Source of the DNA: Propionivibrio limicola
GTDB lineage: Bacteria > Pseudomonadota > Gammaproteobacteria > Burkholderiales > Rhodocyclaceae
Direction: 5' to 3'
NCBI RefSeq assembly: GCF_009469695.1
Contig: NZ_SSSR01000002.1
Coordinates: 248,001-312,000, forward strand
DNA: 64,000 nt
The notes under the pieces were generated by a model. It saw only the letters and a list, made by a program, of their open reading frames with translations. It did not search any database and was not told the origin of the DNA. The first letter of the stretch is position 1, and the number at the start of each line of letters is the position of its first letter. Positions 1 through 64,000 of the stretch are shown one piece after another. Made by a program: the position numbers and the translations under genes.

Positions 1-130
1 CTTGAGAAGCTGATTTGAGCGCCTAGAATTAGGTGCGGCGCCGGCTTATGACATGTCATAGGTTGGCGAGAAAATTCTTGCAGCCGTTCAGACGATCAGC
101 CGATAGCGGGCAAGGCTTACAGGGGGATGC

Positions 131-3265
<3,135 letters not shown>

Positions 3266-3334
3266 AAAGAGTGGGGGCGGTTTGGCGGGCTCCCGGCGTG
3301 TGAGAAAAGGCGTGCACCGAAGGTGGTAACGAGA

Positions 3335-4516
3335 ATGAACAAAGATGACCGCCCGCGTGTCCTGATCGTCGACGATTCGCTGAACAACGTCGAACTGCTC
3401 GGCAATATTCTCAGCGCCGACTACGTCGTCAGCTTCGCGTCGAACGGTTCGGAGGGGCTGGACCTCGCCATGCGTCTGCCGACCGATCTGGTGCTGCTCG
3501 ATATCGTCATGCCCGGTATCGATGGCTTCGAGGTTTGCCGTCGCCTCAAGGCCAACCCGGCGACGCGCGGCATTCCGGTGATTTTCCTGACCAGCCTCGA
3601 TAGCGCCGTCGACGAGGAACACGGGCTGTCGCTTGGGGCCGAGGATTTCATCCATAAACCGGTGTCGCCTCCGGTGGTGCTGGCGCGCGTGCGTACCCAC
3701 CTGTCGCTGGCCAAGGCCTCGCGCGAGCTGAAGCGTCACAACGAGCGGCTCGAGCAGATGGTCGCCGAGCGCACGCGCGAGATTCTGCGCCGCGACGAGC
3801 AACTGATTGCCGCGCAGACGGCGACCATCACCGCCTTCTGCGCGCTGGCCGAGGCGCGCGACAACGAGACCGGCAACCACATCCGCCGCACGCAGCACTA
3901 CGTGCGCGTACTGGCCGAGGAGTTGCGCTCGCATTCGCGTTTTCGGCCTTACCTGAACGACGAGGTCATCCAGCTGCTCTTCAAATCGGCGCCGCTGCAC
4001 GATGTCGGCAAGGTGGCGATTCCCGACGCCATCCTGCTCAAGCCGGGGCGTCTTACGGCCGAGGAGCGGAAGGTCATGGAACATCATTGCGTGGCCGGGC
4101 GCGATGCCATCGCCGCTGCCGCGCATCAGCTCGACGAGGGCGACAGCGCCTTCCTTTTTCATGCCGCCGAGATCGCCTACAACCACCACGAGCGCTGGGA
4201 CGGCAAGGGCTACCCGCGCGGCCTGGCCGGGGACGCGATCCCGGTCAGCGCCCGGCTGATGGCCGTGGCCGACGTCTACGATGCGCTGATTTCGCGCCGC
4301 ATCTACAAGGAGGCGTGTTCGCACGAGGCGTCGATGCGGATGATGCTTGCCGAGCGCGGTACGCACTTCGATCCCGACGTGATCGACGCGATGCTGGCGA
4401 TCAGCGAGGCGATGGATGCCATCGCGCGGCATTATCAGGATACGTCGCCCGGGCCGGCGATGCTCGCACGTGAAATGGAGCGGGCGGTGCTGATGGAGGG
4501 AGGGGGAAGAACGTGA
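3335..4516 (+). CDS. response regulator with HD-GYP phosphodiesterase domain
   Basis: A cytoplasmic regulator of 393 residues expected to degrade cyclic di-GMP when phosphorylated. The N-terminal receiver domain (about 8-125) has Asp56 in LLDIVMPGIDG. A coiled-coil linker (about 130-160) leads to an HD-GYP domain with the metal-binding His222-Asp223 pair in HDVGK and the signature HHERWDGKGYP at about 284-294. All catalytic residues I can check are present. I chose the ATG at 3335 because AAGGTGG lies eight bases upstream; a GTG four codons earlier (3323) is the alternative. It follows the hybrid kinase and is its likely phosphorelay output. The next gene overlaps its stop codon by four bases, indicating translational coupling. 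Confidence 0.93.
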   Translation: MNKDDRPRVLIVDDSLNNVELLGNILSADYVVSFASNGSEGLDLAMRLPTDLVLLDIVMPGIDGFEVCRRLKANPATRGIPVIFLTSLDSAVDEEHGLSLGAEDFIHKPVSPPVVLARVRTHLSLAKASRELKRHNERLEQMVAERTREILRRDEQLIAAQTATITAFCALAEARDNETGNHIRRTQHYVRVLAEELRSHSRFRPYLNDEVIQLLFKSAPLHDVGKVAIPDAILLKPGRLTAEERKVMEHHCVAGRDAIAAAAHQLDEGDSAFLFHAAEIAYNHHERWDGKGYPRGLAGDAIPVSARLMAVADVYDALISRRIYKEACSHEASMRMMLAERGTHFDPDVIDAMLAISEAMDAIARHYQDTSPGPAMLAREMERAVLMEGGGRT

Positions 4517-5235
4517 TTCGGGGAATCGGGTGTATTGGTGGACGTACCGCTCGCTGCGGGCTGCTGGCGCTGGCCATGTTGGCGGGCGCGGAGGCGGTAG
4601 CGCAGAGCGTGTATGTGACGCCGGGTGAGAGCGGTCCGGTCTTTTCCGACAAGCCGGGGGATGGCGCCAAGGAGGTTCCGCTCAAGCCGCTCAGCGTTGT
4701 GCCCGCCGTGAAGGCGCCCGCTTCTGGCCGCAGCACACAAAACGGAAGCGGGGGGGCTGATTCCGCGCCGACCGTTTCGTCAGGCGGCGGCCCGGCGGCG
4801 CAGTCCGGGTCGCGGGACGACGTTGCGGCCGAATCCTATCGCCGTTTTGCCATCGTCTTTCCCGAACAGAACGGAAGCGTCGTCGCCAATACGGCCGTCT
4901 TCGAGGTGCGCGTGGCTGTCGATCCGGCGCTGCAAGTCGACGAGGGGCATGCCTTTGTCGTTCGCGTGAATGGGCGTTGGGTGGAGCAGCGCTTCACCGC
5001 CACCGAATTCATGATTCCGCCGGAATTCTGGGGCGACGTGCTGCCGCCGCCCAATCAGCGGATGACGCTCGCGGCAAGCATCATTGACGCGGAAGGCCGG
5101 GTGCTCATGGACGCCGCTCCGGTGAACTTCTATCTGCGCCATGCCCGGCTGTGGCGTCCGCGCCCGATACCACCGATCGTCGTGCCGCCGCCATCGACGC
5201 CGCCGCGCCGGGGGATGGCGGCTCCGTCGAAGTGA
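4513..5235 (+). CDS. secreted proline-rich protein, DUF4124-like N-terminus
   Basis: A 240-residue protein starting with GTG inside the stop of the HD-GYP gene (GTGA overlap) behind an AGGGGGAAG ribosome site. Residues 1-30 look like a signal peptide ending near AEAVAQ, so it is probably periplasmic. The stretch after it (VYVTPGESGPVFSDKPGDGA) resembles the short DUF4124 motif in which a xYxSDxP-type core recurs. A low-complexity Ser/Gly linker follows, then a beta-rich domain of about 110 residues (VVANTAVFEVRVAVDPALQ) that looks like an immunoglobulin-type fold, and a Pro/Arg-rich tail. Function is unknown. Its coupling to a phosphorelay operon suggests an envelope role related to the sensor, which is inference. 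Confidence 0.8.
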   Translation: MIRGIGCIGGRTARCGLLALAMLAGAEAVAQSVYVTPGESGPVFSDKPGDGAKEVPLKPLSVVPAVKAPASGRSTQNGSGGADSAPTVSSGGGPAAQSGSRDDVAAESYRRFAIVFPEQNGSVVANTAVFEVRVAVDPALQVDEGHAFVVRVNGRWVEQRFTATEFMIPPEFWGDVLPPPNQRMTLAASIIDAEGRVLMDAAPVNFYLRHARLWRPRPIPPIVVPPPSTPPRRGMAAPSK

Positions 5236-5248
5236 GGAGCAGAGTCGG

Positions 5249-5809
5249 TCAGGCGAAGCCGGGCAAACGCGCCGAGAGCATCGGCGCCGGTGTCGGTTCG
5301 AGGCGGCCCTGAAACAGCGCTTCGATCACTGGTGGCTCCTGCCAGCGCTCGTTCATGAAGGTCAGACCGGCTTCCTCGACCAGCGTCCCCTGCCAGTAAT
5401 GCTGCGAAACCTCGTCGAGGGCGCTCAGGCTCAGGCTGTGCGGCAGACGCAGATAATCGAGCCAGCTCGCGTCGTGGAACGACACGGTGTAAGCGCCCTG
5501 GCTGTGCAGTTTGACGAGGTTTTTCTCCGCGACCCGACCCGGATGCTTGCGCTGGAACGTTTCGGCATCGACGCGCGTGGCGAACAGCAGCAGCGCATGC
5601 AAGCGGCTCGGAAAATCGCCGAACAGGCGTTGCCGGTAATACTCCAGATGGTATTCGGCAAAGTAGTTCTGCACGGTGCTGAACTGATCTTCGGGCAAGG
5701 CGGTGCCGAACGGGTTGCCGGTCAGGATGTCCCAGCCGGGCAGTGCGGCGTCGGGCGCGAGCCAGGCGTAGAGTTCAAGCGGGGCGGAGTCCTTGATCAG
5801 ATGATCCAT
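5249..5809 (-). CDS. uncharacterised protein encoded with FeoB-like transporter
   Basis: 186 residues with no signal peptide, membrane segment or Cys cluster. It starts at ATG 5809, six bases after the feoB-like stop, so the two are almost certainly co-transcribed and coupled. A longer open frame continues upstream but only shadows feoB. The sequence is aromatic and acidic near the N-terminus (LELYAWLAPDAALPGWDIL) and ends in a Pro/Ala-rich tail. I do not recognise the family. The position suggests an accessory protein for the transporter, comparable in role only to FeoC, which it does not resemble in sequence. Confidence 0.75.
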   Translation of the reverse strand: MDHLIKDSAPLELYAWLAPDAALPGWDILTGNPFGTALPEDQFSTVQNYFAEYHLEYYRQRLFGDFPSRLHALLLFATRVDAETFQRKHPGRVAEKNLVKLHSQGAYTVSFHDASWLDYLRLPHSLSLSALDEVSQHYWQGTLVEEAGLTFMNERWQEPPVIEALFQGRLEPTPAPMLSARLPGFA

Positions 5810-5814
5810 GGGGT

Positions 5815-7899
5815 TCAGGTCAGCGACCGGATGGCGTGCAGCAGTTCCATCACCAGCCGAACCGCGCCGGCGGCGAGCAGCGCGCTGACCAGCGAAACCA
5901 GCACCGAAAAGCCCGCCTCCTTGCGTCCGAGCGTCTTCACCATGACGGCAAACGTCGACAGGCAGGGCACGTAGAAGGTGAGGAAAATCAGGAAGGTGAA
6001 AATCTGTGTGTCGGAGAGTAGCGGCGCGATTTCGAGCGAATCGAGCGCCTGATAAATCATCAGCAACGACAGTTCCTTGCGCAGCACGCCGAACAGGATG
6101 GGCACGCCGAGGACGACCGGCAAGCCGAGCCACCAGGAGGTGATCGGCGTCAGCAGCATGTTGATGAAAGCGTCGGCGCCGAAGTGGCTGAGCAGCGCGA
6201 GCACGATGCTGCCGATGACGAGCAGTGGCGTGACGATGGTGACGATGTCGCTCGTGCGTTCCCAGGTCTTGCGCCAGACGCGGTTCCATTTCGGCAACGC
6301 GTAGGGCGGGATGCTCTGTACGAGACCCGGCGCGCTGTCGGCGTAGCGGCGGGCGAGGAGCTTGCCGAGCACGGCGATGGCGGTCAGCGTCAGCGCGAAG
6401 ATGGCGAACACGCCGAGGCCGCCGAGATACTTGCCGCCGATGGCGAGAATGATGGCCGAACGCGCCGAGCACGGGACGAAGGTAATCAGGATGGCGGCGA
6501 TCGTGCGCTCGCGCCGCGAGCCGGTCATGGCGGCGGCCGAAATCGCTGGCACGTTGCAGCCGAGCCCGATCAGGAACGGCACGGCAACGCCGCCGTGCAG
6601 CCCGAGGTAGTGAAAGCCGCGGTCGACGACGAAAGCGACACGGTGCATGACACCGGACTCTTCGAGCACCACGAGCAGCAGCACGAGCGGCAGCATGTAC
6701 GGAATGACGATGCCGACGAGGCCGGTCAGCCCTTCCGCCACGGCGCGGCCGACGACTTCGAGCGTCGACGCCGGCTGCCATTCCTGAATGTGCGCCATCA
6801 AACGGGCCGAGGTGAGGCCGTCGAGAAAGGCGCTCATCTCGAACACCATGAAGAGAACGAGCGCGAATACGAGCAGCGTTCCGACCAGGCCCCAGCGCGG
6901 ATGCAGAAAGATCCCGTCAAGCCAGTGCCGCCAGCCAGTCTTTGGCCCGATGCCGTGCGGCCGGGTGACGGCCTCGTGCAGCAGCGCGGCGCGGTGATGG
7001 CGGTCGGCGTGCAGTTCCTCCTCCAGCAGGCGCGGCAACGTCTTTTCAGCGGTGGCGCGCGCTGCGGCGATCTCGGACAGGAGTTCGGGAAAGCGCGTGC
7101 CGACGATGTCCAGAAAATAATCGTCATTCACCGCCAGTTGCTGCACGAGCAGTGTGCGCGGCACGCCGAAGCCGGCTTCGATCTCAGGGCGGGCAGCGAT
7201 GGCGCGGAGCGCGTGCAGGCTCTCGTCGATGTGGCGGGCGGGCGGCTGCGGCAACGGGCAAGCATCGGCGCGGACGGCATCGGTCACCGCTTCGAAAAGG
7301 GCCGACAGCCCCTTGCCCATGTGCGCGATGGTCGGAACGACGCGCACGCCGAGCCGTTCTTCAAGGACCGGCACATTGATGAACAGCCCCTTGCGGCGTG
7401 CCTCGTCGATGCGGTTGAGCGCGATGACGAGCGGGCGACCGAGCAGGCTCAGTTCGAGGGTCAATTCCAGATCCTGCTCCAGCGTCGTCGCGTCGACGAC
7501 CTGCACCAGCACATCCGGCGCCGCAAATTCCGGTCCGGCCTCGGTTCCCTCCGGCGGCAGGGCGAAGGGCCAGTCGCTGCCCCACAGGATGTACATCAGC
7601 AGCGCCCGGTCATGCGCGCTCAGGTGGTGCAGCGAATCCATCGCCGGCAGGTCGACGAGCGTGATCTGGTCGAGGCCGACATTGACCACGCATTCCAGAT
7701 AACCTTCCCCCTCGCCGGCGAAGCCGGCCAGCCGTTCCTGGTGCACCGCCGGACTGGCGGCACTCGTGAAAATGGTCGTCTTGCCGACGCCGTAGCGACC
7801 AACGAGCGCCACCCGCGGACGCCGGCTGCCGCGCAGCAGCGGGCCGCGCAAGGGGATGGTTGTAACGGCGGTCGCGGTCGGTTTTCCGGCAAAGATCAT
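5815..7899 (-). CDS. feoB: FeoB-like ferrous iron transporter with atypical G domain
   Basis: 694 residues combining an N-terminal GTPase domain with a polytopic membrane domain of the Feo and nucleoside-recognition (Gate) type, so probable Fe(II) uptake across the inner membrane. The P-loop GRYGVGKTT is at 34-42. The usual G3 motif DLPG reads DLPA (in LVDLPAMDS), and the G4 region reads NRID rather than NMMD. The helical insert follows, then about eight membrane segments containing Gate repeats (VPFLIGLGCNVPAISAAA, FVPCSARSAIILAIGGKYL and YVPCLSTFAVMVKTL). The conserved GCNVPA and PC motifs are those of FeoB channels. No feoA lies beside it. A substrate other than iron cannot be excluded given the altered G3. 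Confidence 0.85.
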   Translation of the reverse strand: MIFAGKPTATAVTTIPLRGPLLRGSRRPRVALVGRYGVGKTTIFTSAASPAVHQERLAGFAGEGEGYLECVVNVGLDQITLVDLPAMDSLHHLSAHDRALLMYILWGSDWPFALPPEGTEAGPEFAAPDVLVQVVDATTLEQDLELTLELSLLGRPLVIALNRIDEARRKGLFINVPVLEERLGVRVVPTIAHMGKGLSALFEAVTDAVRADACPLPQPPARHIDESLHALRAIAARPEIEAGFGVPRTLLVQQLAVNDDYFLDIVGTRFPELLSEIAAARATAEKTLPRLLEEELHADRHHRAALLHEAVTRPHGIGPKTGWRHWLDGIFLHPRWGLVGTLLVFALVLFMVFEMSAFLDGLTSARLMAHIQEWQPASTLEVVGRAVAEGLTGLVGIVIPYMLPLVLLLVVLEESGVMHRVAFVVDRGFHYLGLHGGVAVPFLIGLGCNVPAISAAAMTGSRRERTIAAILITFVPCSARSAIILAIGGKYLGGLGVFAIFALTLTAIAVLGKLLARRYADSAPGLVQSIPPYALPKWNRVWRKTWERTSDIVTIVTPLLVIGSIVLALLSHFGADAFINMLLTPITSWWLGLPVVLGVPILFGVLRKELSLLMIYQALDSLEIAPLLSDTQIFTFLIFLTFYVPCLSTFAVMVKTLGRKEAGFSVLVSLVSALLAAGAVRLVMELLHAIRSLT

Positions 7900-8067
7900 T
7901 GGGCTACCTGATAGTTCTTGTGATGGGAGAGGCGCCGTCGCCGGGCAGGGCGCGGCGGCGTGCCGTCACGGTGATAAACTCCGGCTTCCCCGATCAGGGG
8001 AAATTTACCATCAAATGCGAATCAACCGCACGCATCAGCGTCGCGAATCAAACGGAAAGCCCGCCTC

Positions 8068-8916
8068 TTGCCAGCCTCCGATCGTTCTACAACTTCCTTT
8101 TGCTGCCGTCCATTGATCCGGGCGCTGTTCGTGTCGCTGCTGCTGCACGCGGTGCTGTTGCTGGGCGTTGGCGTGACGATCCTGCTTCCGATCCAGTTCG
8201 AAGCGCCAGCGGCGATCAGCGTCAGGATGGGGGCGGCCGGCGTTACCGGACGTGGAGCGCCTGCGGCGGGCCGGGGTGCGCCGCCAGAGACCGCTTCGCG
8301 GACGCCAGCGCCAGCGCCTAGCCGATCTCGGGTCAGCGAGAAAAAACCGGTGCTGACGACGAAGCCGCCGGAAAGCGCAGCGCGTGTCGCGACGGAAAGT
8401 GTGGAACCGGTCACGCGTCCTGTCAGCCTGGGGGCGGCGGAGGAGGCGGTCGGGGAAAAATCGGCGAACGTGCCGGTGCATGAAGCTGGCAAGGTCAGTG
8501 GCGCAAATGCCCGAAATCCGGCCGGCGAGAGCCATGGCGTCGCGGCCGGCGGAAACGCAGGAAAGGAGGCGGACGGAGGAAGTCCGGCAGCAGGCGCGGC
8601 CAGCGACGGCGTGCGCGCCGACGACGTGCGTCACTACAAGATCGCGCTGGCCACAGCGGCGCGGCGCTTCAAGCGCTACCCGCCGTTGGCGCGCGAACGC
8701 GGTTGGGAGGGTACGGCCCAGGTGGGGCTGGATATCCGCGCCAACGCGTCGCCCGAAGCCGTGTTGCTGCAGTCGAGCGGCCATGCGCTGCTCGATGAGC
8801 AGGCGGTGAACATGCTGACGCAGGCCGCCCGCGCCATTCCCCTGCCGCCGAGACTCAGGGCGCGCAATTTCCGCATTGAGTTGCCGGTCAGGTTCAGTCT
8901 GGACGAGTCATTCTGA
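8068..8916 (+). CDS. TonB-like energy transducer
   Basis: A 282-residue protein with one N-terminal membrane anchor (about 17-39), a long Pro/Ala/Gly/Glu-rich periplasmic spacer (about 50-185) and a C-terminal TonB-type domain (about 190-275). The C-terminus contains the signature YPPLARERGWEGTAQVGLDI and ends in a beta strand that would contact TonB boxes of outer-membrane receptors. TTG is used as start, chosen because GGAAAG lies eight bases upstream and no better start precedes the anchor. It is transcribed away from the feoB-like gene across a 168-base gap, consistent with joint iron control, although I see no convincing Fur box. ExbB and ExbD genes lie about 35 kb away, not beside it. 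Confidence 0.85.
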   Translation: MPASDRSTTSFCCRPLIRALFVSLLLHAVLLLGVGVTILLPIQFEAPAAISVRMGAAGVTGRGAPAAGRGAPPETASRTPAPAPSRSRVSEKKPVLTTKPPESAARVATESVEPVTRPVSLGAAEEAVGEKSANVPVHEAGKVSGANARNPAGESHGVAAGGNAGKEADGGSPAAGAASDGVRADDVRHYKIALATAARRFKRYPPLARERGWEGTAQVGLDIRANASPEAVLLQSSGHALLDEQAVNMLTQAARAIPLPPRLRARNFRIELPVRFSLDESF

Positions 8917-8920
8917 ATCT

Positions 8921-9025
8921 TTCACCACAGAGACACAGAGTTTGCGCGGAGAGAAGCGGGAGAAGCGAAGCAAAATAGATCGTTTTTCTCTGCGTAATCT
9001 TTGTGCCTCGGTGTCTCTGTGGTGG
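8921..9025. repeat. long intergenic inverted repeat, family A
   Basis: The outer arms CACCACAGAGACAC (8923-8936) and GTGTCTCTGTGGTG (9011-9024) are perfect complements. The inner parts pair imperfectly (GGAGAGAA around 8948-8955 with TTTCTCTG around 8985-8992). It fills the gap between the TonB-like gene and the DUF4186 gene. Similar CACCACAGAG-type dyads are known as dispersed intergenic repeats in several proteobacteria. No open frame or transposase accompanies it. Confidence 0.85.
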
Positions 9026-9080
9026 ATTTTGTTTTCATGCGATTGCCCTGAGCGGTCAATTTGTCTGGCAAGTGGGATGT

Positions 9081-9482
9081 TTAGAAAAGCGAAGGCTGCG
9101 CGGCGGCGTCTGGCTGTGCCGCAGGGATTGGCATGGCCTGGGCATCGAGCCAGCGCATGATGGCGGCCACGACGTGCGCTTGCTCTTCGGGCGTTAGCGC
9201 ATGGCCGGCGGGTATATCGTGCCATTTCGCCAGGCAGCCCCGGCAGCACGTCGCCGTGGCATGTTGGGCGATGAACACTGGGTGCCCGCGGAATGGTGTT
9301 TGCCGGCCGTCATTTTTTGGCTCCGCCGGCGCGAGTCGTTGCGCGACAAAAGCCCGTGCATGTTCCATGACCATTTCGCGTTCCTTGGCGATGAAATAGG
9401 CGCGTTCCTTCCGCTTCAGCGAGAAGCTTTGGCGGAAGCGGGATTGGGGCAGCGCGGCGAACAGCTCGTCAAGGTCGCGCAT
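9081..9482 (-). CDS. DUF4186 family protein
   Basis: A soluble protein of 133 residues. The central part, with FIAQHATATCCRGCLAKWH and the preceding RFRQSFSL segment, matches my memory of DUF4186, whose members are small proteins of unknown function with a conserved Cys-x-x-Cys. Here the Cys residues form a CCRGC cluster, possibly a metal site. I chose ATG 9482; TTG 9491 three codons earlier is equally possible because neither has a clear ribosome site. It follows the DUF1015 gene by 22 bases on the same strand and is probably co-transcribed. The C-terminal 25 residues are Ala/Pro/Gln-rich and probably disordered. Confidence 0.8.
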   Translation of the reverse strand: MRDLDELFAALPQSRFRQSFSLKRKERAYFIAKEREMVMEHARAFVAQRLAPAEPKNDGRQTPFRGHPVFIAQHATATCCRGCLAKWHDIPAGHALTPEEQAHVVAAIMRWLDAQAMPIPAAQPDAAAQPSLF

Positions 9483-9504
9483 ATCAATCAACGAATGCGA
9501 ATAC

Positions 9505-10746
9505 TCAGTCGAGTACGTGCGAGACCAGCCCGTCGGCGAGCTTCGGTTCGAACCACGTCGATTTCGGGGGCATGACTTCGCCGGCGTCGGCGACCGACAT
9601 CAATTCGGAAAGCTGCGTCGGGTGCATGGCGAAGGCGACGGCCATTTCACCACTGTTGACGCGGCGTTCGAGTTCGCCCAGGCCGCGAATGCCGCCGACG
9701 AAATCGATACGCGTGTCGCGCCGCAGGTCGGCGATGCCGAGGATCGGGCCGAGGATTTGTTCGGAAAGCATCGACACGTCGAGACGGCGCACCGGGTCGG
9801 CGACCGGCACGAGTTCCGGCCTGACGGCGAGGTGGTACCAGCGGCCGGCGAGGTACATGCCGCAGACGCCGGTCCGCTCCGGATGCACGGGCCTGTCCGC
9901 TGGCGTGACCGTGTAGCGTTCGGCGACGGCCTTCAGGAAGGCGTCGGGCGACAATCCGTTGAGATCGCGCACGACGCGGTTGTAGTCGAGAATGCGCATC
10001 TGGCGGGCCGGGAAGATGACCGACAGAAAGTATTCGGCAGAATCGGGCGCTCCCTTGCCACGGCGTGCGGCGGCGACGCGCGAGGCGGCGGCCGAGCGGT
10101 GATGGCCGTCGGCGATGTAGAGGTTGGGCATGGCGTCGATGACGGCGCTGATACGAACGATGGCCGTCTCGTCGTCGATCAGCCAGACGGTATGGCGGAT
10201 GCCGTCCTCGGCGGTGATATCGGCAATCGGCGTGCCGGTCGTGGCAGCGGCGACGAGCCGTTCGGCCTCATCCGAATCCGGGTGGGCGAGCAGTACCGGG
10301 CCGGTCTGGGCGTTCAAGGCCTCGATCTGGCGCACGCGGTCGTCTTCCTTGTCCGGGCGGGTGAATTCGTGCTTGCGGATGCGGTTGCTGTCGTAGTCGG
10401 CGACCGAGGCGGCGGCGATCAGTCCGGTCTGCGTATGTTCGCCCATGATGAGGCGGTAGGCGTAGTAGCAGGGCTTGGCGTCGCGGAAGAGGATGCCGGC
10501 GTCGATCAGCTTCTTCAGGTTCTCGGCCGACTTGGCATAGACCGCCGGCGCGTAGTGGTCGACATCCGGTGGCAGGTCGATCTCGGCCTTGGAAATGTGC
10601 AGGAACGAATACGGCTTGCCAGCGGCACGCTCGCGCGCTTCCTCGCTGGAGAGCACGTCATAGGGCGGTGCGGCGACGGCGGTGGCGTATTCGCTGCGCG
10701 GACGCAGACCGGTGAAGGGGCGGATCAGCGGGCGGGGCGAGGTCAT
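9505..10746 (-). CDS. DUF1015 family protein
   Basis: A cytoplasmic protein of 413 residues matching the DUF1015 family along its whole length: IRPFTGLRP and APPYDVLS near the N-terminus, HEFTRPDKEDDR in the middle and the signature IADGHHRSAAA at about 210-220. The GHHR motif recalls the ParB/sulfiredoxin/serine-kinase fold, so nucleotide-dependent phosphotransfer is possible; that link is inference. Members are often found near amino-acid metabolism genes, but here it stands upstream of a DUF4186 gene. The start has a good AAGGAGAG site seven bases upstream, and the promoter region contains a long inverted repeat. Confidence 0.88.
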   Translation of the reverse strand: MTSPRPLIRPFTGLRPRSEYATAVAAPPYDVLSSEEARERAAGKPYSFLHISKAEIDLPPDVDHYAPAVYAKSAENLKKLIDAGILFRDAKPCYYAYRLIMGEHTQTGLIAAASVADYDSNRIRKHEFTRPDKEDDRVRQIEALNAQTGPVLLAHPDSDEAERLVAAATTGTPIADITAEDGIRHTVWLIDDETAIVRISAVIDAMPNLYIADGHHRSAAASRVAAARRGKGAPDSAEYFLSVIFPARQMRILDYNRVVRDLNGLSPDAFLKAVAERYTVTPADRPVHPERTGVCGMYLAGRWYHLAVRPELVPVADPVRRLDVSMLSEQILGPILGIADLRRDTRIDFVGGIRGLGELERRVNSGEMAVAFAMHPTQLSELMSVADAGEVMPPKSTWFEPKLADGLVSHVLD

Positions 10747-10801
10747 CTTGGCTCTCCTTGAAAGGTCCGGGGAAAATTAAAAGCGAAACGCCAAGAAAAA
10801 G

Positions 10802-10895
10802 CGAACCACCAAGACGCCAAGATCACCAAGAGGCACCAAGAAAAACCTCTCGAATTTCTTGGTGTTACTTTGTGCCCTTGGAGTCTTGGTGGTTT
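10802..10895. repeat. long intergenic inverted repeat, family B
   Basis: The outer arms AACCACCAAGACGCCAAG (from about 10805) and CTTGGAGTCTTGGTGGTT (ending about 10894) are complementary except for one mismatch. An inner pair, CACCAAGAAA and TTTCTTGGTG, is perfect. It lies between mfd and the DUF1015 gene, both leftward, so it is downstream of mfd and may shape its 3' end. The consensus differs from the repeat at 8921-9025, though the overall architecture is alike. Confidence 0.85.
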
Positions 10896-10913
10896 GCATT
10901 TTCGATTTTCAAA

Positions 10914-14375
<3,462 letters not shown>

Positions 14376-14404
14376 GGTCGGGAGGCTTGGCGGTCAAAGA
14401 TTAA

Positions 14405-14445
14405 AACCGCATTCAACGCAGAGTTCCTCTGCATCGAATGCGGTT
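14405..14445 (-). terminator. probable terminator after GGDEF-hemerythrin gene
   Basis: The arms AACCGCATTC (14405-14414) and GAATGCGGTT (14436-14445) enclose a second perfect stem, GCAGAG/CTCTGC. On the minus strand the structure is followed by TTTTAATCTTT. It sits between the stop of the GGDEF gene and mfd, so it probably ends the former. Confidence 0.7.
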
Positions 14446-14508
14446 AAAACAAGGTTTCCGGGATTATAGTCCTCGCATCCGTCGCAGGGCTTGTCGCCCG
14501 GCCACCAG

Positions 14509-17052
14509 TCAGGATGGCGCCGTGCTTTTTTCCTCGTCCCGGGCAAACAGCGGGAAGAACAGCCGGTCTTCGTGCAGCATGTGCTTGGCGACTACCGTAT
14601 TGACGAGGAATTCGATCAGTTCGCCGATGGGGACGTGCGCCTGTTCGTAGCGGCGGCGCAGGGCGATCGCCTCCTTGACGAGCTTCTGGTGCTCGCGCAC
14701 GTGGTGTTCCAGCCCGTCGTAATGCGCGTCGCGCAGGATTTCCTCTTCGTCGGCGAAGTGCTTGATGACGTGCCCGAGCAGCGCGTCGAAGGCGTGGTCG
14801 AACGCCTCGGGGTGTTCGGCGCGGGTCAGCGTGGCGTCGAGCAGGGCATTCGACAGCCGGAACAGTTCACGGTGTTGCTGGTCGATCAGCAACTGGCCGC
14901 AGTTGAAGCCGTGTTTCCAGCGCAGATGGATGATGTGGTGCCGGTCGTCGCCGAACGCCCCGCTGTCGAGCGTTTCGTTTTCCGCGGCCAGCGGCGCTGG
15001 CGAGTACAGGACGACGCGGTTGCGTCCCGCTTTCTTGGCGCGGTACATCGCTTCGTCGGCCTGGCGGAGCAGATCCTGCTCGTTGTCGCTGTGATCCGGG
15101 TAAAGCGCGACGCCGATGCTCGATGAGATTTGCAGGGTAGTTCCCTCCGCGGTGATGAAGGGAAGTTGCAACTCGCCGCAGATTTTTTCGGCGACCTGCA
15201 ACGCGTGACCGATCTCGTGCACATCGGGCAGCAGGGCCACGAATTCGTCGCCGCCGATGCGGGCGCACGTGTCCGACTGGCGCAGACTGCCATGCAGGCG
15301 TTCGGCGACGGATTTGAGCAGCCAGTCGCCGGTATCGTGTCCGAACTGGTCGTTGATCGGCTTGAACTGGTCGAGGTCGATGAACAGCAAGGCCACCCGG
15401 TAATGGTCGCGCTTGGCGCGGGCGATCTGTTGCGGAATGCGGTCGAGCAGCAGGCGGCGGTTGGGCAGGCGGGTCAGCGGGTCATAGAACGCCAGTTGGC
15501 GAATGGCTTCCTCGGCGCGTTTGCGCTGCGTGATGTTGCGCGTGACGCCGATGACGTAGGCGGGCTTGCCGGTGGCGTCGGCATGCAGCGTGCTCACAAC
15601 TTCGGTGTGGATGATGTGGCCGTCCTTGTGCGGCTGGTCGATTTCGGTGACGACCAGTGTGTTGCCGCGGTCGCCGGCGTTCCAGCGGGCGATGGTGTCC
15701 GCCAGGGCGGCCATGGCGCGCTCGGCTGATTCGGGCGTCACGGCGGCCGACATCGGTTCGGCCATGACTTCCTCCGCGGTGTAGCCGCGCAGTTCAAAGA
15801 CGGTCGGGCTGACGTAAGTGAAGCGTCCGCTCGCGATGTCGAGAATCCAGATGACGTCGCCGGTGTTTTCGGCGAGGAAGCGGAACTTGCTTTCGCTTTC
15901 GCGGAGGGCGGCCATTGCTTCTTCGCGGGCCGTCATTTCGCGCTTCAAGCGGCGGTTGAGACGCACCATGGACATGGCGATGAGAAGCGCCAGCGCGCTG
16001 ACCGCCGCCGCGATGCCCAGCCCGATCAGCCAGCGGCGGCGCTCCCCGTTCATTTCCTCTTTCGCGTTGTCGATATAGAGGAACCCCTCGAGCGAGAAAT
16101 CCTTCGCGAGCAGGCCGAGTTCGGCGTAGGTTTTGATGATCTGCCGCCAGCGGTCCGTGTGCATGTAGCCCATCGGAATCAGGTCATGGCTGATCAGCGG
16201 ACGCATGCGTCCGGCTTCGAACAGCAGGAATTCCCGGCTGTGCGGCGAGTGGTATTTTTCCCGGATGAGGCTGGCGATCTCCTCCGGATGTTCCAGCGCG
16301 TATTCCCAGCCTTTCAGACTCGCTTCGCGGAACGCTTTGACCCGCGCCGGGTTCTTGCGGATTTCCGTTTCCGAGGTGAACAGGTTGTCGCCGTAAAAGT
16401 CGATGCCGGCCGAGCGCGGCGAGAGGGCGATATAGGGCGTGTAACTCTTGTCGAGATAAAACGGTTCGGTCGTGCTGTAGCCGCTCATCGCATCGACGCG
16501 GCCGAGAATGAGGTCGTCGGGCGAGAAGGAGTGCGTGTCCCAGCGGATGGTGTCGACGGACACATTCTCCCGGCGCAGGTAGGCGAGCAGTTCTTCGGAA
16601 TGCGGCTCAAGCATCACCCGCTTGCCCTTGAGGTCGTGCACCGAACTGATGCCCGAGTAGACGTGCGCGTACAGCATCAGCGGCGAGTGCTGGAAAATGA
16701 CGGCCAGCGCGACAACGGGCTTGCCCAGGTGGCGATCGAGCAGTAGCGAACTGTTGCCGACACCATGGTTGGCGCGGCCGCTCAATACCTCATCGACGAC
16801 ATTCGTTGTCGGCGTACCCTCAACGAGGCGAACGTCCAGCCCGGCCTCGCGGTAGAACCCCTTCTCCTGCGCGGCGTAGTAGCCCGCGAACTGGAACTGG
16901 TGTTGCCATTTCAGTTGCAACGTGACCGGCGTGAGATGGTCGGCCAGGGCTGATGACGGGCCGAAGGCGGCCATGATGGCCAGAAATGCCAACTGGGCCA
17001 TTGCGGAGACCAAATGACGGAAGCGGGAGCGCGAGGCATTGTCAGAAAGCAT
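14509..17052 (-). CDS. NMT1-type solute-binding/PAS/GGDEF/hemerythrin fusion protein
   Basis: 847 residues with an unusual four-part order. A signal sequence (about 1-37) leads to a periplasmic NMT1/THI5-like binding domain (about 40-330: LQLKWQHQFQFAGYYAAQEK). A membrane helix (about 343-367) and a PAS domain (about 388-510) follow. The diguanylate cyclase domain has an intact IGGDEF at about 597-602, and RQSD five residues before GGDEF fits the inhibitory I-site. The C-terminus (about 705-845) is a bacteriohemerythrin with HGFN, DQQHRELF, HFADEEEILR, HHVREH and HMLHEDRLFF, supplying the His/Glu/Asp ligands of a di-iron oxygen site. It should make cyclic di-GMP in response to a periplasmic pyrimidine-like ligand and cytoplasmic oxygen; the ligand is inference. 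Confidence 0.92.
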   Translation of the reverse strand: MLSDNASRSRFRHLVSAMAQLAFLAIMAAFGPSSALADHLTPVTLQLKWQHQFQFAGYYAAQEKGFYREAGLDVRLVEGTPTTNVVDEVLSGRANHGVGNSSLLLDRHLGKPVVALAVIFQHSPLMLYAHVYSGISSVHDLKGKRVMLEPHSEELLAYLRRENVSVDTIRWDTHSFSPDDLILGRVDAMSGYSTTEPFYLDKSYTPYIALSPRSAGIDFYGDNLFTSETEIRKNPARVKAFREASLKGWEYALEHPEEIASLIREKYHSPHSREFLLFEAGRMRPLISHDLIPMGYMHTDRWRQIIKTYAELGLLAKDFSLEGFLYIDNAKEEMNGERRRWLIGLGIAAAVSALALLIAMSMVRLNRRLKREMTAREEAMAALRESESKFRFLAENTGDVIWILDIASGRFTYVSPTVFELRGYTAEEVMAEPMSAAVTPESAERAMAALADTIARWNAGDRGNTLVVTEIDQPHKDGHIIHTEVVSTLHADATGKPAYVIGVTRNITQRKRAEEAIRQLAFYDPLTRLPNRRLLLDRIPQQIARAKRDHYRVALLFIDLDQFKPINDQFGHDTGDWLLKSVAERLHGSLRQSDTCARIGGDEFVALLPDVHEIGHALQVAEKICGELQLPFITAEGTTLQISSSIGVALYPDHSDNEQDLLRQADEAMYRAKKAGRNRVVLYSPAPLAAENETLDSGAFGDDRHHIIHLRWKHGFNCGQLLIDQQHRELFRLSNALLDATLTRAEHPEAFDHAFDALLGHVIKHFADEEEILRDAHYDGLEHHVREHQKLVKEAIALRRRYEQAHVPIGELIEFLVNTVVAKHMLHEDRLFFPLFARDEEKSTAPS

Positions 17053-17095
17053 AAAAACCGGTTTCCGCAGCGGGCAGGTGGGCGTGACGTGGCGA

Positions 17096-17488
17096 TTATC
17101 CTCCAGGCCATGTTTTTTCGTCAGTCCGAATGCGTTTTTGCCAGCGGAAGCGGTCCCTCAGCCCGAAGCTGGCATAGCTGAGGATGGTCGTGCCCACCAG
17201 ACCACCGCCCCAGATGAGCCCGATGAGCAGCCAGTCGACCGGGCCACCGGCATCCGTAAAGCCGGAAACGGTGACATAAGCCATCAGCCACAGCGCGCCG
17301 AATCCGCCGGCAACGCCGATCAATTCGCAGCGAACGAGCCGTCGGCTCGACAGGCCTTTTTCCCGGAAGATGACCCAGGCGAAGGTGCCGAGGCCGAAAG
17401 CGGTCAGAAGAATCAGCGACCAGAACAGCCACGGGCCCATCATTTCAACGAGGACAGCGTAAAAAACCATTGGGTCGAGTGCTTTCAT
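17096..17488 (-). CDS. small membrane protein, DUF5368-like
   Basis: 130 residues with four predicted membrane helices separated by short loops (YAVLVEMMGPWLFWSLILL at the N-terminus, ELIGVAGGFGALWLMAYV, VDWLLIGLIWGGGLVGTTIL). A conserved-looking REKGLSSRRLV loop lies between helices one and two. The start is ATG 17488 with GAGGAG upstream. It follows the sulfide:quinone-oxidoreductase-like gene by 11 bases. From memory it resembles DUF5368 proteins, which accompany such flavoproteins, so it may anchor the exported enzyme or pass electrons to quinone. No haem or cysteine ligands are apparent. Confidence 0.75.
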   Translation of the reverse strand: MKALDPMVFYAVLVEMMGPWLFWSLILLTAFGLGTFAWVIFREKGLSSRRLVRCELIGVAGGFGALWLMAYVTVSGFTDAGGPVDWLLIGLIWGGGLVGTTILSYASFGLRDRFRWQKRIRTDEKTWPGG

Positions 17489-17499
17489 GGCTGCTCTCC

Positions 17500-18870
17500 T
17501 CAAGCCTTGCCGCGCAGCATGGCGATGTAGGTTGGTTTCAGGGCGATGGTTTTCATGACCCAGGTGATCCACAACTCTTCGAGTGGGGCGATGACGCCAG
17601 GGAACGACGGCACCAGATTGTCCTTATAATCGAATTCGACGAGCATGGCGCGGCCGAGGCGGGTGATCAGCGGGCAGGATGTGTAGCCGGTGTAGATCAA
17701 TTCCGGCGTCGTGCCGGCGATTGTGGCGACGAGGTGGTCGACAGCGACCGGCACCTGCCATTTCACGCTGGCGGCTGTTTTTCCCTTGGGGACGCCAGCC
17801 ACATCGCCGACGCCGAAGACGTTGGCGAAGCGTTTGTGTCGCAGGGTGCCTTTGTCGACTTCCATCCAGCCGTCGGCGGCGAATGGCCCGTCCCGCCAGG
17901 CGAGCGGGCTTTTGCGCACGACGTCCGGGGCGCGCATCGGCGGGATGACGTTGATGAAGTCGTAGCCGATTTCCGCGTTGCCCGTCGGTGTGGCGAAGGT
18001 GGCGCGGCGTCTGGCGGGGTCGATTGCGGTCAGCACATGCTCGTGGCGAATGTCGACGCCCCGGTCTTCATAAAGCATGCGGACTTTTTCGGAGACGATG
18101 GGTATGCTGAACAGCGTCTTGTTGTGGGCGGCGTAGATGATTTCCGCCTTGCCGCGATTGCCGCGCCGGCGCAGGTGATCGTCGGTGATGAACGTGTGTT
18201 TGATCGGCGCTCCGGCGCATTTCATTTCGGTCTTGGGGCGGCCGAAGAGGCCGACGCCACCCTTGTCGGCAAAGTCGGAAATGGCTTTCCAGGTCGCGTA
18301 GGCGGCGTCCGGTCCGGCATAGACACAGCCCAGACCGTTCTTGCCGATCAGGGCCGGGTCCATGCCGGTAATTCCCGCGAAGTCGAGCTTGAGTCCGGTG
18401 GCGACGATCAGGAAGTCGTAGCGAACGATCTGTCCCTTATCCGTGACGACCCGGTTGCCGGCCGGATCGAATTCGACGATCGATTCGGGAATCCACTTGA
18501 CGCCGGGGGGAATGTAATCGGCCGTCGCGGAGACGGTATAGCCCGGCGGTTTGAGTCCGGCGGCCACGAGTGTGAATCCGGGCTGGTAATAGTGTTCCTT
18601 GCGGGCATCGCAGAGGACGATTTCGGCTCCGTCGAGTCGTTTTGCCAGTTGCGCTGCCGCAGCCAGTCCAGCGGCGCCGGCCCCGGCAATAACGATGCGG
18701 GCCTTCGTCTTTGTCGGTTCGCTCGCCTCGCTTTGCTGCGCGTGCATGCAGAGCGCTGTTCCCGCCAGCAGCGGGAACAGCTTCAGAAAGTCCCGACGTG
18801 AGCAGTCCTTGCAACTATTGGATTGGAGGTTCTTCTCCTTGCTGGATTCCTTTCGTTCGCTGAACGTCAT
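17500..18870 (-). CDS. Tat-exported sulfide:quinone oxidoreductase-like flavoprotein
   Basis: 456 residues. A twin-arginine signal (SRRDFLK at 24-30 plus a hydrophobic stretch) indicates folded export to the periplasm. The FAD-binding motif IAGAGAAG is at 61-68. Cysteines near 179 (GLGCVYAG), 217 (KCAGAPIKH) and 397 (TSCPLIT) correspond in order to the redox cysteines of sulfide:quinone oxidoreductase and flavocytochrome c sulfide dehydrogenase. The second FAD motif FGVGDVAG is present. It probably oxidises sulfide or a related thiol compound and reduces a quinone or cytochrome. ATG 18870 has GGGAG upstream, and the first 56 bases overlap the hydrolase gene. No cytochrome gene is adjacent, favouring quinone as acceptor. 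Confidence 0.87.
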   Translation of the reverse strand: MTFSERKESSKEKNLQSNSCKDCSRRDFLKLFPLLAGTALCMHAQQSEASEPTKTKARIVIAGAGAAGLAAAAQLAKRLDGAEIVLCDARKEHYYQPGFTLVAAGLKPPGYTVSATADYIPPGVKWIPESIVEFDPAGNRVVTDKGQIVRYDFLIVATGLKLDFAGITGMDPALIGKNGLGCVYAGPDAAYATWKAISDFADKGGVGLFGRPKTEMKCAGAPIKHTFITDDHLRRRGNRGKAEIIYAAHNKTLFSIPIVSEKVRMLYEDRGVDIRHEHVLTAIDPARRRATFATPTGNAEIGYDFINVIPPMRAPDVVRKSPLAWRDGPFAADGWMEVDKGTLRHKRFANVFGVGDVAGVPKGKTAASVKWQVPVAVDHLVATIAGTTPELIYTGYTSCPLITRLGRAMLVEFDYKDNLVPSFPGVIAPLEELWITWVMKTIALKPTYIAMLRGKA

Positions 18871-19552
18871 GGCATTCTCCCTGCCCAAGATTGTTTTTGA
18901 AGTGAGTCCTGAACCACGATGACGCCTCTTGCGCGCAGGCCGCAAAACCGCGCGAAATGGCGTAGTCGAAGCCTATTTCGGGGATGGTGCGGATTTCCTT
19001 GCGGCCGTGGATTTCGCGCAAGGCGCGGCGGTTGCTGGTGATGTGTTGCGCGTCGCTTTCTTCGTGCAGCAGGAGCAGTGGCGATTCGAGCGAGCGCAGA
19101 TAGAGCACGCCGGCCAGGTCGATCAGTCCGCCGCGGCAGACGATGGCTGCAATGTCGTGGTCGCGCAGGGCGGCGACCCGGATGACGACCGGCGTGGTCG
19201 AATTGGCGGCAAACAGGCCGACCGGTTGCAGTTCCATTCCACCGAGCAGCATCTGGTGCTTGAGCAGACCAAGAAAGTCGAGCAGGCGGCGGGCGAGCAG
19301 TGGCACGTTGTTGTGGATGTCGGGGAAATGTTCTTCCTGACGGGCGAGCAGGTCGAGGTTGAGCGTCGACAGCCCGGCGTGCCGCAAAACGCTTGCCAGG
19401 ATCTTCTCGCGCCGGTCGAGCGAAAGCCCCGCGTGGGCGAGAACGACAATCCCCGGCGCCTGCGGCAGCAGCGCCAATTCCCCGTGCAGCAGGCCGTGTT
19501 CGGAGGGAACCGATACCGGGCTGCCGGCGCTGTCGGTGGTGAAATCGAACAT
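18815..19552 (-). CDS. alpha/beta hydrolase, dienelactone-hydrolase-like
   Basis: 245 residues resembling the hydrolase domain often joined to phosphoribosyltransferases. It shows the core strand IVVLAHAGLSLDRRE, the helix RRLLDFLGLL, IVCRGGLIDLAG and LLLLHEESD. The nucleophile elbow, normally GxSxG, reads LFAANSTTP, so the catalytic serine may be shifted or lost. The start ATG 19552 lies four bases after the radical SAM gene stop, with AGGAAA within that gene. It is an internal member of the leftward operon and overlaps the next gene by 56 bases. Substrate is unknown. Confidence 0.75.
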   Translation of the reverse strand: MFDFTTDSAGSPVSVPSEHGLLHGELALLPQAPGIVVLAHAGLSLDRREKILASVLRHAGLSTLNLDLLARQEEHFPDIHNNVPLLARRLLDFLGLLKHQMLLGGMELQPVGLFAANSTTPVVIRVAALRDHDIAAIVCRGGLIDLAGVLYLRSLESPLLLLHEESDAQHITSNRRALREIHGRKEIRTIPEIGFDYAISRGFAACAQEASSWFRTHFKNNLGQGECHDVQRTKGIQQGEEPPIQ

Positions 19553-19556
19553 TTTC

Positions 19557-20657
19557 CTAGCGGCGCGCCAGCCAGACTGGAATGCGCCGGGAGCCGAACG
19601 GCTTGCCGAACTTGCCGAAGCGCCCGGCAATCGGCGTCTGGCAGTGCGGGCAGCGGCCGTCTTCGGGCAGGTCGTAGCGCCGGATTACGTACCAGTCGCG
19701 CACGATCAGCGCGGCGCCGCAGGTCGGGCAAAACGTGGTGTCGCCTTCGGTGTCGTGCACGTTGCCGGTGTAAACGTAGTGCAGCCCGGCGTCCATGGCG
19801 ATGTTGCGCGCGAGGGTCAGCGTCGACGGCGGTGTTGGCGGCAGCTCGTCCATTTTCCAGTCCGGATGGAACGCGGAAAAATGCAGCGGCACGTCCGGCC
19901 CCAATTCGTGCGCCACCCAGTCGGACAGCGCCTTGATTTCGGCAGCCGAGTCGTTCTGGCCGGGAATCAACAGGGTGGTGATTTCCAGCCAGCAGTCGGT
20001 TTCGTGGTGGATGTAGGTGAGCGTGTCGAGCACCGGTTGCAGGTGTCCGCCGCACAGCTTGACGTAAAACTCGTCGGTGAAGCCCTTGAGATCGACGTTG
20101 GCGGCATCCATGACGGCGAAGAATTCCTTGGCCGGTTCGGCGTGAATGTAGCCGGCGGTGACGGCAACCGTGTTGATGTTGCGCAGGTGGCAGGCTTCGG
20201 CCGTGTCGATGGCGTACTCGGCGAAGATCACCGGGTCGTTGTAGGTGAATGCCACGGATTGCGCACCATACGCGACGGCCGCTTCGGCGATGCCTTCCGG
20301 GGTCGCGGCGTCCATCAACCGGTCCATGTCCTTCGATTTGGAGATGTCCCAGTTCTGGCAGAACTTGCAGGCCAGATTGCAGCCGGCCGTGCCGAACGAG
20401 AGGACCGACGAACCCGGGTAAAAATGATTCAGCGGCTTTTTCTCGATCGGGTCGATGCAGAAGCCCGACGAGCGGCCGTAGGTGGTCAGCACCATTTGTC
20501 CGCCGATATTTTGCCGGACGAAACAGGCGCCACGTTGCCCCTCGTGCAGCTTGCAGTCACGTGGGCAGAGATCGCACTGGATGCGGACGGGCTTGCCTTC
20601 CTCGATGGGCAGAGGATGCCACCAGCGCCCGGGGTGCGCTGATTCGGGCGTTTTCAT
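19557..20657 (-). CDS. amrS: AmmeMemoRadiSam system radical SAM enzyme
   Basis: 366 residues. Radical SAM cluster Cys93, Cys97 and Cys100 in GCNLACKFCQNWD. A leading region carries extra cysteines (CDLCPRDC near 28-35), and a C-terminal zinc-ribbon-like segment has FCPTCG and CPHC. This is the radical SAM partner that occurs with AMMECR1 and Memo homologues; its substrate is unknown. The start at 20657 overlaps the AMMECR1 stop as ATGA with GGAAAGAG just upstream; a start four codons earlier (20669) is possible. Three clustered genes of this system give a confident family assignment. Confidence 0.93.
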   Translation of the reverse strand: MKTPESAHPGRWWHPLPIEEGKPVRIQCDLCPRDCKLHEGQRGACFVRQNIGGQMVLTTYGRSSGFCIDPIEKKPLNHFYPGSSVLSFGTAGCNLACKFCQNWDISKSKDMDRLMDAATPEGIAEAAVAYGAQSVAFTYNDPVIFAEYAIDTAEACHLRNINTVAVTAGYIHAEPAKEFFAVMDAANVDLKGFTDEFYVKLCGGHLQPVLDTLTYIHHETDCWLEITTLLIPGQNDSAAEIKALSDWVAHELGPDVPLHFSAFHPDWKMDELPPTPPSTLTLARNIAMDAGLHYVYTGNVHDTEGDTTFCPTCGAALIVRDWYVIRRYDLPEDGRCPHCQTPIAGRFGKFGKPFGSRRIPVWLARR

Positions 20658-21202
20658 TTCTCTTTCCATTTCTGCACGCCGTAGCGGGCAAGGGTGATGC
20701 GGTTGTCCCAGAAATCAGGCGGTAATCCGGCCTTACGCTTTAGATAGGCCATGAATTGACACGGTTCCGGTAACGTCTCCCAGACTTGCGGCAGAAAAGT
20801 GGCGCGGCGACGCCCAAGGCAGAGAATCAGGCCGTCGACGCCCGGGCACAACTGGGCGAGGGCTTCCGTTTCGTCGGCAAATTGCAGCGTCTGGGGAGTT
20901 TCGAGCAGTGAGACTTCAACCCGCGTCTGGGGAAGTTCGTCCTGGCGCAGCGGCTCGAAGCGCGGGTCCTGAAAAGCCGCCGCATACGCATTTTCGGCGA
21001 CGTCGGTCGCCAGCGGCCGGTGCGCTTCAAGGCTGCCGATGCAGCCGCGCAACTCGCCGTTTTCCATCAGCGTCACGAAGGTTGCGCCCGGCTGCGACAG
21101 ATCGGGATGCGGCGTCACTGTCTGGCATTTCATGCCGAACGCTTTTTCGATGGCGTTGCGGGCGATGGTGAGCAAGGCATGTCCAAGCGGGTCAATGGGC
21201 AT
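20654..21202 (-). CDS. amrA: AmmeMemoRadiSam system protein A (AMMECR1 family)
   Basis: 182 residues covering the AMMECR1 domain: GATFVTLMENGELRGCIGS near 40-58, AAFQDPRFEPL near 75-85 and VEVSLLETP near 96-104. LRGCIGS is the family hallmark. The function in bacteria is unestablished; the protein always appears with the Memo-like and radical SAM partners. The start is ATG 21202 because GGAGG is eight bases upstream. It overlaps the preceding Memo-like gene by 11 bases and the next by four, so all three are translationally coupled. Confidence 0.93.
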   Translation of the reverse strand: MPIDPLGHALLTIARNAIEKAFGMKCQTVTPHPDLSQPGATFVTLMENGELRGCIGSLEAHRPLATDVAENAYAAAFQDPRFEPLRQDELPQTRVEVSLLETPQTLQFADETEALAQLCPGVDGLILCLGRRRATFLPQVWETLPEPCQFMAYLKRKAGLPPDFWDNRITLARYGVQKWKEK

Positions 21203-22022
21203 GTTGGTTGCCTCCATGCGCGGGTTCGACAAAGGCAAAAGCTCCGTAGCCGACGACGCGCGATTTGTCTCCCGAGGTGTCGCCGGAGTTGCGCAGGTCG
21301 AGCTGGACAGCACGCAGACCGTGTTGGCGGGCGGCCAGCAGAAGCCCGTTGACCGGGGTCGCTCCGCACGCCTGGTAGTGGTTGATCGTCGGGCAGAAGT
21401 TGAGGATACGCTGCGCCGTCTGGGTGTCGATCTGGCGTGCATCCTCGTACGAGAGATAGTGCGAGAGATCGGAACTGACGACGATCAGTGTTTCGTCGCC
21501 GCCCCAGAGTCGTTCGATGACTTCGTTGACTTCGAACGGCGAGGCTTGGCCCACGGCGAGCGGTACGAGCGAAAAATCGTCGAGCACCGACTGCAGGAAG
21601 GGCAGCTGAACCTCCAGCGAATGTTCCAGCGCGTGTGCCTCGTCGCTCAGCACGACTTGCGGCAGGTCAGAGATCGCCTTGATGCCGGCCTTGTCGATGC
21701 GGACGGTTCCGAGGGGGGTCGAGAAGGCGTCGTACGATGGCACCGCCAGACCATCGACGGCGACCCGGTGCGTGGGGCCGAGCAGGATGACGCGCCGCAC
21801 AACGTCGCGCACGCCTTCCAGAGTGGCGTAAACGCTGGCCGCGATCGGTCCCGAATAAACATAGCCGGCATGCGGGGCAATGATGGCTTTCGGGCGGAGC
21901 CGCGATTTCGCAGCCTTTTGCCCGGATTCCGCAAACAGTTGGGTGATTTCACCACTCAGAAAGCCACTTGCGTCGGGATAGAACAGCCCTGCCACGGCGG
22001 CAGGTCGAATATGCATGGCCAT
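21192..22022 (-). CDS. amrB: AmmeMemoRadiSam system protein B (MEMO1 family)
   Basis: 276 residues of the Memo family, structurally akin to non-haem iron extradiol dioxygenases. Visible conserved parts are AIIAPHAGYVYSGP (His51), LGPTHRV, DEAHALEHSLEVQLPF, VVSSDLSHY and CGATPVNGLL, which contain the His and Cys residues lining the putative metal site. The start ATG 22022 is preceded by GAGGAGGG; ATG 22016 two codons later is less well placed. It is the first gene of the leftward six-gene operon, and its promoter should lie in 22023-22200. Confidence 0.92.
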   Translation of the reverse strand: MAMHIRPAAVAGLFYPDASGFLSGEITQLFAESGQKAAKSRLRPKAIIAPHAGYVYSGPIAASVYATLEGVRDVVRRVILLGPTHRVAVDGLAVPSYDAFSTPLGTVRIDKAGIKAISDLPQVVLSDEAHALEHSLEVQLPFLQSVLDDFSLVPLAVGQASPFEVNEVIERLWGGDETLIVVSSDLSHYLSYEDARQIDTQTAQRILNFCPTINHYQACGATPVNGLLLAARQHGLRAVQLDLRNSGDTSGDKSRVVGYGAFAFVEPAHGGNQHAH

Positions 22023-22288
22023 AACGTGGTCCCTCCTCGGCTCAATATATGAAACGGGGGAGGGCAAAACAAGGCACATCGCTTGTTGCATCCTCGTGGT
22101 TCCGCCGACGGGTAATCGCAGGTAAATATTTTTCTACAAACGGTTACGAAAAAACTGAACGTATGTAACAGTTTGCATGCATCCCACGCCATAAAATTTC
22201 TGCCTTGATGTCCCGTGCCGATGATGGCCGGGCGTGGTTTCCATCAGAATTGTTGGTTGTTCTTTGGGATTATTGGAAGGCGCAAATA

Positions 22289-22438
22289 ATGTACTCAGTT
22301 GTAAGCCGATGGACCGGAGAAGTCTTGGCGAAAAATCTGACCTTGGATGCCGTTGATTCCTGGATGGACAGGCATAGAGCAAGATATGGCGTTTTTCGCA
22401 CCGTCGGGATGACGGTGTTCGTTGTCGATGCAAAGTAG
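22289..22438 (+). CDS. small hypothetical protein, 49 residues
   Basis: A short frame opening with ATG 22289 behind GGAAGG at 22275-22280, an ideal ribosome site. The product is mixed-charge and compact (MYSVVSRWTGEVLAKNLTL, then VDSWMDRHRARYGVF and VGMTVFVVDAK), with alternating strands and one helix. I do not recognise it. It stands alone between the Memo operon and the TRIC-like gene, in an AT-richer stretch. The frame extends upstream to 22208 without a good start. Protein-like composition and the ribosome site support it being real. Confidence 0.55.
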   Translation: MYSVVSRWTGEVLAKNLTLDAVDSWMDRHRARYGVFRTVGMTVFVVDAK

Positions 22439-22558
22439 GTGAGCCGGTGAGTAGTGGGCGGCGCGACAAATCCCCTTGTTGCCGCTCATTGATTTGGCGC
22501 ATTTGCAGCGCAGTCGCCTTGTTTCTTCCGCCAGACGGCCTTATGAGTGCCTGCAAAT

Positions 22559-23167
22559 ATGAACTTGTTTAAGTTGGTCGAGGCGGTCGGTGTCTTCGCC
22601 TTCGCACTTTCCGGCCTTATCGAGGCGCGACGGCGCGACATGGATCTGGTCGGTTTGTTTGTCGTCGCCTTGGTGGCCGCTTTTGGCGGCGGAACGCTGC
22701 GCGACCTGCTGCTCGATCGAACGCCGCTCTTCTGGATCGAGCACGATATCTACGCCATTGCGATCCTGGGATTGGCGACGTTTTTTGCGCTTGTCCCTGC
22801 CACGGGACGGTTTCCACAGAGCTTTCTGCTCATTGCCGACGCGCTCGGGCTTGGCTTGTTCAGCATTGCCGGCGCAGGCTATGCGCTGGAGGCCGGCACC
22901 TCGACATTCATCGCCGCGTTGATGGGAACCATCACGGGCACGTTTGGCGGCGTCATCCGCGACGTGCTATGCAACGAGCTGCCGTCCCTGTTTCAGCAAA
23001 CGCCCCTCTATGCGACCTGCGCCTTTGTCGGCTGCTATTTCTATTTCTGGCTCTCTCATTTGCCGCTGCCCGGCGATGCCGCCGCGTGGATCACGATTGC
23101 CGGCATTACCGCGCTCCGTCTGGCGTCCGTGCGCTGGAACTGGGTTCTACCTGTTTCCCGGCATTGA
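22559..23167 (+). CDS. TRIC/UPF0126 family membrane channel
   Basis: 202 residues with seven hydrophobic helices and the internal duplication typical of the trimeric intracellular cation channel family (YadS/YicG type). Each half carries a glycine-rich kinked helix followed by an RD motif: AFGGGTLRDLLLDRTPLFW in the first half and FGGVIRDVLCNELPSLF in the second. It is probably an inner-membrane monovalent cation channel. ATG 22559 is used because family members begin close to the first helix; GTG 22547 is an alternative. It is a single gene with no apparent operon partner. Confidence 0.9.
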   Translation: MNLFKLVEAVGVFAFALSGLIEARRRDMDLVGLFVVALVAAFGGGTLRDLLLDRTPLFWIEHDIYAIAILGLATFFALVPATGRFPQSFLLIADALGLGLFSIAGAGYALEAGTSTFIAALMGTITGTFGGVIRDVLCNELPSLFQQTPLYATCAFVGCYFYFWLSHLPLPGDAAAWITIAGITALRLASVRWNWVLPVSRH

Positions 23168-23497
23168 TTGAAACGCCAATGGGGGGCTGTCGCCCGCCCG
23201 TTCAGCCGTTTGTGAGTCTTTCCCCAGTCCCCTTGGGCAAGGCTGTTAGCAACGCGTGGATAACTCGCGTAGCTCATTGTCGCGAAAAGGTTTTTTTGTG
23301 GTGCCTGAAAAATGGGCAGCGTTGTTGTGTGGCTTCTGCCGGACCGCCGAGGATTTGTACTTGTACAGGGTGGCGTGGAGGCAAGCGATGGGCTGCGTCG
23401 AAAGCCTGCCCAAATTAGCGGGGCTGGATTGGGTTGTACCGGGCTTAGCCTTTTCAGAATGACGGGCTGCTTGATGGATGACGCGTCAAAAACAAAA
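23168..23497. other. gene-free 330-base stretch, possible structured RNA
   Basis: No convincing reading frame. It contains complementary segments CTGAAAA (about 23303)/TTTTCAG (about 23451) and GGGCAG/CTGCCC nested inside them, and it ends at a strong bidirectional hairpin. I compared it by eye with 6S, SRP, RNase P and tmRNA signatures and found no match. A plus-strand small RNA ending at 23524 is possible but unproven. Confidence 0.3.
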
Positions 23498-23524
23498 AAG
23501 CCCTTGATAAACAAGGGCTTTTTT
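23498..23524. terminator. bidirectional rho-independent terminator
   Basis: The stem AAGCCCTTG (23498-23506)/CAAGGGCTT (23512-23520) with an ATAAA loop is flanked by A-run and T-run on both sides. It lies seven bases beyond the 3' end of tRNA-Ser on the minus strand and would also stop rightward transcription from the gene-free stretch. Confidence 0.85.
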
Positions 23525-23531
23525 GTTGTTT

Positions 23532-23625
23532 TGGCGGAGACGGAGGGATTCGAACCCTCGATACACGTTTTAGCGCGTATGCTCCCTTAGCAGGGGAGTG
23601 CCTTCGACCTCTCGGCCACGTCTCC
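23532..23625 (-). tRNA. tRNA-Ser(GCT)
   Basis: 94 bases including encoded CCA. The acceptor stem GGAGACG pairs with CGTCTCC. The anticodon loop contains GCT within CTGCTAA. The long variable arm is the class II form expected for serine. It lies 49 bases downstream of lysC on the same strand. Confidence 0.96.
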
Positions 23626-23674
23626 GGAAGGGCGCGATAATAGCCTTTCTTTTTTGTCCGGTCAAATAAAAACG

Positions 23675-24901
23675 TCAGTTGGCTTTCTCAAGGCCGAAGG
23701 CTTTGTGCAGGACACGAACGGCCAGTTCAAGATACTTTTCCTCAAGGACAACGGAAATCTTGATTTCGGACGTGGAAATCATCTGAAGATTGATACCTTC
23801 CGCGCCGAGTGCGCTGAACATTTTGCTGGCAACGCCTGGGTGGGAGCGCATGCCAACGCCAACGGCGGAAACCTTGCAAATCTTGCTGTCACCGGTGACG
23901 CCTCGTGCTCCCAGCTTGGAGGTTGTTTCTTTCAGGATGGCTTCAGCTTTGCCGTATTCCCCGCGATTGACGGTGAAGGAGAAGTCCGTGGTTCCGTCAT
24001 GGCCGATGTTTTGGATGATCATGTCGACGTCGATATTGGCGTCGGCGATCGGGCCGAGAATCTGGTAAGCGATGCCGGGGCGGTCGGGGACGCCGAGCAC
24101 GGTAAGCTTGGCTTCGTCACGATTGAAGGCGATGCCGGAGATGATCGGTTGTTCCATTTGCTTGTCTTCCTCAACGGTTATCAGTGTGCCTTCGCCTTCA
24201 TCCTGGAAGCTGGAGAGCACACGCAGTTTGACTTTGTATTTGCCGGCGAACTCGACGGAGCGGATTTGCAGGACCTTTGAGCCAAGGCTGGCCATCTCGA
24301 GCATTTCTTCAAAGGTAATTTTGTCGAGCTTGCGTGCGTCCGGTTCAACCCGGGGATCCGTTGTGTAAACACCGTCTACATCGGTGTAAATCTGGCACTC
24401 GTCGGCCTTGAGCGCGGCGGCCAAGGCTACGGCTGAAGTGTCGGAGCCGCCGCGGCCAAGTGTGGTGATGTTTCCCCACTCGTCGGCTCCTTGAAAACCG
24501 GCGACGACGACAACGTTGCCGTCGGCGAGATCGTCACGAATTCGCTTGTCGTCAATTTGAAGGATGCGTGCTTTGGTGAAGGTGCTATCTGTCAAAACCT
24601 TGACTTGAGGGCCGGTATAACTTTTCGCCTTTAGCCCTTCTTCCTGTAAGGCCAGGGCGAGGAGCCCGATAGTGACTTGTTCGCCGGTCGATGCAATGAC
24701 GTCAAGTTCGCGAGGCGCGGGGGAGGGCGAAATTTCCTTGGCCAGGGCGATCAGGCGGTTTGTCTCGCCGGACATGGCGGAGGGTACGACGATGATGTCA
24801 TGGCCTTGTGCTTTCCACCGGGCAACCCTTTTGGCGACGTTCTTGATACGTTCTGTCGTTGCGACCGACGTCCCGCCGAATTTTTGAACTATCAGAGCCA
24901 T
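23675..24901 (-). CDS. lysC: aspartate kinase
   Basis: 408 residues. It phosphorylates aspartate as the first step toward lysine, threonine, methionine and diaminopimelate. The N-terminal kinase domain opens with VQKFGGTSVA and contains GRGGSDTSAVALAAAL and CQIYTDVDGVYTTDPR. Two ACT domains fill the C-terminus (about 265-405), the site of lysine and threonine feedback in this class. An internal start that would make a separate beta subunit is not evident. tRNA-Ser follows downstream, a common betaproteobacterial arrangement. Confidence 0.97.
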   Translation of the reverse strand: MALIVQKFGGTSVATTERIKNVAKRVARWKAQGHDIIVVPSAMSGETNRLIALAKEISPSPAPRELDVIASTGEQVTIGLLALALQEEGLKAKSYTGPQVKVLTDSTFTKARILQIDDKRIRDDLADGNVVVVAGFQGADEWGNITTLGRGGSDTSAVALAAALKADECQIYTDVDGVYTTDPRVEPDARKLDKITFEEMLEMASLGSKVLQIRSVEFAGKYKVKLRVLSSFQDEGEGTLITVEEDKQMEQPIISGIAFNRDEAKLTVLGVPDRPGIAYQILGPIADANIDVDMIIQNIGHDGTTDFSFTVNRGEYGKAEAILKETTSKLGARGVTGDSKICKVSAVGVGMRSHPGVASKMFSALGAEGINLQMISTSEIKISVVLEEKYLELAVRVLHKAFGLEKAN

Positions 24902-25021
24902 TCAAAATCCAAGTGTTGATTACGAAGGAGCCAGATTTTACAGCATGGGCTTGAAACGTAAAGGTCTTTCAGGGATTCGAAGAGCACGGTGAAGTAGTCA
25001 TTCAGTCTTATTAAATGCCAC

Positions 25022-25075
25022 TTGCAATTGCTCGTATGATTATTCTATACTTCTTCTGCTATAACGAAAGTTATA
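25022..25075 (+). promoter_or_regulatory. putative sigma70 promoter with palindromic operator
   Basis: TTGCAA (25022-25027) and TATACT (25046-25051) are spaced by 18 bases. Just downstream, TATAAC-GAAA-GTTATA (25060-25075) is a perfect inverted repeat placed near the expected transcription start. This suits repression, most simply by the helix-turn-helix protein encoded next. A leader of about 110 bases precedes that gene. Confidence 0.5.
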
Positions 25076-25187
25076 TATAGAAAGTCGTGGAGACCGGGGT
25101 TCATCAGGTGTTTCTGCGAACGAATCTGGGGCGAAATTGTTGCATTAAAGCAAGCCGTCGACGGCGAAACTCCTTGAAAGGACTGAC

Positions 25188-25493
25188 ATGAACACCACTA
25201 CCAAAACTGCAGAGAAGATCGAACCGCGCGAGATTCGGCGCAAACTTGGTTTGAATCAACAACAATTCTGGTCGAAGATCGGCGTGACCCAAAGTGGCGG
25301 ATCGCGTTATGAAAGCGGGCGAAATATGCCACGTCCCGTTCGCGAGTTGCTTCGTCTTGTCCATGTCGAACAAGTTGATATTCAGAAGATCAAGCGTGAT
25401 GACGTGGATGTCGTCGAGTATCTGAAGAGCCAGGATCCTGAGCTTTTCAAGAGCTTGAAGAAGAGTGCGAAGGCTTGGCGGAAGACGGTTTAA
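25188..25493 (+). CDS. XRE-type helix-turn-helix regulator
   Basis: A DNA-binding protein of 101 residues. The helix-turn-helix occupies about 15-50, including IRRKLGLNQQQFWSKIGVTQ followed by SRYESGRNMP. The C-terminal half is charged and helical (VEYLKSQDPELFKSLKKS), probably for dimerisation. ATG 25188 has AAAGGA seven bases upstream. It is a single gene with its own AT-rich promoter that carries a palindrome, so autoregulation is likely but inferred. No toxin partner is adjacent. Confidence 0.85.
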   Translation: MNTTTKTAEKIEPREIRRKLGLNQQQFWSKIGVTQSGGSRYESGRNMPRPVRELLRLVHVEQVDIQKIKRDDVDVVEYLKSQDPELFKSLKKSAKAWRKTV

Positions 25494-25535
25494 GCGGCGT
25501 AAGTCGTCGCTGAGTTTTTATGTTGGGAATGTGGC

Positions 25536-26369
25536 TTAGAGACTGACGGTTGTTTTGATGCCCAACTGATTGATCTGTCGTGCCAAACATTCGAGGCTAT
25601 CCGCAGGCAATGCGGATAGCCTTTCTTTTTGTGGTTGCATAGAGGGGCGGGCGAGTCCGTAGAGGTGGACGCCTTGAATCTTTCCCGCGAAGGTGGAGAG
25701 CAGGTCAAGGTAAGCCGCAATTTCGTGTTCGTTCGGCGCGTTGCCGTCAATGGCAAACAAACAGGTTTGTATCCACGTCGGCGCCAACGCACAGCACTGT
25801 TCGAGCGATTTCTTTGTTTTTTCGACCGAGACGCGAATTCCATTAACGGTTTCGATCCCGGCCGGTGTGGCGCGGTCCAGTTTGAACCACACTTCTCCTC
25901 CCATGGCGCCGATTCTCGAAATGCCGGCTTGCACTGCGGGGCGGTGAACGAGGCTGCCGTTGGTAATCAGGCGGATTGGCAGTTGTTTCTGTAGTCCGAA
26001 TTCATGGATGACCCTTTCAACGCGTTCGACCGCTTCGGGGAATTCGCATGCGCTCGTAGGTTCGCCGTTGCCTGAAAAGGCAATGTCAACAAGTCGCCGG
26101 TATTCCGGAGGGGTGTTGATGGACAGGTAGTCGCCGTTGATGACTTGGCTGACGAACTGTCTGAGTTCGTTCTCCAGAAGGTCGAGATCGACCGGGGGAG
26201 GGCCACCACGGGTGAGATTGGGGACTTGGCAGTAGATGCACGCCCAGTTGCAGGCGTTATTGACGTTCAGGTTGATGCCGATCGACAATCCACCGGCGCG
26301 TCGAGAAACGACCGGGTAAATGTATTTGAGTCCTGCGCTGTCGCGGCTATGGTTTTGGGTATTCAGCAT
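25536..26369 (-). CDS. radical SAM protein of unknown substrate
   Basis: 277 residues with the SAM/4Fe-4S motif Cys40-Cys44-Cys47 in ACNWACIYCQVP. Further radical SAM elements are IAFSGNGEPTS (the GGE-like motif), LITNGSL and GEVWFKLDRAT. It belongs to the small group with a conserved SRRAGGLSIGINL opening. It is divergent from queD across 95 bases, but it is not QueE: the sequence is longer and lacks the QueE N-terminal GEG region. Shared regulation with queD is possible. Reaction unknown. Confidence 0.87.
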   Translation of the reverse strand: MLNTQNHSRDSAGLKYIYPVVSRRAGGLSIGINLNVNNACNWACIYCQVPNLTRGGPPPVDLDLLENELRQFVSQVINGDYLSINTPPEYRRLVDIAFSGNGEPTSACEFPEAVERVERVIHEFGLQKQLPIRLITNGSLVHRPAVQAGISRIGAMGGEVWFKLDRATPAGIETVNGIRVSVEKTKKSLEQCCALAPTWIQTCLFAIDGNAPNEHEIAAYLDLLSTFAGKIQGVHLYGLARPSMQPQKERLSALPADSLECLARQINQLGIKTTVSL

Positions 26370-26426
26370 GATCGACGTTCGGAGGTGGCGGTGCTGTGTG
26401 CAAAAAAAGGCGGCCGATGGGAATGA

Positions 26427-26432
26427 TATAAT
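26427..26432 (+). promoter_or_regulatory. candidate -10 element for queD
   Basis: A perfect TATAAT lies 33 bases before the queD start. The -35 region around 26398-26405 is weak (TGTGCA), so this promoter call rests mainly on the -10 hexamer and position. Confidence 0.35.
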
Positions 26433-26464
26433 CCAGCGCTGCCTTTCTTCTGGATTTTTTTCAC

Positions 26465-26908
26465 ATGTTCGTCACTCGCCGCCTTGAATTCGATGCGGGT
26501 CATCGCATCCCCGACCATCTGAGTCAGTGCCGGCATTTGCATGGACATCGCTATGCGATCGAAATCACCCTTCAAGGAAATATCATCGCTGTGCCCGGCG
26601 ATCCGGCGAATGGCATGGTAATGGACTTCTCCGAGATCAAGTCGCTGGCACAGCGGCATCTTGTTGATCTCTGGGATCATTCTTTCCTGGTGTATGAGGG
26701 GGATACGCCGGTTGTCGAGTTTTTGCGCTCGATGCCGGGCCACAAGACGGTTGTCCTCGACTGTATTCCCACGGCTGAGAATCTGGCCGAAAAGGCATTC
26801 GCGATCCTCGACGAGGTCTACCACGATTCCTACGGCAATTACTTGCGTCTGGAGCGGGTGCGTCTGTTCGAGACGCCTAATTGCTGGGTGGATGCGGTCC
26901 GCAAATAG
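26465..26908 (+). CDS. queD: 6-carboxytetrahydropterin synthase family protein
   Basis: 147 residues of the 6-pyruvoyl-tetrahydropterin synthase fold. The zinc ligands are provided by His13 (DAGHRI) and the HLHGH segment at 24-28. Cys22 of CRHLHGH is in the catalytic position expected of QueD. It would convert dihydroneopterin triphosphate to 6-carboxytetrahydropterin in queuosine synthesis. This fits queA and tgt later in the window, which complete the pathway at the tRNA. Glutamate in the C-terminal RLFETPN is the conserved substrate anchor. Confidence 0.92.
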   Translation: MFVTRRLEFDAGHRIPDHLSQCRHLHGHRYAIEITLQGNIIAVPGDPANGMVMDFSEIKSLAQRHLVDLWDHSFLVYEGDTPVVEFLRSMPGHKTVVLDCIPTAENLAEKAFAILDEVYHDSYGNYLRLERVRLFETPNCWVDAVRK

Positions 26909-26954
26909 GTTCGCTCTCTTCCGGCTGGATGCGTATCGCTGGCCTTCTCTGGTT

Positions 26955-28217
26955 TCAGCAATCTTTCTCGGTACCCAGCCTGTTGGCCCAGGCGAGGGCT
27001 TGGGCGAGACTGGTTTCAAGTTGTTCGACGCTGATCCCCGGCAGGCGCTTGAGCGCTGTACCGACCTCCGTCGGATCAGTTGCTTCCGTGGCTTCGGCGA
27101 TGCAGAGCAACAGACCATGCTGCCCGGCCCGGTTTTCAAGGGCCATCCGGACGCGTTGTGCGACGGGGAGTTGGGCAAGAATATCCGGCATTGGCAAGCA
27201 CAGAAGTGTCGGCATCAGCGACATGATGCCAACCATGAATGCCTGGTCGGCAAACTCGCGGTTACGCGGCGCGATCCGCTCAGCGAGCAGTTCCATCAGA
27301 CGGCCGCGTGTGGCGGCGAGCTGGATCAATGGGGTGATGCTCTGTGTTTTGTCTTTCGGGTCGGTGAAGATCAGCAATTGCAGCCAGCGCTGCAGCTGAC
27401 GGCGACCGAGGATGGTGATGGCGTGGCGCAACGAGGTGATGTGAGTCTGTAATCCGCTGCTGACCGAGTTCGTCAGGCGCAACATGTTGACGGTAAGGCC
27501 GGGTTCCAGCTTGAAGGCGTTTTCGATCTCGCTGGTATCGGCGTCTTCCATGACGAGCGCGAGGATCCGGAGCAGGGTTTGCTGCGAAGGCGTTAGTTTC
27601 TTGCCAACGATGACTTTAGGTTTGGCAAAGAAGTAGCCCTGAAAGAGGTCGAATCCGAGCTCCTGGCAGAGTGCAAACTGTTCGGCTGTTTCGACTTTTT
27701 CTGCCAGCAATTTTTTGCCGAATTTCTTGAGATGGCCAACGAGTTCGCGCAGGCGTGGTTCATCTTGCTCCAGAAGGTCGATTTTGATGATGTCGGCGAT
27801 CTCAAGGAGCGGCCGATATCGTTCCTCAAAATTGACCACGTCGTCGATCGCCAGCGAAAACCCTTTCTCGCGCAGTTGCCGGCAGCGTTCGATGCATGCC
27901 TCACCCGGATCGACGCTTTCAAGAATTTCGAGGACAACGAGTTGTGGCGGCAGGGCTTCGATCAGGTCGCTGAACAAGAGTTCGGTGTCGACATTGATGA
28001 AGCCGCGATAGGGGCCCAGTACGTCCTGTGTGGATAGCTCGCTGAAAGCGTTCGCGATGACTGTTGCGGTTGCCTGGGTCGCGTCCATGACGTCGGCCCG
28101 ATTGCCGGTGACGATCATGCCGTCGCGAAAAAGCAATTCGTAGGCAAGCAGCTGTTGTTCTCGTCCGAGAATCGGTTGGCGGCCAAGGAATACGTGCGAA
28201 CTTTGTGGGTCTGGCAT
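26955..28217 (-). CDS. EAL-like/HDOD signalling protein
   Basis: 420 residues. The N-terminal EAL-related domain (about 8-200) begins FLGRQPILGREQQLLAYELL; the EAL triad is replaced by YELLF and several metal ligands appear altered, so it probably binds rather than hydrolyses cyclic di-GMP. The C-terminal HDOD domain (about 205-400) contains ILALVMEDADTSEIENAFKL and LRHAITILGRRQLQRWLQLL. Such YuxH-type proteins act as non-catalytic signalling hubs. It is a single gene, leftward, downstream of the SnoaL-like gene and a short paralogous remnant. Confidence 0.9.
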   Translation of the reverse strand: MPDPQSSHVFLGRQPILGREQQLLAYELLFRDGMIVTGNRADVMDATQATATVIANAFSELSTQDVLGPYRGFINVDTELLFSDLIEALPPQLVVLEILESVDPGEACIERCRQLREKGFSLAIDDVVNFEERYRPLLEIADIIKIDLLEQDEPRLRELVGHLKKFGKKLLAEKVETAEQFALCQELGFDLFQGYFFAKPKVIVGKKLTPSQQTLLRILALVMEDADTSEIENAFKLEPGLTVNMLRLTNSVSSGLQTHITSLRHAITILGRRQLQRWLQLLIFTDPKDKTQSITPLIQLAATRGRLMELLAERIAPRNREFADQAFMVGIMSLMPTLLCLPMPDILAQLPVAQRVRMALENRAGQHGLLLCIAEATEATDPTEVGTALKRLPGISVEQLETSLAQALAWANRLGTEKDC

Positions 28218-28257
28218 TTTTTATCGGTGTGGTAACGAGTGGCGAACAAGCAAAACG

Positions 28258-28316
28258 TCATGAGACTTCCCGGGCCAGATTGTTGGCCCAGGCGAGCAGC
28301 AGTGCTGCCCCGGATT
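28258..28316 (-). pseudogene. remnant of a paralogous HDOD protein C-terminus
   Basis: A leftward frame immediately after the SnoaL-like stop codon ends SGAALLLAWANNLAREVS. This mirrors the end of the adjacent EAL-HDOD protein, SLAQALAWANRLGTEKDC. The two copies share about 16 identical bases (TGTTGGCCCAGGCGAG on the plus strand). The remainder of the paralogue is missing, suggesting deletion after a tandem duplication. Only a short stretch supports this. Confidence 0.45.
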
Positions 28317-28763
28317 CTAGTGCAGTGTATGGCGACTGCTGCTGTGCGGCTCGAATGCGGCGGTGTCGTCCCCAAGGGCGTCTGCCGCCGCCGAGGTGTG
28401 GCGGGAGAGAAGTCGCCAGCCGTTTGCGCCGCGAATGAAAACGTTGGTAGACAGCATCGGGCCGTGCTGGCTCGGGTCGTCGCCGAGGCATAATGTCTCG
28501 ACGATGCTGTGCACGGCGATCAACACGCTTTCCCAGCGTACCTGGTGCGTGACGCGGACATTGAAAGACGGATTGGTGGCGAAGATGTTTTGCCAGCTTT
28601 CGCGGATGGCTGTTGCGCCGCTTAGGCGCTGACCGGTCGGATGAATGCAGACGATTTCCTCATCGTCCGCCCAGACGCTCATCAGCGTATCCAGATCGGA
28701 TCGTCCAATCGCTTCATAAAATGCTTCTTCAGCGTCTTCGGCGGTGGCGAAAACGAAGGTCAT
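28317..28763 (-). CDS. SnoaL/NTF2-like domain protein
   Basis: 148 residues with the cone-shaped NTF2-like fold pattern: FYEAIGRSDLDTLMSVWADD at the start, IHPTGQRLSGATAIRESWQ in the middle and strand-rich NVRVTHQVRW and FIRGANGWRLLSRHTS near the end. Members bind small molecules or act as isomerases, so no reaction can be named. Its start overlaps the waaF stop by four bases (ATGA), so it is coupled to heptosyltransferase translation. A histidine-rich C-terminal tail is atypical. Confidence 0.85.
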   Translation of the reverse strand: MTFVFATAEDAEEAFYEAIGRSDLDTLMSVWADDEEIVCIHPTGQRLSGATAIRESWQNIFATNPSFNVRVTHQVRWESVLIAVHSIVETLCLGDDPSQHGPMLSTNVFIRGANGWRLLSRHTSAAADALGDDTAAFEPHSSSRHTLH

Positions 28764-29842
28764 GGCGTGATTTCCTTCAAACAGGCCTCAAGTACGCGTT
28801 GTGGTTCCAGCTTGTTCAGGCAGTTGAGGTGCCCAAGCGGGCATTCGCGTTTAAAGCACGGACTGCATTTGAGTTGGAGACTCAGAATCGTCGCTTGATC
28901 CGAGAGCGGCGGCGTGAATCCTGGAGACGATGAGCCGTAGAGGGCGACGAGGGGCCGGTCGAGGCTGGCCGTTACGTGCATCAGGCCGGAATCGTTGCAG
29001 ACGACGAGCGTGGCAACGGCGATCAGGTCAATCGCCTGCGAGAGTGATGTTTCACCGCAAAAATTACGCAACGCACCCGGTTGGGAGCGAGCGAGCCGGA
29101 TGATCTCATCGCCAACCGCCTTGTCTTTCCCCGAACCAAGCAACCAGATGATGTAACCGCGTTGTACAAGTTCATCGGCCAGTGACGCGAAATGGCGCGC
29201 TGGCCAGCGTTTGGCCGGACCGTATTCGGCACCCGGGCAGAATACGGCCACCTTGGTCGGACGCTCCGTGCCTACCGCAGCAAGAGTTTCTGCCTGCTGT
29301 TCAGGTGTTGAGACGAGGCGTGGCTGCTCGACCGGGCGCTGCAATGGAGTGCCCGGTGCCTGTGCCAGTTGGGCGAAGCGCTCGACCATTTGCGGTAATG
29401 CCGCCTTGTCGAGTGAGTGGCGGCTGTTGATCAGTCCGTAGCGCGACTCGCCGGTAAAGCCAATGCGTTCGGGGATACCGGCGAGAAACGGAATCAGCGC
29501 CGATTTGAGCGAATTGGGCAGAACGTAGGCGCGCTCGTATTTGTTTTGCGCCAGTTGCCGCGCCAAGCGGTAACGCGCGCGGAGCGAAAGTTCGCCGTGT
29601 GCGAAAGGATTGTCGACGATTTCGCTGACTTCCGGCATGCGCCTCAAAACGGGCGCAACCCAAGGCGGTGCCAGGACATCGAGTTGCGAGTCGGGGATGT
29701 TCTTGTGCAAGCGCATGAAAAGCGGCTGCGCCATTATCGTGTCGCCAATCCAGGAGGGGGCGACGACGAGTGTACGATGCTTGAAGTGGGCGGAGGGCGG
29801 GATAGAAGCGGTCGCGTTTTTTTCGGGGGCTTTGCTCCTCAC
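28760..29842 (-). CDS. waaF: ADP-heptose:LPS heptosyltransferase II
   Basis: 360 residues of glycosyltransferase family 9, transferring the second heptose to the lipopolysaccharide inner core at the cytoplasmic membrane face. Key segments are VVAPSWIGDTIMAQPLF at the N-terminus, GFTGESRYGLINS, VFCPGAEYGPAKRWP and CNDSGLMHV, which form the ADP-heptose site. A Cys-rich C-terminal motif (CSPCFKRECPLGHLNC) is typical of the family. The first 22 residues look like an extension. A zinc-finger gene lies just downstream of the start side in the opposite gap, and the SnoaL-like gene is coupled to the stop. Confidence 0.93.
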   Translation of the reverse strand: MRSKAPEKNATASIPPSAHFKHRTLVVAPSWIGDTIMAQPLFMRLHKNIPDSQLDVLAPPWVAPVLRRMPEVSEIVDNPFAHGELSLRARYRLARQLAQNKYERAYVLPNSLKSALIPFLAGIPERIGFTGESRYGLINSRHSLDKAALPQMVERFAQLAQAPGTPLQRPVEQPRLVSTPEQQAETLAAVGTERPTKVAVFCPGAEYGPAKRWPARHFASLADELVQRGYIIWLLGSGKDKAVGDEIIRLARSQPGALRNFCGETSLSQAIDLIAVATLVVCNDSGLMHVTASLDRPLVALYGSSSPGFTPPLSDQATILSLQLKCSPCFKRECPLGHLNCLNKLEPQRVLEACLKEITP

Positions 29843-29875
29843 GTCGTTTCTCCGCGTTTGTCTGTCGTGATGGCT

Positions 29876-30061
29876 TTAATGCCCTTTCGGGGCCTCGCCC
29901 TTGAGAACGTAATGGGTGTTGCAATACGGACACACGGCTTCGCCGGTGTGAATTACATCGAGGAATACGCGCGGGTGCATGTTCCAGACCGGTGTGTTCG
30001 GCATGGGGCAGTGCAGCGGCAGGTCCTGGGCGGTGATTTCAACGGTCAGCTTGTCGGCCAT
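29876..30061 (-). CDS. CHCC-type zinc-finger protein
   Basis: 61 residues ending in a zinc site of the NDUFS6-like type, with CPMPN near 18, HPRVFLDV near 29 and CPYCNTHYVL near 44. Proteins of this size with this motif are common upstream of waaF in betaproteobacteria. The start is ATG 30061. It is transcribed with waaF 33 bases downstream. Function unknown; a redox or assembly role by analogy is inference. Confidence 0.88.
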   Translation of the reverse strand: MADKLTVEITAQDLPLHCPMPNTPVWNMHPRVFLDVIHTGEAVCPYCNTHYVLKGEAPKGH

Positions 30062-30229
30062 GATGGGTATCCTGTAAGCGTCGTGATGGTTGAGTGGGGA
30101 CGCGGTGGCATCGCGCTGATTCGGCCAGCGGACGGCGTTTCCAGCAAAAAAACGAGCCAAATTCTAGCCGATTTCGTCTGCCGGATGGCGGTAAAATATC
30201 CGTTTTTATCCGAGTACAAGGCGTATTAC

Positions 30230-30676
30230 ATGGTCTGGATGCCTCATGTCACCGTTGCGGCCGTCATTGAGCGGGATGGGAAATTCCTGCTCGTCGAAGA
30301 GCAAACCGAGGAGGGCGTCCGTTTCAACCAGCCGGCCGGCCATCTGGAGTGCTTTGAAGCGCTAACCGAGGCCAGCGTGCGCGAAGCGCTGGAAGAAACC
30401 GGCTATCACTTCGTTCCGCAGTATCTCGTCGGTGTGTACAACTGGCGCCATGAACGGAAGGACATCACCTATCTGCGTTTTGCGTTCGGTGGCGACATTT
30501 CCGGCCACGACATCGATCGTCCGCTTGACGATGGGATTATCGCGGCGCGCTGGCTGACCCTGGATGAAATACGCGCCAATCAGGCGCAGCACCGGAGTCC
30601 TTTGATTCTGCGCTGTATCGAGGATTGGCTGGACGGAAAGCGCTACCCGCTGGAACTGATCACCCATTACGAATGA
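30230..30676 (+). CDS. Nudix hydrolase (NudJ-like)
   Basis: 148 residues. The complete Nudix box lies at about 38-60: GHLECFEALTEASVREALEE followed by TGY, matching GX5EX7REUXEEXGU. It probably hydrolyses a nucleoside di- or triphosphate linked compound; NudJ-type members act on thiamin pyrophosphate and nucleotides. ATG 30230 has AAGG eight bases upstream. It precedes and overlaps the next gene by four bases and is two genes from mnmA, a neighbour pairing also found in other proteobacteria. Confidence 0.93.
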   Translation: MVWMPHVTVAAVIERDGKFLLVEEQTEEGVRFNQPAGHLECFEALTEASVREALEETGYHFVPQYLVGVYNWRHERKDITYLRFAFGGDISGHDIDRPLDDGIIAARWLTLDEIRANQAQHRSPLILRCIEDWLDGKRYPLELITHYE

Positions 30677-31254
30677 GCGGTCTGAGAGCGCTGCTGCTTT
30701 GCGTCGCGATGTTGTTGCCCGCGCTGGCCTCGGGCGTCGAGCACGTCAAGGTTTGCTACAACTATGGCTGCCTTGCGGAAGCGGAAGTTGTCTTCAACGA
30801 GCGCCAGTTGGAAGAAATTCGGCAGATGCTCGTCACTGCGCCGGATGCCTTGCATGAGCGGGCGATGCTTGGGATGTCCATCGGTTATCTGCTTGGATGG
30901 GCCGGCCAGCAGTCGCCCATTTCTGCCGACAAGGGCGGCAATCTTGCCGATGACGGTGTTTATGGCCGGATGGACTGCATCGATCATTCGACAACCACGA
31001 CGCGTCTGTTGCGCCTTCTGGAAGGCCGCGGCTGGTTGAAGTTCCATCGTGTGCTGGAACCGGCCTTGCGAACGCGGCTCTTGTTTTTTCAGCATTTTTC
31101 CGCCCGGATCGAGGAAATGACAGTGCCAGGTGAAAACGCTGACTCCGCTCAAAGGTTTGCGGTTGATTCATGGTTTTTTGATAACGGCCGTCCGGCCGTG
31201 GTAATGCCGCTCACGGAGTGGTTTGCAGGAGAAAGTCCGAATGTCGACGAATGA
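30673..31254 (+). CDS. secreted hypothetical protein
   Basis: 193 residues starting ATG within the Nudix stop (ATGA). A signal peptide (about 1-20, ending ALASG) suggests periplasmic location. The mature part contains CYNYGC and a later single Cys ([15 protein letters not shown]), so a disulfide is possible. The [10 protein letters not shown] segment looks like an active or binding site. The family is unknown to me. Its 3' end overlaps the start of mnmA by 14 bases, so the three genes form one transcript. Confidence 0.8.
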
Positions 31255-32353
31255 GAATAAAGGTAAGACGGTGGTCGTCGGTTTGTCCGGCGGCGTTGAT
31301 TCGTCCGTTGCTGCGCTGCTGTTGAAGCAGCAGGGCTGGAACGTGGTCGGCCTGTTCATGAAAAATTGGGAAGACGACGATACCGAGGAATATTGTTCCT
31401 CACGGCAGGATCTGATCGACGTGATGAGCGTTGCCGACAAGATCGGTATCGACGTCGAGGTGGTGAATTTCGCCAAAGAATACAAGGAACGTGTTTTTGC
31501 CGAGTTCCTCAAGGAATACCAAGCCGGCCGCACGCCGAATCCGGACGTGCTGTGCAATTCGGAAATCAAATTCCGTGCTTTTCTGGATCACGCGCTGAAG
31601 CTTGGGGCCGAGCGGATTGCGACCGGCCATTATGCCGGCGTGCGCGAGTTCGACGGCAAGTTCCAGTTGCTCAAGGCGGAAGACGGCACCAAGGACCAGA
31701 GCTATTTCCTGCACCGCTTGAACCAGCAACAGCTCTCAAAAGCGTTGTTCCCGCTGGCCGATCTCTATAAGCGCGATGTGCGCAAAATGGCCGAGGAAGC
31801 CGGATTGCACGTAGCGCTCAAAAAAGACTCGACCGGCATCTGTTTCATCGGCGAGCGGCCGTTCAAGGACTTCCTGATGCGCTATGTGCCGCCGAAGAAA
31901 GGCGAAATCCGCTGCCTGGACGACGACCGCGTGCTCGGTGAGCACGATGGGTTGACTTACCACACGATCGGTCAGCGCAAGGGGCTGCAGATCGGCGGCG
32001 TGAAAGGCGGCAAGGGAAGCGCTTCCGGGGATCATGACGCGTGGTTTGTGGCGCGCAAGGATATGGCGCGCAATGTGTTGTATGTGGTGCAGGGGCATGA
32101 CCATCCGGCGCTGTTGTCCGATGAGCTCAGGGCTGATCAACTCTCATGGGTGTCCGGTGCTGCGCCGCATACGCATTGGGTCTACTGCGCCAAGACCCGT
32201 TACCGGCAAGCAGACGCGCCTTGCGAGATCGAGCACGTTGACGAAAAGGGTTGCCAGATCCGCTTTGCCGAGTCGCAATGGGCGGTGACGCCCGGGCAGT
32301 CGGTCGTTATTTACGAAAGCCGCGTCTGTCTTGGGGGTGGCATCATCGTTTGA
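31241..32353 (+). CDS. mnmA: tRNA-specific 2-thiouridylase MnmA
   Basis: 370 residues, full length. It installs sulfur at U34 of tRNAs for Lys, Glu and Gln. The PP-loop SGGVDSS is at 16-22. The catalytic cysteines lie in [12 protein letters not shown] (near 103) and [12 protein letters not shown] (near 201). The remainder contains the central THTIGQRKG-type motif ([14 protein letters not shown]) and the C-terminal beta domain. The start is ATG 31241, preceded by AGGAGAAAG. It ends in a strong terminator. Confidence 0.97.
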
Positions 32354-32370
32354 CGGCCTGATTTGGAGGC

Positions 32371-32405
32371 AAAAAAAGCACGGCGTTTCGCTCCGTGCTT
32401 TTTTT
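32371..32405. terminator. bidirectional terminator between mnmA and GST gene
   Basis: The 13-base stem AAAAAAAGCACGG/CCGTGCTTTTTTT encloses a nine-base loop. It ends the rightward mnmA transcript and the leftward glutathione S-transferase transcript. Confidence 0.93.
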
Positions 32406-32434
32406 GTTTTTCCCCGTTGTTCTGGGGCCGGAAA

Positions 32435-33043
32435 TTAGCCTTGCGGGATTGTTTCCACAAACGCCGCGCGCTGCATGATCTTGTCGTAGAAGCGGGAGAG
32501 ATTGGGGTGTTTGACGTTCCAGTCGATTTCCGGGGAGCGGAAAGCCAGATAACCGAGCGCACATCCGGAGGCGATGTCGGCCAGGGTGAAATGCGTGCCC
32601 ATGCACCAGGCGTTTTCGCCCAGTTCGTCCGACATGTAGTCGAGTCCGCGGATGATCTTGCTTTCTTGCCGGACGATCCAGTCGGCGCTTTGCTGTTCCG
32701 CGGGGCGCTTCCTTTCGAGGAAGATGTTGCCTGCGGCCTCGCACACGCCATCGGCCAAGGCTTCCCAGCGCTTGACCTCGGTGCGTTCCCGGTTGGTGGC
32801 AGGCATCAATTTGTTGTTTGGCGCAACGTTGTCGAGATATTCGCAGATAACGCGCGAGTCAAAGAGGGCGGTGTCGTCGTCGAGGAGCAGAACCGGCACT
32901 TTGCCCAGCGGGTTGAAATCGGGAACCTGCGTGTCCCCTGACCACGGGGAGTCGAGTCCGAATTCGTATTCGATTTTCTTTTCAGACAAAACCACGCGTA
33001 CCTTGCGGACGAATGGGCTGGTAAGCGATCCGATGAGCTTCAT
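32435..33043 (-). CDS. glutathione S-transferase family protein
   Basis: 202 residues. The thioredoxin-like N-terminal domain starts MKLIGSLTSPFVRKVRVVL with Ser9 in the position of the catalytic residue. PVLLLDDDTALFDSRVICEY contains the glutathione-binding PV and DS elements. The all-helical C-terminal domain includes FTLADIASGCALGYL. Homologues are conjugation or peroxidase enzymes; the substrate is not predictable. The start is ATG 33043. It is divergent from purB across a 171-base promoter region. Confidence 0.92.
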   Translation of the reverse strand: MKLIGSLTSPFVRKVRVVLSEKKIEYEFGLDSPWSGDTQVPDFNPLGKVPVLLLDDDTALFDSRVICEYLDNVAPNNKLMPATNRERTEVKRWEALADGVCEAAGNIFLERKRPAEQQSADWIVRQESKIIRGLDYMSDELGENAWCMGTHFTLADIASGCALGYLAFRSPEIDWNVKHPNLSRFYDKIMQRAAFVETIPQG

Positions 33044-33115
33044 TGGCTTCCTGGCGGTCAGTGATTCCAAACCGGGCGAATTATAGCACTGCCGCAACAG
33101 CCGCCTTGTCCGTGA

Positions 33116-34582
<1,467 letters not shown>

Positions 34583-34629
34583 TCAAAATCTGACTGCGGG
34601 TCGCGGGTCTTTGGAAATTCGCGACGACG

Positions 34630-34675
34630 ACGCTGGATCGTGTCCGGTATCTGGACGATCCAGCGTTTGTTATTG
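34630..34675 (+). terminator. purB terminator
   Basis: A perfect 12-base stem, ACGCTGGATCGT (34630-34641) and ACGATCCAGCGT (34655-34666), with a 13-base loop, followed by TTTGTTATT. It lies 47 bases beyond the purB stop. Confidence 0.85.
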
Positions 34676-34707
34676 GTAACACGCGTGCTATTTCGGAGGA
34701 TTGTTCC

Positions 34708-35028
34708 ATGACGCGATTTGTCGATAACTTGAAGAAAATGCCGGGTATCTCGCATCTGGCTGCCATCAATCTGCTCGATACCGAAGGTAACGTGGTGGCG
34801 ACGATTGAGAACAAGGCGGGTAGCCAAGGTTCATTGGCCGTATTCAATCATCTTGCGCAAACGTATGGCGCGATTACGCCGGATGCGGCAAGGAAAGGTT
34901 TGGAGCTTTATGCCGAGCATACCGAAGATGCCCGCGCCAATCCGGGCAAGCATCCGAATATTGATCGCCTGTTCAAGTTGGTCGAAGAAAACAGGACCTT
35001 GCGCATCAAGCACGTCTTTGCCGTCTGA
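34708..35028 (+). CDS. DUF2322 family protein
   Basis: A soluble protein of 106 residues. Recognised from the DUF2322 pattern: INLLDTEGNVVATIENKAGS, SLAVFNHLAQTYG, LYAEHTEDARANPGKHPNID and a basic end. These proteins occur mainly in beta- and gammaproteobacteria and have no assigned function. The gene is flanked by two terminators, so it is a single transcript. ATG 34708 is preceded by GGAGGA. Confidence 0.9.
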   Translation: MTRFVDNLKKMPGISHLAAINLLDTEGNVVATIENKAGSQGSLAVFNHLAQTYGAITPDAARKGLELYAEHTEDARANPGKHPNIDRLFKLVEENRTLRIKHVFAV

Positions 35029-35065
35029 TCGGCGTTAAGGCCGGCGTTAAGCCGTTTGTCGACGC

Positions 35066-35106
35066 AAAAACGGCATGGGACCGAAAGGTGGCCATGCCGT
35101 TTTTTG
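35066..35106. terminator. bidirectional terminator between DUF2322 gene and secF
   Basis: CGGCATGG (35071-35078) and CCATGCCG (35092-35099) flanked by AAAAA and TTTTTT. It can stop the rightward DUF2322 transcript and the leftward queA-to-secF operon. Confidence 0.92.
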
Positions 35107-35127
35107 TAGTTGCCGGTTTATCAGCGT

Positions 35128-36072
35128 TTAGACAACCGCACCTTCTTCGTTGGCGCCTTCAATCTGTTTCTTCGGCTTGACGAAGTGCTCACGCGAGACA
35201 CCAAGCCACATCACCAGCGGGCTGGCCACCAGGACCGACGAGTAGATGCCGAAGCAAATGCCGATGGTCAGAGCGAGCGAGAAATAATGCAAGGTTTCGC
35301 CGCCGAAGATCAGCATCGACAACACCATCAGTTGCGTGCTGCCGTGGGTGATGATGGTGCGGGAAATGGTGGTGGTGATGGCGTGGTCGAGCACTTGCGG
35401 GGTGGTCAGGCCGCGGACTTTCTTGAATGTCTCGCGGACGCGGTCGAAGACGACCACCGATTCGTTGACTGAATAGCCGAGCACGGCCAGTACGGCGGCC
35501 AGCACCGAGAGCGAGAATTCCCACTGGAAGAAGGCGAAGAATCCCAGAATGATGATGACGTCGTGCAGGTTGGCAATGATGGCTGAAACCGAGAAGCGCC
35601 ACTCGAAACGCATGGCAAGATACAGCACGATACCAAGGATGACGAGCAGCAGGGCAAGCGAACCGTTTTCGGCGAGTTCCTTGCCGACCTGCGGGCCGAC
35701 GAATTCGACGCGGCGTAACGTGGCACCTGGTGCTTCTGCATTCAGCACCTCCATGACGGATTCACCGATCTTGGCCGAGCTCTGTTCTTCCTTGAGCGGT
35801 AACCGGATCATCACGTCCTGGCTGGAGCCGAAGTTCTGCACGGCGATGTCCGTATAGCCGGCTTTGCCCAAGCCTTCCCGGATTTTCCCGAGGTCAGCCG
35901 CTTGCGTGTAGGCGACCTCGATCAGGGTGCCGCCGGTAAACTCGACCGAGAGATGCAAGCCGCGGCTGAAAAGGAAGAAAACCGCCAACAGGAAGGTAAT
36001 CAACGAGATGACGTTGAATACCAGCGCATGGCGCATGAAGGGGATGTCTTTCTTGATGCGGAAAAATTCCAT
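35128..36072 (-). CDS. secF: protein translocase subunit SecF
   Basis: 314 residues with six membrane helices and a periplasmic P1-like loop after helix 1 (about 35-140). It works with SecD to use the proton motive force for late steps of protein export. Family motifs seen are the opening RHALVFNVISLITFLLAVFF, FTGGTLIEV, VGKELAENGSLALLLVI, AVLGYSVNESVVVFDRVRE and the following SRTIITHGSTQLMVL. It starts 11 bases after the secD stop. Last gene of the queA-tgt-yajC-secD-secF operon. Confidence 0.96.
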   Translation of the reverse strand: MEFFRIKKDIPFMRHALVFNVISLITFLLAVFFLFSRGLHLSVEFTGGTLIEVAYTQAADLGKIREGLGKAGYTDIAVQNFGSSQDVMIRLPLKEEQSSAKIGESVMEVLNAEAPGATLRRVEFVGPQVGKELAENGSLALLLVILGIVLYLAMRFEWRFSVSAIIANLHDVIIILGFFAFFQWEFSLSVLAAVLAVLGYSVNESVVVFDRVRETFKKVRGLTTPQVLDHAITTTISRTIITHGSTQLMVLSMLIFGGETLHYFSLALTIGICFGIYSSVLVASPLVMWLGVSREHFVKPKKQIEGANEEGAVV

Positions 36073-36083
36073 GGTGCTCTTCC

Positions 36084-37955
36084 TTATTTCGAGGCAACGG
36101 TACTGTTGCCCGGCTTCCAGATCTGACCGATCGATAGCGACTGAATCTTGCGGCCTCCGTAGACCAGATTAACCAGTGCGCGGGACACGACAACGGCCGA
36201 GAAGAACGATGTCAGGATGCCAAGGCAATGCACGACGGCAAATCCGCGTACCGGGCCGGAGCCAAAGATCAGCAACGCAACGCCTGCGATCAGTGTCGTG
36301 ATGTTCGAGTCGAGAATCGTGTCAAAGGCGTGCTCGTAACCGCCGCGAATGGCGGCCTGTGGCGACGCGCCGTTACGCAGTTCCTCCCGGATGCGCTCGT
36401 TGATCAGCACGTTGGAGTCGATCGCCATGCCGAGCGTCAGCGCGATAGCCGCAATCCCCGGCAACGTCAGCGTGGCCTGCAGCAAGGAGAGCAGGGCAAC
36501 GAGGAAGAGGAGGTTGGAGGCCAGCGCCGTTACCGAGATGAGACCGAACAGCATGTAGTAGGCGATCATGAACACGGAGATGGCGGCAAAGCCCCACATC
36601 GTCGAGTGGAAGCCTTTCGTGATGTTGTCGGCGCCGAGGCTCGGTCCGATCGTCCGCTCTTCGATGATTTCCATCGGCGCTGCCAGCGAGCCGGCGCGCA
36701 ACAGCAGGGCGGTGTCGTTGGCTTCCACGGTGTTCATAGAGCCTGAGATCTGGACGCGGCCGCCACCGATTTCAGTGCGGATGACGGGGGCTGTGACCAC
36801 TTCGCCCTTGCCTTTTTCAATGAGCAGAATGGCCATGCGCTTGCCGACGTTGTCACGCGTCAGTTCCTTGAAAATGCGCGAGCCAGTCGAGTCGAGTGAC
36901 AGGTGGACAGCGGGTTCGTGCGTTTGGCTATCGAAGCCGGGTTGCGCGTCGGTCAACCGGTCGCCGGTCAGCAGAACCTGCTTCTTGACGAGAAGCGGGC
37001 GCCCTCCGCGTTCGACGTAAAGTTCCGTGCCAAACGGCACTTGGCCCGCCATTGCGGCTTCCAGTGCTCCTGCCGTGTCGTCGACCATGCGGATTTCAAG
37101 GGTGGCGGTACGGCCGAGAATGTCTTTCGCCTTGGCGGTGTCCTGCACCCCCGGCAGTTGCACGACGATGCGGTCGGCGCCCTGTTGGGCAATGACCGGT
37201 TCGGCAACGCCAAGTTCGTTGATCCGGTTATGCAGGGTGCCCATGTTCTGCTTGATGGCAAATTCCTGGATCTTTTTGACTGCCGTCGGCTTGAGTGTGG
37301 CGACCAGCTTGAGGTCGCTGCCTTCGCCTTGCTCGATCAGCGTCAGGTCTGGCTGGTTGTCCTGCAACGCATTGCGTGCTTTGGTCCGTGTTTCTTCGTC
37401 GCGGAAACGGATGGAAATGCGTTCGCCTTCACGGTTGATGCCGCCGTGTCGAACGTTCTTGTCGCGGAACAGGCTGCGCAGATCAGCAGCAGTCGAATCG
37501 AGGCGCTTGGTCAGCGCGCCTTTCATGTCCACCTCGAGCAGGAAGTGGACGCCGCCGCGCAGGTCGAGACCAAGATACATCGGCAGGGCGCCCATGCTGG
37601 TGAGCCATTGTGGCGAGCTGGAAAGCAGGTTGAGCGCAACGACGTATTGAGGATCGCTGGCGTCAGGGTTGAATTGCTTTTCGAGCAGGTCCTTCACCTT
37701 GAGTTGGGTGTCGGTATCCTTAAGGCGGACTTTTACGCCATTCGTGTCAAGGAAGATGCCGTTGCTTTCGATGTTGGCCGTTTTGAGCGTGTTCTCGACG
37801 CGCTCCAAGGTCTTGGTATCTGTTTTGAGCGTGGCTTTTGCGCTTGAAACCTGGACGGCGGGCGATTCACCAAAGAAATTTGGCAACGTATACAGCAAGC
37901 CGACCAGCAGCGAGAAAGCGACGATGACGTATTTCCAGAGCGGGTAGCGGTTCAT
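36084..37955 (-). CDS. secD: protein translocase subunit SecD
   Basis: 623 residues. An N-terminal helix (about 8-27), a large periplasmic region (about 30-440) containing LGLDLRGGVHFLLEVDM and GIRV-type P1 domain sequences, then five helices. LTLGMAIDSNVLINERIREE and ILDSNITTLIAGVALLIFG carry the conserved Asp residues used for proton coupling. It partners SecF. Located between yajC and secF as in most proteobacteria. Confidence 0.97.
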   Translation of the reverse strand: MNRYPLWKYVIVAFSLLVGLLYTLPNFFGESPAVQVSSAKATLKTDTKTLERVENTLKTANIESNGIFLDTNGVKVRLKDTDTQLKVKDLLEKQFNPDASDPQYVVALNLLSSSPQWLTSMGALPMYLGLDLRGGVHFLLEVDMKGALTKRLDSTAADLRSLFRDKNVRHGGINREGERISIRFRDEETRTKARNALQDNQPDLTLIEQGEGSDLKLVATLKPTAVKKIQEFAIKQNMGTLHNRINELGVAEPVIAQQGADRIVVQLPGVQDTAKAKDILGRTATLEIRMVDDTAGALEAAMAGQVPFGTELYVERGGRPLLVKKQVLLTGDRLTDAQPGFDSQTHEPAVHLSLDSTGSRIFKELTRDNVGKRMAILLIEKGKGEVVTAPVIRTEIGGGRVQISGSMNTVEANDTALLLRAGSLAAPMEIIEERTIGPSLGADNITKGFHSTMWGFAAISVFMIAYYMLFGLISVTALASNLLFLVALLSLLQATLTLPGIAAIALTLGMAIDSNVLINERIREELRNGASPQAAIRGGYEHAFDTILDSNITTLIAGVALLIFGSGPVRGFAVVHCLGILTSFFSAVVVSRALVNLVYGGRKIQSLSIGQIWKPGNSTVASK

Positions 37956-38061
37956 GAAGGTCGCGAGAGGTGATTAAGAAATTCGAAGTCGGCAACAATG
38001 GGCGCCGGCATGGGGCGGGGGCGGGCCGGTTTGCCGGCGATTGCCCCGCGCTGGGTGTTTG

Positions 38062-38391
38062 TTACAGGCTCTTGAGCGTTCCCTTGGGGAGAACGAGGCC
38101 GATCGCACCCTTCTGGATCTGAACTTCGACGTTCTGGGCGATCTCGATCGTCACATATTCCTCACCGACCTTGGCGACACGGCCAGCCAGGCCGCCTTGC
38201 GTGACTACTTCATCGCCTTTGGTGATTGCGTCGATCATCGCCTTGTGCTCTTTGGCTTTCTTTTGCTGCGGCCGGATCATGATGAAATACAACACGATGA
38301 ACATCAGAATGATCGGCAGGAACTGCATGACGCTGTCCGTCGGGCTGGCTGCGGCGGCTGCGGTTTGGGCAAAGGCATTGCTGATCAGCAC
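38062..38391 (-). CDS. yajC: preprotein translocase subunit YajC
   Basis: 109 residues with one N-terminal membrane helix (about 21-43: VMQFLPIILMFIVLYFIMI) followed by the typical RPQQKKAKEHKAMIDAI and a cytoplasmic beta domain (DEVVTQGGLAGRVAKV). It associates with SecDF and SecYEG. The start is GTG 38391 with AAGGAGA upstream; the longer upstream frame has no good start. About 106 bases separate it from secD. Confidence 0.95.
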   Translation of the reverse strand: MLISNAFAQTAAAAASPTDSVMQFLPIILMFIVLYFIMIRPQQKKAKEHKAMIDAITKGDEVVTQGGLAGRVAKVGEEYVTIEIAQNVEVQIQKGAIGLVLPKGTLKSL

Positions 38392-38452
38392 GTTTGTCTC
38401 CTTGGGGGATTGAATAGTTATAAAAACAGCGAAAAAAGAGCGGGCTATTGTA

Positions 38453-40628
<2,176 letters not shown>

Positions 40629-40716
40629 TTGATAAAAAGTCAGCCAAGTGGGCTTGTCGGTTATGTCTAAATCAGAGATAATTCGGCCTCCTTCGGTTCG
40701 CTTCTTGCGAACCTTG

Positions 40717-40801
40717 GCCGAGGTGGCGGAATCGGTAGACGCAGCGGATTCAAAATCCGCCGTTGAAAAACGTGAGGGTTCGAGTCCCTCTCTCGGCACC
40801 A
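40717..40801 (+). tRNA. tRNA-Leu(CAA)
   Basis: 85 bases with encoded CCA. The acceptor GCCGAGG pairs with TCTCGGC (one G-T pair). The anticodon CAA sits in the ATTCAAAA context, and a class II variable arm is present (CGTTGAAAAACG). It is divergent from queA. Confidence 0.96.
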
Positions 40802-41004
40802 AAATCCCCAAAAGTCAGGCAGTCATGAAAGCGGCGAATTATACACATGTGCCGCTTTTGGCTTTGTAGAGAAGCTTGGCTGTCAGTGCAGGTCTGGCCT
40901 TTTCGAGCTCGCCCAGGGGCGTCTTTTCCCTCCGGAGCGTTGCTCGTCCTGGCGGCTATCCGTCGTGCCATGCACATTGGCGTTACAAGACATTCGGAGA
41001 CAGC

Positions 41005-41445
41005 ATGGAATTTTTGACCTGTATCGTTGCGGCGGAAGAGGATGAATTTCCTGCTATTGGTGTTTCCAATTCCCCGTTGCACGAATGGAGCGGCATCGAA
41101 TCGCCCGGCCTGGATACGTCGAGAGTGGCGACGTTGCACGCCGTGTTGACCGGGGACTCGCTGCAGATGGCGCTTGAATTTTACGAACCGGTTTTCGTGG
41201 CGGGTGATGACGAGGAAATCCTCGTTTTGCGAATCCATGACGCTTTGTTCGAAGCGTTGGCACAGATGGACGAAGAGGCGCTGGAGAATGTGGCCGAGGA
41301 ATTGTCAGCGGCCGAGGTCTATGAGAACGATGAAGGCGATCCGGAAGAGGTTCTATCGTTTCTGATGGCGCTGGCTGATTTGGCGCAGCTTGCAGAGTCG
41401 CAGGGGCAGACCTTGTTTGTCTGGATCAAGCTATTGCAGCGATAG
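41005..41445 (+). CDS. acidic hypothetical protein
   Basis: 146 residues, strongly acidic in the second half (MDEEALENVAEELSAAEVYE and NDEGDPEEV). No signal peptide or membrane segment; the end (FLMALADLAQLAES, FVWIKLLQR) is helical. The start ATG 41005 has GGAGA in front; the frame continues upstream through the gap after tRNA-Leu without a ribosome site. I do not recognise a family. It is a single gene ending at a strong terminator. Confidence 0.7.
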   Translation: MEFLTCIVAAEEDEFPAIGVSNSPLHEWSGIESPGLDTSRVATLHAVLTGDSLQMALEFYEPVFVAGDDEEILVLRIHDALFEALAQMDEEALENVAEELSAAEVYENDEGDPEEVLSFLMALADLAQLAESQGQTLFVWIKLLQR

Positions 41446-41485
41446 CTTGATGTTCCTCCTTTTTGTTGAGGCATAAAAAGAAACA

Positions 41486-41519
41486 AAAACGGCAGCCGCG
41501 ATTGGCTGCCGTTTTTGTT
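41486..41519. terminator. bidirectional terminator between acidic protein gene and sodB
   Basis: CGGCAGCC (41491-41498) and GGCTGCCG (41505-41512) flanked by AAAAA and TTTTT. Serves the two convergent transcripts. Confidence 0.92.
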
Positions 41520-41533
41520 TAAGCACGTTGATT

Positions 41534-42121
41534 TCAGGCGGCGTAGTTCTGCTCTGCAAAGGCCCAGTTGGCAAGATTGTTGAGGAAAGTTTCAACAAAC
41601 TTCGGGCGCAGGTTGCGGTAGTCGATGTAGTAAGCGTGTTCCCATACGTCGACCGTAAGCAGAGCCTTGTCGCCCGTTGTGAGCGGGGTGCCGGCCGGGC
41701 CCATGTTGACGATATCCACCGATCCGTCCGCCTTTTTCACCAGCCAGGTCCAGCCGGAGCCGAAATTGCCAACCGCTGAATTCACGAAGGCTTTCTTGAA
41801 TTCGTCGAAAGAGCCCCATTTCTTGTTGATTGCCTCGGCAAGCGCTCCTGTGGGCGCGCCACCGCCGTTCGGCTTTAGGCAGTTCCAGAAGAACGTGTGG
41901 TTCCAGACCTGTGCTGCGTTGTTGTATACGCCGCCGGCCGGAGCCTTTTTGACGATGGCTTCGAGATCAAGGTTTTCGTACTCGGTACCCTTGATCAGAT
42001 TGTTCAGGTTGGTGACGTAGGCCTGATGGTGCTTGGCGTAATGGTATTCGAAGGTTTCCTGGGATATGTGCGGAACCAGGGCGTCCATGGCAAAAGGAAG
42101 CTTCGGCAGTGTGTGTTCCAT
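41534..42121 (-). CDS. sodB: iron superoxide dismutase
   Basis: 195 residues. Disproportionates superoxide in the cytoplasm. Metal ligands are His27 (YHYAKHH), His in VWNHTFFWNC, and Asp/His of DVWEHAYYIDY. AAQVWNHTFFWNCL and GGGAPTG resemble iron rather than manganese enzymes, although metal choice cannot be proven from this. The start is ATG with AAGGAGAA in front. It follows xseA by 56 bases on the same strand. Confidence 0.96.
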   Translation of the reverse strand: MEHTLPKLPFAMDALVPHISQETFEYHYAKHHQAYVTNLNNLIKGTEYENLDLEAIVKKAPAGGVYNNAAQVWNHTFFWNCLKPNGGGAPTGALAEAINKKWGSFDEFKKAFVNSAVGNFGSGWTWLVKKADGSVDIVNMGPAGTPLTTGDKALLTVDVWEHAYYIDYRNLRPKFVETFLNNLANWAFAEQNYAA

Positions 42122-42177
42122 TTTTTCTCCTTGGCGAATGTGTTGGTTGGTGTTTCTGGCGGGGGCTGCAAATCAGG

Positions 42178-43551
42178 CTAAATGACGTCGGCCGGATCGT
42201 CGGTCACCGATGTTACACGCGCATCGGCGCGGCCACGGTGAAAAAAGACAGTGATCGGGGCATTTGGTTCCAGCGAACGACAATCTCTCAGGATGGCGCC
42301 TTCTTTATCGCTGACGATGCTGTACCCTCTGGCCAGCACGGAGCGGGGATTCAGGTGTTCAAGGCTGTCGGCGAGGCGGCCAACGCTGATGGATTTTGTA
42401 TTCAGCGTCTTTTGCCATTCACCCTGCAGGCGGCTTGCGAGAACTTCAAGGTGGTGTGCCGCCGTGATGATCTCCGGGCGTGCTGCCAGTAGGCGCTGTT
42501 TCAGGCCGACAAGTGTGTTGTGTTGCTGCATAACCGCTTGCGTTGTGCAGCTTGCGAGGCGGCGCCGCAGATGGTCCAGATTGCCGCGTTGCAGCGCAAG
42601 GCGTTCCGATGGGTGCTTCAGCCGGCTGCTGAGCCAGTCGAGTTGTTGATATCGGCGTTCAAAGCCTTGTTCGGTGCGGCGCGTCATCGCGTCCCGGTAG
42701 GCGGTGAGGTTTTCCAGAAGTTGCCGGCGCTGTGGTGCGGCGATCTCTGCGCCGGCTGTCGGCGTGGGCGCACGCTGGTCGGCGGCAAAATCGGCGATGG
42801 TGAAGTCGGTTTCGTGGCCGATGCCGGTAATGACGGGTACGGTGCTGGCGCGAATGGCGCGAGCCACCACTTCCTCATTGAATGCCCATAGGTCTTCAAG
42901 GCTGCCTCCCCCACGGCAGACAATGACTACGTCGCATTCGCCGCGCCGACTGGCTGTTTGCAGGGCTGTTGCGATCTGGTCGCCTGCGCCTTCGCCCTGA
43001 ACTGGCGTGGGGTAGAGGATGGCGCTTACCTGCGGTGCGCGACGGGTCAGCGTGATCAGCACGTCGCGCAGGGCGGCCGCCTGTGGCGAGGAAATGATGC
43101 CGATTCGGCGTGGAAACCGGGGCAAGGAGCGTTTCGATTCGTTGGCGAAAAGTCCTTCCCTTTCGAGTTTTTCCTTGCGGCGAAGAAATTGTTCATACAG
43201 ATTGCCGATTCCCGCCTTGCGGGCCGTCTCAACGTTCAGTTGAAAATCTCCACGTGCTTCGTAAAGCGTAACGAGCGTGCGAGCCTCGATTTTTTGCCCG
43301 TTTTCTAGCCGCCATCCCAACAGTTGGACGCGGCTGCGAAACATCACGCAGCGTACCTGCGCACTGGCGTCTTTCAGCGTGAAATAGGCGTGTCCGGAGG
43401 CTGCAAGGACGAGGTTGGAAATTTCGCCCGATACCCAGCAAAGCGGGAAGGCAGATTCGAGCCGTTCGCGCACAAGCCTGTTCAGCATCGAGACCGGCAT
43501 CACCGCTATCAAAGGTGTTTGGCGCTCGTCTGGGAAGGTGTTCGTTGTCAT
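42178..43551 (-). CDS. xseA: exodeoxyribonuclease VII large subunit
   Basis: 457 residues. The large subunit of the nuclease that trims single-stranded DNA. N-terminal OB-fold domain (WVSGEISNLVLAASGHAYF), catalytic domain with RIGIISSPQAAALRDVL, VIVCRGGGSLEDLWAFNEE and GIGHETDFTIADFAADQRA, then a long helical coiled-coil region. The small subunit xseB is not in this window. Transcribed toward sodB and divergent from exbB. Confidence 0.96.
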   Translation of the reverse strand: MTTNTFPDERQTPLIAVMPVSMLNRLVRERLESAFPLCWVSGEISNLVLAASGHAYFTLKDASAQVRCVMFRSRVQLLGWRLENGQKIEARTLVTLYEARGDFQLNVETARKAGIGNLYEQFLRRKEKLEREGLFANESKRSLPRFPRRIGIISSPQAAALRDVLITLTRRAPQVSAILYPTPVQGEGAGDQIATALQTASRRGECDVVIVCRGGGSLEDLWAFNEEVVARAIRASTVPVITGIGHETDFTIADFAADQRAPTPTAGAEIAAPQRRQLLENLTAYRDAMTRRTEQGFERRYQQLDWLSSRLKHPSERLALQRGNLDHLRRRLASCTTQAVMQQHNTLVGLKQRLLAARPEIITAAHHLEVLASRLQGEWQKTLNTKSISVGRLADSLEHLNPRSVLARGYSIVSDKEGAILRDCRSLEPNAPITVFFHRGRADARVTSVTDDPADVI

Positions 43552-43862
43552 GCGGCGATTTTACAGTCTTGCCAAATCATGCACATCTTTCTTGGTTTTC
43601 GAAGCTTTGTTGGCGCGGGTGCGGTGTTTGATTGGCGGGTTTTTTAGATGATTGATTTATAAGGAAAATCGGTTTCGCCTTTTAAATTGGCAAAGTGTAA
43701 AAAAGCCTTGCAGGGATGGAGTTTAGAACGATCTTCAAAGGTTAATTCACAATGTTATCCACAGATTTTGTGGAGAAGGCGTTCTTATGACTTTTGTCTA
43801 GGGCTTGTCGTGAGTTGATCGACAGGCTAGAGTTAGCGGCTGGATTTTTATGGGGTAAGAGC
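43552..43862. promoter_or_regulatory. divergent intergenic region xseA/exbB with a DnaA-box match
   Basis: 311 bases without a gene, AT-rich for the window. It contains a perfect TTATCCACA at 43755-43763, the DnaA consensus, just before exbB, next to TTTTGTGGA which partly mirrors it. A single box does not indicate an origin. It may regulate exbB or be chance. No clear promoter pair was assigned. Confidence 0.4.
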
Positions 43863-44471
43863 GTGTTCTCGATCATTTTGGCGGCTGGCTGGCCCATTTG
43901 GCCTTTGTTGTTTGCGTCGATTATTTCTGTCGCTTTAATCATCGAGCGCCTGATGACATTGCGTCGCGCAAAGGTTTTACCTGATGGCCTTCTTCAGCGG
44001 GTAATCGCCGAATATCGCCAGCAGGGCGTGAACGAGTCAATGCTTGCGAATCTTGAAAAGCAGTCCCCGCTGGGACAGGTTCTTGCAGCGGGGCTTCGGA
44101 ACGTCGGCAGTTCGCGCGAGATCATGCGAGAGTCGATTGAGGAGACTGGCGGCGTGGTCGCGCACGGGTTGGAGCGCTATTTGACGACGCTCGGCACGAT
44201 TGCCTCCATCAGCCCGTTGATGGGGCTGCTCGGTACTGTGGTGGGGATGATCGAGATTTTTGGCTCGCAGTCGCCGAGTGGGGCCAACCCGCTGCAGCTG
44301 GCCCATGGTATTTCCGTGGCTCTCTATAACACCGGGTTCGGTCTGATCATCGCAATCCCGAGCATGATTTTCTGGCGCCATTTCCGTGCATTGGTGAATA
44401 GCTTCGTCGTCGAGATGCAGCAGCAAGCCATCCACCTCGTCGAGGTTTTGCAGGGTGCGCGGAAGGCCTAA
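43863..44471 (+). CDS. exbB: ExbB/TolQ family proton channel protein
   Basis: 202 residues, three membrane helices, with the second and third forming the proton channel that powers TonB or Tol. Characteristic features are the opening FSIILAAGWPIWPLLFASII, ERYLTTLGTIASISPLMGLL followed by GTVVGMIEIF, and ISVALYNTGFGLIIAIPSM. The start is GTG 43863, chosen because homologues begin MFSII at this point; upstream frame to 43794 has no good ribosome site. It is followed by exbD and the lipid A gene lpxK, the usual betaproteobacterial order. Confidence 0.93.
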   Translation: MFSIILAAGWPIWPLLFASIISVALIIERLMTLRRAKVLPDGLLQRVIAEYRQQGVNESMLANLEKQSPLGQVLAAGLRNVGSSREIMRESIEETGGVVAHGLERYLTTLGTIASISPLMGLLGTVVGMIEIFGSQSPSGANPLQLAHGISVALYNTGFGLIIAIPSMIFWRHFRALVNSFVVEMQQQAIHLVEVLQGARKA

Positions 44472-44486
44472 GGAGTCGTTGAAGTG

Positions 44487-44903
44487 ATGAATTTTCAGCG
44501 CGGCCGCAGTAATGACGAGCCGGAAATCAACCTGATTCCATTGATCGATGTTCTGCTCGTAATCATCATCTTTCTGATGTTGACCACGACGTATGCGAAA
44601 TTTTCCGGGCTGGAAATCAATCTGCCAACGGCCGATGCCAGCAAACAGGATGAGCAACCGAACGAAATCAATGTGGCCGTGGCGTCTTCTGGTCAGGTTC
44701 TTGTTAATCAGGCGCCGCTTGTCACGGCGGATGTTAAGTCGATCAGTGACGCCCTTCGTCGCGCTGCTGGCGAAAACAAAGAGCCGATAATCGTTATTAA
44801 CGCCGATGCCAAGGCGACGCACCAAAGCGTCGTCGATATCATGCAAGCCGCCCAGTTGGCGGGGTATCCCCATATTTCCTTCGCGACGCAAGCGCCAAAA
44901 TGA
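44487..44903 (+). CDS. exbD: ExbD/TolR family protein
   Basis: 138 residues. One membrane helix (about 17-37: LIPLIDVLLVIIIFLMLTTT) containing the proton-carrying Asp in PLIDVLLV, followed by a periplasmic domain (EINLPTADASKQDEQPNEIN to the Pro-Lys end). Partner of the preceding exbB. ATG 44487 chosen; the GTG just in front (44484) has better spacing to AGGAG at 44471 and is possible. Confidence 0.94.
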   Translation: MNFQRGRSNDEPEINLIPLIDVLLVIIIFLMLTTTYAKFSGLEINLPTADASKQDEQPNEINVAVASSGQVLVNQAPLVTADVKSISDALRRAAGENKEPIIVINADAKATHQSVVDIMQAAQLAGYPHISFATQAPK

Positions 44904-44925
44904 ACGTTCGACGCCAGGAAACGTA

Positions 44926-45972
44926 ATGCGTCCTCGTGGCCTTGCCCGGTGCCTGCCGCGCTTGTGGTTCAGGCGCGAATTGGCCCTGCAGCTTATCCCG
45001 TTGTTGCCTCTCTCCTGGCTGTACCGTCTCGTCGTATCGATTCGACGGGCGTTGTTTGCGGCGGGAGTGCTTGCCTCCGAGTCACTGTCGGTTCCGGTTG
45101 TCGTTGTCGGCAATCTGACCGTGGGCGGCGCTGGTAAAACCCCATTTGTGCTTTGGCTCGTCGAGCAACTTCGCGAATGCGGTTGGAAGCCCGGTATCAT
45201 CAGCCGGGGGTATGGTGGTGCGGTTGAAGGTGTTTGCGAGGTTACGGTCGAGAGCGACAGCAGAGTTGTTGGCGATGAGCCGCTGTTGTTGGCCAAGAAG
45301 AGTGGCGTGCCGGTTTTTGTCGGGCGTGACCGCGTGGCGGCTGGTCAAGCATTGGTTTCTGCTCACCCCGAGTGCAATGTTGTCATCTCCGACGATGGGC
45401 TTCAGCACTATCGCCTGCGCAGGGATGTCGAGATTGTCCTTTTCGACGGTCGTGGCGCGGGCAATTCCCAGTTATTGCCCGCCGGGCCGTTGCGTGAGCC
45501 GCTCCGGCGAGCCAGGGGCGTGACGGCGATTGTCTGGAACGGCGGGCTAAGCGCCGGCCGGTCGTTGTTCGGAGAGGTCGTGCCCCAGTTCGCGATGCAT
45601 TTGACTGGCGACCGTTTTAGATCCTTGCGCGATGCGTCATGTTTTTGCGCACCGGATGCCTTTCAAGGGCGACCGGTCTATGCGGTCGCCGGCATTGGTG
45701 ATCCGTCCCGTTTTTTTGCTCAGTTGGAATCGCTCAAGATCTGTTTCGAGGCGCATCCTTTTCCTGATCATCATGCCTACGTTGCCGAGGATTTTGCATG
45801 GGCACAGCAGGGTGTGATTCTGATGACGGAGAAAGATGCGGTAAAATGCCCCTCTTTCGCCGTGGGCGAAGCGTGGGTGCTGCCAGTTGAGGCACGGATC
45901 GACGCTGGTCGCGACGGCAAGACCTTGTTGCAAACAATTCTGGAGAAGCTTAATGGACGCTCGCTTGCTTGA
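44926..45972 (+). CDS. lpxK: tetraacyldisaccharide 4'-kinase
   Basis: 348 residues. Adds the 4' phosphate to the lipid A precursor at the inner membrane. P-loop [17 protein letters not shown] near 55-71, [19 protein letters not shown] and [19 protein letters not shown] are the family hallmarks. An N-terminal hydrophobic helix ([19 protein letters not shown]) contacts the membrane. ATG 44926 has AGGAAA upstream. The gene ends 20 bases inside the Trm112 gene, so they are coupled. Confidence 0.95.
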
Positions 45973-46129
45973 TATTCTGGTCTGTCCGGTTTGCAAAGCC
46001 AGTCTTGAGTATCGCAAGGCCGAACAGGAGTTGGTCTGCAATCCCTGCAAACTTGCTTATCCTGTTCGTGATGATATTCCCATCCTGCTTGAAGACGAGG
46101 CGCGCAGACTGACTCTCGACGAAAAATGA
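45953..46129 (+). CDS. Trm112 family protein
   Basis: 58 residues with two CxxC pairs ([11 protein letters not shown] near 9-19 and [18 protein letters not shown] near 27-44), a zinc-ribbon fold. Known as YcaR in enterobacteria, where it also precedes kdsB. Function unknown in bacteria; eukaryotic Trm112 activates methyltransferases. Its start overlaps the end of lpxK, and its stop lies just before kdsB. Confidence 0.94.
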
Positions 46130-46143
46130 TGCGGGAGGTGCCG

Positions 46144-46920
46144 ATGGATTTCAAGATCGTTATTCCCGCACGCCATGCGTCGTCAAGGTTGCCGGCCAAG
46201 CCGCTGCTTGATCTCGGCGGGAAGCCGATGGTGGTTCGAGTTGCCGAGCGGGCGCTGCTTTCCGGTGCCAGTGAGGTGTGGGTGGCGGCTGATCACACCG
46301 ACGTGATCGAGGCGGCCAGCCTTCATGGGATTCGGGTCCTTGAAACGCGCGTCGACCATGCCAGCGGCACGGATCGCTTGGCAGAGGTTGTCGAAAAGCT
46401 CGGGTGGGGCGATGACGTGATCGTCGTCAACGTCCAGGGCGACGAGCCGTTGATTGATCCGGCGTTGATTGCCCAGACGGCGAAGCAACTTGCGGCGAGC
46501 GGTGCCGATATCGCCACCGTCGCACATCCGATTGAGGATGTTGCCGATTTTTTCAATCCCAATGTCGTCAAGGTTGTTTGCAAGGCCGATGGCGATGCGC
46601 TCTATTTCTCCCGCGCTCCGATACCTTATGCGCGCGATCAATTCGCCGGGGAGCGAGGCAAGGATGTTCTGCCGAACGGACTACCCGCGTTCAGGCACGT
46701 TGGCCTTTATGCCTACCGGGCTCGTTTCCTGCGCGCCTATGCCGGATTGGCACAGTCGCCGCTCGAAATCTTTGAAGCGCTCGAGCAGTTGCGTGCCCTT
46801 TGGCACGGTTACCGGATCAGTGTGTTCATTTCCGACATGGCCCCGAAACAAGGGGTGGATACGCCCGACGACGCTCGCCTCATGCAGGCAGTATTTACAG
46901 GGAAAAATATAGCGATTTGA
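46144..46920 (+). CDS. kdsB: 3-deoxy-manno-octulosonate cytidylyltransferase
   Basis: 258 residues. Activates Kdo as CMP-Kdo for lipopolysaccharide assembly. [17 protein letters not shown] at the N-terminus binds [39 protein letters not shown] and [13 protein letters not shown] are conserved. ATG 46144 is preceded by GGAGG. It completes the envelope cluster exbB-exbD-lpxK-Trm112-kdsB ahead of adk. Confidence 0.97.
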
Positions 46921-46971
46921 TTTTGCCGTTTGGGCATCAGGCGGAGGCAAGGGTGTCCAGCGGTTTGTTGA

Positions 46972-47664
<693 letters not shown>

Positions 47665-47860
47665 TTAGACTGTCTGCGGGCCGCTCTCCATAAAGAGGCC
47701 GGATGGCGGCTGACAAAACACAATACAAATCGTAGATAATCGTCAGCTGTAACAAGGGAGGGCGTTGCTGCCCAATAAGGTGAGGGCCATTCTGGTCATT
47801 TGTTGTCCGGATTTATGAGGCTTGCCAAGGGATCCGGACTTTTTTCTAATAGGGGAGCTT

Positions 47861-49921
47861 ATGTTGGAAGGTCTGGGATTTGCGCTCGTGTGCGCGATCA
47901 TTGCAGTGCTTTACGGCGCAGCAATGACCAAATGGATTCTCTCGTTGCCGGCCGGTAATGATCGTATGCAGGAAATCGCCAAGGCTATTCAGGTTGGTGC
48001 CTCGGCTTACCTGCGTAAACAGTATTCGACGATCGGCATTGTCGGTGTTGTCCTCGCCATTCTTATCGCAGTCTTCCTTGGCAAACTGATGGCCATCGGT
48101 TTTGTCATCGGTGCCGTTCTCTCCGGCCTGACTGGTTTTATCGGCATGAACGTATCAGTGCGTGCCAACGTCCGTACCACCGAAGCGGCGCGGCGGGGGA
48201 TTGCTGCAGCGCTGGATGTGGCCTTCAAGGGAGGGGCGATCACCGGCATGCTGGTTGTCGGCCTCGGTTTGCTGGGTGTCGCGGGCTACTACGCCTTCCT
48301 GCGCAGCGCAGGCGCCGATTTGCACCATGCGGTCGAGCCGCTGGTCGGCCTTGCATTCGGTGGGTCACTGATCTCCATCTTCGCTCGTCTGGGTGGCGGC
48401 ATTTTTACCAAGGGCGCCGACGTGGGGGCCGATTTGGTAGGCAAGGTCGAAGCCGGTATTCCGGAAGATGATCCCCGCAATCCGGCCGTAATCGCCGATA
48501 ATGTTGGAGACAATGTCGGTGACTGTGCCGGCATGGCGGCCGACCTGTTCGAAACCTATGCCGTGACCGTCGTGGCTACCATGGTGCTCGGCGCGATGTC
48601 GCTCAAAGGGGTTGCAGGGGCAACCGATAACCTCGTCATTTATCCCCTCGTTTTGGGCGGTATTTCGATCATTGCCTCAATCATTGGATGCTTCTTCGTC
48701 AAATCGAGCGAAGGCGGCAAGATCATGAATGCGCTGTATCGCGGCCTGGCCGTGGCCGGCGTATTGGCGCTGGCGGCGTTCTACCCCGTGACGACCATGA
48801 TTCTCGGTGACAGTGTCACTCTGGCCGACGGTAAAGTTCTCAGCTCGCTGAACATCTTCGGTGCGGCGACGATCGGTCTGGTGCTGACGGGGCTGATGGT
48901 GTGGATCACCGAGTATTACACCAGTACCGAGTTCTCGCCGGTCAGAAAGGTGGCCGAAGCGTCGACGACAGGGCACGGTACCAACATCATCGCCGGTCTC
49001 GGCGTGTCGATGAAGGCGACGGCACTGCCCGTGCTTGCAGTCTGTCTGGCGATCTATCTGAGCTATGCACTGGCCGGCCTGTACGGGATATCGATTGCGG
49101 CCACCTCGATGCTGTCGATGACCGGGATCATCGTTGCGCTCGATGCCTACGGCCCGATTACCGACAATGCCGGTGGTATTGCCGAGATGTCCGAATTGCC
49201 GCAGGAAGTGCGTGATGTGACCGATCCGCTCGACGCGGTGGGTAACACCACCAAGGCGGTAACGAAGGGATATGCGATTGGCTCGGCCGGTCTGGCGGCG
49301 CTCGTTCTGTTTGCCGACTATACCCATGCTCTGGAAGGGCGCTTTGGCATGGCAACCGCCTTCGATCTTTCCGACCACATGGTCATCATCGGGTTGTTCA
49401 TCGGCGGTCTGATTCCCTATCTCTTTAGCGCCATGGCCATGGAGGCCGTTGGCCGGGCGGCGGGGGCTGTCGTTGTCGAGGTGCGACGCCAGTTCCGTGA
49501 AATCAAGGGCATCATGGATGGAGAGACGAAGCCCGATTATTCACGCGCAGTCGGCATGCTGACATCAGCGGCGATCAAGGAAATGATCATCCCCTCGCTT
49601 TTGCCCGTCCTGGTTCCGGTTGTTGTTGGTCTCCTGCTCGGTGCCAAGGCGCTGGGCGGCTTGTTGATGGGGACGATTATCACCGGCTTGTTCGTTGCCA
49701 TCTCGATGACGACAGGCGGCGGCGCCTGGGATAATGCGAAGAAATACATTGAGGATGGCCACTTTGGTGGCAAGGGTTCGGAAGCCCACAAAGCCTCGGT
49801 GACCGGCGATACCGTTGGCGACCCGTACAAGGATACGGCGGGTCCCGCAGTTAACCCCCTGATCAAGATCATCAATATCGTGGCGTTGATGATCGTGCCG
49901 ATCTTGCCGGTAATTTCCTGA
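47861..49921 (+). CDS. hppA: K+-independent proton-translocating pyrophosphatase
   Basis: 686 residues with about 16 membrane helices. Pumps protons while hydrolysing pyrophosphate. Substrate-binding motifs: [20 protein letters not shown], then [20 protein letters not shown] and the later [19 protein letters not shown]. In [15 protein letters not shown] the residues corresponding to the K+-switch positions are Lys and Thr, typical of K+-independent enzymes (A460K/A463T type). ATG 47861 has AGGGGAG before it. The 196-base gap after adk shows only a weak hairpin. Ends at a terminator. Confidence 0.95.
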
Positions 49922-49943
49922 GCCCGATTTTTGGGAAAAAACG

Positions 49944-49967
49944 GGGTAGCTTCGGCTGCCCTTTTTT
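49944..49967 (+). terminator. hppA terminator
   Basis: GGGTAGC (49944-49950), loop TTCG, GCTGCCC (49955-49961), then six T. One G-T wobble pair. The stable UUCG loop and position 23 bases after hppA support it. Confidence 0.92.
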
Positions 49968-50039
49968 ATGCTCTGTGCAAGCTCTCCTGCCGAAAAAGAG
50001 TGGGCGCCGTGCATGAACTTGGGCGAGTAAAATGAAACG

Positions 50040-51737
50040 ATGCTTGTCCGACATGAGAAGTTTTTCGGGAAATTCCTTGCGCTATGGCTGGCGGCCGCCG
50101 CTTCGCCCGTGTTGGCGGAAGGAATCGTCCTGCGCGGATCAGAAAATATTGTCGAACTCCTCAAACCGTATCTCCCCGAAAATGGAGCGAGTCAACGTCG
50201 TGTGCAGGCGATGCTCGGCGAGGTGTTGGCTACCGAGGGGTATTTCTCTCCGGTTTTCGAGTTTTCAAACGAGGACGGGACGACTGCGTTGTATGTTGCG
50301 CCTGGGCCGCGTACTACCGTATCGAACGTCGATATGCGGATTGATGGTCCGATTGAGGAGCCCAGGCGTTCCATGCTTCGTAATGGCTGGCCGTTGCCGA
50401 TAGGAAGCGCATTCCGGCAAGCCGCCTGGAACGATGCGAAGCTCCAGATTCTTTCCGACCTGTTGGCGGTTGAACACGCCGGGGCGCGTCTTGTCGATAG
50501 CCTCGCCGAGATTGACACGGAAACGCAACGCGCCGATGTGCGCGTCCATTACGACGCCGGCCCTCGCTACCGCTTCGGCGAGTTGCAGGTCGAAGGATTG
50601 CAGCGCTATCCGGAGGACCTCGTCAGTCGCTATAACCGTGGTTTCCGGGAAGGTGATTCTTACCGTGAAGATCTCTTGAGGGCATTCCAAAGCACGCTGC
50701 TGACAACCCCGTATTTTGCTTCGGCCGAGGTCGCGCTGGATTTGGCGCAGAGCGAGGATGATGGCGAAGGTTTTGCAACGGCCCCGGTCCGCGTGAGTGT
50801 ACGCGAGCGGCCGGCGCATCGTTTTGGTGTTGGTGTTGGTGTTAGCTCGAATACCGGAGCCCGGGTCGAGGCGAACTACCACACCCCCAATTTGTTGAAT
50901 AAAGCTTGGGTGCTTGATGGCGGGCTAAGGATCGAGCAAAAGAAACAGACGCTATATTCCGATGTTTTTTTGCCTCCCGATGAAACGGGCCGTCGTCATG
51001 GTGTCGGCCTGATGGTCGAGGCGACCGACATCGAAGGCTTGAAGACTGACCGCTATGCGTTCGGTGCTCAGACCGTCTTGCAACGCGGTAACCTCGAGCA
51101 GCGCCTGTCGTTGAACTGGGAACGCGAGCGGCGCGAGCCGGACGGGGCCATGGCGACCACAAACAGCGCATTGGTGCCCAATGTCATGTGGACGTGGCGA
51201 CAAGTCGATAACCCGCTCGATCCGCGTGACGGCGTGGTGTGGCAGGCGCAGATGGGCGGTGGCAGCAAAGCGCTTGCGTCCGATCAGGATTTCCTTCGCT
51301 TGCAGGGGCGGTGGCAGCAATATTTCCCAATTGGCCGGTTGGATACCGTGGCGTTGCGGGCCGAGCTCGGCGTGACTTTGGCTGACTTGCGCAAAAACAT
51401 TCCGCAGGACTATCTGTTTCGAACCGGAGGCACCGGATCGGTACGCGGGTACTCCTACCAGAGCCTCGGGGTGACCGAAGGTTCTGCGACGGTGGGCGGT
51501 CGTTACATGGGTGTGCTGAGCGCGGAAGCGACGCACTGGTTCAACGAGACGTGGGGAGTTGCCGCGTTCGTCGATGCCGGTGAGGCCGCAGACAATGTGG
51601 AAGATCTGAATCTGGCCGTCGGCTACGGTCTTGGCGCGCGTTGGAAGAGTCCTGCCGGGCCGATCGGACTTGATCTGGCCTATGGCCAGCGAACCAGTAG
51701 TTGGCAAATTCACTTTGCACTGGCGATACCGTTTTAA
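50040..51737 (+). CDS. tamA: TamA-like outer-membrane assembly protein
   Basis: 565 residues of the Omp85 family. Signal peptide (about 1-26, ending PVLAEG), POTRA repeats (about 27-245), then a 16-strand barrel (about 260-565) closing with an aromatic strand (SSWQIHFALAIPF). FRTGGTGSVRGYSYQSLG contains the conserved RGY loop motif. With TamB it assists insertion of autotransporters and other outer-membrane proteins. The next gene follows after two bases. The 118-base gap upstream contains the hppA terminator. Confidence 0.93.
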   Translation: MLVRHEKFFGKFLALWLAAAASPVLAEGIVLRGSENIVELLKPYLPENGASQRRVQAMLGEVLATEGYFSPVFEFSNEDGTTALYVAPGPRTTVSNVDMRIDGPIEEPRRSMLRNGWPLPIGSAFRQAAWNDAKLQILSDLLAVEHAGARLVDSLAEIDTETQRADVRVHYDAGPRYRFGELQVEGLQRYPEDLVSRYNRGFREGDSYREDLLRAFQSTLLTTPYFASAEVALDLAQSEDDGEGFATAPVRVSVRERPAHRFGVGVGVSSNTGARVEANYHTPNLLNKAWVLDGGLRIEQKKQTLYSDVFLPPDETGRRHGVGLMVEATDIEGLKTDRYAFGAQTVLQRGNLEQRLSLNWERERREPDGAMATTNSALVPNVMWTWRQVDNPLDPRDGVVWQAQMGGGSKALASDQDFLRLQGRWQQYFPIGRLDTVALRAELGVTLADLRKNIPQDYLFRTGGTGSVRGYSYQSLGVTEGSATVGGRYMGVLSAEATHWFNETWGVAAFVDAGEAADNVEDLNLAVGYGLGARWKSPAGPIGLDLAYGQRTSSWQIHFALAIPF

Positions 51738-51739
51738 CC

Positions 51740-54700
51740 ATGAAGCTGAAGCCAAAACGCATGCTGTTAGCACTGATGCTTGTCCTCTCTGCCACGCTGG
51801 CAGTTGCGGGATGGCTGGTGGTAACGGAGAGTGGCTTGCAAGTTCTGGCCCGACTGGCGATGACCGCAACCCGTGATCGTTTGTTCATGGCCGATGTTCA
51901 GGGCCGCCTGTTGGGGGATTTTTCGATTGGCACGCTGCGTTGGACCGCACCCGAGCTTCAGATTGAAGCTGGCGGGATCGAAGTGGCTTGGGCGCCGGCG
52001 ACGCTTGTCGAGAAGAGAATACAGATCGACGCTGTGCGCATCGCGCGGCTTCGGATCGATAGCGCGGAGTCGGCGGAGCCAGCTCCGCTTCCCGCCGACT
52101 TGACGTTGCCGTTGCCGGTTGCGGTTCGGAAATTCGCGGTTGCGGCATTCGAGTGGGGCGATAGCCTGTCCGTGACCGATATGGCCGGCCGTCTGGAAAG
52201 CGATGGAGAGCAGCATCGGCTGGCCGGATTCTCGGCCAGGGTGCTTGATACGGCGATAACGAGTGAGGTCAGCTTGTCCGGAAAGGCGCCTTTCCGGCTG
52301 CACGGAACCGGCCGGGTTCGCGGACTGATCGCCGACAAGCCGCTCGAACTCACGCTGGGCGCGGAGGGAACGCTTGAGCGTATCGAATTGGTGGCCACCG
52401 GCCAAAAGGGGGTTTCCGGTGAGGGGCAGATCCGCCTGACGCCGTTTGCGGCGGTGCCGTATGCACAGGCGAGATTGGCCGTGAAAGATGTGGACCCGGC
52501 GGCCTGGTTGGCCGGTTCGCCGCACGCTTTGCTTTCGATGTCCCTGGAAGTCGAGCCGCAAGGTGAGGGCGTGACCGGTCGATTCAGCGCGATCAACCAC
52601 CGGCCGGGCCTTCTCGATCAGCATCTTTTGCCGTTTGAAAAAGGGCACGGCAAGTTCAACTGGCAATCTGCGGGTGTGCTGCTGTCGGAATTGTCGCTGG
52701 TGTTTCCCGACGGTGGGAGTCTGAGCGGGGAAGGCAAATGGGCCGAAAATTTGCTGACGCTCAGCCTCGGTGCGCGCCGGGTCGACGCGGCGCGTCTGAT
52801 TTCAACACTGCGTCAGACCCGGCTGAATGGCCCGGTGAGCATTGTGCTAGGCGCCGACCGGCAGCGTGTTGCTCTGAATCTGAAGGACGAGCGTTTTGCC
52901 GTGGCAGTCGACGCCGAACGCGCCGGAAGTACGATCACCGCCAGGCGATTGGAACTTTCATCGGCCGAAGCGCGGCTGTTGGCGTCCGGAGTCCTGGAAA
53001 CGGACGAGCGTATGGCCTTTTCCATGAAGGGCGAGTTGCGGCGCTTCGATCCGAGCCGTTTTTTCCGCTTGCCGGCTGCGCAGCTCAACGCTCGTTTCGA
53101 TGCGCAAGGGCGTCTTGCTCCGGGACTGGTTGTAGACGGGCGCTTTGAGCTGGACGAAAGCCGTTATGCCGGTTTGCCGCTGGCGGGGCGCGGGCGCCTC
53201 AATGTCGCGTGGCCGATCGTTTCGCACGCCGACGTCGCATTGAGTGCGGGACCGAGCCGGCTGACGGTCGCGGGAAGTTTCGGACATGCGCAGGGGAAAT
53301 TGACGGTTCAGATCGATGCTCCCGATTTGTCACTCTTCGGCGTAGACGGCGGTGTTTTCGGGCAGGTGGCTGTGTCCGGAAACAGCCGTGAGCCGCACGT
53401 CGCACTGCGCCTGAATGCGGAACACCTGGGGTATCGCCAATGGGGACGAGTCAGTGGGCTTGCAGTGAGGGCGAGTCTGGCGGGAGCGAACGATTCTCCG
53501 TTGGAAGTGGATCTGGCGGCTGCTCAACTCGATCTGCCGGGGCATCCAGCGTTGGCCAAGAACATGGTGTTCCGCCTGGCTGGCCGTAACGACAACCACC
53601 GAATGGAGTTGGCCGCCGATCTTGCGGGCATGTATCGATTCGGGCTCGGCGCGGAGGGCGGTTTGTCGCCCGGCCAGCGTTGGCATGGGCAGATGTACGA
53701 CTTGCGACTGGCCGGCGAGGACAAATCCCGTCGCCTGCTTCTGCGCCGCCCGGCACTCGTGAATGTTAGCCGTGACGGGTGGTCGTTCGGGCCGGCTGAA
53801 ATTGCGGGCGACGCGGCGGACTGGAATGCCGTCGTCCGGGCCGGCGCCGATACGCGGCGACTTGCCGTAGGTCTGGTCGGGCACGGCGCGCGCCTCGGGC
53901 AGGTTGAAGGCGGCTTGGAGGCGGCGATGGAAGGGTCGTGGAAAATTGCCGCCAACGCACCGTGGCATGGTCGGCTGCGGATCAATACGGCGGATCTGGC
54001 GTGGCTTGGCGAGTTGCTGGGAGAGGGCTGGCAGACGGGCGGTTGTTTCGTTGGCGAACTTGATCTCATGGGAACGCCCTCCCGGCCTCTGTCCAGCGGA
54101 CGTTTCAACGGAGATCAGTTGGTCTTGCGTCTTCCCGATCAGGGGTTGCATCTTGATCAAGGGCAACTGTCCGCCGAACTTGACAACAACCTCTTGCGTA
54201 TCCGGCGGCTCAGGTTCGCCAGCATACTTTCCAGCGTGCCCCGCCCGTTGCGATTGGCTATTGGCGAGGCGGCTTCCGTCTTTGCCGAGCCTGGAAGCCT
54301 CGATGTTTCGGGTGAAATGCGGATCGACCGGGCGAGCGGAGCCGACAGTGCCTTCCTTGATATTCAACTTGACCGGCTCGGTGCATGGCAACTTCCCGAT
54401 CAATGGGTGGCCGTTTCAGGCTCTGGCCGGGTGACGTGGCAGGAAGGCGCGCTCGGTGTTCACGGGAAGGTCGGCGTCGATGCCGGATACTGGCAACTGG
54501 CGCCGGGTGGAATGCCCCGCCTTTCCGACGACGTGGTGATTAAACGTCCGGGCGTTCAGTCGCGGCCCGCCTTCCGGCCGAATCTTGATCTCGACGTGAC
54601 GGCCGATCTCGGTCGGCAATTTTTGTTCAGCGGAGCGGGGCTGCAAACACGTCTTGTCGGTGACGTCCGCCTGACCGCACGGGGGCGTGACGTGCCGCGT

Positions 54701-55414
54701 GCGAGCGGCAGCATTCGTACGCGCGATGGGCGTTTCGACGCTTATGGCCAGCAACTCGCTATTGAACGCGGCATCCTGACTTTTCAGGGGCTGCTCGACA
54801 ATCCGGCGCTCGATGTGCGTGCCGTCCGAAAGGGAATGGCGGTCGAGCCGGGCGTGCAGATTGCCGGCACCGCGCAGCGCCCGGTTGTTCGGCTGGTGTC
54901 CGATCCCGATGTGCCGGATGCCGAAAAGCTTGCGTGGCTTGTGCTCGGCCATGGCCCGGAATCAATGGGTACGGGCGACGCGACCGTGCTTCTGTCGGCG
55001 GCTGGCGGGCTGCTCGGCAACAATTCAGCCAACGTCGTTCAGCAGCTGAAGAAGACGTTCGGCATCGATGAACTTGGTTTCCGCCAGGGGGATATCAGCG
55101 GCAACGGAGGGCGTCAGCCGAGCAGCCGGATCGCCGGAAGCAGTGTCGATACCTCTGCCACGACCGGCAGTCAGATATTCAGCGTCGGCAAGCGCTTGTC
55201 GTCAAACGCCATACTTTCTTATGAACAATCGCTGGGCAAGGCCGAAAGTGTGGTGAAACTTACCGTAAACCTGACCCGGCAAATTTCGGTCATCGGCCGG
55301 ACGGGCAGCGACAACGCGCTGGATATCTTCTACACCTTTACCGTGGGTGAATCCCCCCGTCGGAAACGGCGGGGGGAGACGACGGTCAGCGAACCTTCTT
55401 CCAGGTCGGATTAG
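51740..55414 (+). CDS. tamB: TamB-like translocation/assembly module protein
   Basis: 1224 residues. One N-terminal membrane anchor (about 9-30), a very long beta-rich repetitive periplasmic stretch and the C-terminal DUF490/TamB domain (about 870-1215) with PNLDLDVTADLGRQFLFSGA, GILTFQGLLDNPALDVRAVR, FGIDELGFRQGDISG and TTGSQIFSVGKRLSSN. It spans the periplasm as a hydrophobic groove and works with TamA. The start ATG 51740 is nearly contiguous with tamA. The last 29 bases overlap the convergent DUF2950 gene and contain a strong hairpin. Confidence 0.94.
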   Translation: MKLKPKRMLLALMLVLSATLAVAGWLVVTESGLQVLARLAMTATRDRLFMADVQGRLLGDFSIGTLRWTAPELQIEAGGIEVAWAPATLVEKRIQIDAVRIARLRIDSAESAEPAPLPADLTLPLPVAVRKFAVAAFEWGDSLSVTDMAGRLESDGEQHRLAGFSARVLDTAITSEVSLSGKAPFRLHGTGRVRGLIADKPLELTLGAEGTLERIELVATGQKGVSGEGQIRLTPFAAVPYAQARLAVKDVDPAAWLAGSPHALLSMSLEVEPQGEGVTGRFSAINHRPGLLDQHLLPFEKGHGKFNWQSAGVLLSELSLVFPDGGSLSGEGKWAENLLTLSLGARRVDAARLISTLRQTRLNGPVSIVLGADRQRVALNLKDERFAVAVDAERAGSTITARRLELSSAEARLLASGVLETDERMAFSMKGELRRFDPSRFFRLPAAQLNARFDAQGRLAPGLVVDGRFELDESRYAGLPLAGRGRLNVAWPIVSHADVALSAGPSRLTVAGSFGHAQGKLTVQIDAPDLSLFGVDGGVFGQVAVSGNSREPHVALRLNAEHLGYRQWGRVSGLAVRASLAGANDSPLEVDLAAAQLDLPGHPALAKNMVFRLAGRNDNHRMELAADLAGMYRFGLGAEGGLSPGQRWHGQMYDLRLAGEDKSRRLLLRRPALVNVSRDGWSFGPAEIAGDAADWNAVVRAGADTRRLAVGLVGHGARLGQVEGGLEAAMEGSWKIAANAPWHGRLRINTADLAWLGELLGEGWQTGGCFVGELDLMGTPSRPLSSGRFNGDQLVLRLPDQGLHLDQGQLSAELDNNLLRIRRLRFASILSSVPRPLRLAIGEAASVFAEPGSLDVSGEMRIDRASGADSAFLDIQLDRLGAWQLPDQWVAVSGSGRVTWQEGALGVHGKVGVDAGYWQLAPGGMPRLSDDVVIKRPGVQSRPAFRPNLDLDVTADLGRQFLFSGAGLQTRLVGDVRLTARGRDVPRASGSIRTRDGRFDAYGQQLAIERGILTFQGLLDNPALDVRAVRKGMAVEPGVQIAGTAQRPVVRLVSDPDVPDAEKLAWLVLGHGPESMGTGDATVLLSAAGGLLGNNSANVVQQLKKTFGIDELGFRQGDISGNGGRQPSSRIAGSSVDTSATTGSQIFSVGKRLSSNAILSYEQSLGKAESVVKLTVNLTRQISVIGRTGSDNALDIFYTFTVGESPRRKRRGETTVSEPSSRSD
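55353..55376. other. strong hairpin at convergent gene ends
   Basis: CCCCCCGTCG (55353-55362) and CGGCGGGGGG (55367-55376) pair with one G-T wobble around a GAAA tetraloop. It lies in the last codons of tamB and near the end of the DUF2950 gene. No T-run follows, so it is not a classical terminator, but it may protect 3' ends or stall polymerase. Confidence 0.65.
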
Positions 55415-56324
55415 GATTGAAACGTTGCATGCGAAGCACGATGCTTTCAGTGTTTGATCCAAGGTTCTTCTCGTACAGCACGCCATCGTGGCTGACCATG
55501 AACGTCGATACACCGGAATTGCCGTGCTTTGCCGGGTAGGCGACGACGGCGAAGCCGCCGATGAGTTTGCCGCCAACCCGGTAATCGTAGGCCCCGCCGC
55601 GCGCGGCCTTGCCTTGCGCTTCAAGGAGACGATACCGATAGCCATGGTAGACCCCTGCGCCAGCGTTTCCCGCGCCCTGTTTCTGTGCATCTACCGATGC
55701 CGCGCCAACCAACGGCCCGAGCGGACTTGGAGGCTCGTTTGCCGAAACCGGCCAGTAAAGTCCGTCGCGTTTGCCCGCTGTGGAAATGAAACGGCGCGCA
55801 TAATCGTAGAAACCGTTGCCGTCCAGATCGCCGCTCGCGTATTCCCGTTGGGCGTCGACAACGGCCAGCAGGGTTTGCATGGCATCCAGTTCATTTCGTC
55901 CGATACGGCGTCGCAACACCTCTTCTCGTCCGGCTACGGCATCGAAGCGCCATGCACTACCTTGGCGCACCAGTGGTGCTGGGAAAGGCCAGGCGTCGTC
56001 GCCAATGAGCAGTACGGCATGATCGTCCGACGTAGGGGTGATCGTGTGCTTGCGCTCATAGGCATCCAGAAAGCGTTTCCAGTCCTCGCGGTCTGCGGTA
56101 GCGTCGCCACTGGACAACCAGCTGGCTGAGTCTGCCCCCATCAACTTGAGGATCATTGGGCGGTCGCCAGCCCGTGCCGCGGTGGCAAGCGCAGCGGCGA
56201 CTTCTTCCGGGCTTGAGTAGTTTTGTTGCACGACAGCGGCTTCCGGTGTGGCACTTTGGGCTATCGGCGCTGCACCGAACACCGCAGCGGCCATCAGCAT
56301 CGGAATCATGAGCTTGGGTTTCAT
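55386..56324 (-). CDS. secreted DUF2950 family protein
   Basis: 312 residues. Signal peptide (about 1-25, ending AQSA) followed by the DUF2950 domain: QNYSSPEEVAAALATAAR, DRPMILKLMG, the EVLRRRIGRNELDAMQTLLA helix, AQREYASGDLDGNGFYDYAR, LYWPVSANEPPSPLGPL and a tail in which ...YDYRVGGKLIGGFAVVAYP is well conserved. Function unknown; the fold may bind peptidoglycan or protein, which is speculation. Often paired with a DUF3300 protein, as here, where it follows it by 34 bases on the same strand. ATG 56324 has AAAGGAA upstream. Confidence 0.9.
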   Translation of the reverse strand: MKPKLMIPMLMAAAVFGAAPIAQSATPEAAVVQQNYSSPEEVAAALATAARAGDRPMILKLMGADSASWLSSGDATADREDWKRFLDAYERKHTITPTSDDHAVLLIGDDAWPFPAPLVRQGSAWRFDAVAGREEVLRRRIGRNELDAMQTLLAVVDAQREYASGDLDGNGFYDYARRFISTAGKRDGLYWPVSANEPPSPLGPLVGAASVDAQKQGAGNAGAGVYHGYRYRLLEAQGKAARGGAYDYRVGGKLIGGFAVVAYPAKHGNSGVSTFMVSHDGVLYEKNLGSNTESIVLRMQRFNPNPTWKKVR

Positions 56325-56358
56325 CGTATTCCTTTCTGCGGAAATGGGAGGGGAATGA

Positions 56359-57621
56359 TCAACGGCGACCACCACCGCGTCCACCGCCGCCACCGCGGCT
56401 GCCTCCCCCGCCGCTGAAACTGGCGGATCCGCCACTTCGTCTTCCGGAATCGCGTGTACTGGCCGCGCCTCTTTGGCTTGCATCGCGCGTCGCGGCCGCG
56501 TTGCCGATGCCTGACAAGCCGTTGTTTCGCCCGACGTCGCGCGTTCCACCTCCTGCGCCACTGTCGAAGCGACCACTATCTACACGCCCGCTGTCTCCGC
56601 GTCCACCTTCGAAACGTCCTGCACCCGCGTCGGGGCGACCGGCATCGCCTCGTCCGCCACGGTCCACGCCTCCTAATTCAGTACGGCCACTTTCTGCCCG
56701 CCCACGGAAGTTGTCGCGAGCCTGTGCCGCCTGCCGGTCGCCACCGCGTTCGTACTGCCGCGCGACGTTTTGGTCACGGTAAGCGACCCCTTTACGATGC
56801 TCGACGTTATGATTCCAGTTCGAATTGGAAATCGATGAGCGGTTGAAATTGTTGTACCGATTGACGTCGATATCAACATCGCCGCGCCCCCATCCCCAGT
56901 TGCAGTTTCCCCAGATCGCTGCTCCGACAAAAATACCGGTTGCAAAGGCCAGCCCTGGGGCATAGGCATAGCCTGGCGGATACATGTAATAAGGGGGCGT
57001 CGGGTACCACCACGAACCATAAACCACAGTTGGGTCGTAGGCCGGCACATAGACGACTTCCGGCTTTGGCGATTCAATCACGTAAATCGTATCGCTGCCT
57101 TGCGACTGCTTGGAAACCGCCATTTGTTCGGTAGATTTCAGATTGCCGGCCGCATCGGCTTTGGCACGCAGAGACTGGACTGTCATCATGACGTCGTTCT
57201 GCTGGGCCAGAAAGGCATCGCCCAATTTTTGCGTCCACTCCAGACGTTCGCTCATCTGCTGGAGAACTTGGGGAACTGACGTCAATGATTTGACCGCCGG
57301 ATCCCATGGCTGCTTGACCAAGGCATCCTCTAATGGCTTGCCCGTCACTTTCGGATTGTTTTTTTGCCAGCGCGCAGCCTGTACGACTTCCAGCGGATAG
57401 GTCGAAGCCATGAGCACTTGCGCCAGCAACGCATCCGGATAAAGAGCAATCGGCGCCAACAATTGGTCGAGCTCTTGCTGGGAAAATGTCTTGCTGGGGG
57501 CAGTCGTGCCGGTGGATGGGGGTGTGGCGCCGGTACTTGGTGCCGTCTGGGTGAATGCTGGCGCGGTTGCGAGCAATAAAGCGGCAAGCAGGGCGCCGGA
57601 TCTTTGTTGTCTGTATTTCAT
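56359..57621 (-). CDS. secreted DUF3300 family protein with Gly/Arg-rich tail
   Basis: 420 residues. Signal peptide (about 1-24), Pro/Thr linker, then DUF3300 (about 46-290): SQQELDQLLAPIALYPDALL, YPLEVVQAARWQKNNPK, LVKQPWDPAVKSLTSVPQVL, AYDPTVVYGSWWYPTPPYYM. A Gly/Asn-rich hydrophobic stretch (ATGIFVGAAIWGNCNWGWG) follows. The last 150 residues are low complexity with repeated Asp/Gly/Arg blocks (GRGDSGRVDSGRFDSGAGGG) ending GGGGGRGGGRR. Probably periplasmic or surface-exposed; function unknown. It is the first gene of a two-gene operon with the DUF2950 gene. GGGGGAA precedes the ATG. Confidence 0.9.
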   Translation of the reverse strand: MKYRQQRSGALLAALLLATAPAFTQTAPSTGATPPSTGTTAPSKTFSQQELDQLLAPIALYPDALLAQVLMASTYPLEVVQAARWQKNNPKVTGKPLEDALVKQPWDPAVKSLTSVPQVLQQMSERLEWTQKLGDAFLAQQNDVMMTVQSLRAKADAAGNLKSTEQMAVSKQSQGSDTIYVIESPKPEVVYVPAYDPTVVYGSWWYPTPPYYMYPPGYAYAPGLAFATGIFVGAAIWGNCNWGWGRGDVDIDVNRYNNFNRSSISNSNWNHNVEHRKGVAYRDQNVARQYERGGDRQAAQARDNFRGRAESGRTELGGVDRGGRGDAGRPDAGAGRFEGGRGDSGRVDSGRFDSGAGGGTRDVGRNNGLSGIGNAAATRDASQRGAASTRDSGRRSGGSASFSGGGGSRGGGGGRGGGRR

Positions 57622-58107
57622 CAAGTTCCCCCAAGCACAATAATCATGTCGGGAAGTCTCAACTCGCCGTAAAGGCCAAATTAAAGCCGCCCGACACTCC
57701 AACCGAGAACGGTTGGTTCCGGATTTCGATCGGGAGTTTTGAGCAACGCCCCCAGTTCCCGTCATTTATCGGCAGGGGGCTGTTCTGCTTGTGTGCTTTG
57801 CCCCATTCACCAAGCCGTCGATGCAACTGAGTAAATGCTTTGCGGAAAGAACATCGTACCGACGGCCGCCTCTTGCAGTATAAATTTGGAAATTGGATAT
57901 TCAAGCACCAAGAATTGCCCAAGGGGCGTAGAGGCTGATGCGGTCTGTTCAGCGAGTCGCAGATAACACCTGCGACCAGCCGTTCTTCCTCCTCGATGGG
58001 TGGAATGTGCCTTATGGGTTCCAGCAGTCGCTGGTTCAGAATGGCGGTCCGGAGTTGGCTTGTGCAACTGTTGGGCACCTTTTGAGTTCGGGGCCGAAAA
58101 ACAAAAA
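57622..58107. other. gene-poor stretch of about 490 bases
   Basis: No supported gene. A leftward open frame of 139 codons (57659-58078) has an unusual composition and matches no family I know. The section coding LRTAILNQRLLEPIRHIPPI looks mildly protein-like, so a decayed gene is possible. It includes the promoter region of the DUF3300 gene at its left end. Confidence 0.35.
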
Positions 58108-58127
58108 GGCCAATCCGAAGATTGGCC
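58108..58127 (-). terminator. terminator of downstream tRNA-Arg copy
   Basis: GGCCAATC/GATTGGCC, eight perfect pairs with a TTCG loop on the minus strand, followed by TTTTTGTTTTT on that strand. Confidence 0.92.
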
Positions 58128-58144
58128 TAGCTGTTTGTTCTATT

Positions 58145-58221
58145 TGGCGCGCCCGGAGCGATTCGAACGCCCGACCCCTTGGTTCGTAGCCAAGTACTCT
58201 ATCCAACTGAGCTACGGGCGC
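58145..58221 (-). tRNA. tRNA-Arg(ACG), copy 1
   Basis: 77 bases with encoded CCA. Acceptor GCGCCCG pairs with CGGGCGC. The anticodon loop CTACGAA gives ACG, which reads CGN after A34-to-inosine editing. Identical in sequence to the second copy at 58279-58355. Confidence 0.97.
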
Positions 58222-58241
58222 GCTGCACAGAAATCCAAAAA

Positions 58242-58261
58242 AGCCAATCCGAAGATTGGCT
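58242..58261 (-). terminator. terminator between the two tRNA-Arg copies
   Basis: AGCCAATC/GATTGGCT with TTCG loop on the minus strand followed by TTTTTTGG. Nearly identical to the terminator after copy 1, so each tRNA has its own terminator. Confidence 0.9.
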
Positions 58262-58278
58262 TGAATGTTTGATCTGAA

Positions 58279-58355
58279 TGGCGCGCCCGGAGCGATTCGA
58301 ACGCCCGACCCCTTGGTTCGTAGCCAAGTACTCTATCCAACTGAGCTACGGGCGC
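58279..58355 (-). tRNA. tRNA-Arg(ACG), copy 2
   Basis: 77 bases, same sequence as copy 1 including CCA and anticodon ACG. The preceding terminator and tRNA are duplicated as one unit of about 134 bases. Confidence 0.97.
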
Positions 58356-58471
58356 GCTGCACAGAAGCTGCGCATTCTACTGCAGGTTGTTTGGTTCTTG
58401 CAAGTTTTTTGTGGTTTTTATTTCTTTATTGGGCGGCTTAAGTTTTTAGTTTTTGCGACCAAGAAAACAGG

Positions 58472-58520
58472 TGGCCTCCCCGACAGGAATCGAACCTGTA
58501 TCTCACGCTTAGGAGGCGGG
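58472..58520 (-). other. attachment-site scar: 3' fragment of tRNA-Arg(CCT)
   Basis: On the minus strand the stretch reads CTCCTAA anticodon loop, GCGTG, AGAT, then T-arm ACAGG-TTCGATT-CCTGT, CGGGGAG, discriminator and CCA. This is a tRNA from the anticodon loop to its 3' end. The preceding bases do not make a proper 5' half; four of five anticodon-stem positions still pair. Together with the integrase 103 bases away, this indicates an att core. Confidence 0.8.
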
Positions 58521-58622
58521 AGAATTATAAATCGCAAGTTGTTGAATATACGTACAACTTCCGAGTTTGTGTTATTGTTTTCTGAATTTCCGTCACATTT
58601 TGGGCACACTCGGAGGCTAAAA

Positions 58623-59642
58623 ATGGCATCTTTTCGACAGCGCGAGAGCGGGTTTTGGCAGGCTATTGTTCGGCGAAAGGGGCATCCAGAGGAGTCGAGG
58701 ACTTTTCGAATTCGGAGCGAGGCCGAGGTATGGGCGCGCGAGGTCGAAAGCAAAATCGACAAGGGAGTTTTTGTTTCGACCTCGGACGCGGAGCGGACGA
58801 CGTTCGATGATTTGCTCGAGCGCTTCAAGACCGAGTTTGGCCCGTTCCATTATCGTGAGCGTGAGGACGGAAATGAAACTTGGCGCTTCCAGTGCAGGTG
58901 TCTGTCCCGGTTCTTTGGTCAGTACGCGCTTTCGGCAATCGATCAGAAGCTGATTGTCCGTTTCCGCGAAGCGCGGCTTTCGGGCAACGGTAGTCGCCGG
59001 GCGGTGGGAGAGAGCACGGTCCGGAAAGAGCTTTACATGCTCTCCAAGATCCTTGGGTTTGCGGAAACCGAGTGTGGCATCACGTTGCCGCGCGGGAACC
59101 CGGTCGCGAAGATCCGCAAGCCGCGTGATAGCCGGTCGCGGGATCGTCGTTTGACAGCGGCCGAGTGGGACGCTCTTGAATGCGAATGCAGAAAGAGTCG
59201 TAATCCGTGGCTGGCCTCCGCACTGACGTTCGCCGTTGAGACAGCGATGCGCCAGGGCGAAATGTTGTCGCTTGAGTGGCGGCACGTCGACAAGCAGCGC
59301 CACCTTGCGATGCTGAATGAGACGAAGAATGGGGAGGCTCGCGCGGTTCCTCTTTCCAGTCGTGCGCTGGAAGCCCTAGGAGGGTTGCCGCGCGATCTGA
59401 AGGGGAGGGTGTTCCCGTGCGAACGTTTGACGCTTACACGGGCCTTGACGCGTGCTTGCGCGCGTGCCGGGATCAGCGACTACCGCTGGCACGATCTTCG
59501 TCACGAAGCGCTTTCCCGTCTGGCTGAGCGCGGGGATTTCTCTGTGTTGGAACTGGCTGCGGTTTCCGGGCATAAGACGTTGCAGATGCTCAAACGGTAC
59601 ACGCATTTGCAGGCTGAGAAGTTGGCTCAGAAACTAGGTTGA
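58623..59642 (+). CDS. int: tyrosine-type site-specific integrase
   Basis: 339 residues. The phage-integrase catalytic set is complete: Arg210 (TAMRQGEML), Lys in the NETKNGEARAVPL hairpin, His290 and Arg293 (WHDLRHEALS), His317 (SGHKTLQ) and Tyr326 (KRYTHLQ). N-terminal arm-binding segment opens MASFRQRESGFWQAIVRRKG and a core-binding SAM-like domain follows. ATG 58623 has GGAGG close upstream; an extended frame through the tRNA region is not coding. It probably recombines at tRNA-Arg(CCT). Codon use is less GC-skewed than neighbouring core genes, consistent with transfer. Confidence 0.95.
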   Translation: MASFRQRESGFWQAIVRRKGHPEESRTFRIRSEAEVWAREVESKIDKGVFVSTSDAERTTFDDLLERFKTEFGPFHYREREDGNETWRFQCRCLSRFFGQYALSAIDQKLIVRFREARLSGNGSRRAVGESTVRKELYMLSKILGFAETECGITLPRGNPVAKIRKPRDSRSRDRRLTAAEWDALECECRKSRNPWLASALTFAVETAMRQGEMLSLEWRHVDKQRHLAMLNETKNGEARAVPLSSRALEALGGLPRDLKGRVFPCERLTLTRALTRACARAGISDYRWHDLRHEALSRLAERGDFSVLELAAVSGHKTLQMLKRYTHLQAEKLAQKLG

Positions 59643-59672
59643 TAAGTGTTAATTAACGGTTTACAATAGGTC

Positions 59673-59951
59673 ATGATCAAGTCGTTCGAACACAAGGGGC
59701 TCGAAGCGTTTTTCAGGACGGGGAGTAAAGCGGGCATTCAACCGCATCACGCTAACCGGCTTCGCCTGCAACTGACCATGCTTGATAAAGCGCGGGAGCC
59801 CAAGGATATGAATGCTCCGGGGTGGAGACTGCACGGCTTGAGCGGTGATTTGGCAGGATTTTTCTCGATTACGGTGAACGGTAACTGGCGAATGACGTTC
59901 CGGTTTGACAACGGGGATGCCGTGCTAGTCGATTATCAGGACTATCACTGA
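59673..59951 (+). CDS. higB: HigB-type toxin
   Basis: 92 residues of the RelE/HigB ribosome-dependent mRNA interferase family. Pattern: MIKSFEHKGLEAFFRTGSK at the start, RLRLQLTMLDKAREPKDMN, GWRLHGLSGDLAGFFSITVN and the final strand pair NWRMTFRFDNGDAVLVDYQD. It starts 30 bases after the integrase stop. Toxin-first order is typical of higBA. Stabilises the element. Confidence 0.92.
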   Translation: MIKSFEHKGLEAFFRTGSKAGIQPHHANRLRLQLTMLDKAREPKDMNAPGWRLHGLSGDLAGFFSITVNGNWRMTFRFDNGDAVLVDYQDYH

Positions 59952-59961
59952 GGAGGTTGAT

Positions 59962-60246
59962 ATGAGCAGAATGCACAATCCGGCGCATCCCGGTGAATTG
60001 CTCAGGGAATGGATCCCGGAAGGAATGACAGTAACGGAAGCGGCGTCACAACTCGGCGTCTCGCGCGTTATGCTGTCGAAGATATTGAACGGCAAGGCCG
60101 GGGTTACGGCGGATATGGCTTTGCGACTATCTGTCTGGCTTGATACTACCCCGGAGGTATGGATCGACATGCAGGCTGCGTGGGATCTGTGGCAGGCAGA
60201 GCAGCGCGGATTGCCTGACGTTAAGCCGTTGCGGATGGCTGCGTGA
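59962..60246 (+). CDS. higA: HigA-type antitoxin
   Basis: 94 residues with an XRE-type helix-turn-helix: NPAHPGELLREWIPEGMTVT, ASQLGVSRVMLSKILNGKAG and DMALRLSVWLDTTPEVWIDM, all close to HigA. It starts ten bases after the toxin stop with GAGGAGG-like sequence before the ATG. It should neutralise HigB and repress the pair. Confidence 0.93.
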   Translation: MSRMHNPAHPGELLREWIPEGMTVTEAASQLGVSRVMLSKILNGKAGVTADMALRLSVWLDTTPEVWIDMQAAWDLWQAEQRGLPDVKPLRMAA

Positions 60247-60342
60247 TTTTGGGGCCAGTTAGGGCCAAAAAAGTCTGAAAATCGCGTTGAGATCGTCATT
60301 TTCGACGATCCACGCGCGGCGCGAGTGAGGTACGATAGGGGC

Positions 60343-60786
60343 ATGAATTGGATGCAATGTCTCTCCCTCTCCCTCTCTGAGCAGCGCGGCTTCGGCGCCG
60401 AGCGCGTCGCGACCGAGCGCTTTTTTGCGGCGCTTGCAGTCGGCAGTGTGGTGCTTGCTTTTTGCATGTTTGGCGTGGCTGCTATTGCAGTTGCGCTGAT
60501 TGTCATAGTCGCGTTTGTTGTTCGCTCTTGCGCGGCAGGCGGCGCGTCGGTCTTGCGGCGCGGCATTGCAGCAGTCGACAGCGCGCAAAGGGCTGACCGG
60601 TCGGCGTCGCGCGGCATTATTTTCTGCACAATTTCTTTTTCATTCTCAGCACTCCGCGCGTTTTGTGCTGCTTCGCTCCTCGCTGCAGAGCGGATTTATG
60701 GCGATGTATTGTTAGCTCACGTCGCTCTCGCCCCGCGTCAACTCCCCACGCCCCGCGCCTCCCGGCGCGGAGCGCTGCTGCGTTAG
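60343..60786 (+). CDS. possible small membrane protein, weakly supported
   Basis: A 147-codon frame starting ATG 60343 with AGGGGC before it. One strong hydrophobic region (about 30-60: FAALAVGSVVLAFCMFGVAA and following Val/Ile-rich residues) would span the membrane. The second half is Ser/Ala/Arg-rich and less protein-like. No family recognised. Located between higA and the AlpA-like gene, where 608 bases otherwise hold no gene. May be spurious. Confidence 0.35.
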   Translation: MNWMQCLSLSLSEQRGFGAERVATERFFAALAVGSVVLAFCMFGVAAIAVALIVIVAFVVRSCAAGGASVLRRGIAAVDSAQRADRSASRGIIFCTISFSFSALRAFCAASLLAAERIYGDVLLAHVALAPRQLPTPRASRRGALLR

Positions 60787-60854
60787 GGGCCGCCCGCCTC
60801 GTCTCCGCGCCGGAACTTTTTACCCGGCGGCCTCGCTGAAAAAGTGAGGCAAAA

Positions 60855-61178
60855 ATGCATTTTCCTATCGATTTTCCGGCTTTCGCCGGCCTGCGCATCT
60901 GCGCGCAGTTTCTCGGTTTATCCTACTCGCATATTAGAAAAATAACATACGACCAGCGCCCGGCGCCGGCTGGCTGGCCTGCGCCGGTGCGGGTTGGCGG
61001 CAAGGTCGGCTATCTCAGGCACGACCTCGAGCGTTGGCTTGATTCGCTCAGCAGCGCCGCTGATCAGGTGTCTGCTTGCCCTGGCGCGCCGGCGCAGCAG
61101 GCCGCTGAAACGCCCCCTCCGCGCCGCCGGGGGCGGCCGCGGAAACTTGAGTCCGCCGCGCGGGGGGCAAAAAAATGA
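60855..61178 (+). CDS. AlpA/excisionase-like regulator with C-terminal AT-hook
   Basis: 107 residues. Residues about 13-62 form a MerR/AlpA-type winged helix: FLGLSYSHIRKITYDQ, then APVRVGGKVGYLRHDLERWL. The tail has Pro/Ala linker and RRRGRPRK (about 90-97), an AT-hook core (GRP), which is unusual for the family. Likely controls excision or expression of the element. Its stop overlaps the next start as ATGA, so translation is coupled to the sigma-like gene. Confidence 0.75.
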   Translation: MHFPIDFPAFAGLRICAQFLGLSYSHIRKITYDQRPAPAGWPAPVRVGGKVGYLRHDLERWLDSLSSAADQVSACPGAPAQQAAETPPPRRRGRPRKLESAARGAKK

Positions 61179-61648
61179 ACGACTTTGCCCTGATCAAAAA
61201 ATATGCAGGAATGATAAAAAAGATCGCGCGCGAGGAAAGTTTTTTGGATGGCGATGACGATTTGATGCAGTCGGCATTTTTGCAGCTGCTTGAATGCAAA
61301 GGTAAATTTGATTCGGACCGGGGCGCGAGCTTTGCGACGCGCTGGCTGAGTTTGCTGCGCTTTGATTTGCGGCGGCAGGTAGCTGGTGGGCGGTATGGGG
61401 TAGAGCTGGATGCGCCGGACGTCGAGAATGAGTTGTCTGCGCAGGACCCACGGGACGTTGAGCGCTGGCGGGTCGCCGAATTGGACGACGAGACGGAGCG
61501 GCTCTGCGCAGCGCTGCGCGAGGCCGACACTGCCTACATCGCGCAGCGTCGCGGCGTGACGCGGCGGCGTGTGCAACAGTGCGTCGCGAGGCAGATTGCG
61601 TCGATTGCCTGCGGCGGAGATCTTTTCGCGGTGGGGTGGGGGCGATGA
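61175..61648 (+). CDS. small sigma-70-like protein on mobile element
   Basis: 157 residues. The N-terminal half (ALIKKYAGMIKKIAREESF, then DDLMQSAFLQLLECKGKFD and SFATRWLSLLRFDLRR) resembles sigma region 2: a helix contacting core polymerase followed by the DNA-melting helix. The C-terminal half ends with a helix-turn-helix (YIAQRRGVTRRRVQQCVARQ) in the place of region 4. The two are joined by an acidic linker (ELDAPDVENELSAQDPRDVE). It is shorter than most ECF factors, so it may be a reduced or inactive variant. Coupled by ATGA to both neighbours. Similarity is by pattern only. Confidence 0.65.
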   Translation: MNDFALIKKYAGMIKKIAREESFLDGDDDLMQSAFLQLLECKGKFDSDRGASFATRWLSLLRFDLRRQVAGGRYGVELDAPDVENELSAQDPRDVERWRVAELDDETERLCAALREADTAYIAQRRGVTRRRVQQCVARQIASIACGGDLFAVGWGR

Positions 61649-62640
61649 GAGCCGAATCTCGCCCCCACCCCACCCATCTTTGGACATCGCCGGATGTCCA
61701 GGCGCTCCCAATCTCCCAGCGCAGGATGTTGGAATACCTCTGGACCGGGCCGGACGTCAGTGGTGCGGGCGTCACCGTCATCGAACTCGGCGTTTTTCAG
61801 GCGCGCTTAGGCGAAATTAGTGCGTCGGTGAACAACTGTTTATCATTCCTTGAGCAGGCGGATTTTGTCGTGTGCGACAAAACGACCAGCGAAGTTTTTG
61901 TGCTCGACTGGTTCCGATTCCACAAATTCAATTCGGCCGTTGGCCAAGCCGCTTACGCCAAAGGATTGAGAATGATTCACAGCAAAAAAATCCGCGTCAT
62001 CATCGAGGAGCGTTTCCGCCTGGCCGGATACAAAACAGAGTGTCCTGTGTATAACTTAACCAAAATCCAAAAGAAACAACGAGGTAAGTCACCAACGCCA
62101 ACACCAACGTTAACCCCAACTCCAACCACCACCTGCACCGCAGGTGGTGGTGTCTTTGGCATTTTTTACGAGTCAGCAGGGCGACCAGACTGTCTGGTCG
62201 CCAGGGCTAAGGATCTGGGCAAGGTACTCGCTGCTGCAGGCGAGGAGCAGGCCCGCTGGGCCGGAGCAGCGTGGCGCGCGACCGTGGGGGCGGGCGCTGC
62301 TAAAGACGCCGAAGCCCTCGCGGTCGCGCTTTGCAAGCACGCCGCCGAGGGGAGGATGAGCCGCCCTGCGGCAATCGCTGCCGCCGAAAAAATGGAAGCG
62401 GCCCGCAAAGTCCGGGCAGGCGCCGATCGGCGCTACGCAGAGGCGCTCGCCGTACCCCCGCCCGGCTTCGTCGCGGGCGGCGACGAAGCCGGTAAAAGTC
62501 TTGTCGGCAGATTTTTGTCCACCCCGGCCGGAGCCGGGCCGATAAGTGTAGCCGGCGCGATCATCGGCAAAAAAATCGTCCCGCTGTCCGTGATTGCCGA
62601 CGAGATCCGCGCCGGGAAAATGCGACTAATTGATCCATAG
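61645..62640 (+). CDS. replication-initiation-like protein with tandem PT linker
   Basis: 331 residues starting ATG in the sigma-like stop (ATGA). Residues about 20-125 look like a winged-helix DNA-binding domain as in phage replisome organisers: LPISQRRMLEYLWTGPDVSG, NNCLSFLEQADFVVCDKTTS and HKFNSAVGQAAYAKG. A linker of repeated Pro-Thr units (PTPTPTLTPTPTTT near 153-166) joins an Ala-rich helical domain (WAGAAWRATVGAGAAKDAEA) and a positively charged end. No catalytic motif recognised. Probably element replication or partition. Confidence 0.55.
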   Translation: MRAESRPHPTHLWTSPDVQALPISQRRMLEYLWTGPDVSGAGVTVIELGVFQARLGEISASVNNCLSFLEQADFVVCDKTTSEVFVLDWFRFHKFNSAVGQAAYAKGLRMIHSKKIRVIIEERFRLAGYKTECPVYNLTKIQKKQRGKSPTPTPTLTPTPTTTCTAGGGVFGIFYESAGRPDCLVARAKDLGKVLAAAGEEQARWAGAAWRATVGAGAAKDAEALAVALCKHAAEGRMSRPAAIAAAEKMEAARKVRAGADRRYAEALAVPPPGFVAGGDEAGKSLVGRFLSTPAGAGPISVAGAIIGKKIVPLSVIADEIRAGKMRLIDP

Positions 62641-63336
62641 AGGTAAGCCACCGGCTTTGCCGGTGCTATCTGACTGACGAGCGCTTGAACTATCAACCCA
62701 ATCCCTTGAAGCGGCCTGGAGCCCTGAAATCAGATTTCCGTATGCCATCGTCACTGCATCCCCGGTGGTCTTTGCCTCGGCTTTATTACTCCTCGAAAAG
62801 AGGCCAAATCCCCGCGAAAATTTCTCCGTGCTTTCCCCTAAGCCCCGAACACGCTTTGTTTCGCCGCTGCTCAGAGTTACCTCGACCTCAAGCGCGGCAT
62901 ACGCCGTAATTTGTCGTTCGACAGTCCTTCCAACGAGGGGGATAAGAACAGTCGCGGGGATATCCTTCTTTATGAAGGCGAAGCGGGGATTGTCAGGCAA
63001 GTCAATTTCAGGATGAGGGACCGCAACCAGATCGATTCTCGTGAACTGTCGACCAACGACCTCTGGCAAGTCCTTTTGTGCTCGCCTGTAAACATCCTTG
63101 ATAACATCTTTGAAATGCGAAGGCACGTCGAGGTCGTCATCAATGGAAACAACCTCCACTTTGTCTTTATCGACCGTTCGAAAAAGTTTGACAAGGTGAG
63201 AAGAGGCGTCTGGCGCGGATGCTTGCTCGGCCACACTAGCTACTGATGGGTCCTCGACTTCCGTCGCAACCGATGATGAAGAAACGGCGATCATGATCGC
63301 GGCTACTGAGAAAATGCTCTTGAACGTTCTCGACAT
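62626..63336 (-). CDS. secreted hypothetical protein
   Basis: 236 residues. Signal peptide (about 1-24, ending SSVAT). The mature part has a conserved-looking core VYRRAQKDLPEVVGRQFTRI, DIPATVLIPLVGRTVERQI, ALEVEVTLSSGETKRVRGLG and a C-terminal helix AVTMAYGNLISGLQAASRDW. The pattern distantly recalls envelope lipoprotein-type DUF3313, but there is no lipobox. Convergent with the replication-like gene and overlapping its end by 15 bases. Divergent function unknown. Confidence 0.65.
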   Translation of the reverse strand: MSRTFKSIFSVAAIMIAVSSSSVATEVEDPSVASVAEQASAPDASSHLVKLFRTVDKDKVEVVSIDDDLDVPSHFKDVIKDVYRRAQKDLPEVVGRQFTRIDLVAVPHPEIDLPDNPRFAFIKKDIPATVLIPLVGRTVERQITAYAALEVEVTLSSGETKRVRGLGESTEKFSRGFGLFSRSNKAEAKTTGDAVTMAYGNLISGLQAASRDWVDSSSARQSDSTGKAGGLPLWIN

Positions 63337-63390
63337 TATTTTCCAAATTCCGGGTTGGTTAGGGTATGCCAAGGGCACACTATAGCGAAT

Positions 63391-63438
63391 GTTTTGCGTT
63401 GTTTTGCGTTGTTTTGCGTTGTTTTGCGTTGTTTTGCG
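63391..63438. repeat. 10-bp tandem repeat
   Basis: GTTTTGCGTT four times in a row from 63391 plus a partial fifth copy to 63438. It lies in the 204-base gap between two leftward genes, upstream of the secreted-protein gene. Perfect copies suggest recent expansion. Confidence 0.95.
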
Positions 63439-63540
63439 GGGCCTTGATCCTCAACTTATTGCGATTCTGCACTCAACAAGTGGATTTGCTTGATAGGATC
63501 GTCCAACGGGCGGTTCTATCCATTGAGCAGGGCGGCGTTG

Positions 63541-64000
63541 CTACCTCGCTGGAGCAAGTTTCCACTTGCCATAGTCCTGCATCAGCACCGCTTGGCCGAT
63601 TTCGAGGCGGGGCGTTGCTTCTTGGACGACGCGGTATTTTTCACCCCGCTCCGTCACGACCTCGTATTCGATTTGGGTCTGTACCACAGGCGCTTCATCG
63701 TGTGCGGCGCCGATGATCTCGCCGATACCTCCTAAAGCCCCCCAGGCGGCACCTGCAAGCGTTCCGCCGATGCCTCCATTATCTATGGTGTGGCCGACGG
63801 AGGCGCCGACTACGATATTCCCCATGGCTTCGGCCGGAAATGCTCTTTGCTTGGGTGGCGGGGTGAGATCGGGTAGGTCATATACAGCGACTACCGTTGC
63901 TGGAACGGTGCTCAATGGCTTCATGGGCGGTGCTGGCGTCGCAGGGCGAGAGGCACATCCCGCCATGAGGCAGGATGTGATGCAGAAAATGACGAGCTTG
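63541..64000 (-). CDS. glycine-zipper lipoprotein, 5' end outside window
   Basis: The frame is open to the window edge, so the start is beyond 64000. The visible N-terminus is KLVIFCITSCLMAGCASRP, a lipoprotein signal with lipobox LMAG-Cys. The mature protein has a glycine-zipper segment (GNIVVGASVGHTIDNGG, then GGTLAGAAWGALGGIGEIIG) and a C-terminal domain YEVVTERGEKYRVVQ ... EIGQAVLMQDYGKWKL like SlyB/Rick 17 kDa outer-membrane lipoproteins. Probably anchored in the outer membrane. Confidence 0.85.
   Translation of the reverse strand, partial: KLVIFCITSCLMAGCASRPATPAPPMKPLSTVPATVVAVYDLPDLTPPPKQRAFPAEAMGNIVVGASVGHTIDNGGIGGTLAGAAWGALGGIGEIIGAAHDEAPVVQTQIEYEVVTERGEKYRVVQEATPRLEIGQAVLMQDYGKWKLAPAR

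Follow-up and report, generated by a model that had tools for sequence, protein, structure and literature searches.

Sigma factors of mobile elements are already known. The late sigma factor gp55 of phage T4, which works with gp33 and the clamp gp45, belongs to the region-2 sigmas and carries a clamp motif at its C-terminus (excerpts of PMC2988020 and PMC9690074), and it resembles the protein described here in being small, in having region 2, in belonging to a mobile genome and in ending in a short conserved motif. The nearest plasmid case found in the literature is SigN (ZpdN) of the Bacillus subtilis plasmid pBS32, likewise a sigma factor of a mobile replicon that is tied to replication (hyperreplication depends on SigN), and the available part of PMC6751061 states that SigN does not directly activate repN. 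A link between an excisionase-type regulator and a replication initiator, also found here, is known from regulators of the Pf4 XisF4 and P2 Cox type; for example, XisF4 activates PA0727, the initiator gene of Pf4 (excerpt of PMC7379572). The sigma-70 factors of ECF and FliA type (TIGR02937, PF04542) share with our protein a region 2 with the D-x-x-Q signature and, on weaker profile values, one 4.2-like helix-turn-helix (HTH).

Compared with these systems, the locus described here, which was found in a 64,000-nucleotide stretch of the Propionivibrio limicola genome (NZ_SSSR01000002.1, positions 248,001 to 312,000; hereafter the window), differs in the placement of a sigma-like gene between an excision-type regulator gene and a replication initiator gene. 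The trio is a real, recurring and optional module with a mobile-element sigma-like regulator. Unlike in T4 gp55, an HTH follows region 2 in the trio protein, the gene sits in the replication operon of an integrated element, and the tails match the bacterial clamp motif in part, the clamp link being a possibility suggested by QLGLF and GDLF. Whereas SigN has been demonstrated to be a sigma factor and is controlled by LexA, the trio gene overlaps rep and its sigma role is predicted. In contrast to XisF4 and Cox, alpA and rep belong here to a single operon of overlapping genes; its AlpA-like protein has an AT-hook, and six of ten modules have the sigma-like gene between the two. The protein also differs from ECF and FliA-type factors, as it has only 157 aa, scores under the cut-offs, lacks a recognisable region 4.1 and carries an extra GDLF tail. 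Among the matches listed (titles and abstract starts), no AlpA-sigma-Rep operon was described in the open PubMed Central literature, which is weak evidence of absence because most subscription papers lie outside its scope.

All three genes are on the plus strand. The alpA-like gene (60855..61178, 107 aa; HTH_17, phrog_66) encodes an HTH protein with the AT-hook RRRGRPRK close to its C-terminus; the middle, mini-sigma-like gene (61175..61648, 157 aa) resembles sigma factors by Sigma70_r2, TIGR02937 and profile comparison; and the replication-initiator-like gene (61645..62640, 331 aa from ATG) matches phrog_3171, 'replication initiation protein', with E 3.6e-9. With the chosen ATG starts, both joints are ATGA. 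Such overlap calls depend on the chosen start codons, and the rep frame is open upstream to a GTG at 61579, which would give 353 aa if that start is used. Overlaps of four bases are frequent in bacterial operons; what places the trio beyond chance is the recurrence of the same gene order in five other genomes of the family. Given the chosen starts, the middle gene and rep overlap in all six trios, and alpA and the middle gene in five of the six. Through these overlaps the three products would be co-expressed. An earlier reading of this DNA from the letters alone (the sequence-only reading) had claimed overlaps at both joints, an AT-hook regulator ahead of a sigma-like gene, a replication-like third gene and a location on an integrated element, and each of these claims was borne out.

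Upstream of the trio lies a 608-bp stretch (60247..60854) with GC-rich inverted repeats, in which no gene was recognised and which is a candidate control or origin region. A search for an iteron-like array or repeats upstream of the trio gave nothing convincing, and a promoter and terminator scan returned 3 and 11 sites, compared with shuffle means of 1.5 and 7.9. The sequence-only reading had also proposed to look for a common unusual promoter motif upstream of element genes; none was found across the six alpA upstream regions, where shared dyads reached at most two of six, while 20 shuffles gave two (19 times) or three (once).

The element carrying the trio is 11.9 kb long and is flanked by 47-bp copies of the 3' end of tRNA-Arg(CCT). 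These direct repeats lie 11,865 bp apart, attL at 58472..58518 and attR beyond the window (G000:C22:318337-318383, window-equivalent 70337-70383), inside an intact tRNA-Arg(CCT) gene. A tyrosine integrase gene (58623..59642, plus strand, 339 aa; PF00589, E 1.1e-22) adjoins attL, and integrase and att repeats together mark this as an integrative element. Next come, as cargo, a toxin-antitoxin pair with a higB-like toxin gene (59673..59951, plus strand; PF05015, E 2.3e-21) and a higA-like antitoxin gene with a Cro/C1-type HTH (59962..60246, plus strand; PF01381, E 8.3e-8), then the trio, and then a TraI/RecD-like helicase part (L011:6809-8851, window-equivalent 64809-66851), in which domain search recognised no relaxase domain. 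No relaxase domain or coupling protein was found among the element proteins scanned (part of the ORFs), and the start site for its own transfer may have been lost. Its genome holds one full copy of the middle protein.

The middle protein consists of a sigma-2-like part (residues ~5-57), a linker, a 4.2-like HTH (~105-145) and GDLF at 148-151. The sequence-only reading had given it both a region 2-like and a region 4-like end; the former stands, and of the latter a weakly supported 4.2-like HTH is left. Profile search, which that reading had proposed, found a Sigma70_r2 match (Pfam PF04542, E 1.9e-4, 21.6 bits; curated cut-off 24 bits) and a sigma70-ECF match over residues 6-139 (TIGR02937, E 2.5e-7, 30.5 bits; curated cut-off 42.9 bits), so that sigma-2 and ECF similarity was detected with both scores under the curated Pfam and NCBIfam cut-offs. 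In its own genome, the protein is the last of seven sigma-2 places and the sole one under the cut-off. Comparison by phmmer with FliA chains gave 1.2e-3. An hhalign comparison with 11 sigma-like proteins, six of them encoded in the same genome and five others, gave 95%, and the best of 40 shuffles gave 3.8%. A region 2 HMM scored 24.3 bits on it, which none of 1000 shuffles reached (best 5.3), and residues 5-55, over which it aligns, take in the D-x-x-Q helix, the contact to core RNA polymerase in sigma factors. By profile comparison, the window protein is securely homologous to sigma region 2.

Region 4 gave weaker values. A four-row C-terminal profile placed the 4.2-like HTH at 25.1% (60 shuffles, ≤1.4%), and the region-4 set was matched at 8.6-8.9% with five to seven full rows and at 0.4% with four rows. 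At this level of similarity, region 4 is confined to the 4.2-like HTH, and neither 4.1 nor a full region 4 is recognisable. AlphaFold models of low confidence (pLDDT 46 and 42.6) contain three N-terminal and three C-terminal helices with a linker between them, the layout expected of sigma regions 2 and 4. A Foldseek search with such a model gave no match at E 0.001, and because the models are of low confidence this result speaks neither for nor against a sigma fold; the four sigma-factor entries among the best 50 of 61 matches at E up to 10 were not counted as evidence. From the homology we infer that the middle protein could act as a sigma factor, binding core RNA polymerase and recognising promoters.

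Taken singly, the other trio proteins carry much less of this signal. None of the five gave a Pfam or NCBIfam sigma match, the scores of the G067, G248 and G560 proteins were reached by 291, 133 and 88 of 1000 shuffles, and hhalign gave 0.2% for G067 alone and 2.1% for the G248-G560 pair. When the six trio proteins and that of G363 were combined, the seven-row profile matched the sigma set at 95.1%, with an alignment running from region 2 into region 4. Genome G363 contributes a 212-aa sigma-like protein that shares region 2 and the linker with the window protein (N-terminal z 12) and whose sigma score was reached by none of 1000 shuffles. Without it, six rows gave 18.4% (full set), 55.0% (region 2) and 8.9% (region 4). 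Removal of both the window and G363 proteins left a five-row profile with weak matches in the right two places, 53.4% at region 2.2 and, for the full set, 57.7% at the 4.2 position, and four rows (G672, G451, G248, G560) gave 5.4%, 25.0% and 0.4% for the full, region 2 and region 4 sets, so the percentages vary with the choice of rows. In the controls, 60 shuffles per target stayed at ≤1.8% for the six- and five-row profiles (≤0.8% for the five-row profile on the region 2.2 and 4.2 targets), and control profiles of AlpA, integrase, HigA and Rep gave ≤1.1% with any of the three query profiles. We take the whole middle-protein family to be sigma-derived, with less assurance than for the window protein.

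The trio order was found in six genomes (the window genome, G067, G248, G560, G672 and G451). Searches with the middle protein in samples of the order (399 genomes), the family (395) and G248 relatives (101) led to the trios of G067, G248 and G560, and a class sample (369) returned the window's own genome only. Rep searches, made within the family and relatives only (297 genomes with phrog_3171, 140 G597 relatives, 28 of the window's own genus and 116 G451 relatives), added the trios of G672 and G451 and the middle-less pairs of G597, G757 and G426. All ten alpA-rep modules fall in the window's own family; the genome samples overlap, and therefore no frequency can be given for the trio. Since four of the ten (G597, G757, G426 and G363) are without the middle gene, the three-gene order is not fixed: the middle gene is optional in the alpA-rep modules of integrated elements, and these four do without it in that position. 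In G363, rep follows alpA directly; 5.6 kb further downstream comes the sigma-like gene (L021:8224-8862), placed ahead of a TrwB-type coupling gene, and the stretch also includes a TrwC relaxase. G597 lends itself to close comparison: its integrase is 43% identical to that of the window element, the N-terminal part of its Rep is very similar, and over the 34 kb covered there neither the models of six and seven rows nor earlier ones found a sigma-like gene.

Several other matches were set aside. In the order sample (9 matches), L004-L007 and L010 are ordinary sigma factors by eye and L009 has no trio; in the family sample (5 matches), L016 lies opposite a GGDEF/EAL-like gene by eye. Of the 4 matches in the 297-genome phrog_3171 sample, L025 was judged by eye to lack an upstream alpA and L027 stops inside, and L051 (of 4 matches among G451 relatives) is a second rep-like gene in G248 with no trio. 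Relatives of the middle proteins or Rep were sought in viral contigs, plasmids and phages, and nothing was found; GTDB contigs gave nothing with the window middle protein and solely the G067 contig with Rep. Among 149 G363 relatives, the G363 sigma-like protein found only itself.

Conjugation genes were sought at six of the ten modules, the window included, and lie near five of them. TrwC relaxase and TrwB are found in G560 and G363, a MobA-type relaxase in G597 and coupling-type ATPases in G067 and G248. Nine of the ten modules (all but G426) were checked for tRNA genes, and eight, with the window att copy counted, have one at a distance of up to about 7 kb, the G451 stretch being the exception. 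Element ends were fixed for the window element only. The tRNA beside the module is tRNA-Ser(GCT) in G248 (L019) and G672 (L046), and tRNA-Arg(CCT) in the window genome (L011) and G757 (L047). In G560, two large genes (ATPase-like and methyltransferase-like by eye; L020:10640-15382) lie between integrase and alpA, a position that equals that of higBA in the window and is possibly a cargo slot.

The window AlpA-like protein matches HTH_17 under the cut-off (E 0.025) and phrog_66 with E 5.3e-4, and the gene at the alpA position in G248 matches HTH_17 above the cut-off (2.7e-10) and TIGR01764 excise (1e-7). A GRPRK-type AT-hook is present in seven of the ten AlpA proteins. The window Rep-like protein looks mosaic, its N-terminal part being close to the proteins of G597 and G757, which belong to pairs without the sigma-like gene, and its C-terminal part to that of G067.

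We propose that the trio serves as the operon for replication and control in a family of Rhodocyclaceae elements that integrate in tRNA genes and are of the integrative conjugative or mobilizable kind, and that the middle gene encodes a mini-sigma steering the host polymerase, an explanation to which we give about an even chance. The AlpA-like protein would bind element DNA with the aid of its AT-hook and, by analogy with Pf4 XisF4 and P2 Cox, promote excision and activate the operon, and translation would run on through the overlaps. The middle product would be a fast-evolving mini-sigma of the sigma-70 superfamily, whose region-2 helix bundle would dock on the beta' coiled coil of the host RNA polymerase core and, with the 4.2-like HTH, direct the polymerase to element promoters; the initiator made from the same mRNA would replicate the excised circle. 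Somewhat doubtful, and clearly behind this proposal, is the explanation that the protein descends from a sigma factor and is now an ordinary HTH regulator of the alpA-rep operon, such as a KorA-like repressor or an accessory replication factor, with region 2 vestigial or a scaffold. The parts that the middle proteins clearly have in common are indeed the C-terminal HTH and the GDLF tail: the similarity of the G067, G248 and G560 proteins to the window protein is located there, with N-terminal similarity near chance (z 2.4, 1.8 and -0.5), and of the nine columns that do not vary in the six-row alignment, four are GDLF. The HTH also has a weak KorA (TrfB repressor) match (E 0.12). However, region-2 homology remains clear in the proteins of the window and of G363, and a profile of the other five rows still puts region 2.2 in its right place. 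A further explanation, that the window element is a decaying remnant in which the middle gene is idle, is the least probable of all; the single full copy in the genome and the lack of a relaxase domain or coupling protein among the proteins scanned, with a TraI-like helicase part remaining, agree with it, but the three reading frames of the trio are all open and overlap one another, and the integrase frame is intact, as are both att copies.

It is unlikely, if more probable than decay, that the mini-sigma is bound by its GDLF/QLGLF tail to the host clamp and works only where the element replicates, as T4 gp55 does with gp45. The strongest new finding concerns this tail: GDLF followed by 5-6 residues forms the C-terminus of all six trio middle proteins, and among 922 distinct ORFs (at least 100 aa, all frames, 53 loci plus the window), exactly these six have GDLF among their final 12 residues. 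They amount to fewer than six independent cases because the proteins are related, those of G248 and G560 closely. The bacterial clamp motif is QL(S/D)LF or, more widely, Q-aliphatic-x-[LM]-[FL], with a Gln that is important for affinity yet not essential (excerpts of PMC11139829 and PMC4549789). The very C-terminus of the sigma-like protein of G363 is QLGLF, which is a canonical beta-clamp motif and the only full match, and the G451 tail is QGDLF. The window tail, GGDLF, does not match; Gln is missing from five of the six tails and Gly stands at position 2 in all six, and substitution of Gln, or of Leu at position 2, reduces clamp affinity (excerpt of PMC11139829), whereas the host DnaE motif QVSLF has its Gln. 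A lone terminal match also means little, since the one other terminal Q-x-x-[LM]-[FL] among the 922 ORFs, QPSLF, ends another ORF of the window (9081-9491, minus strand, 136 aa). In the low-confidence AlphaFold models the tail follows the last helix as coil, and the middle gene adjoins the replication gene; by analogy, this suggests a clamp-linked mini-sigma comparable to T4 gp55, but the motif could serve a different partner. That a sigma co-operonic with the initiator and tethered to the host clamp would switch on transfer and excision genes only during element copying seems to us correspondingly improbable. The QLGLF end in G363 and the GDLF tails are a lead only, the tail being invariant and unexplained.

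The trio and the tail hint that such elements may tie their own gene expression to their own copying. The presence of the middle gene in some modules and its absence in close relatives offers a natural comparison, with and without the gene, of how expression and replication are coupled. If the tail binds the clamp, replication-coupled sigma action would have an example outside phages, and its mechanism could be tested in an ordinary laboratory host. Two further observations concern the surroundings of the trio. Just outside the left end of the element, two tandem tRNA-Arg(ACG) genes (58102-58366) lie in a 131-bp duplication (93% identical), and at 63386-63440 a short tandem run of TTTTGCGTTG-type units, noticed by eye, lies upstream of a predicted minus-strand gene.
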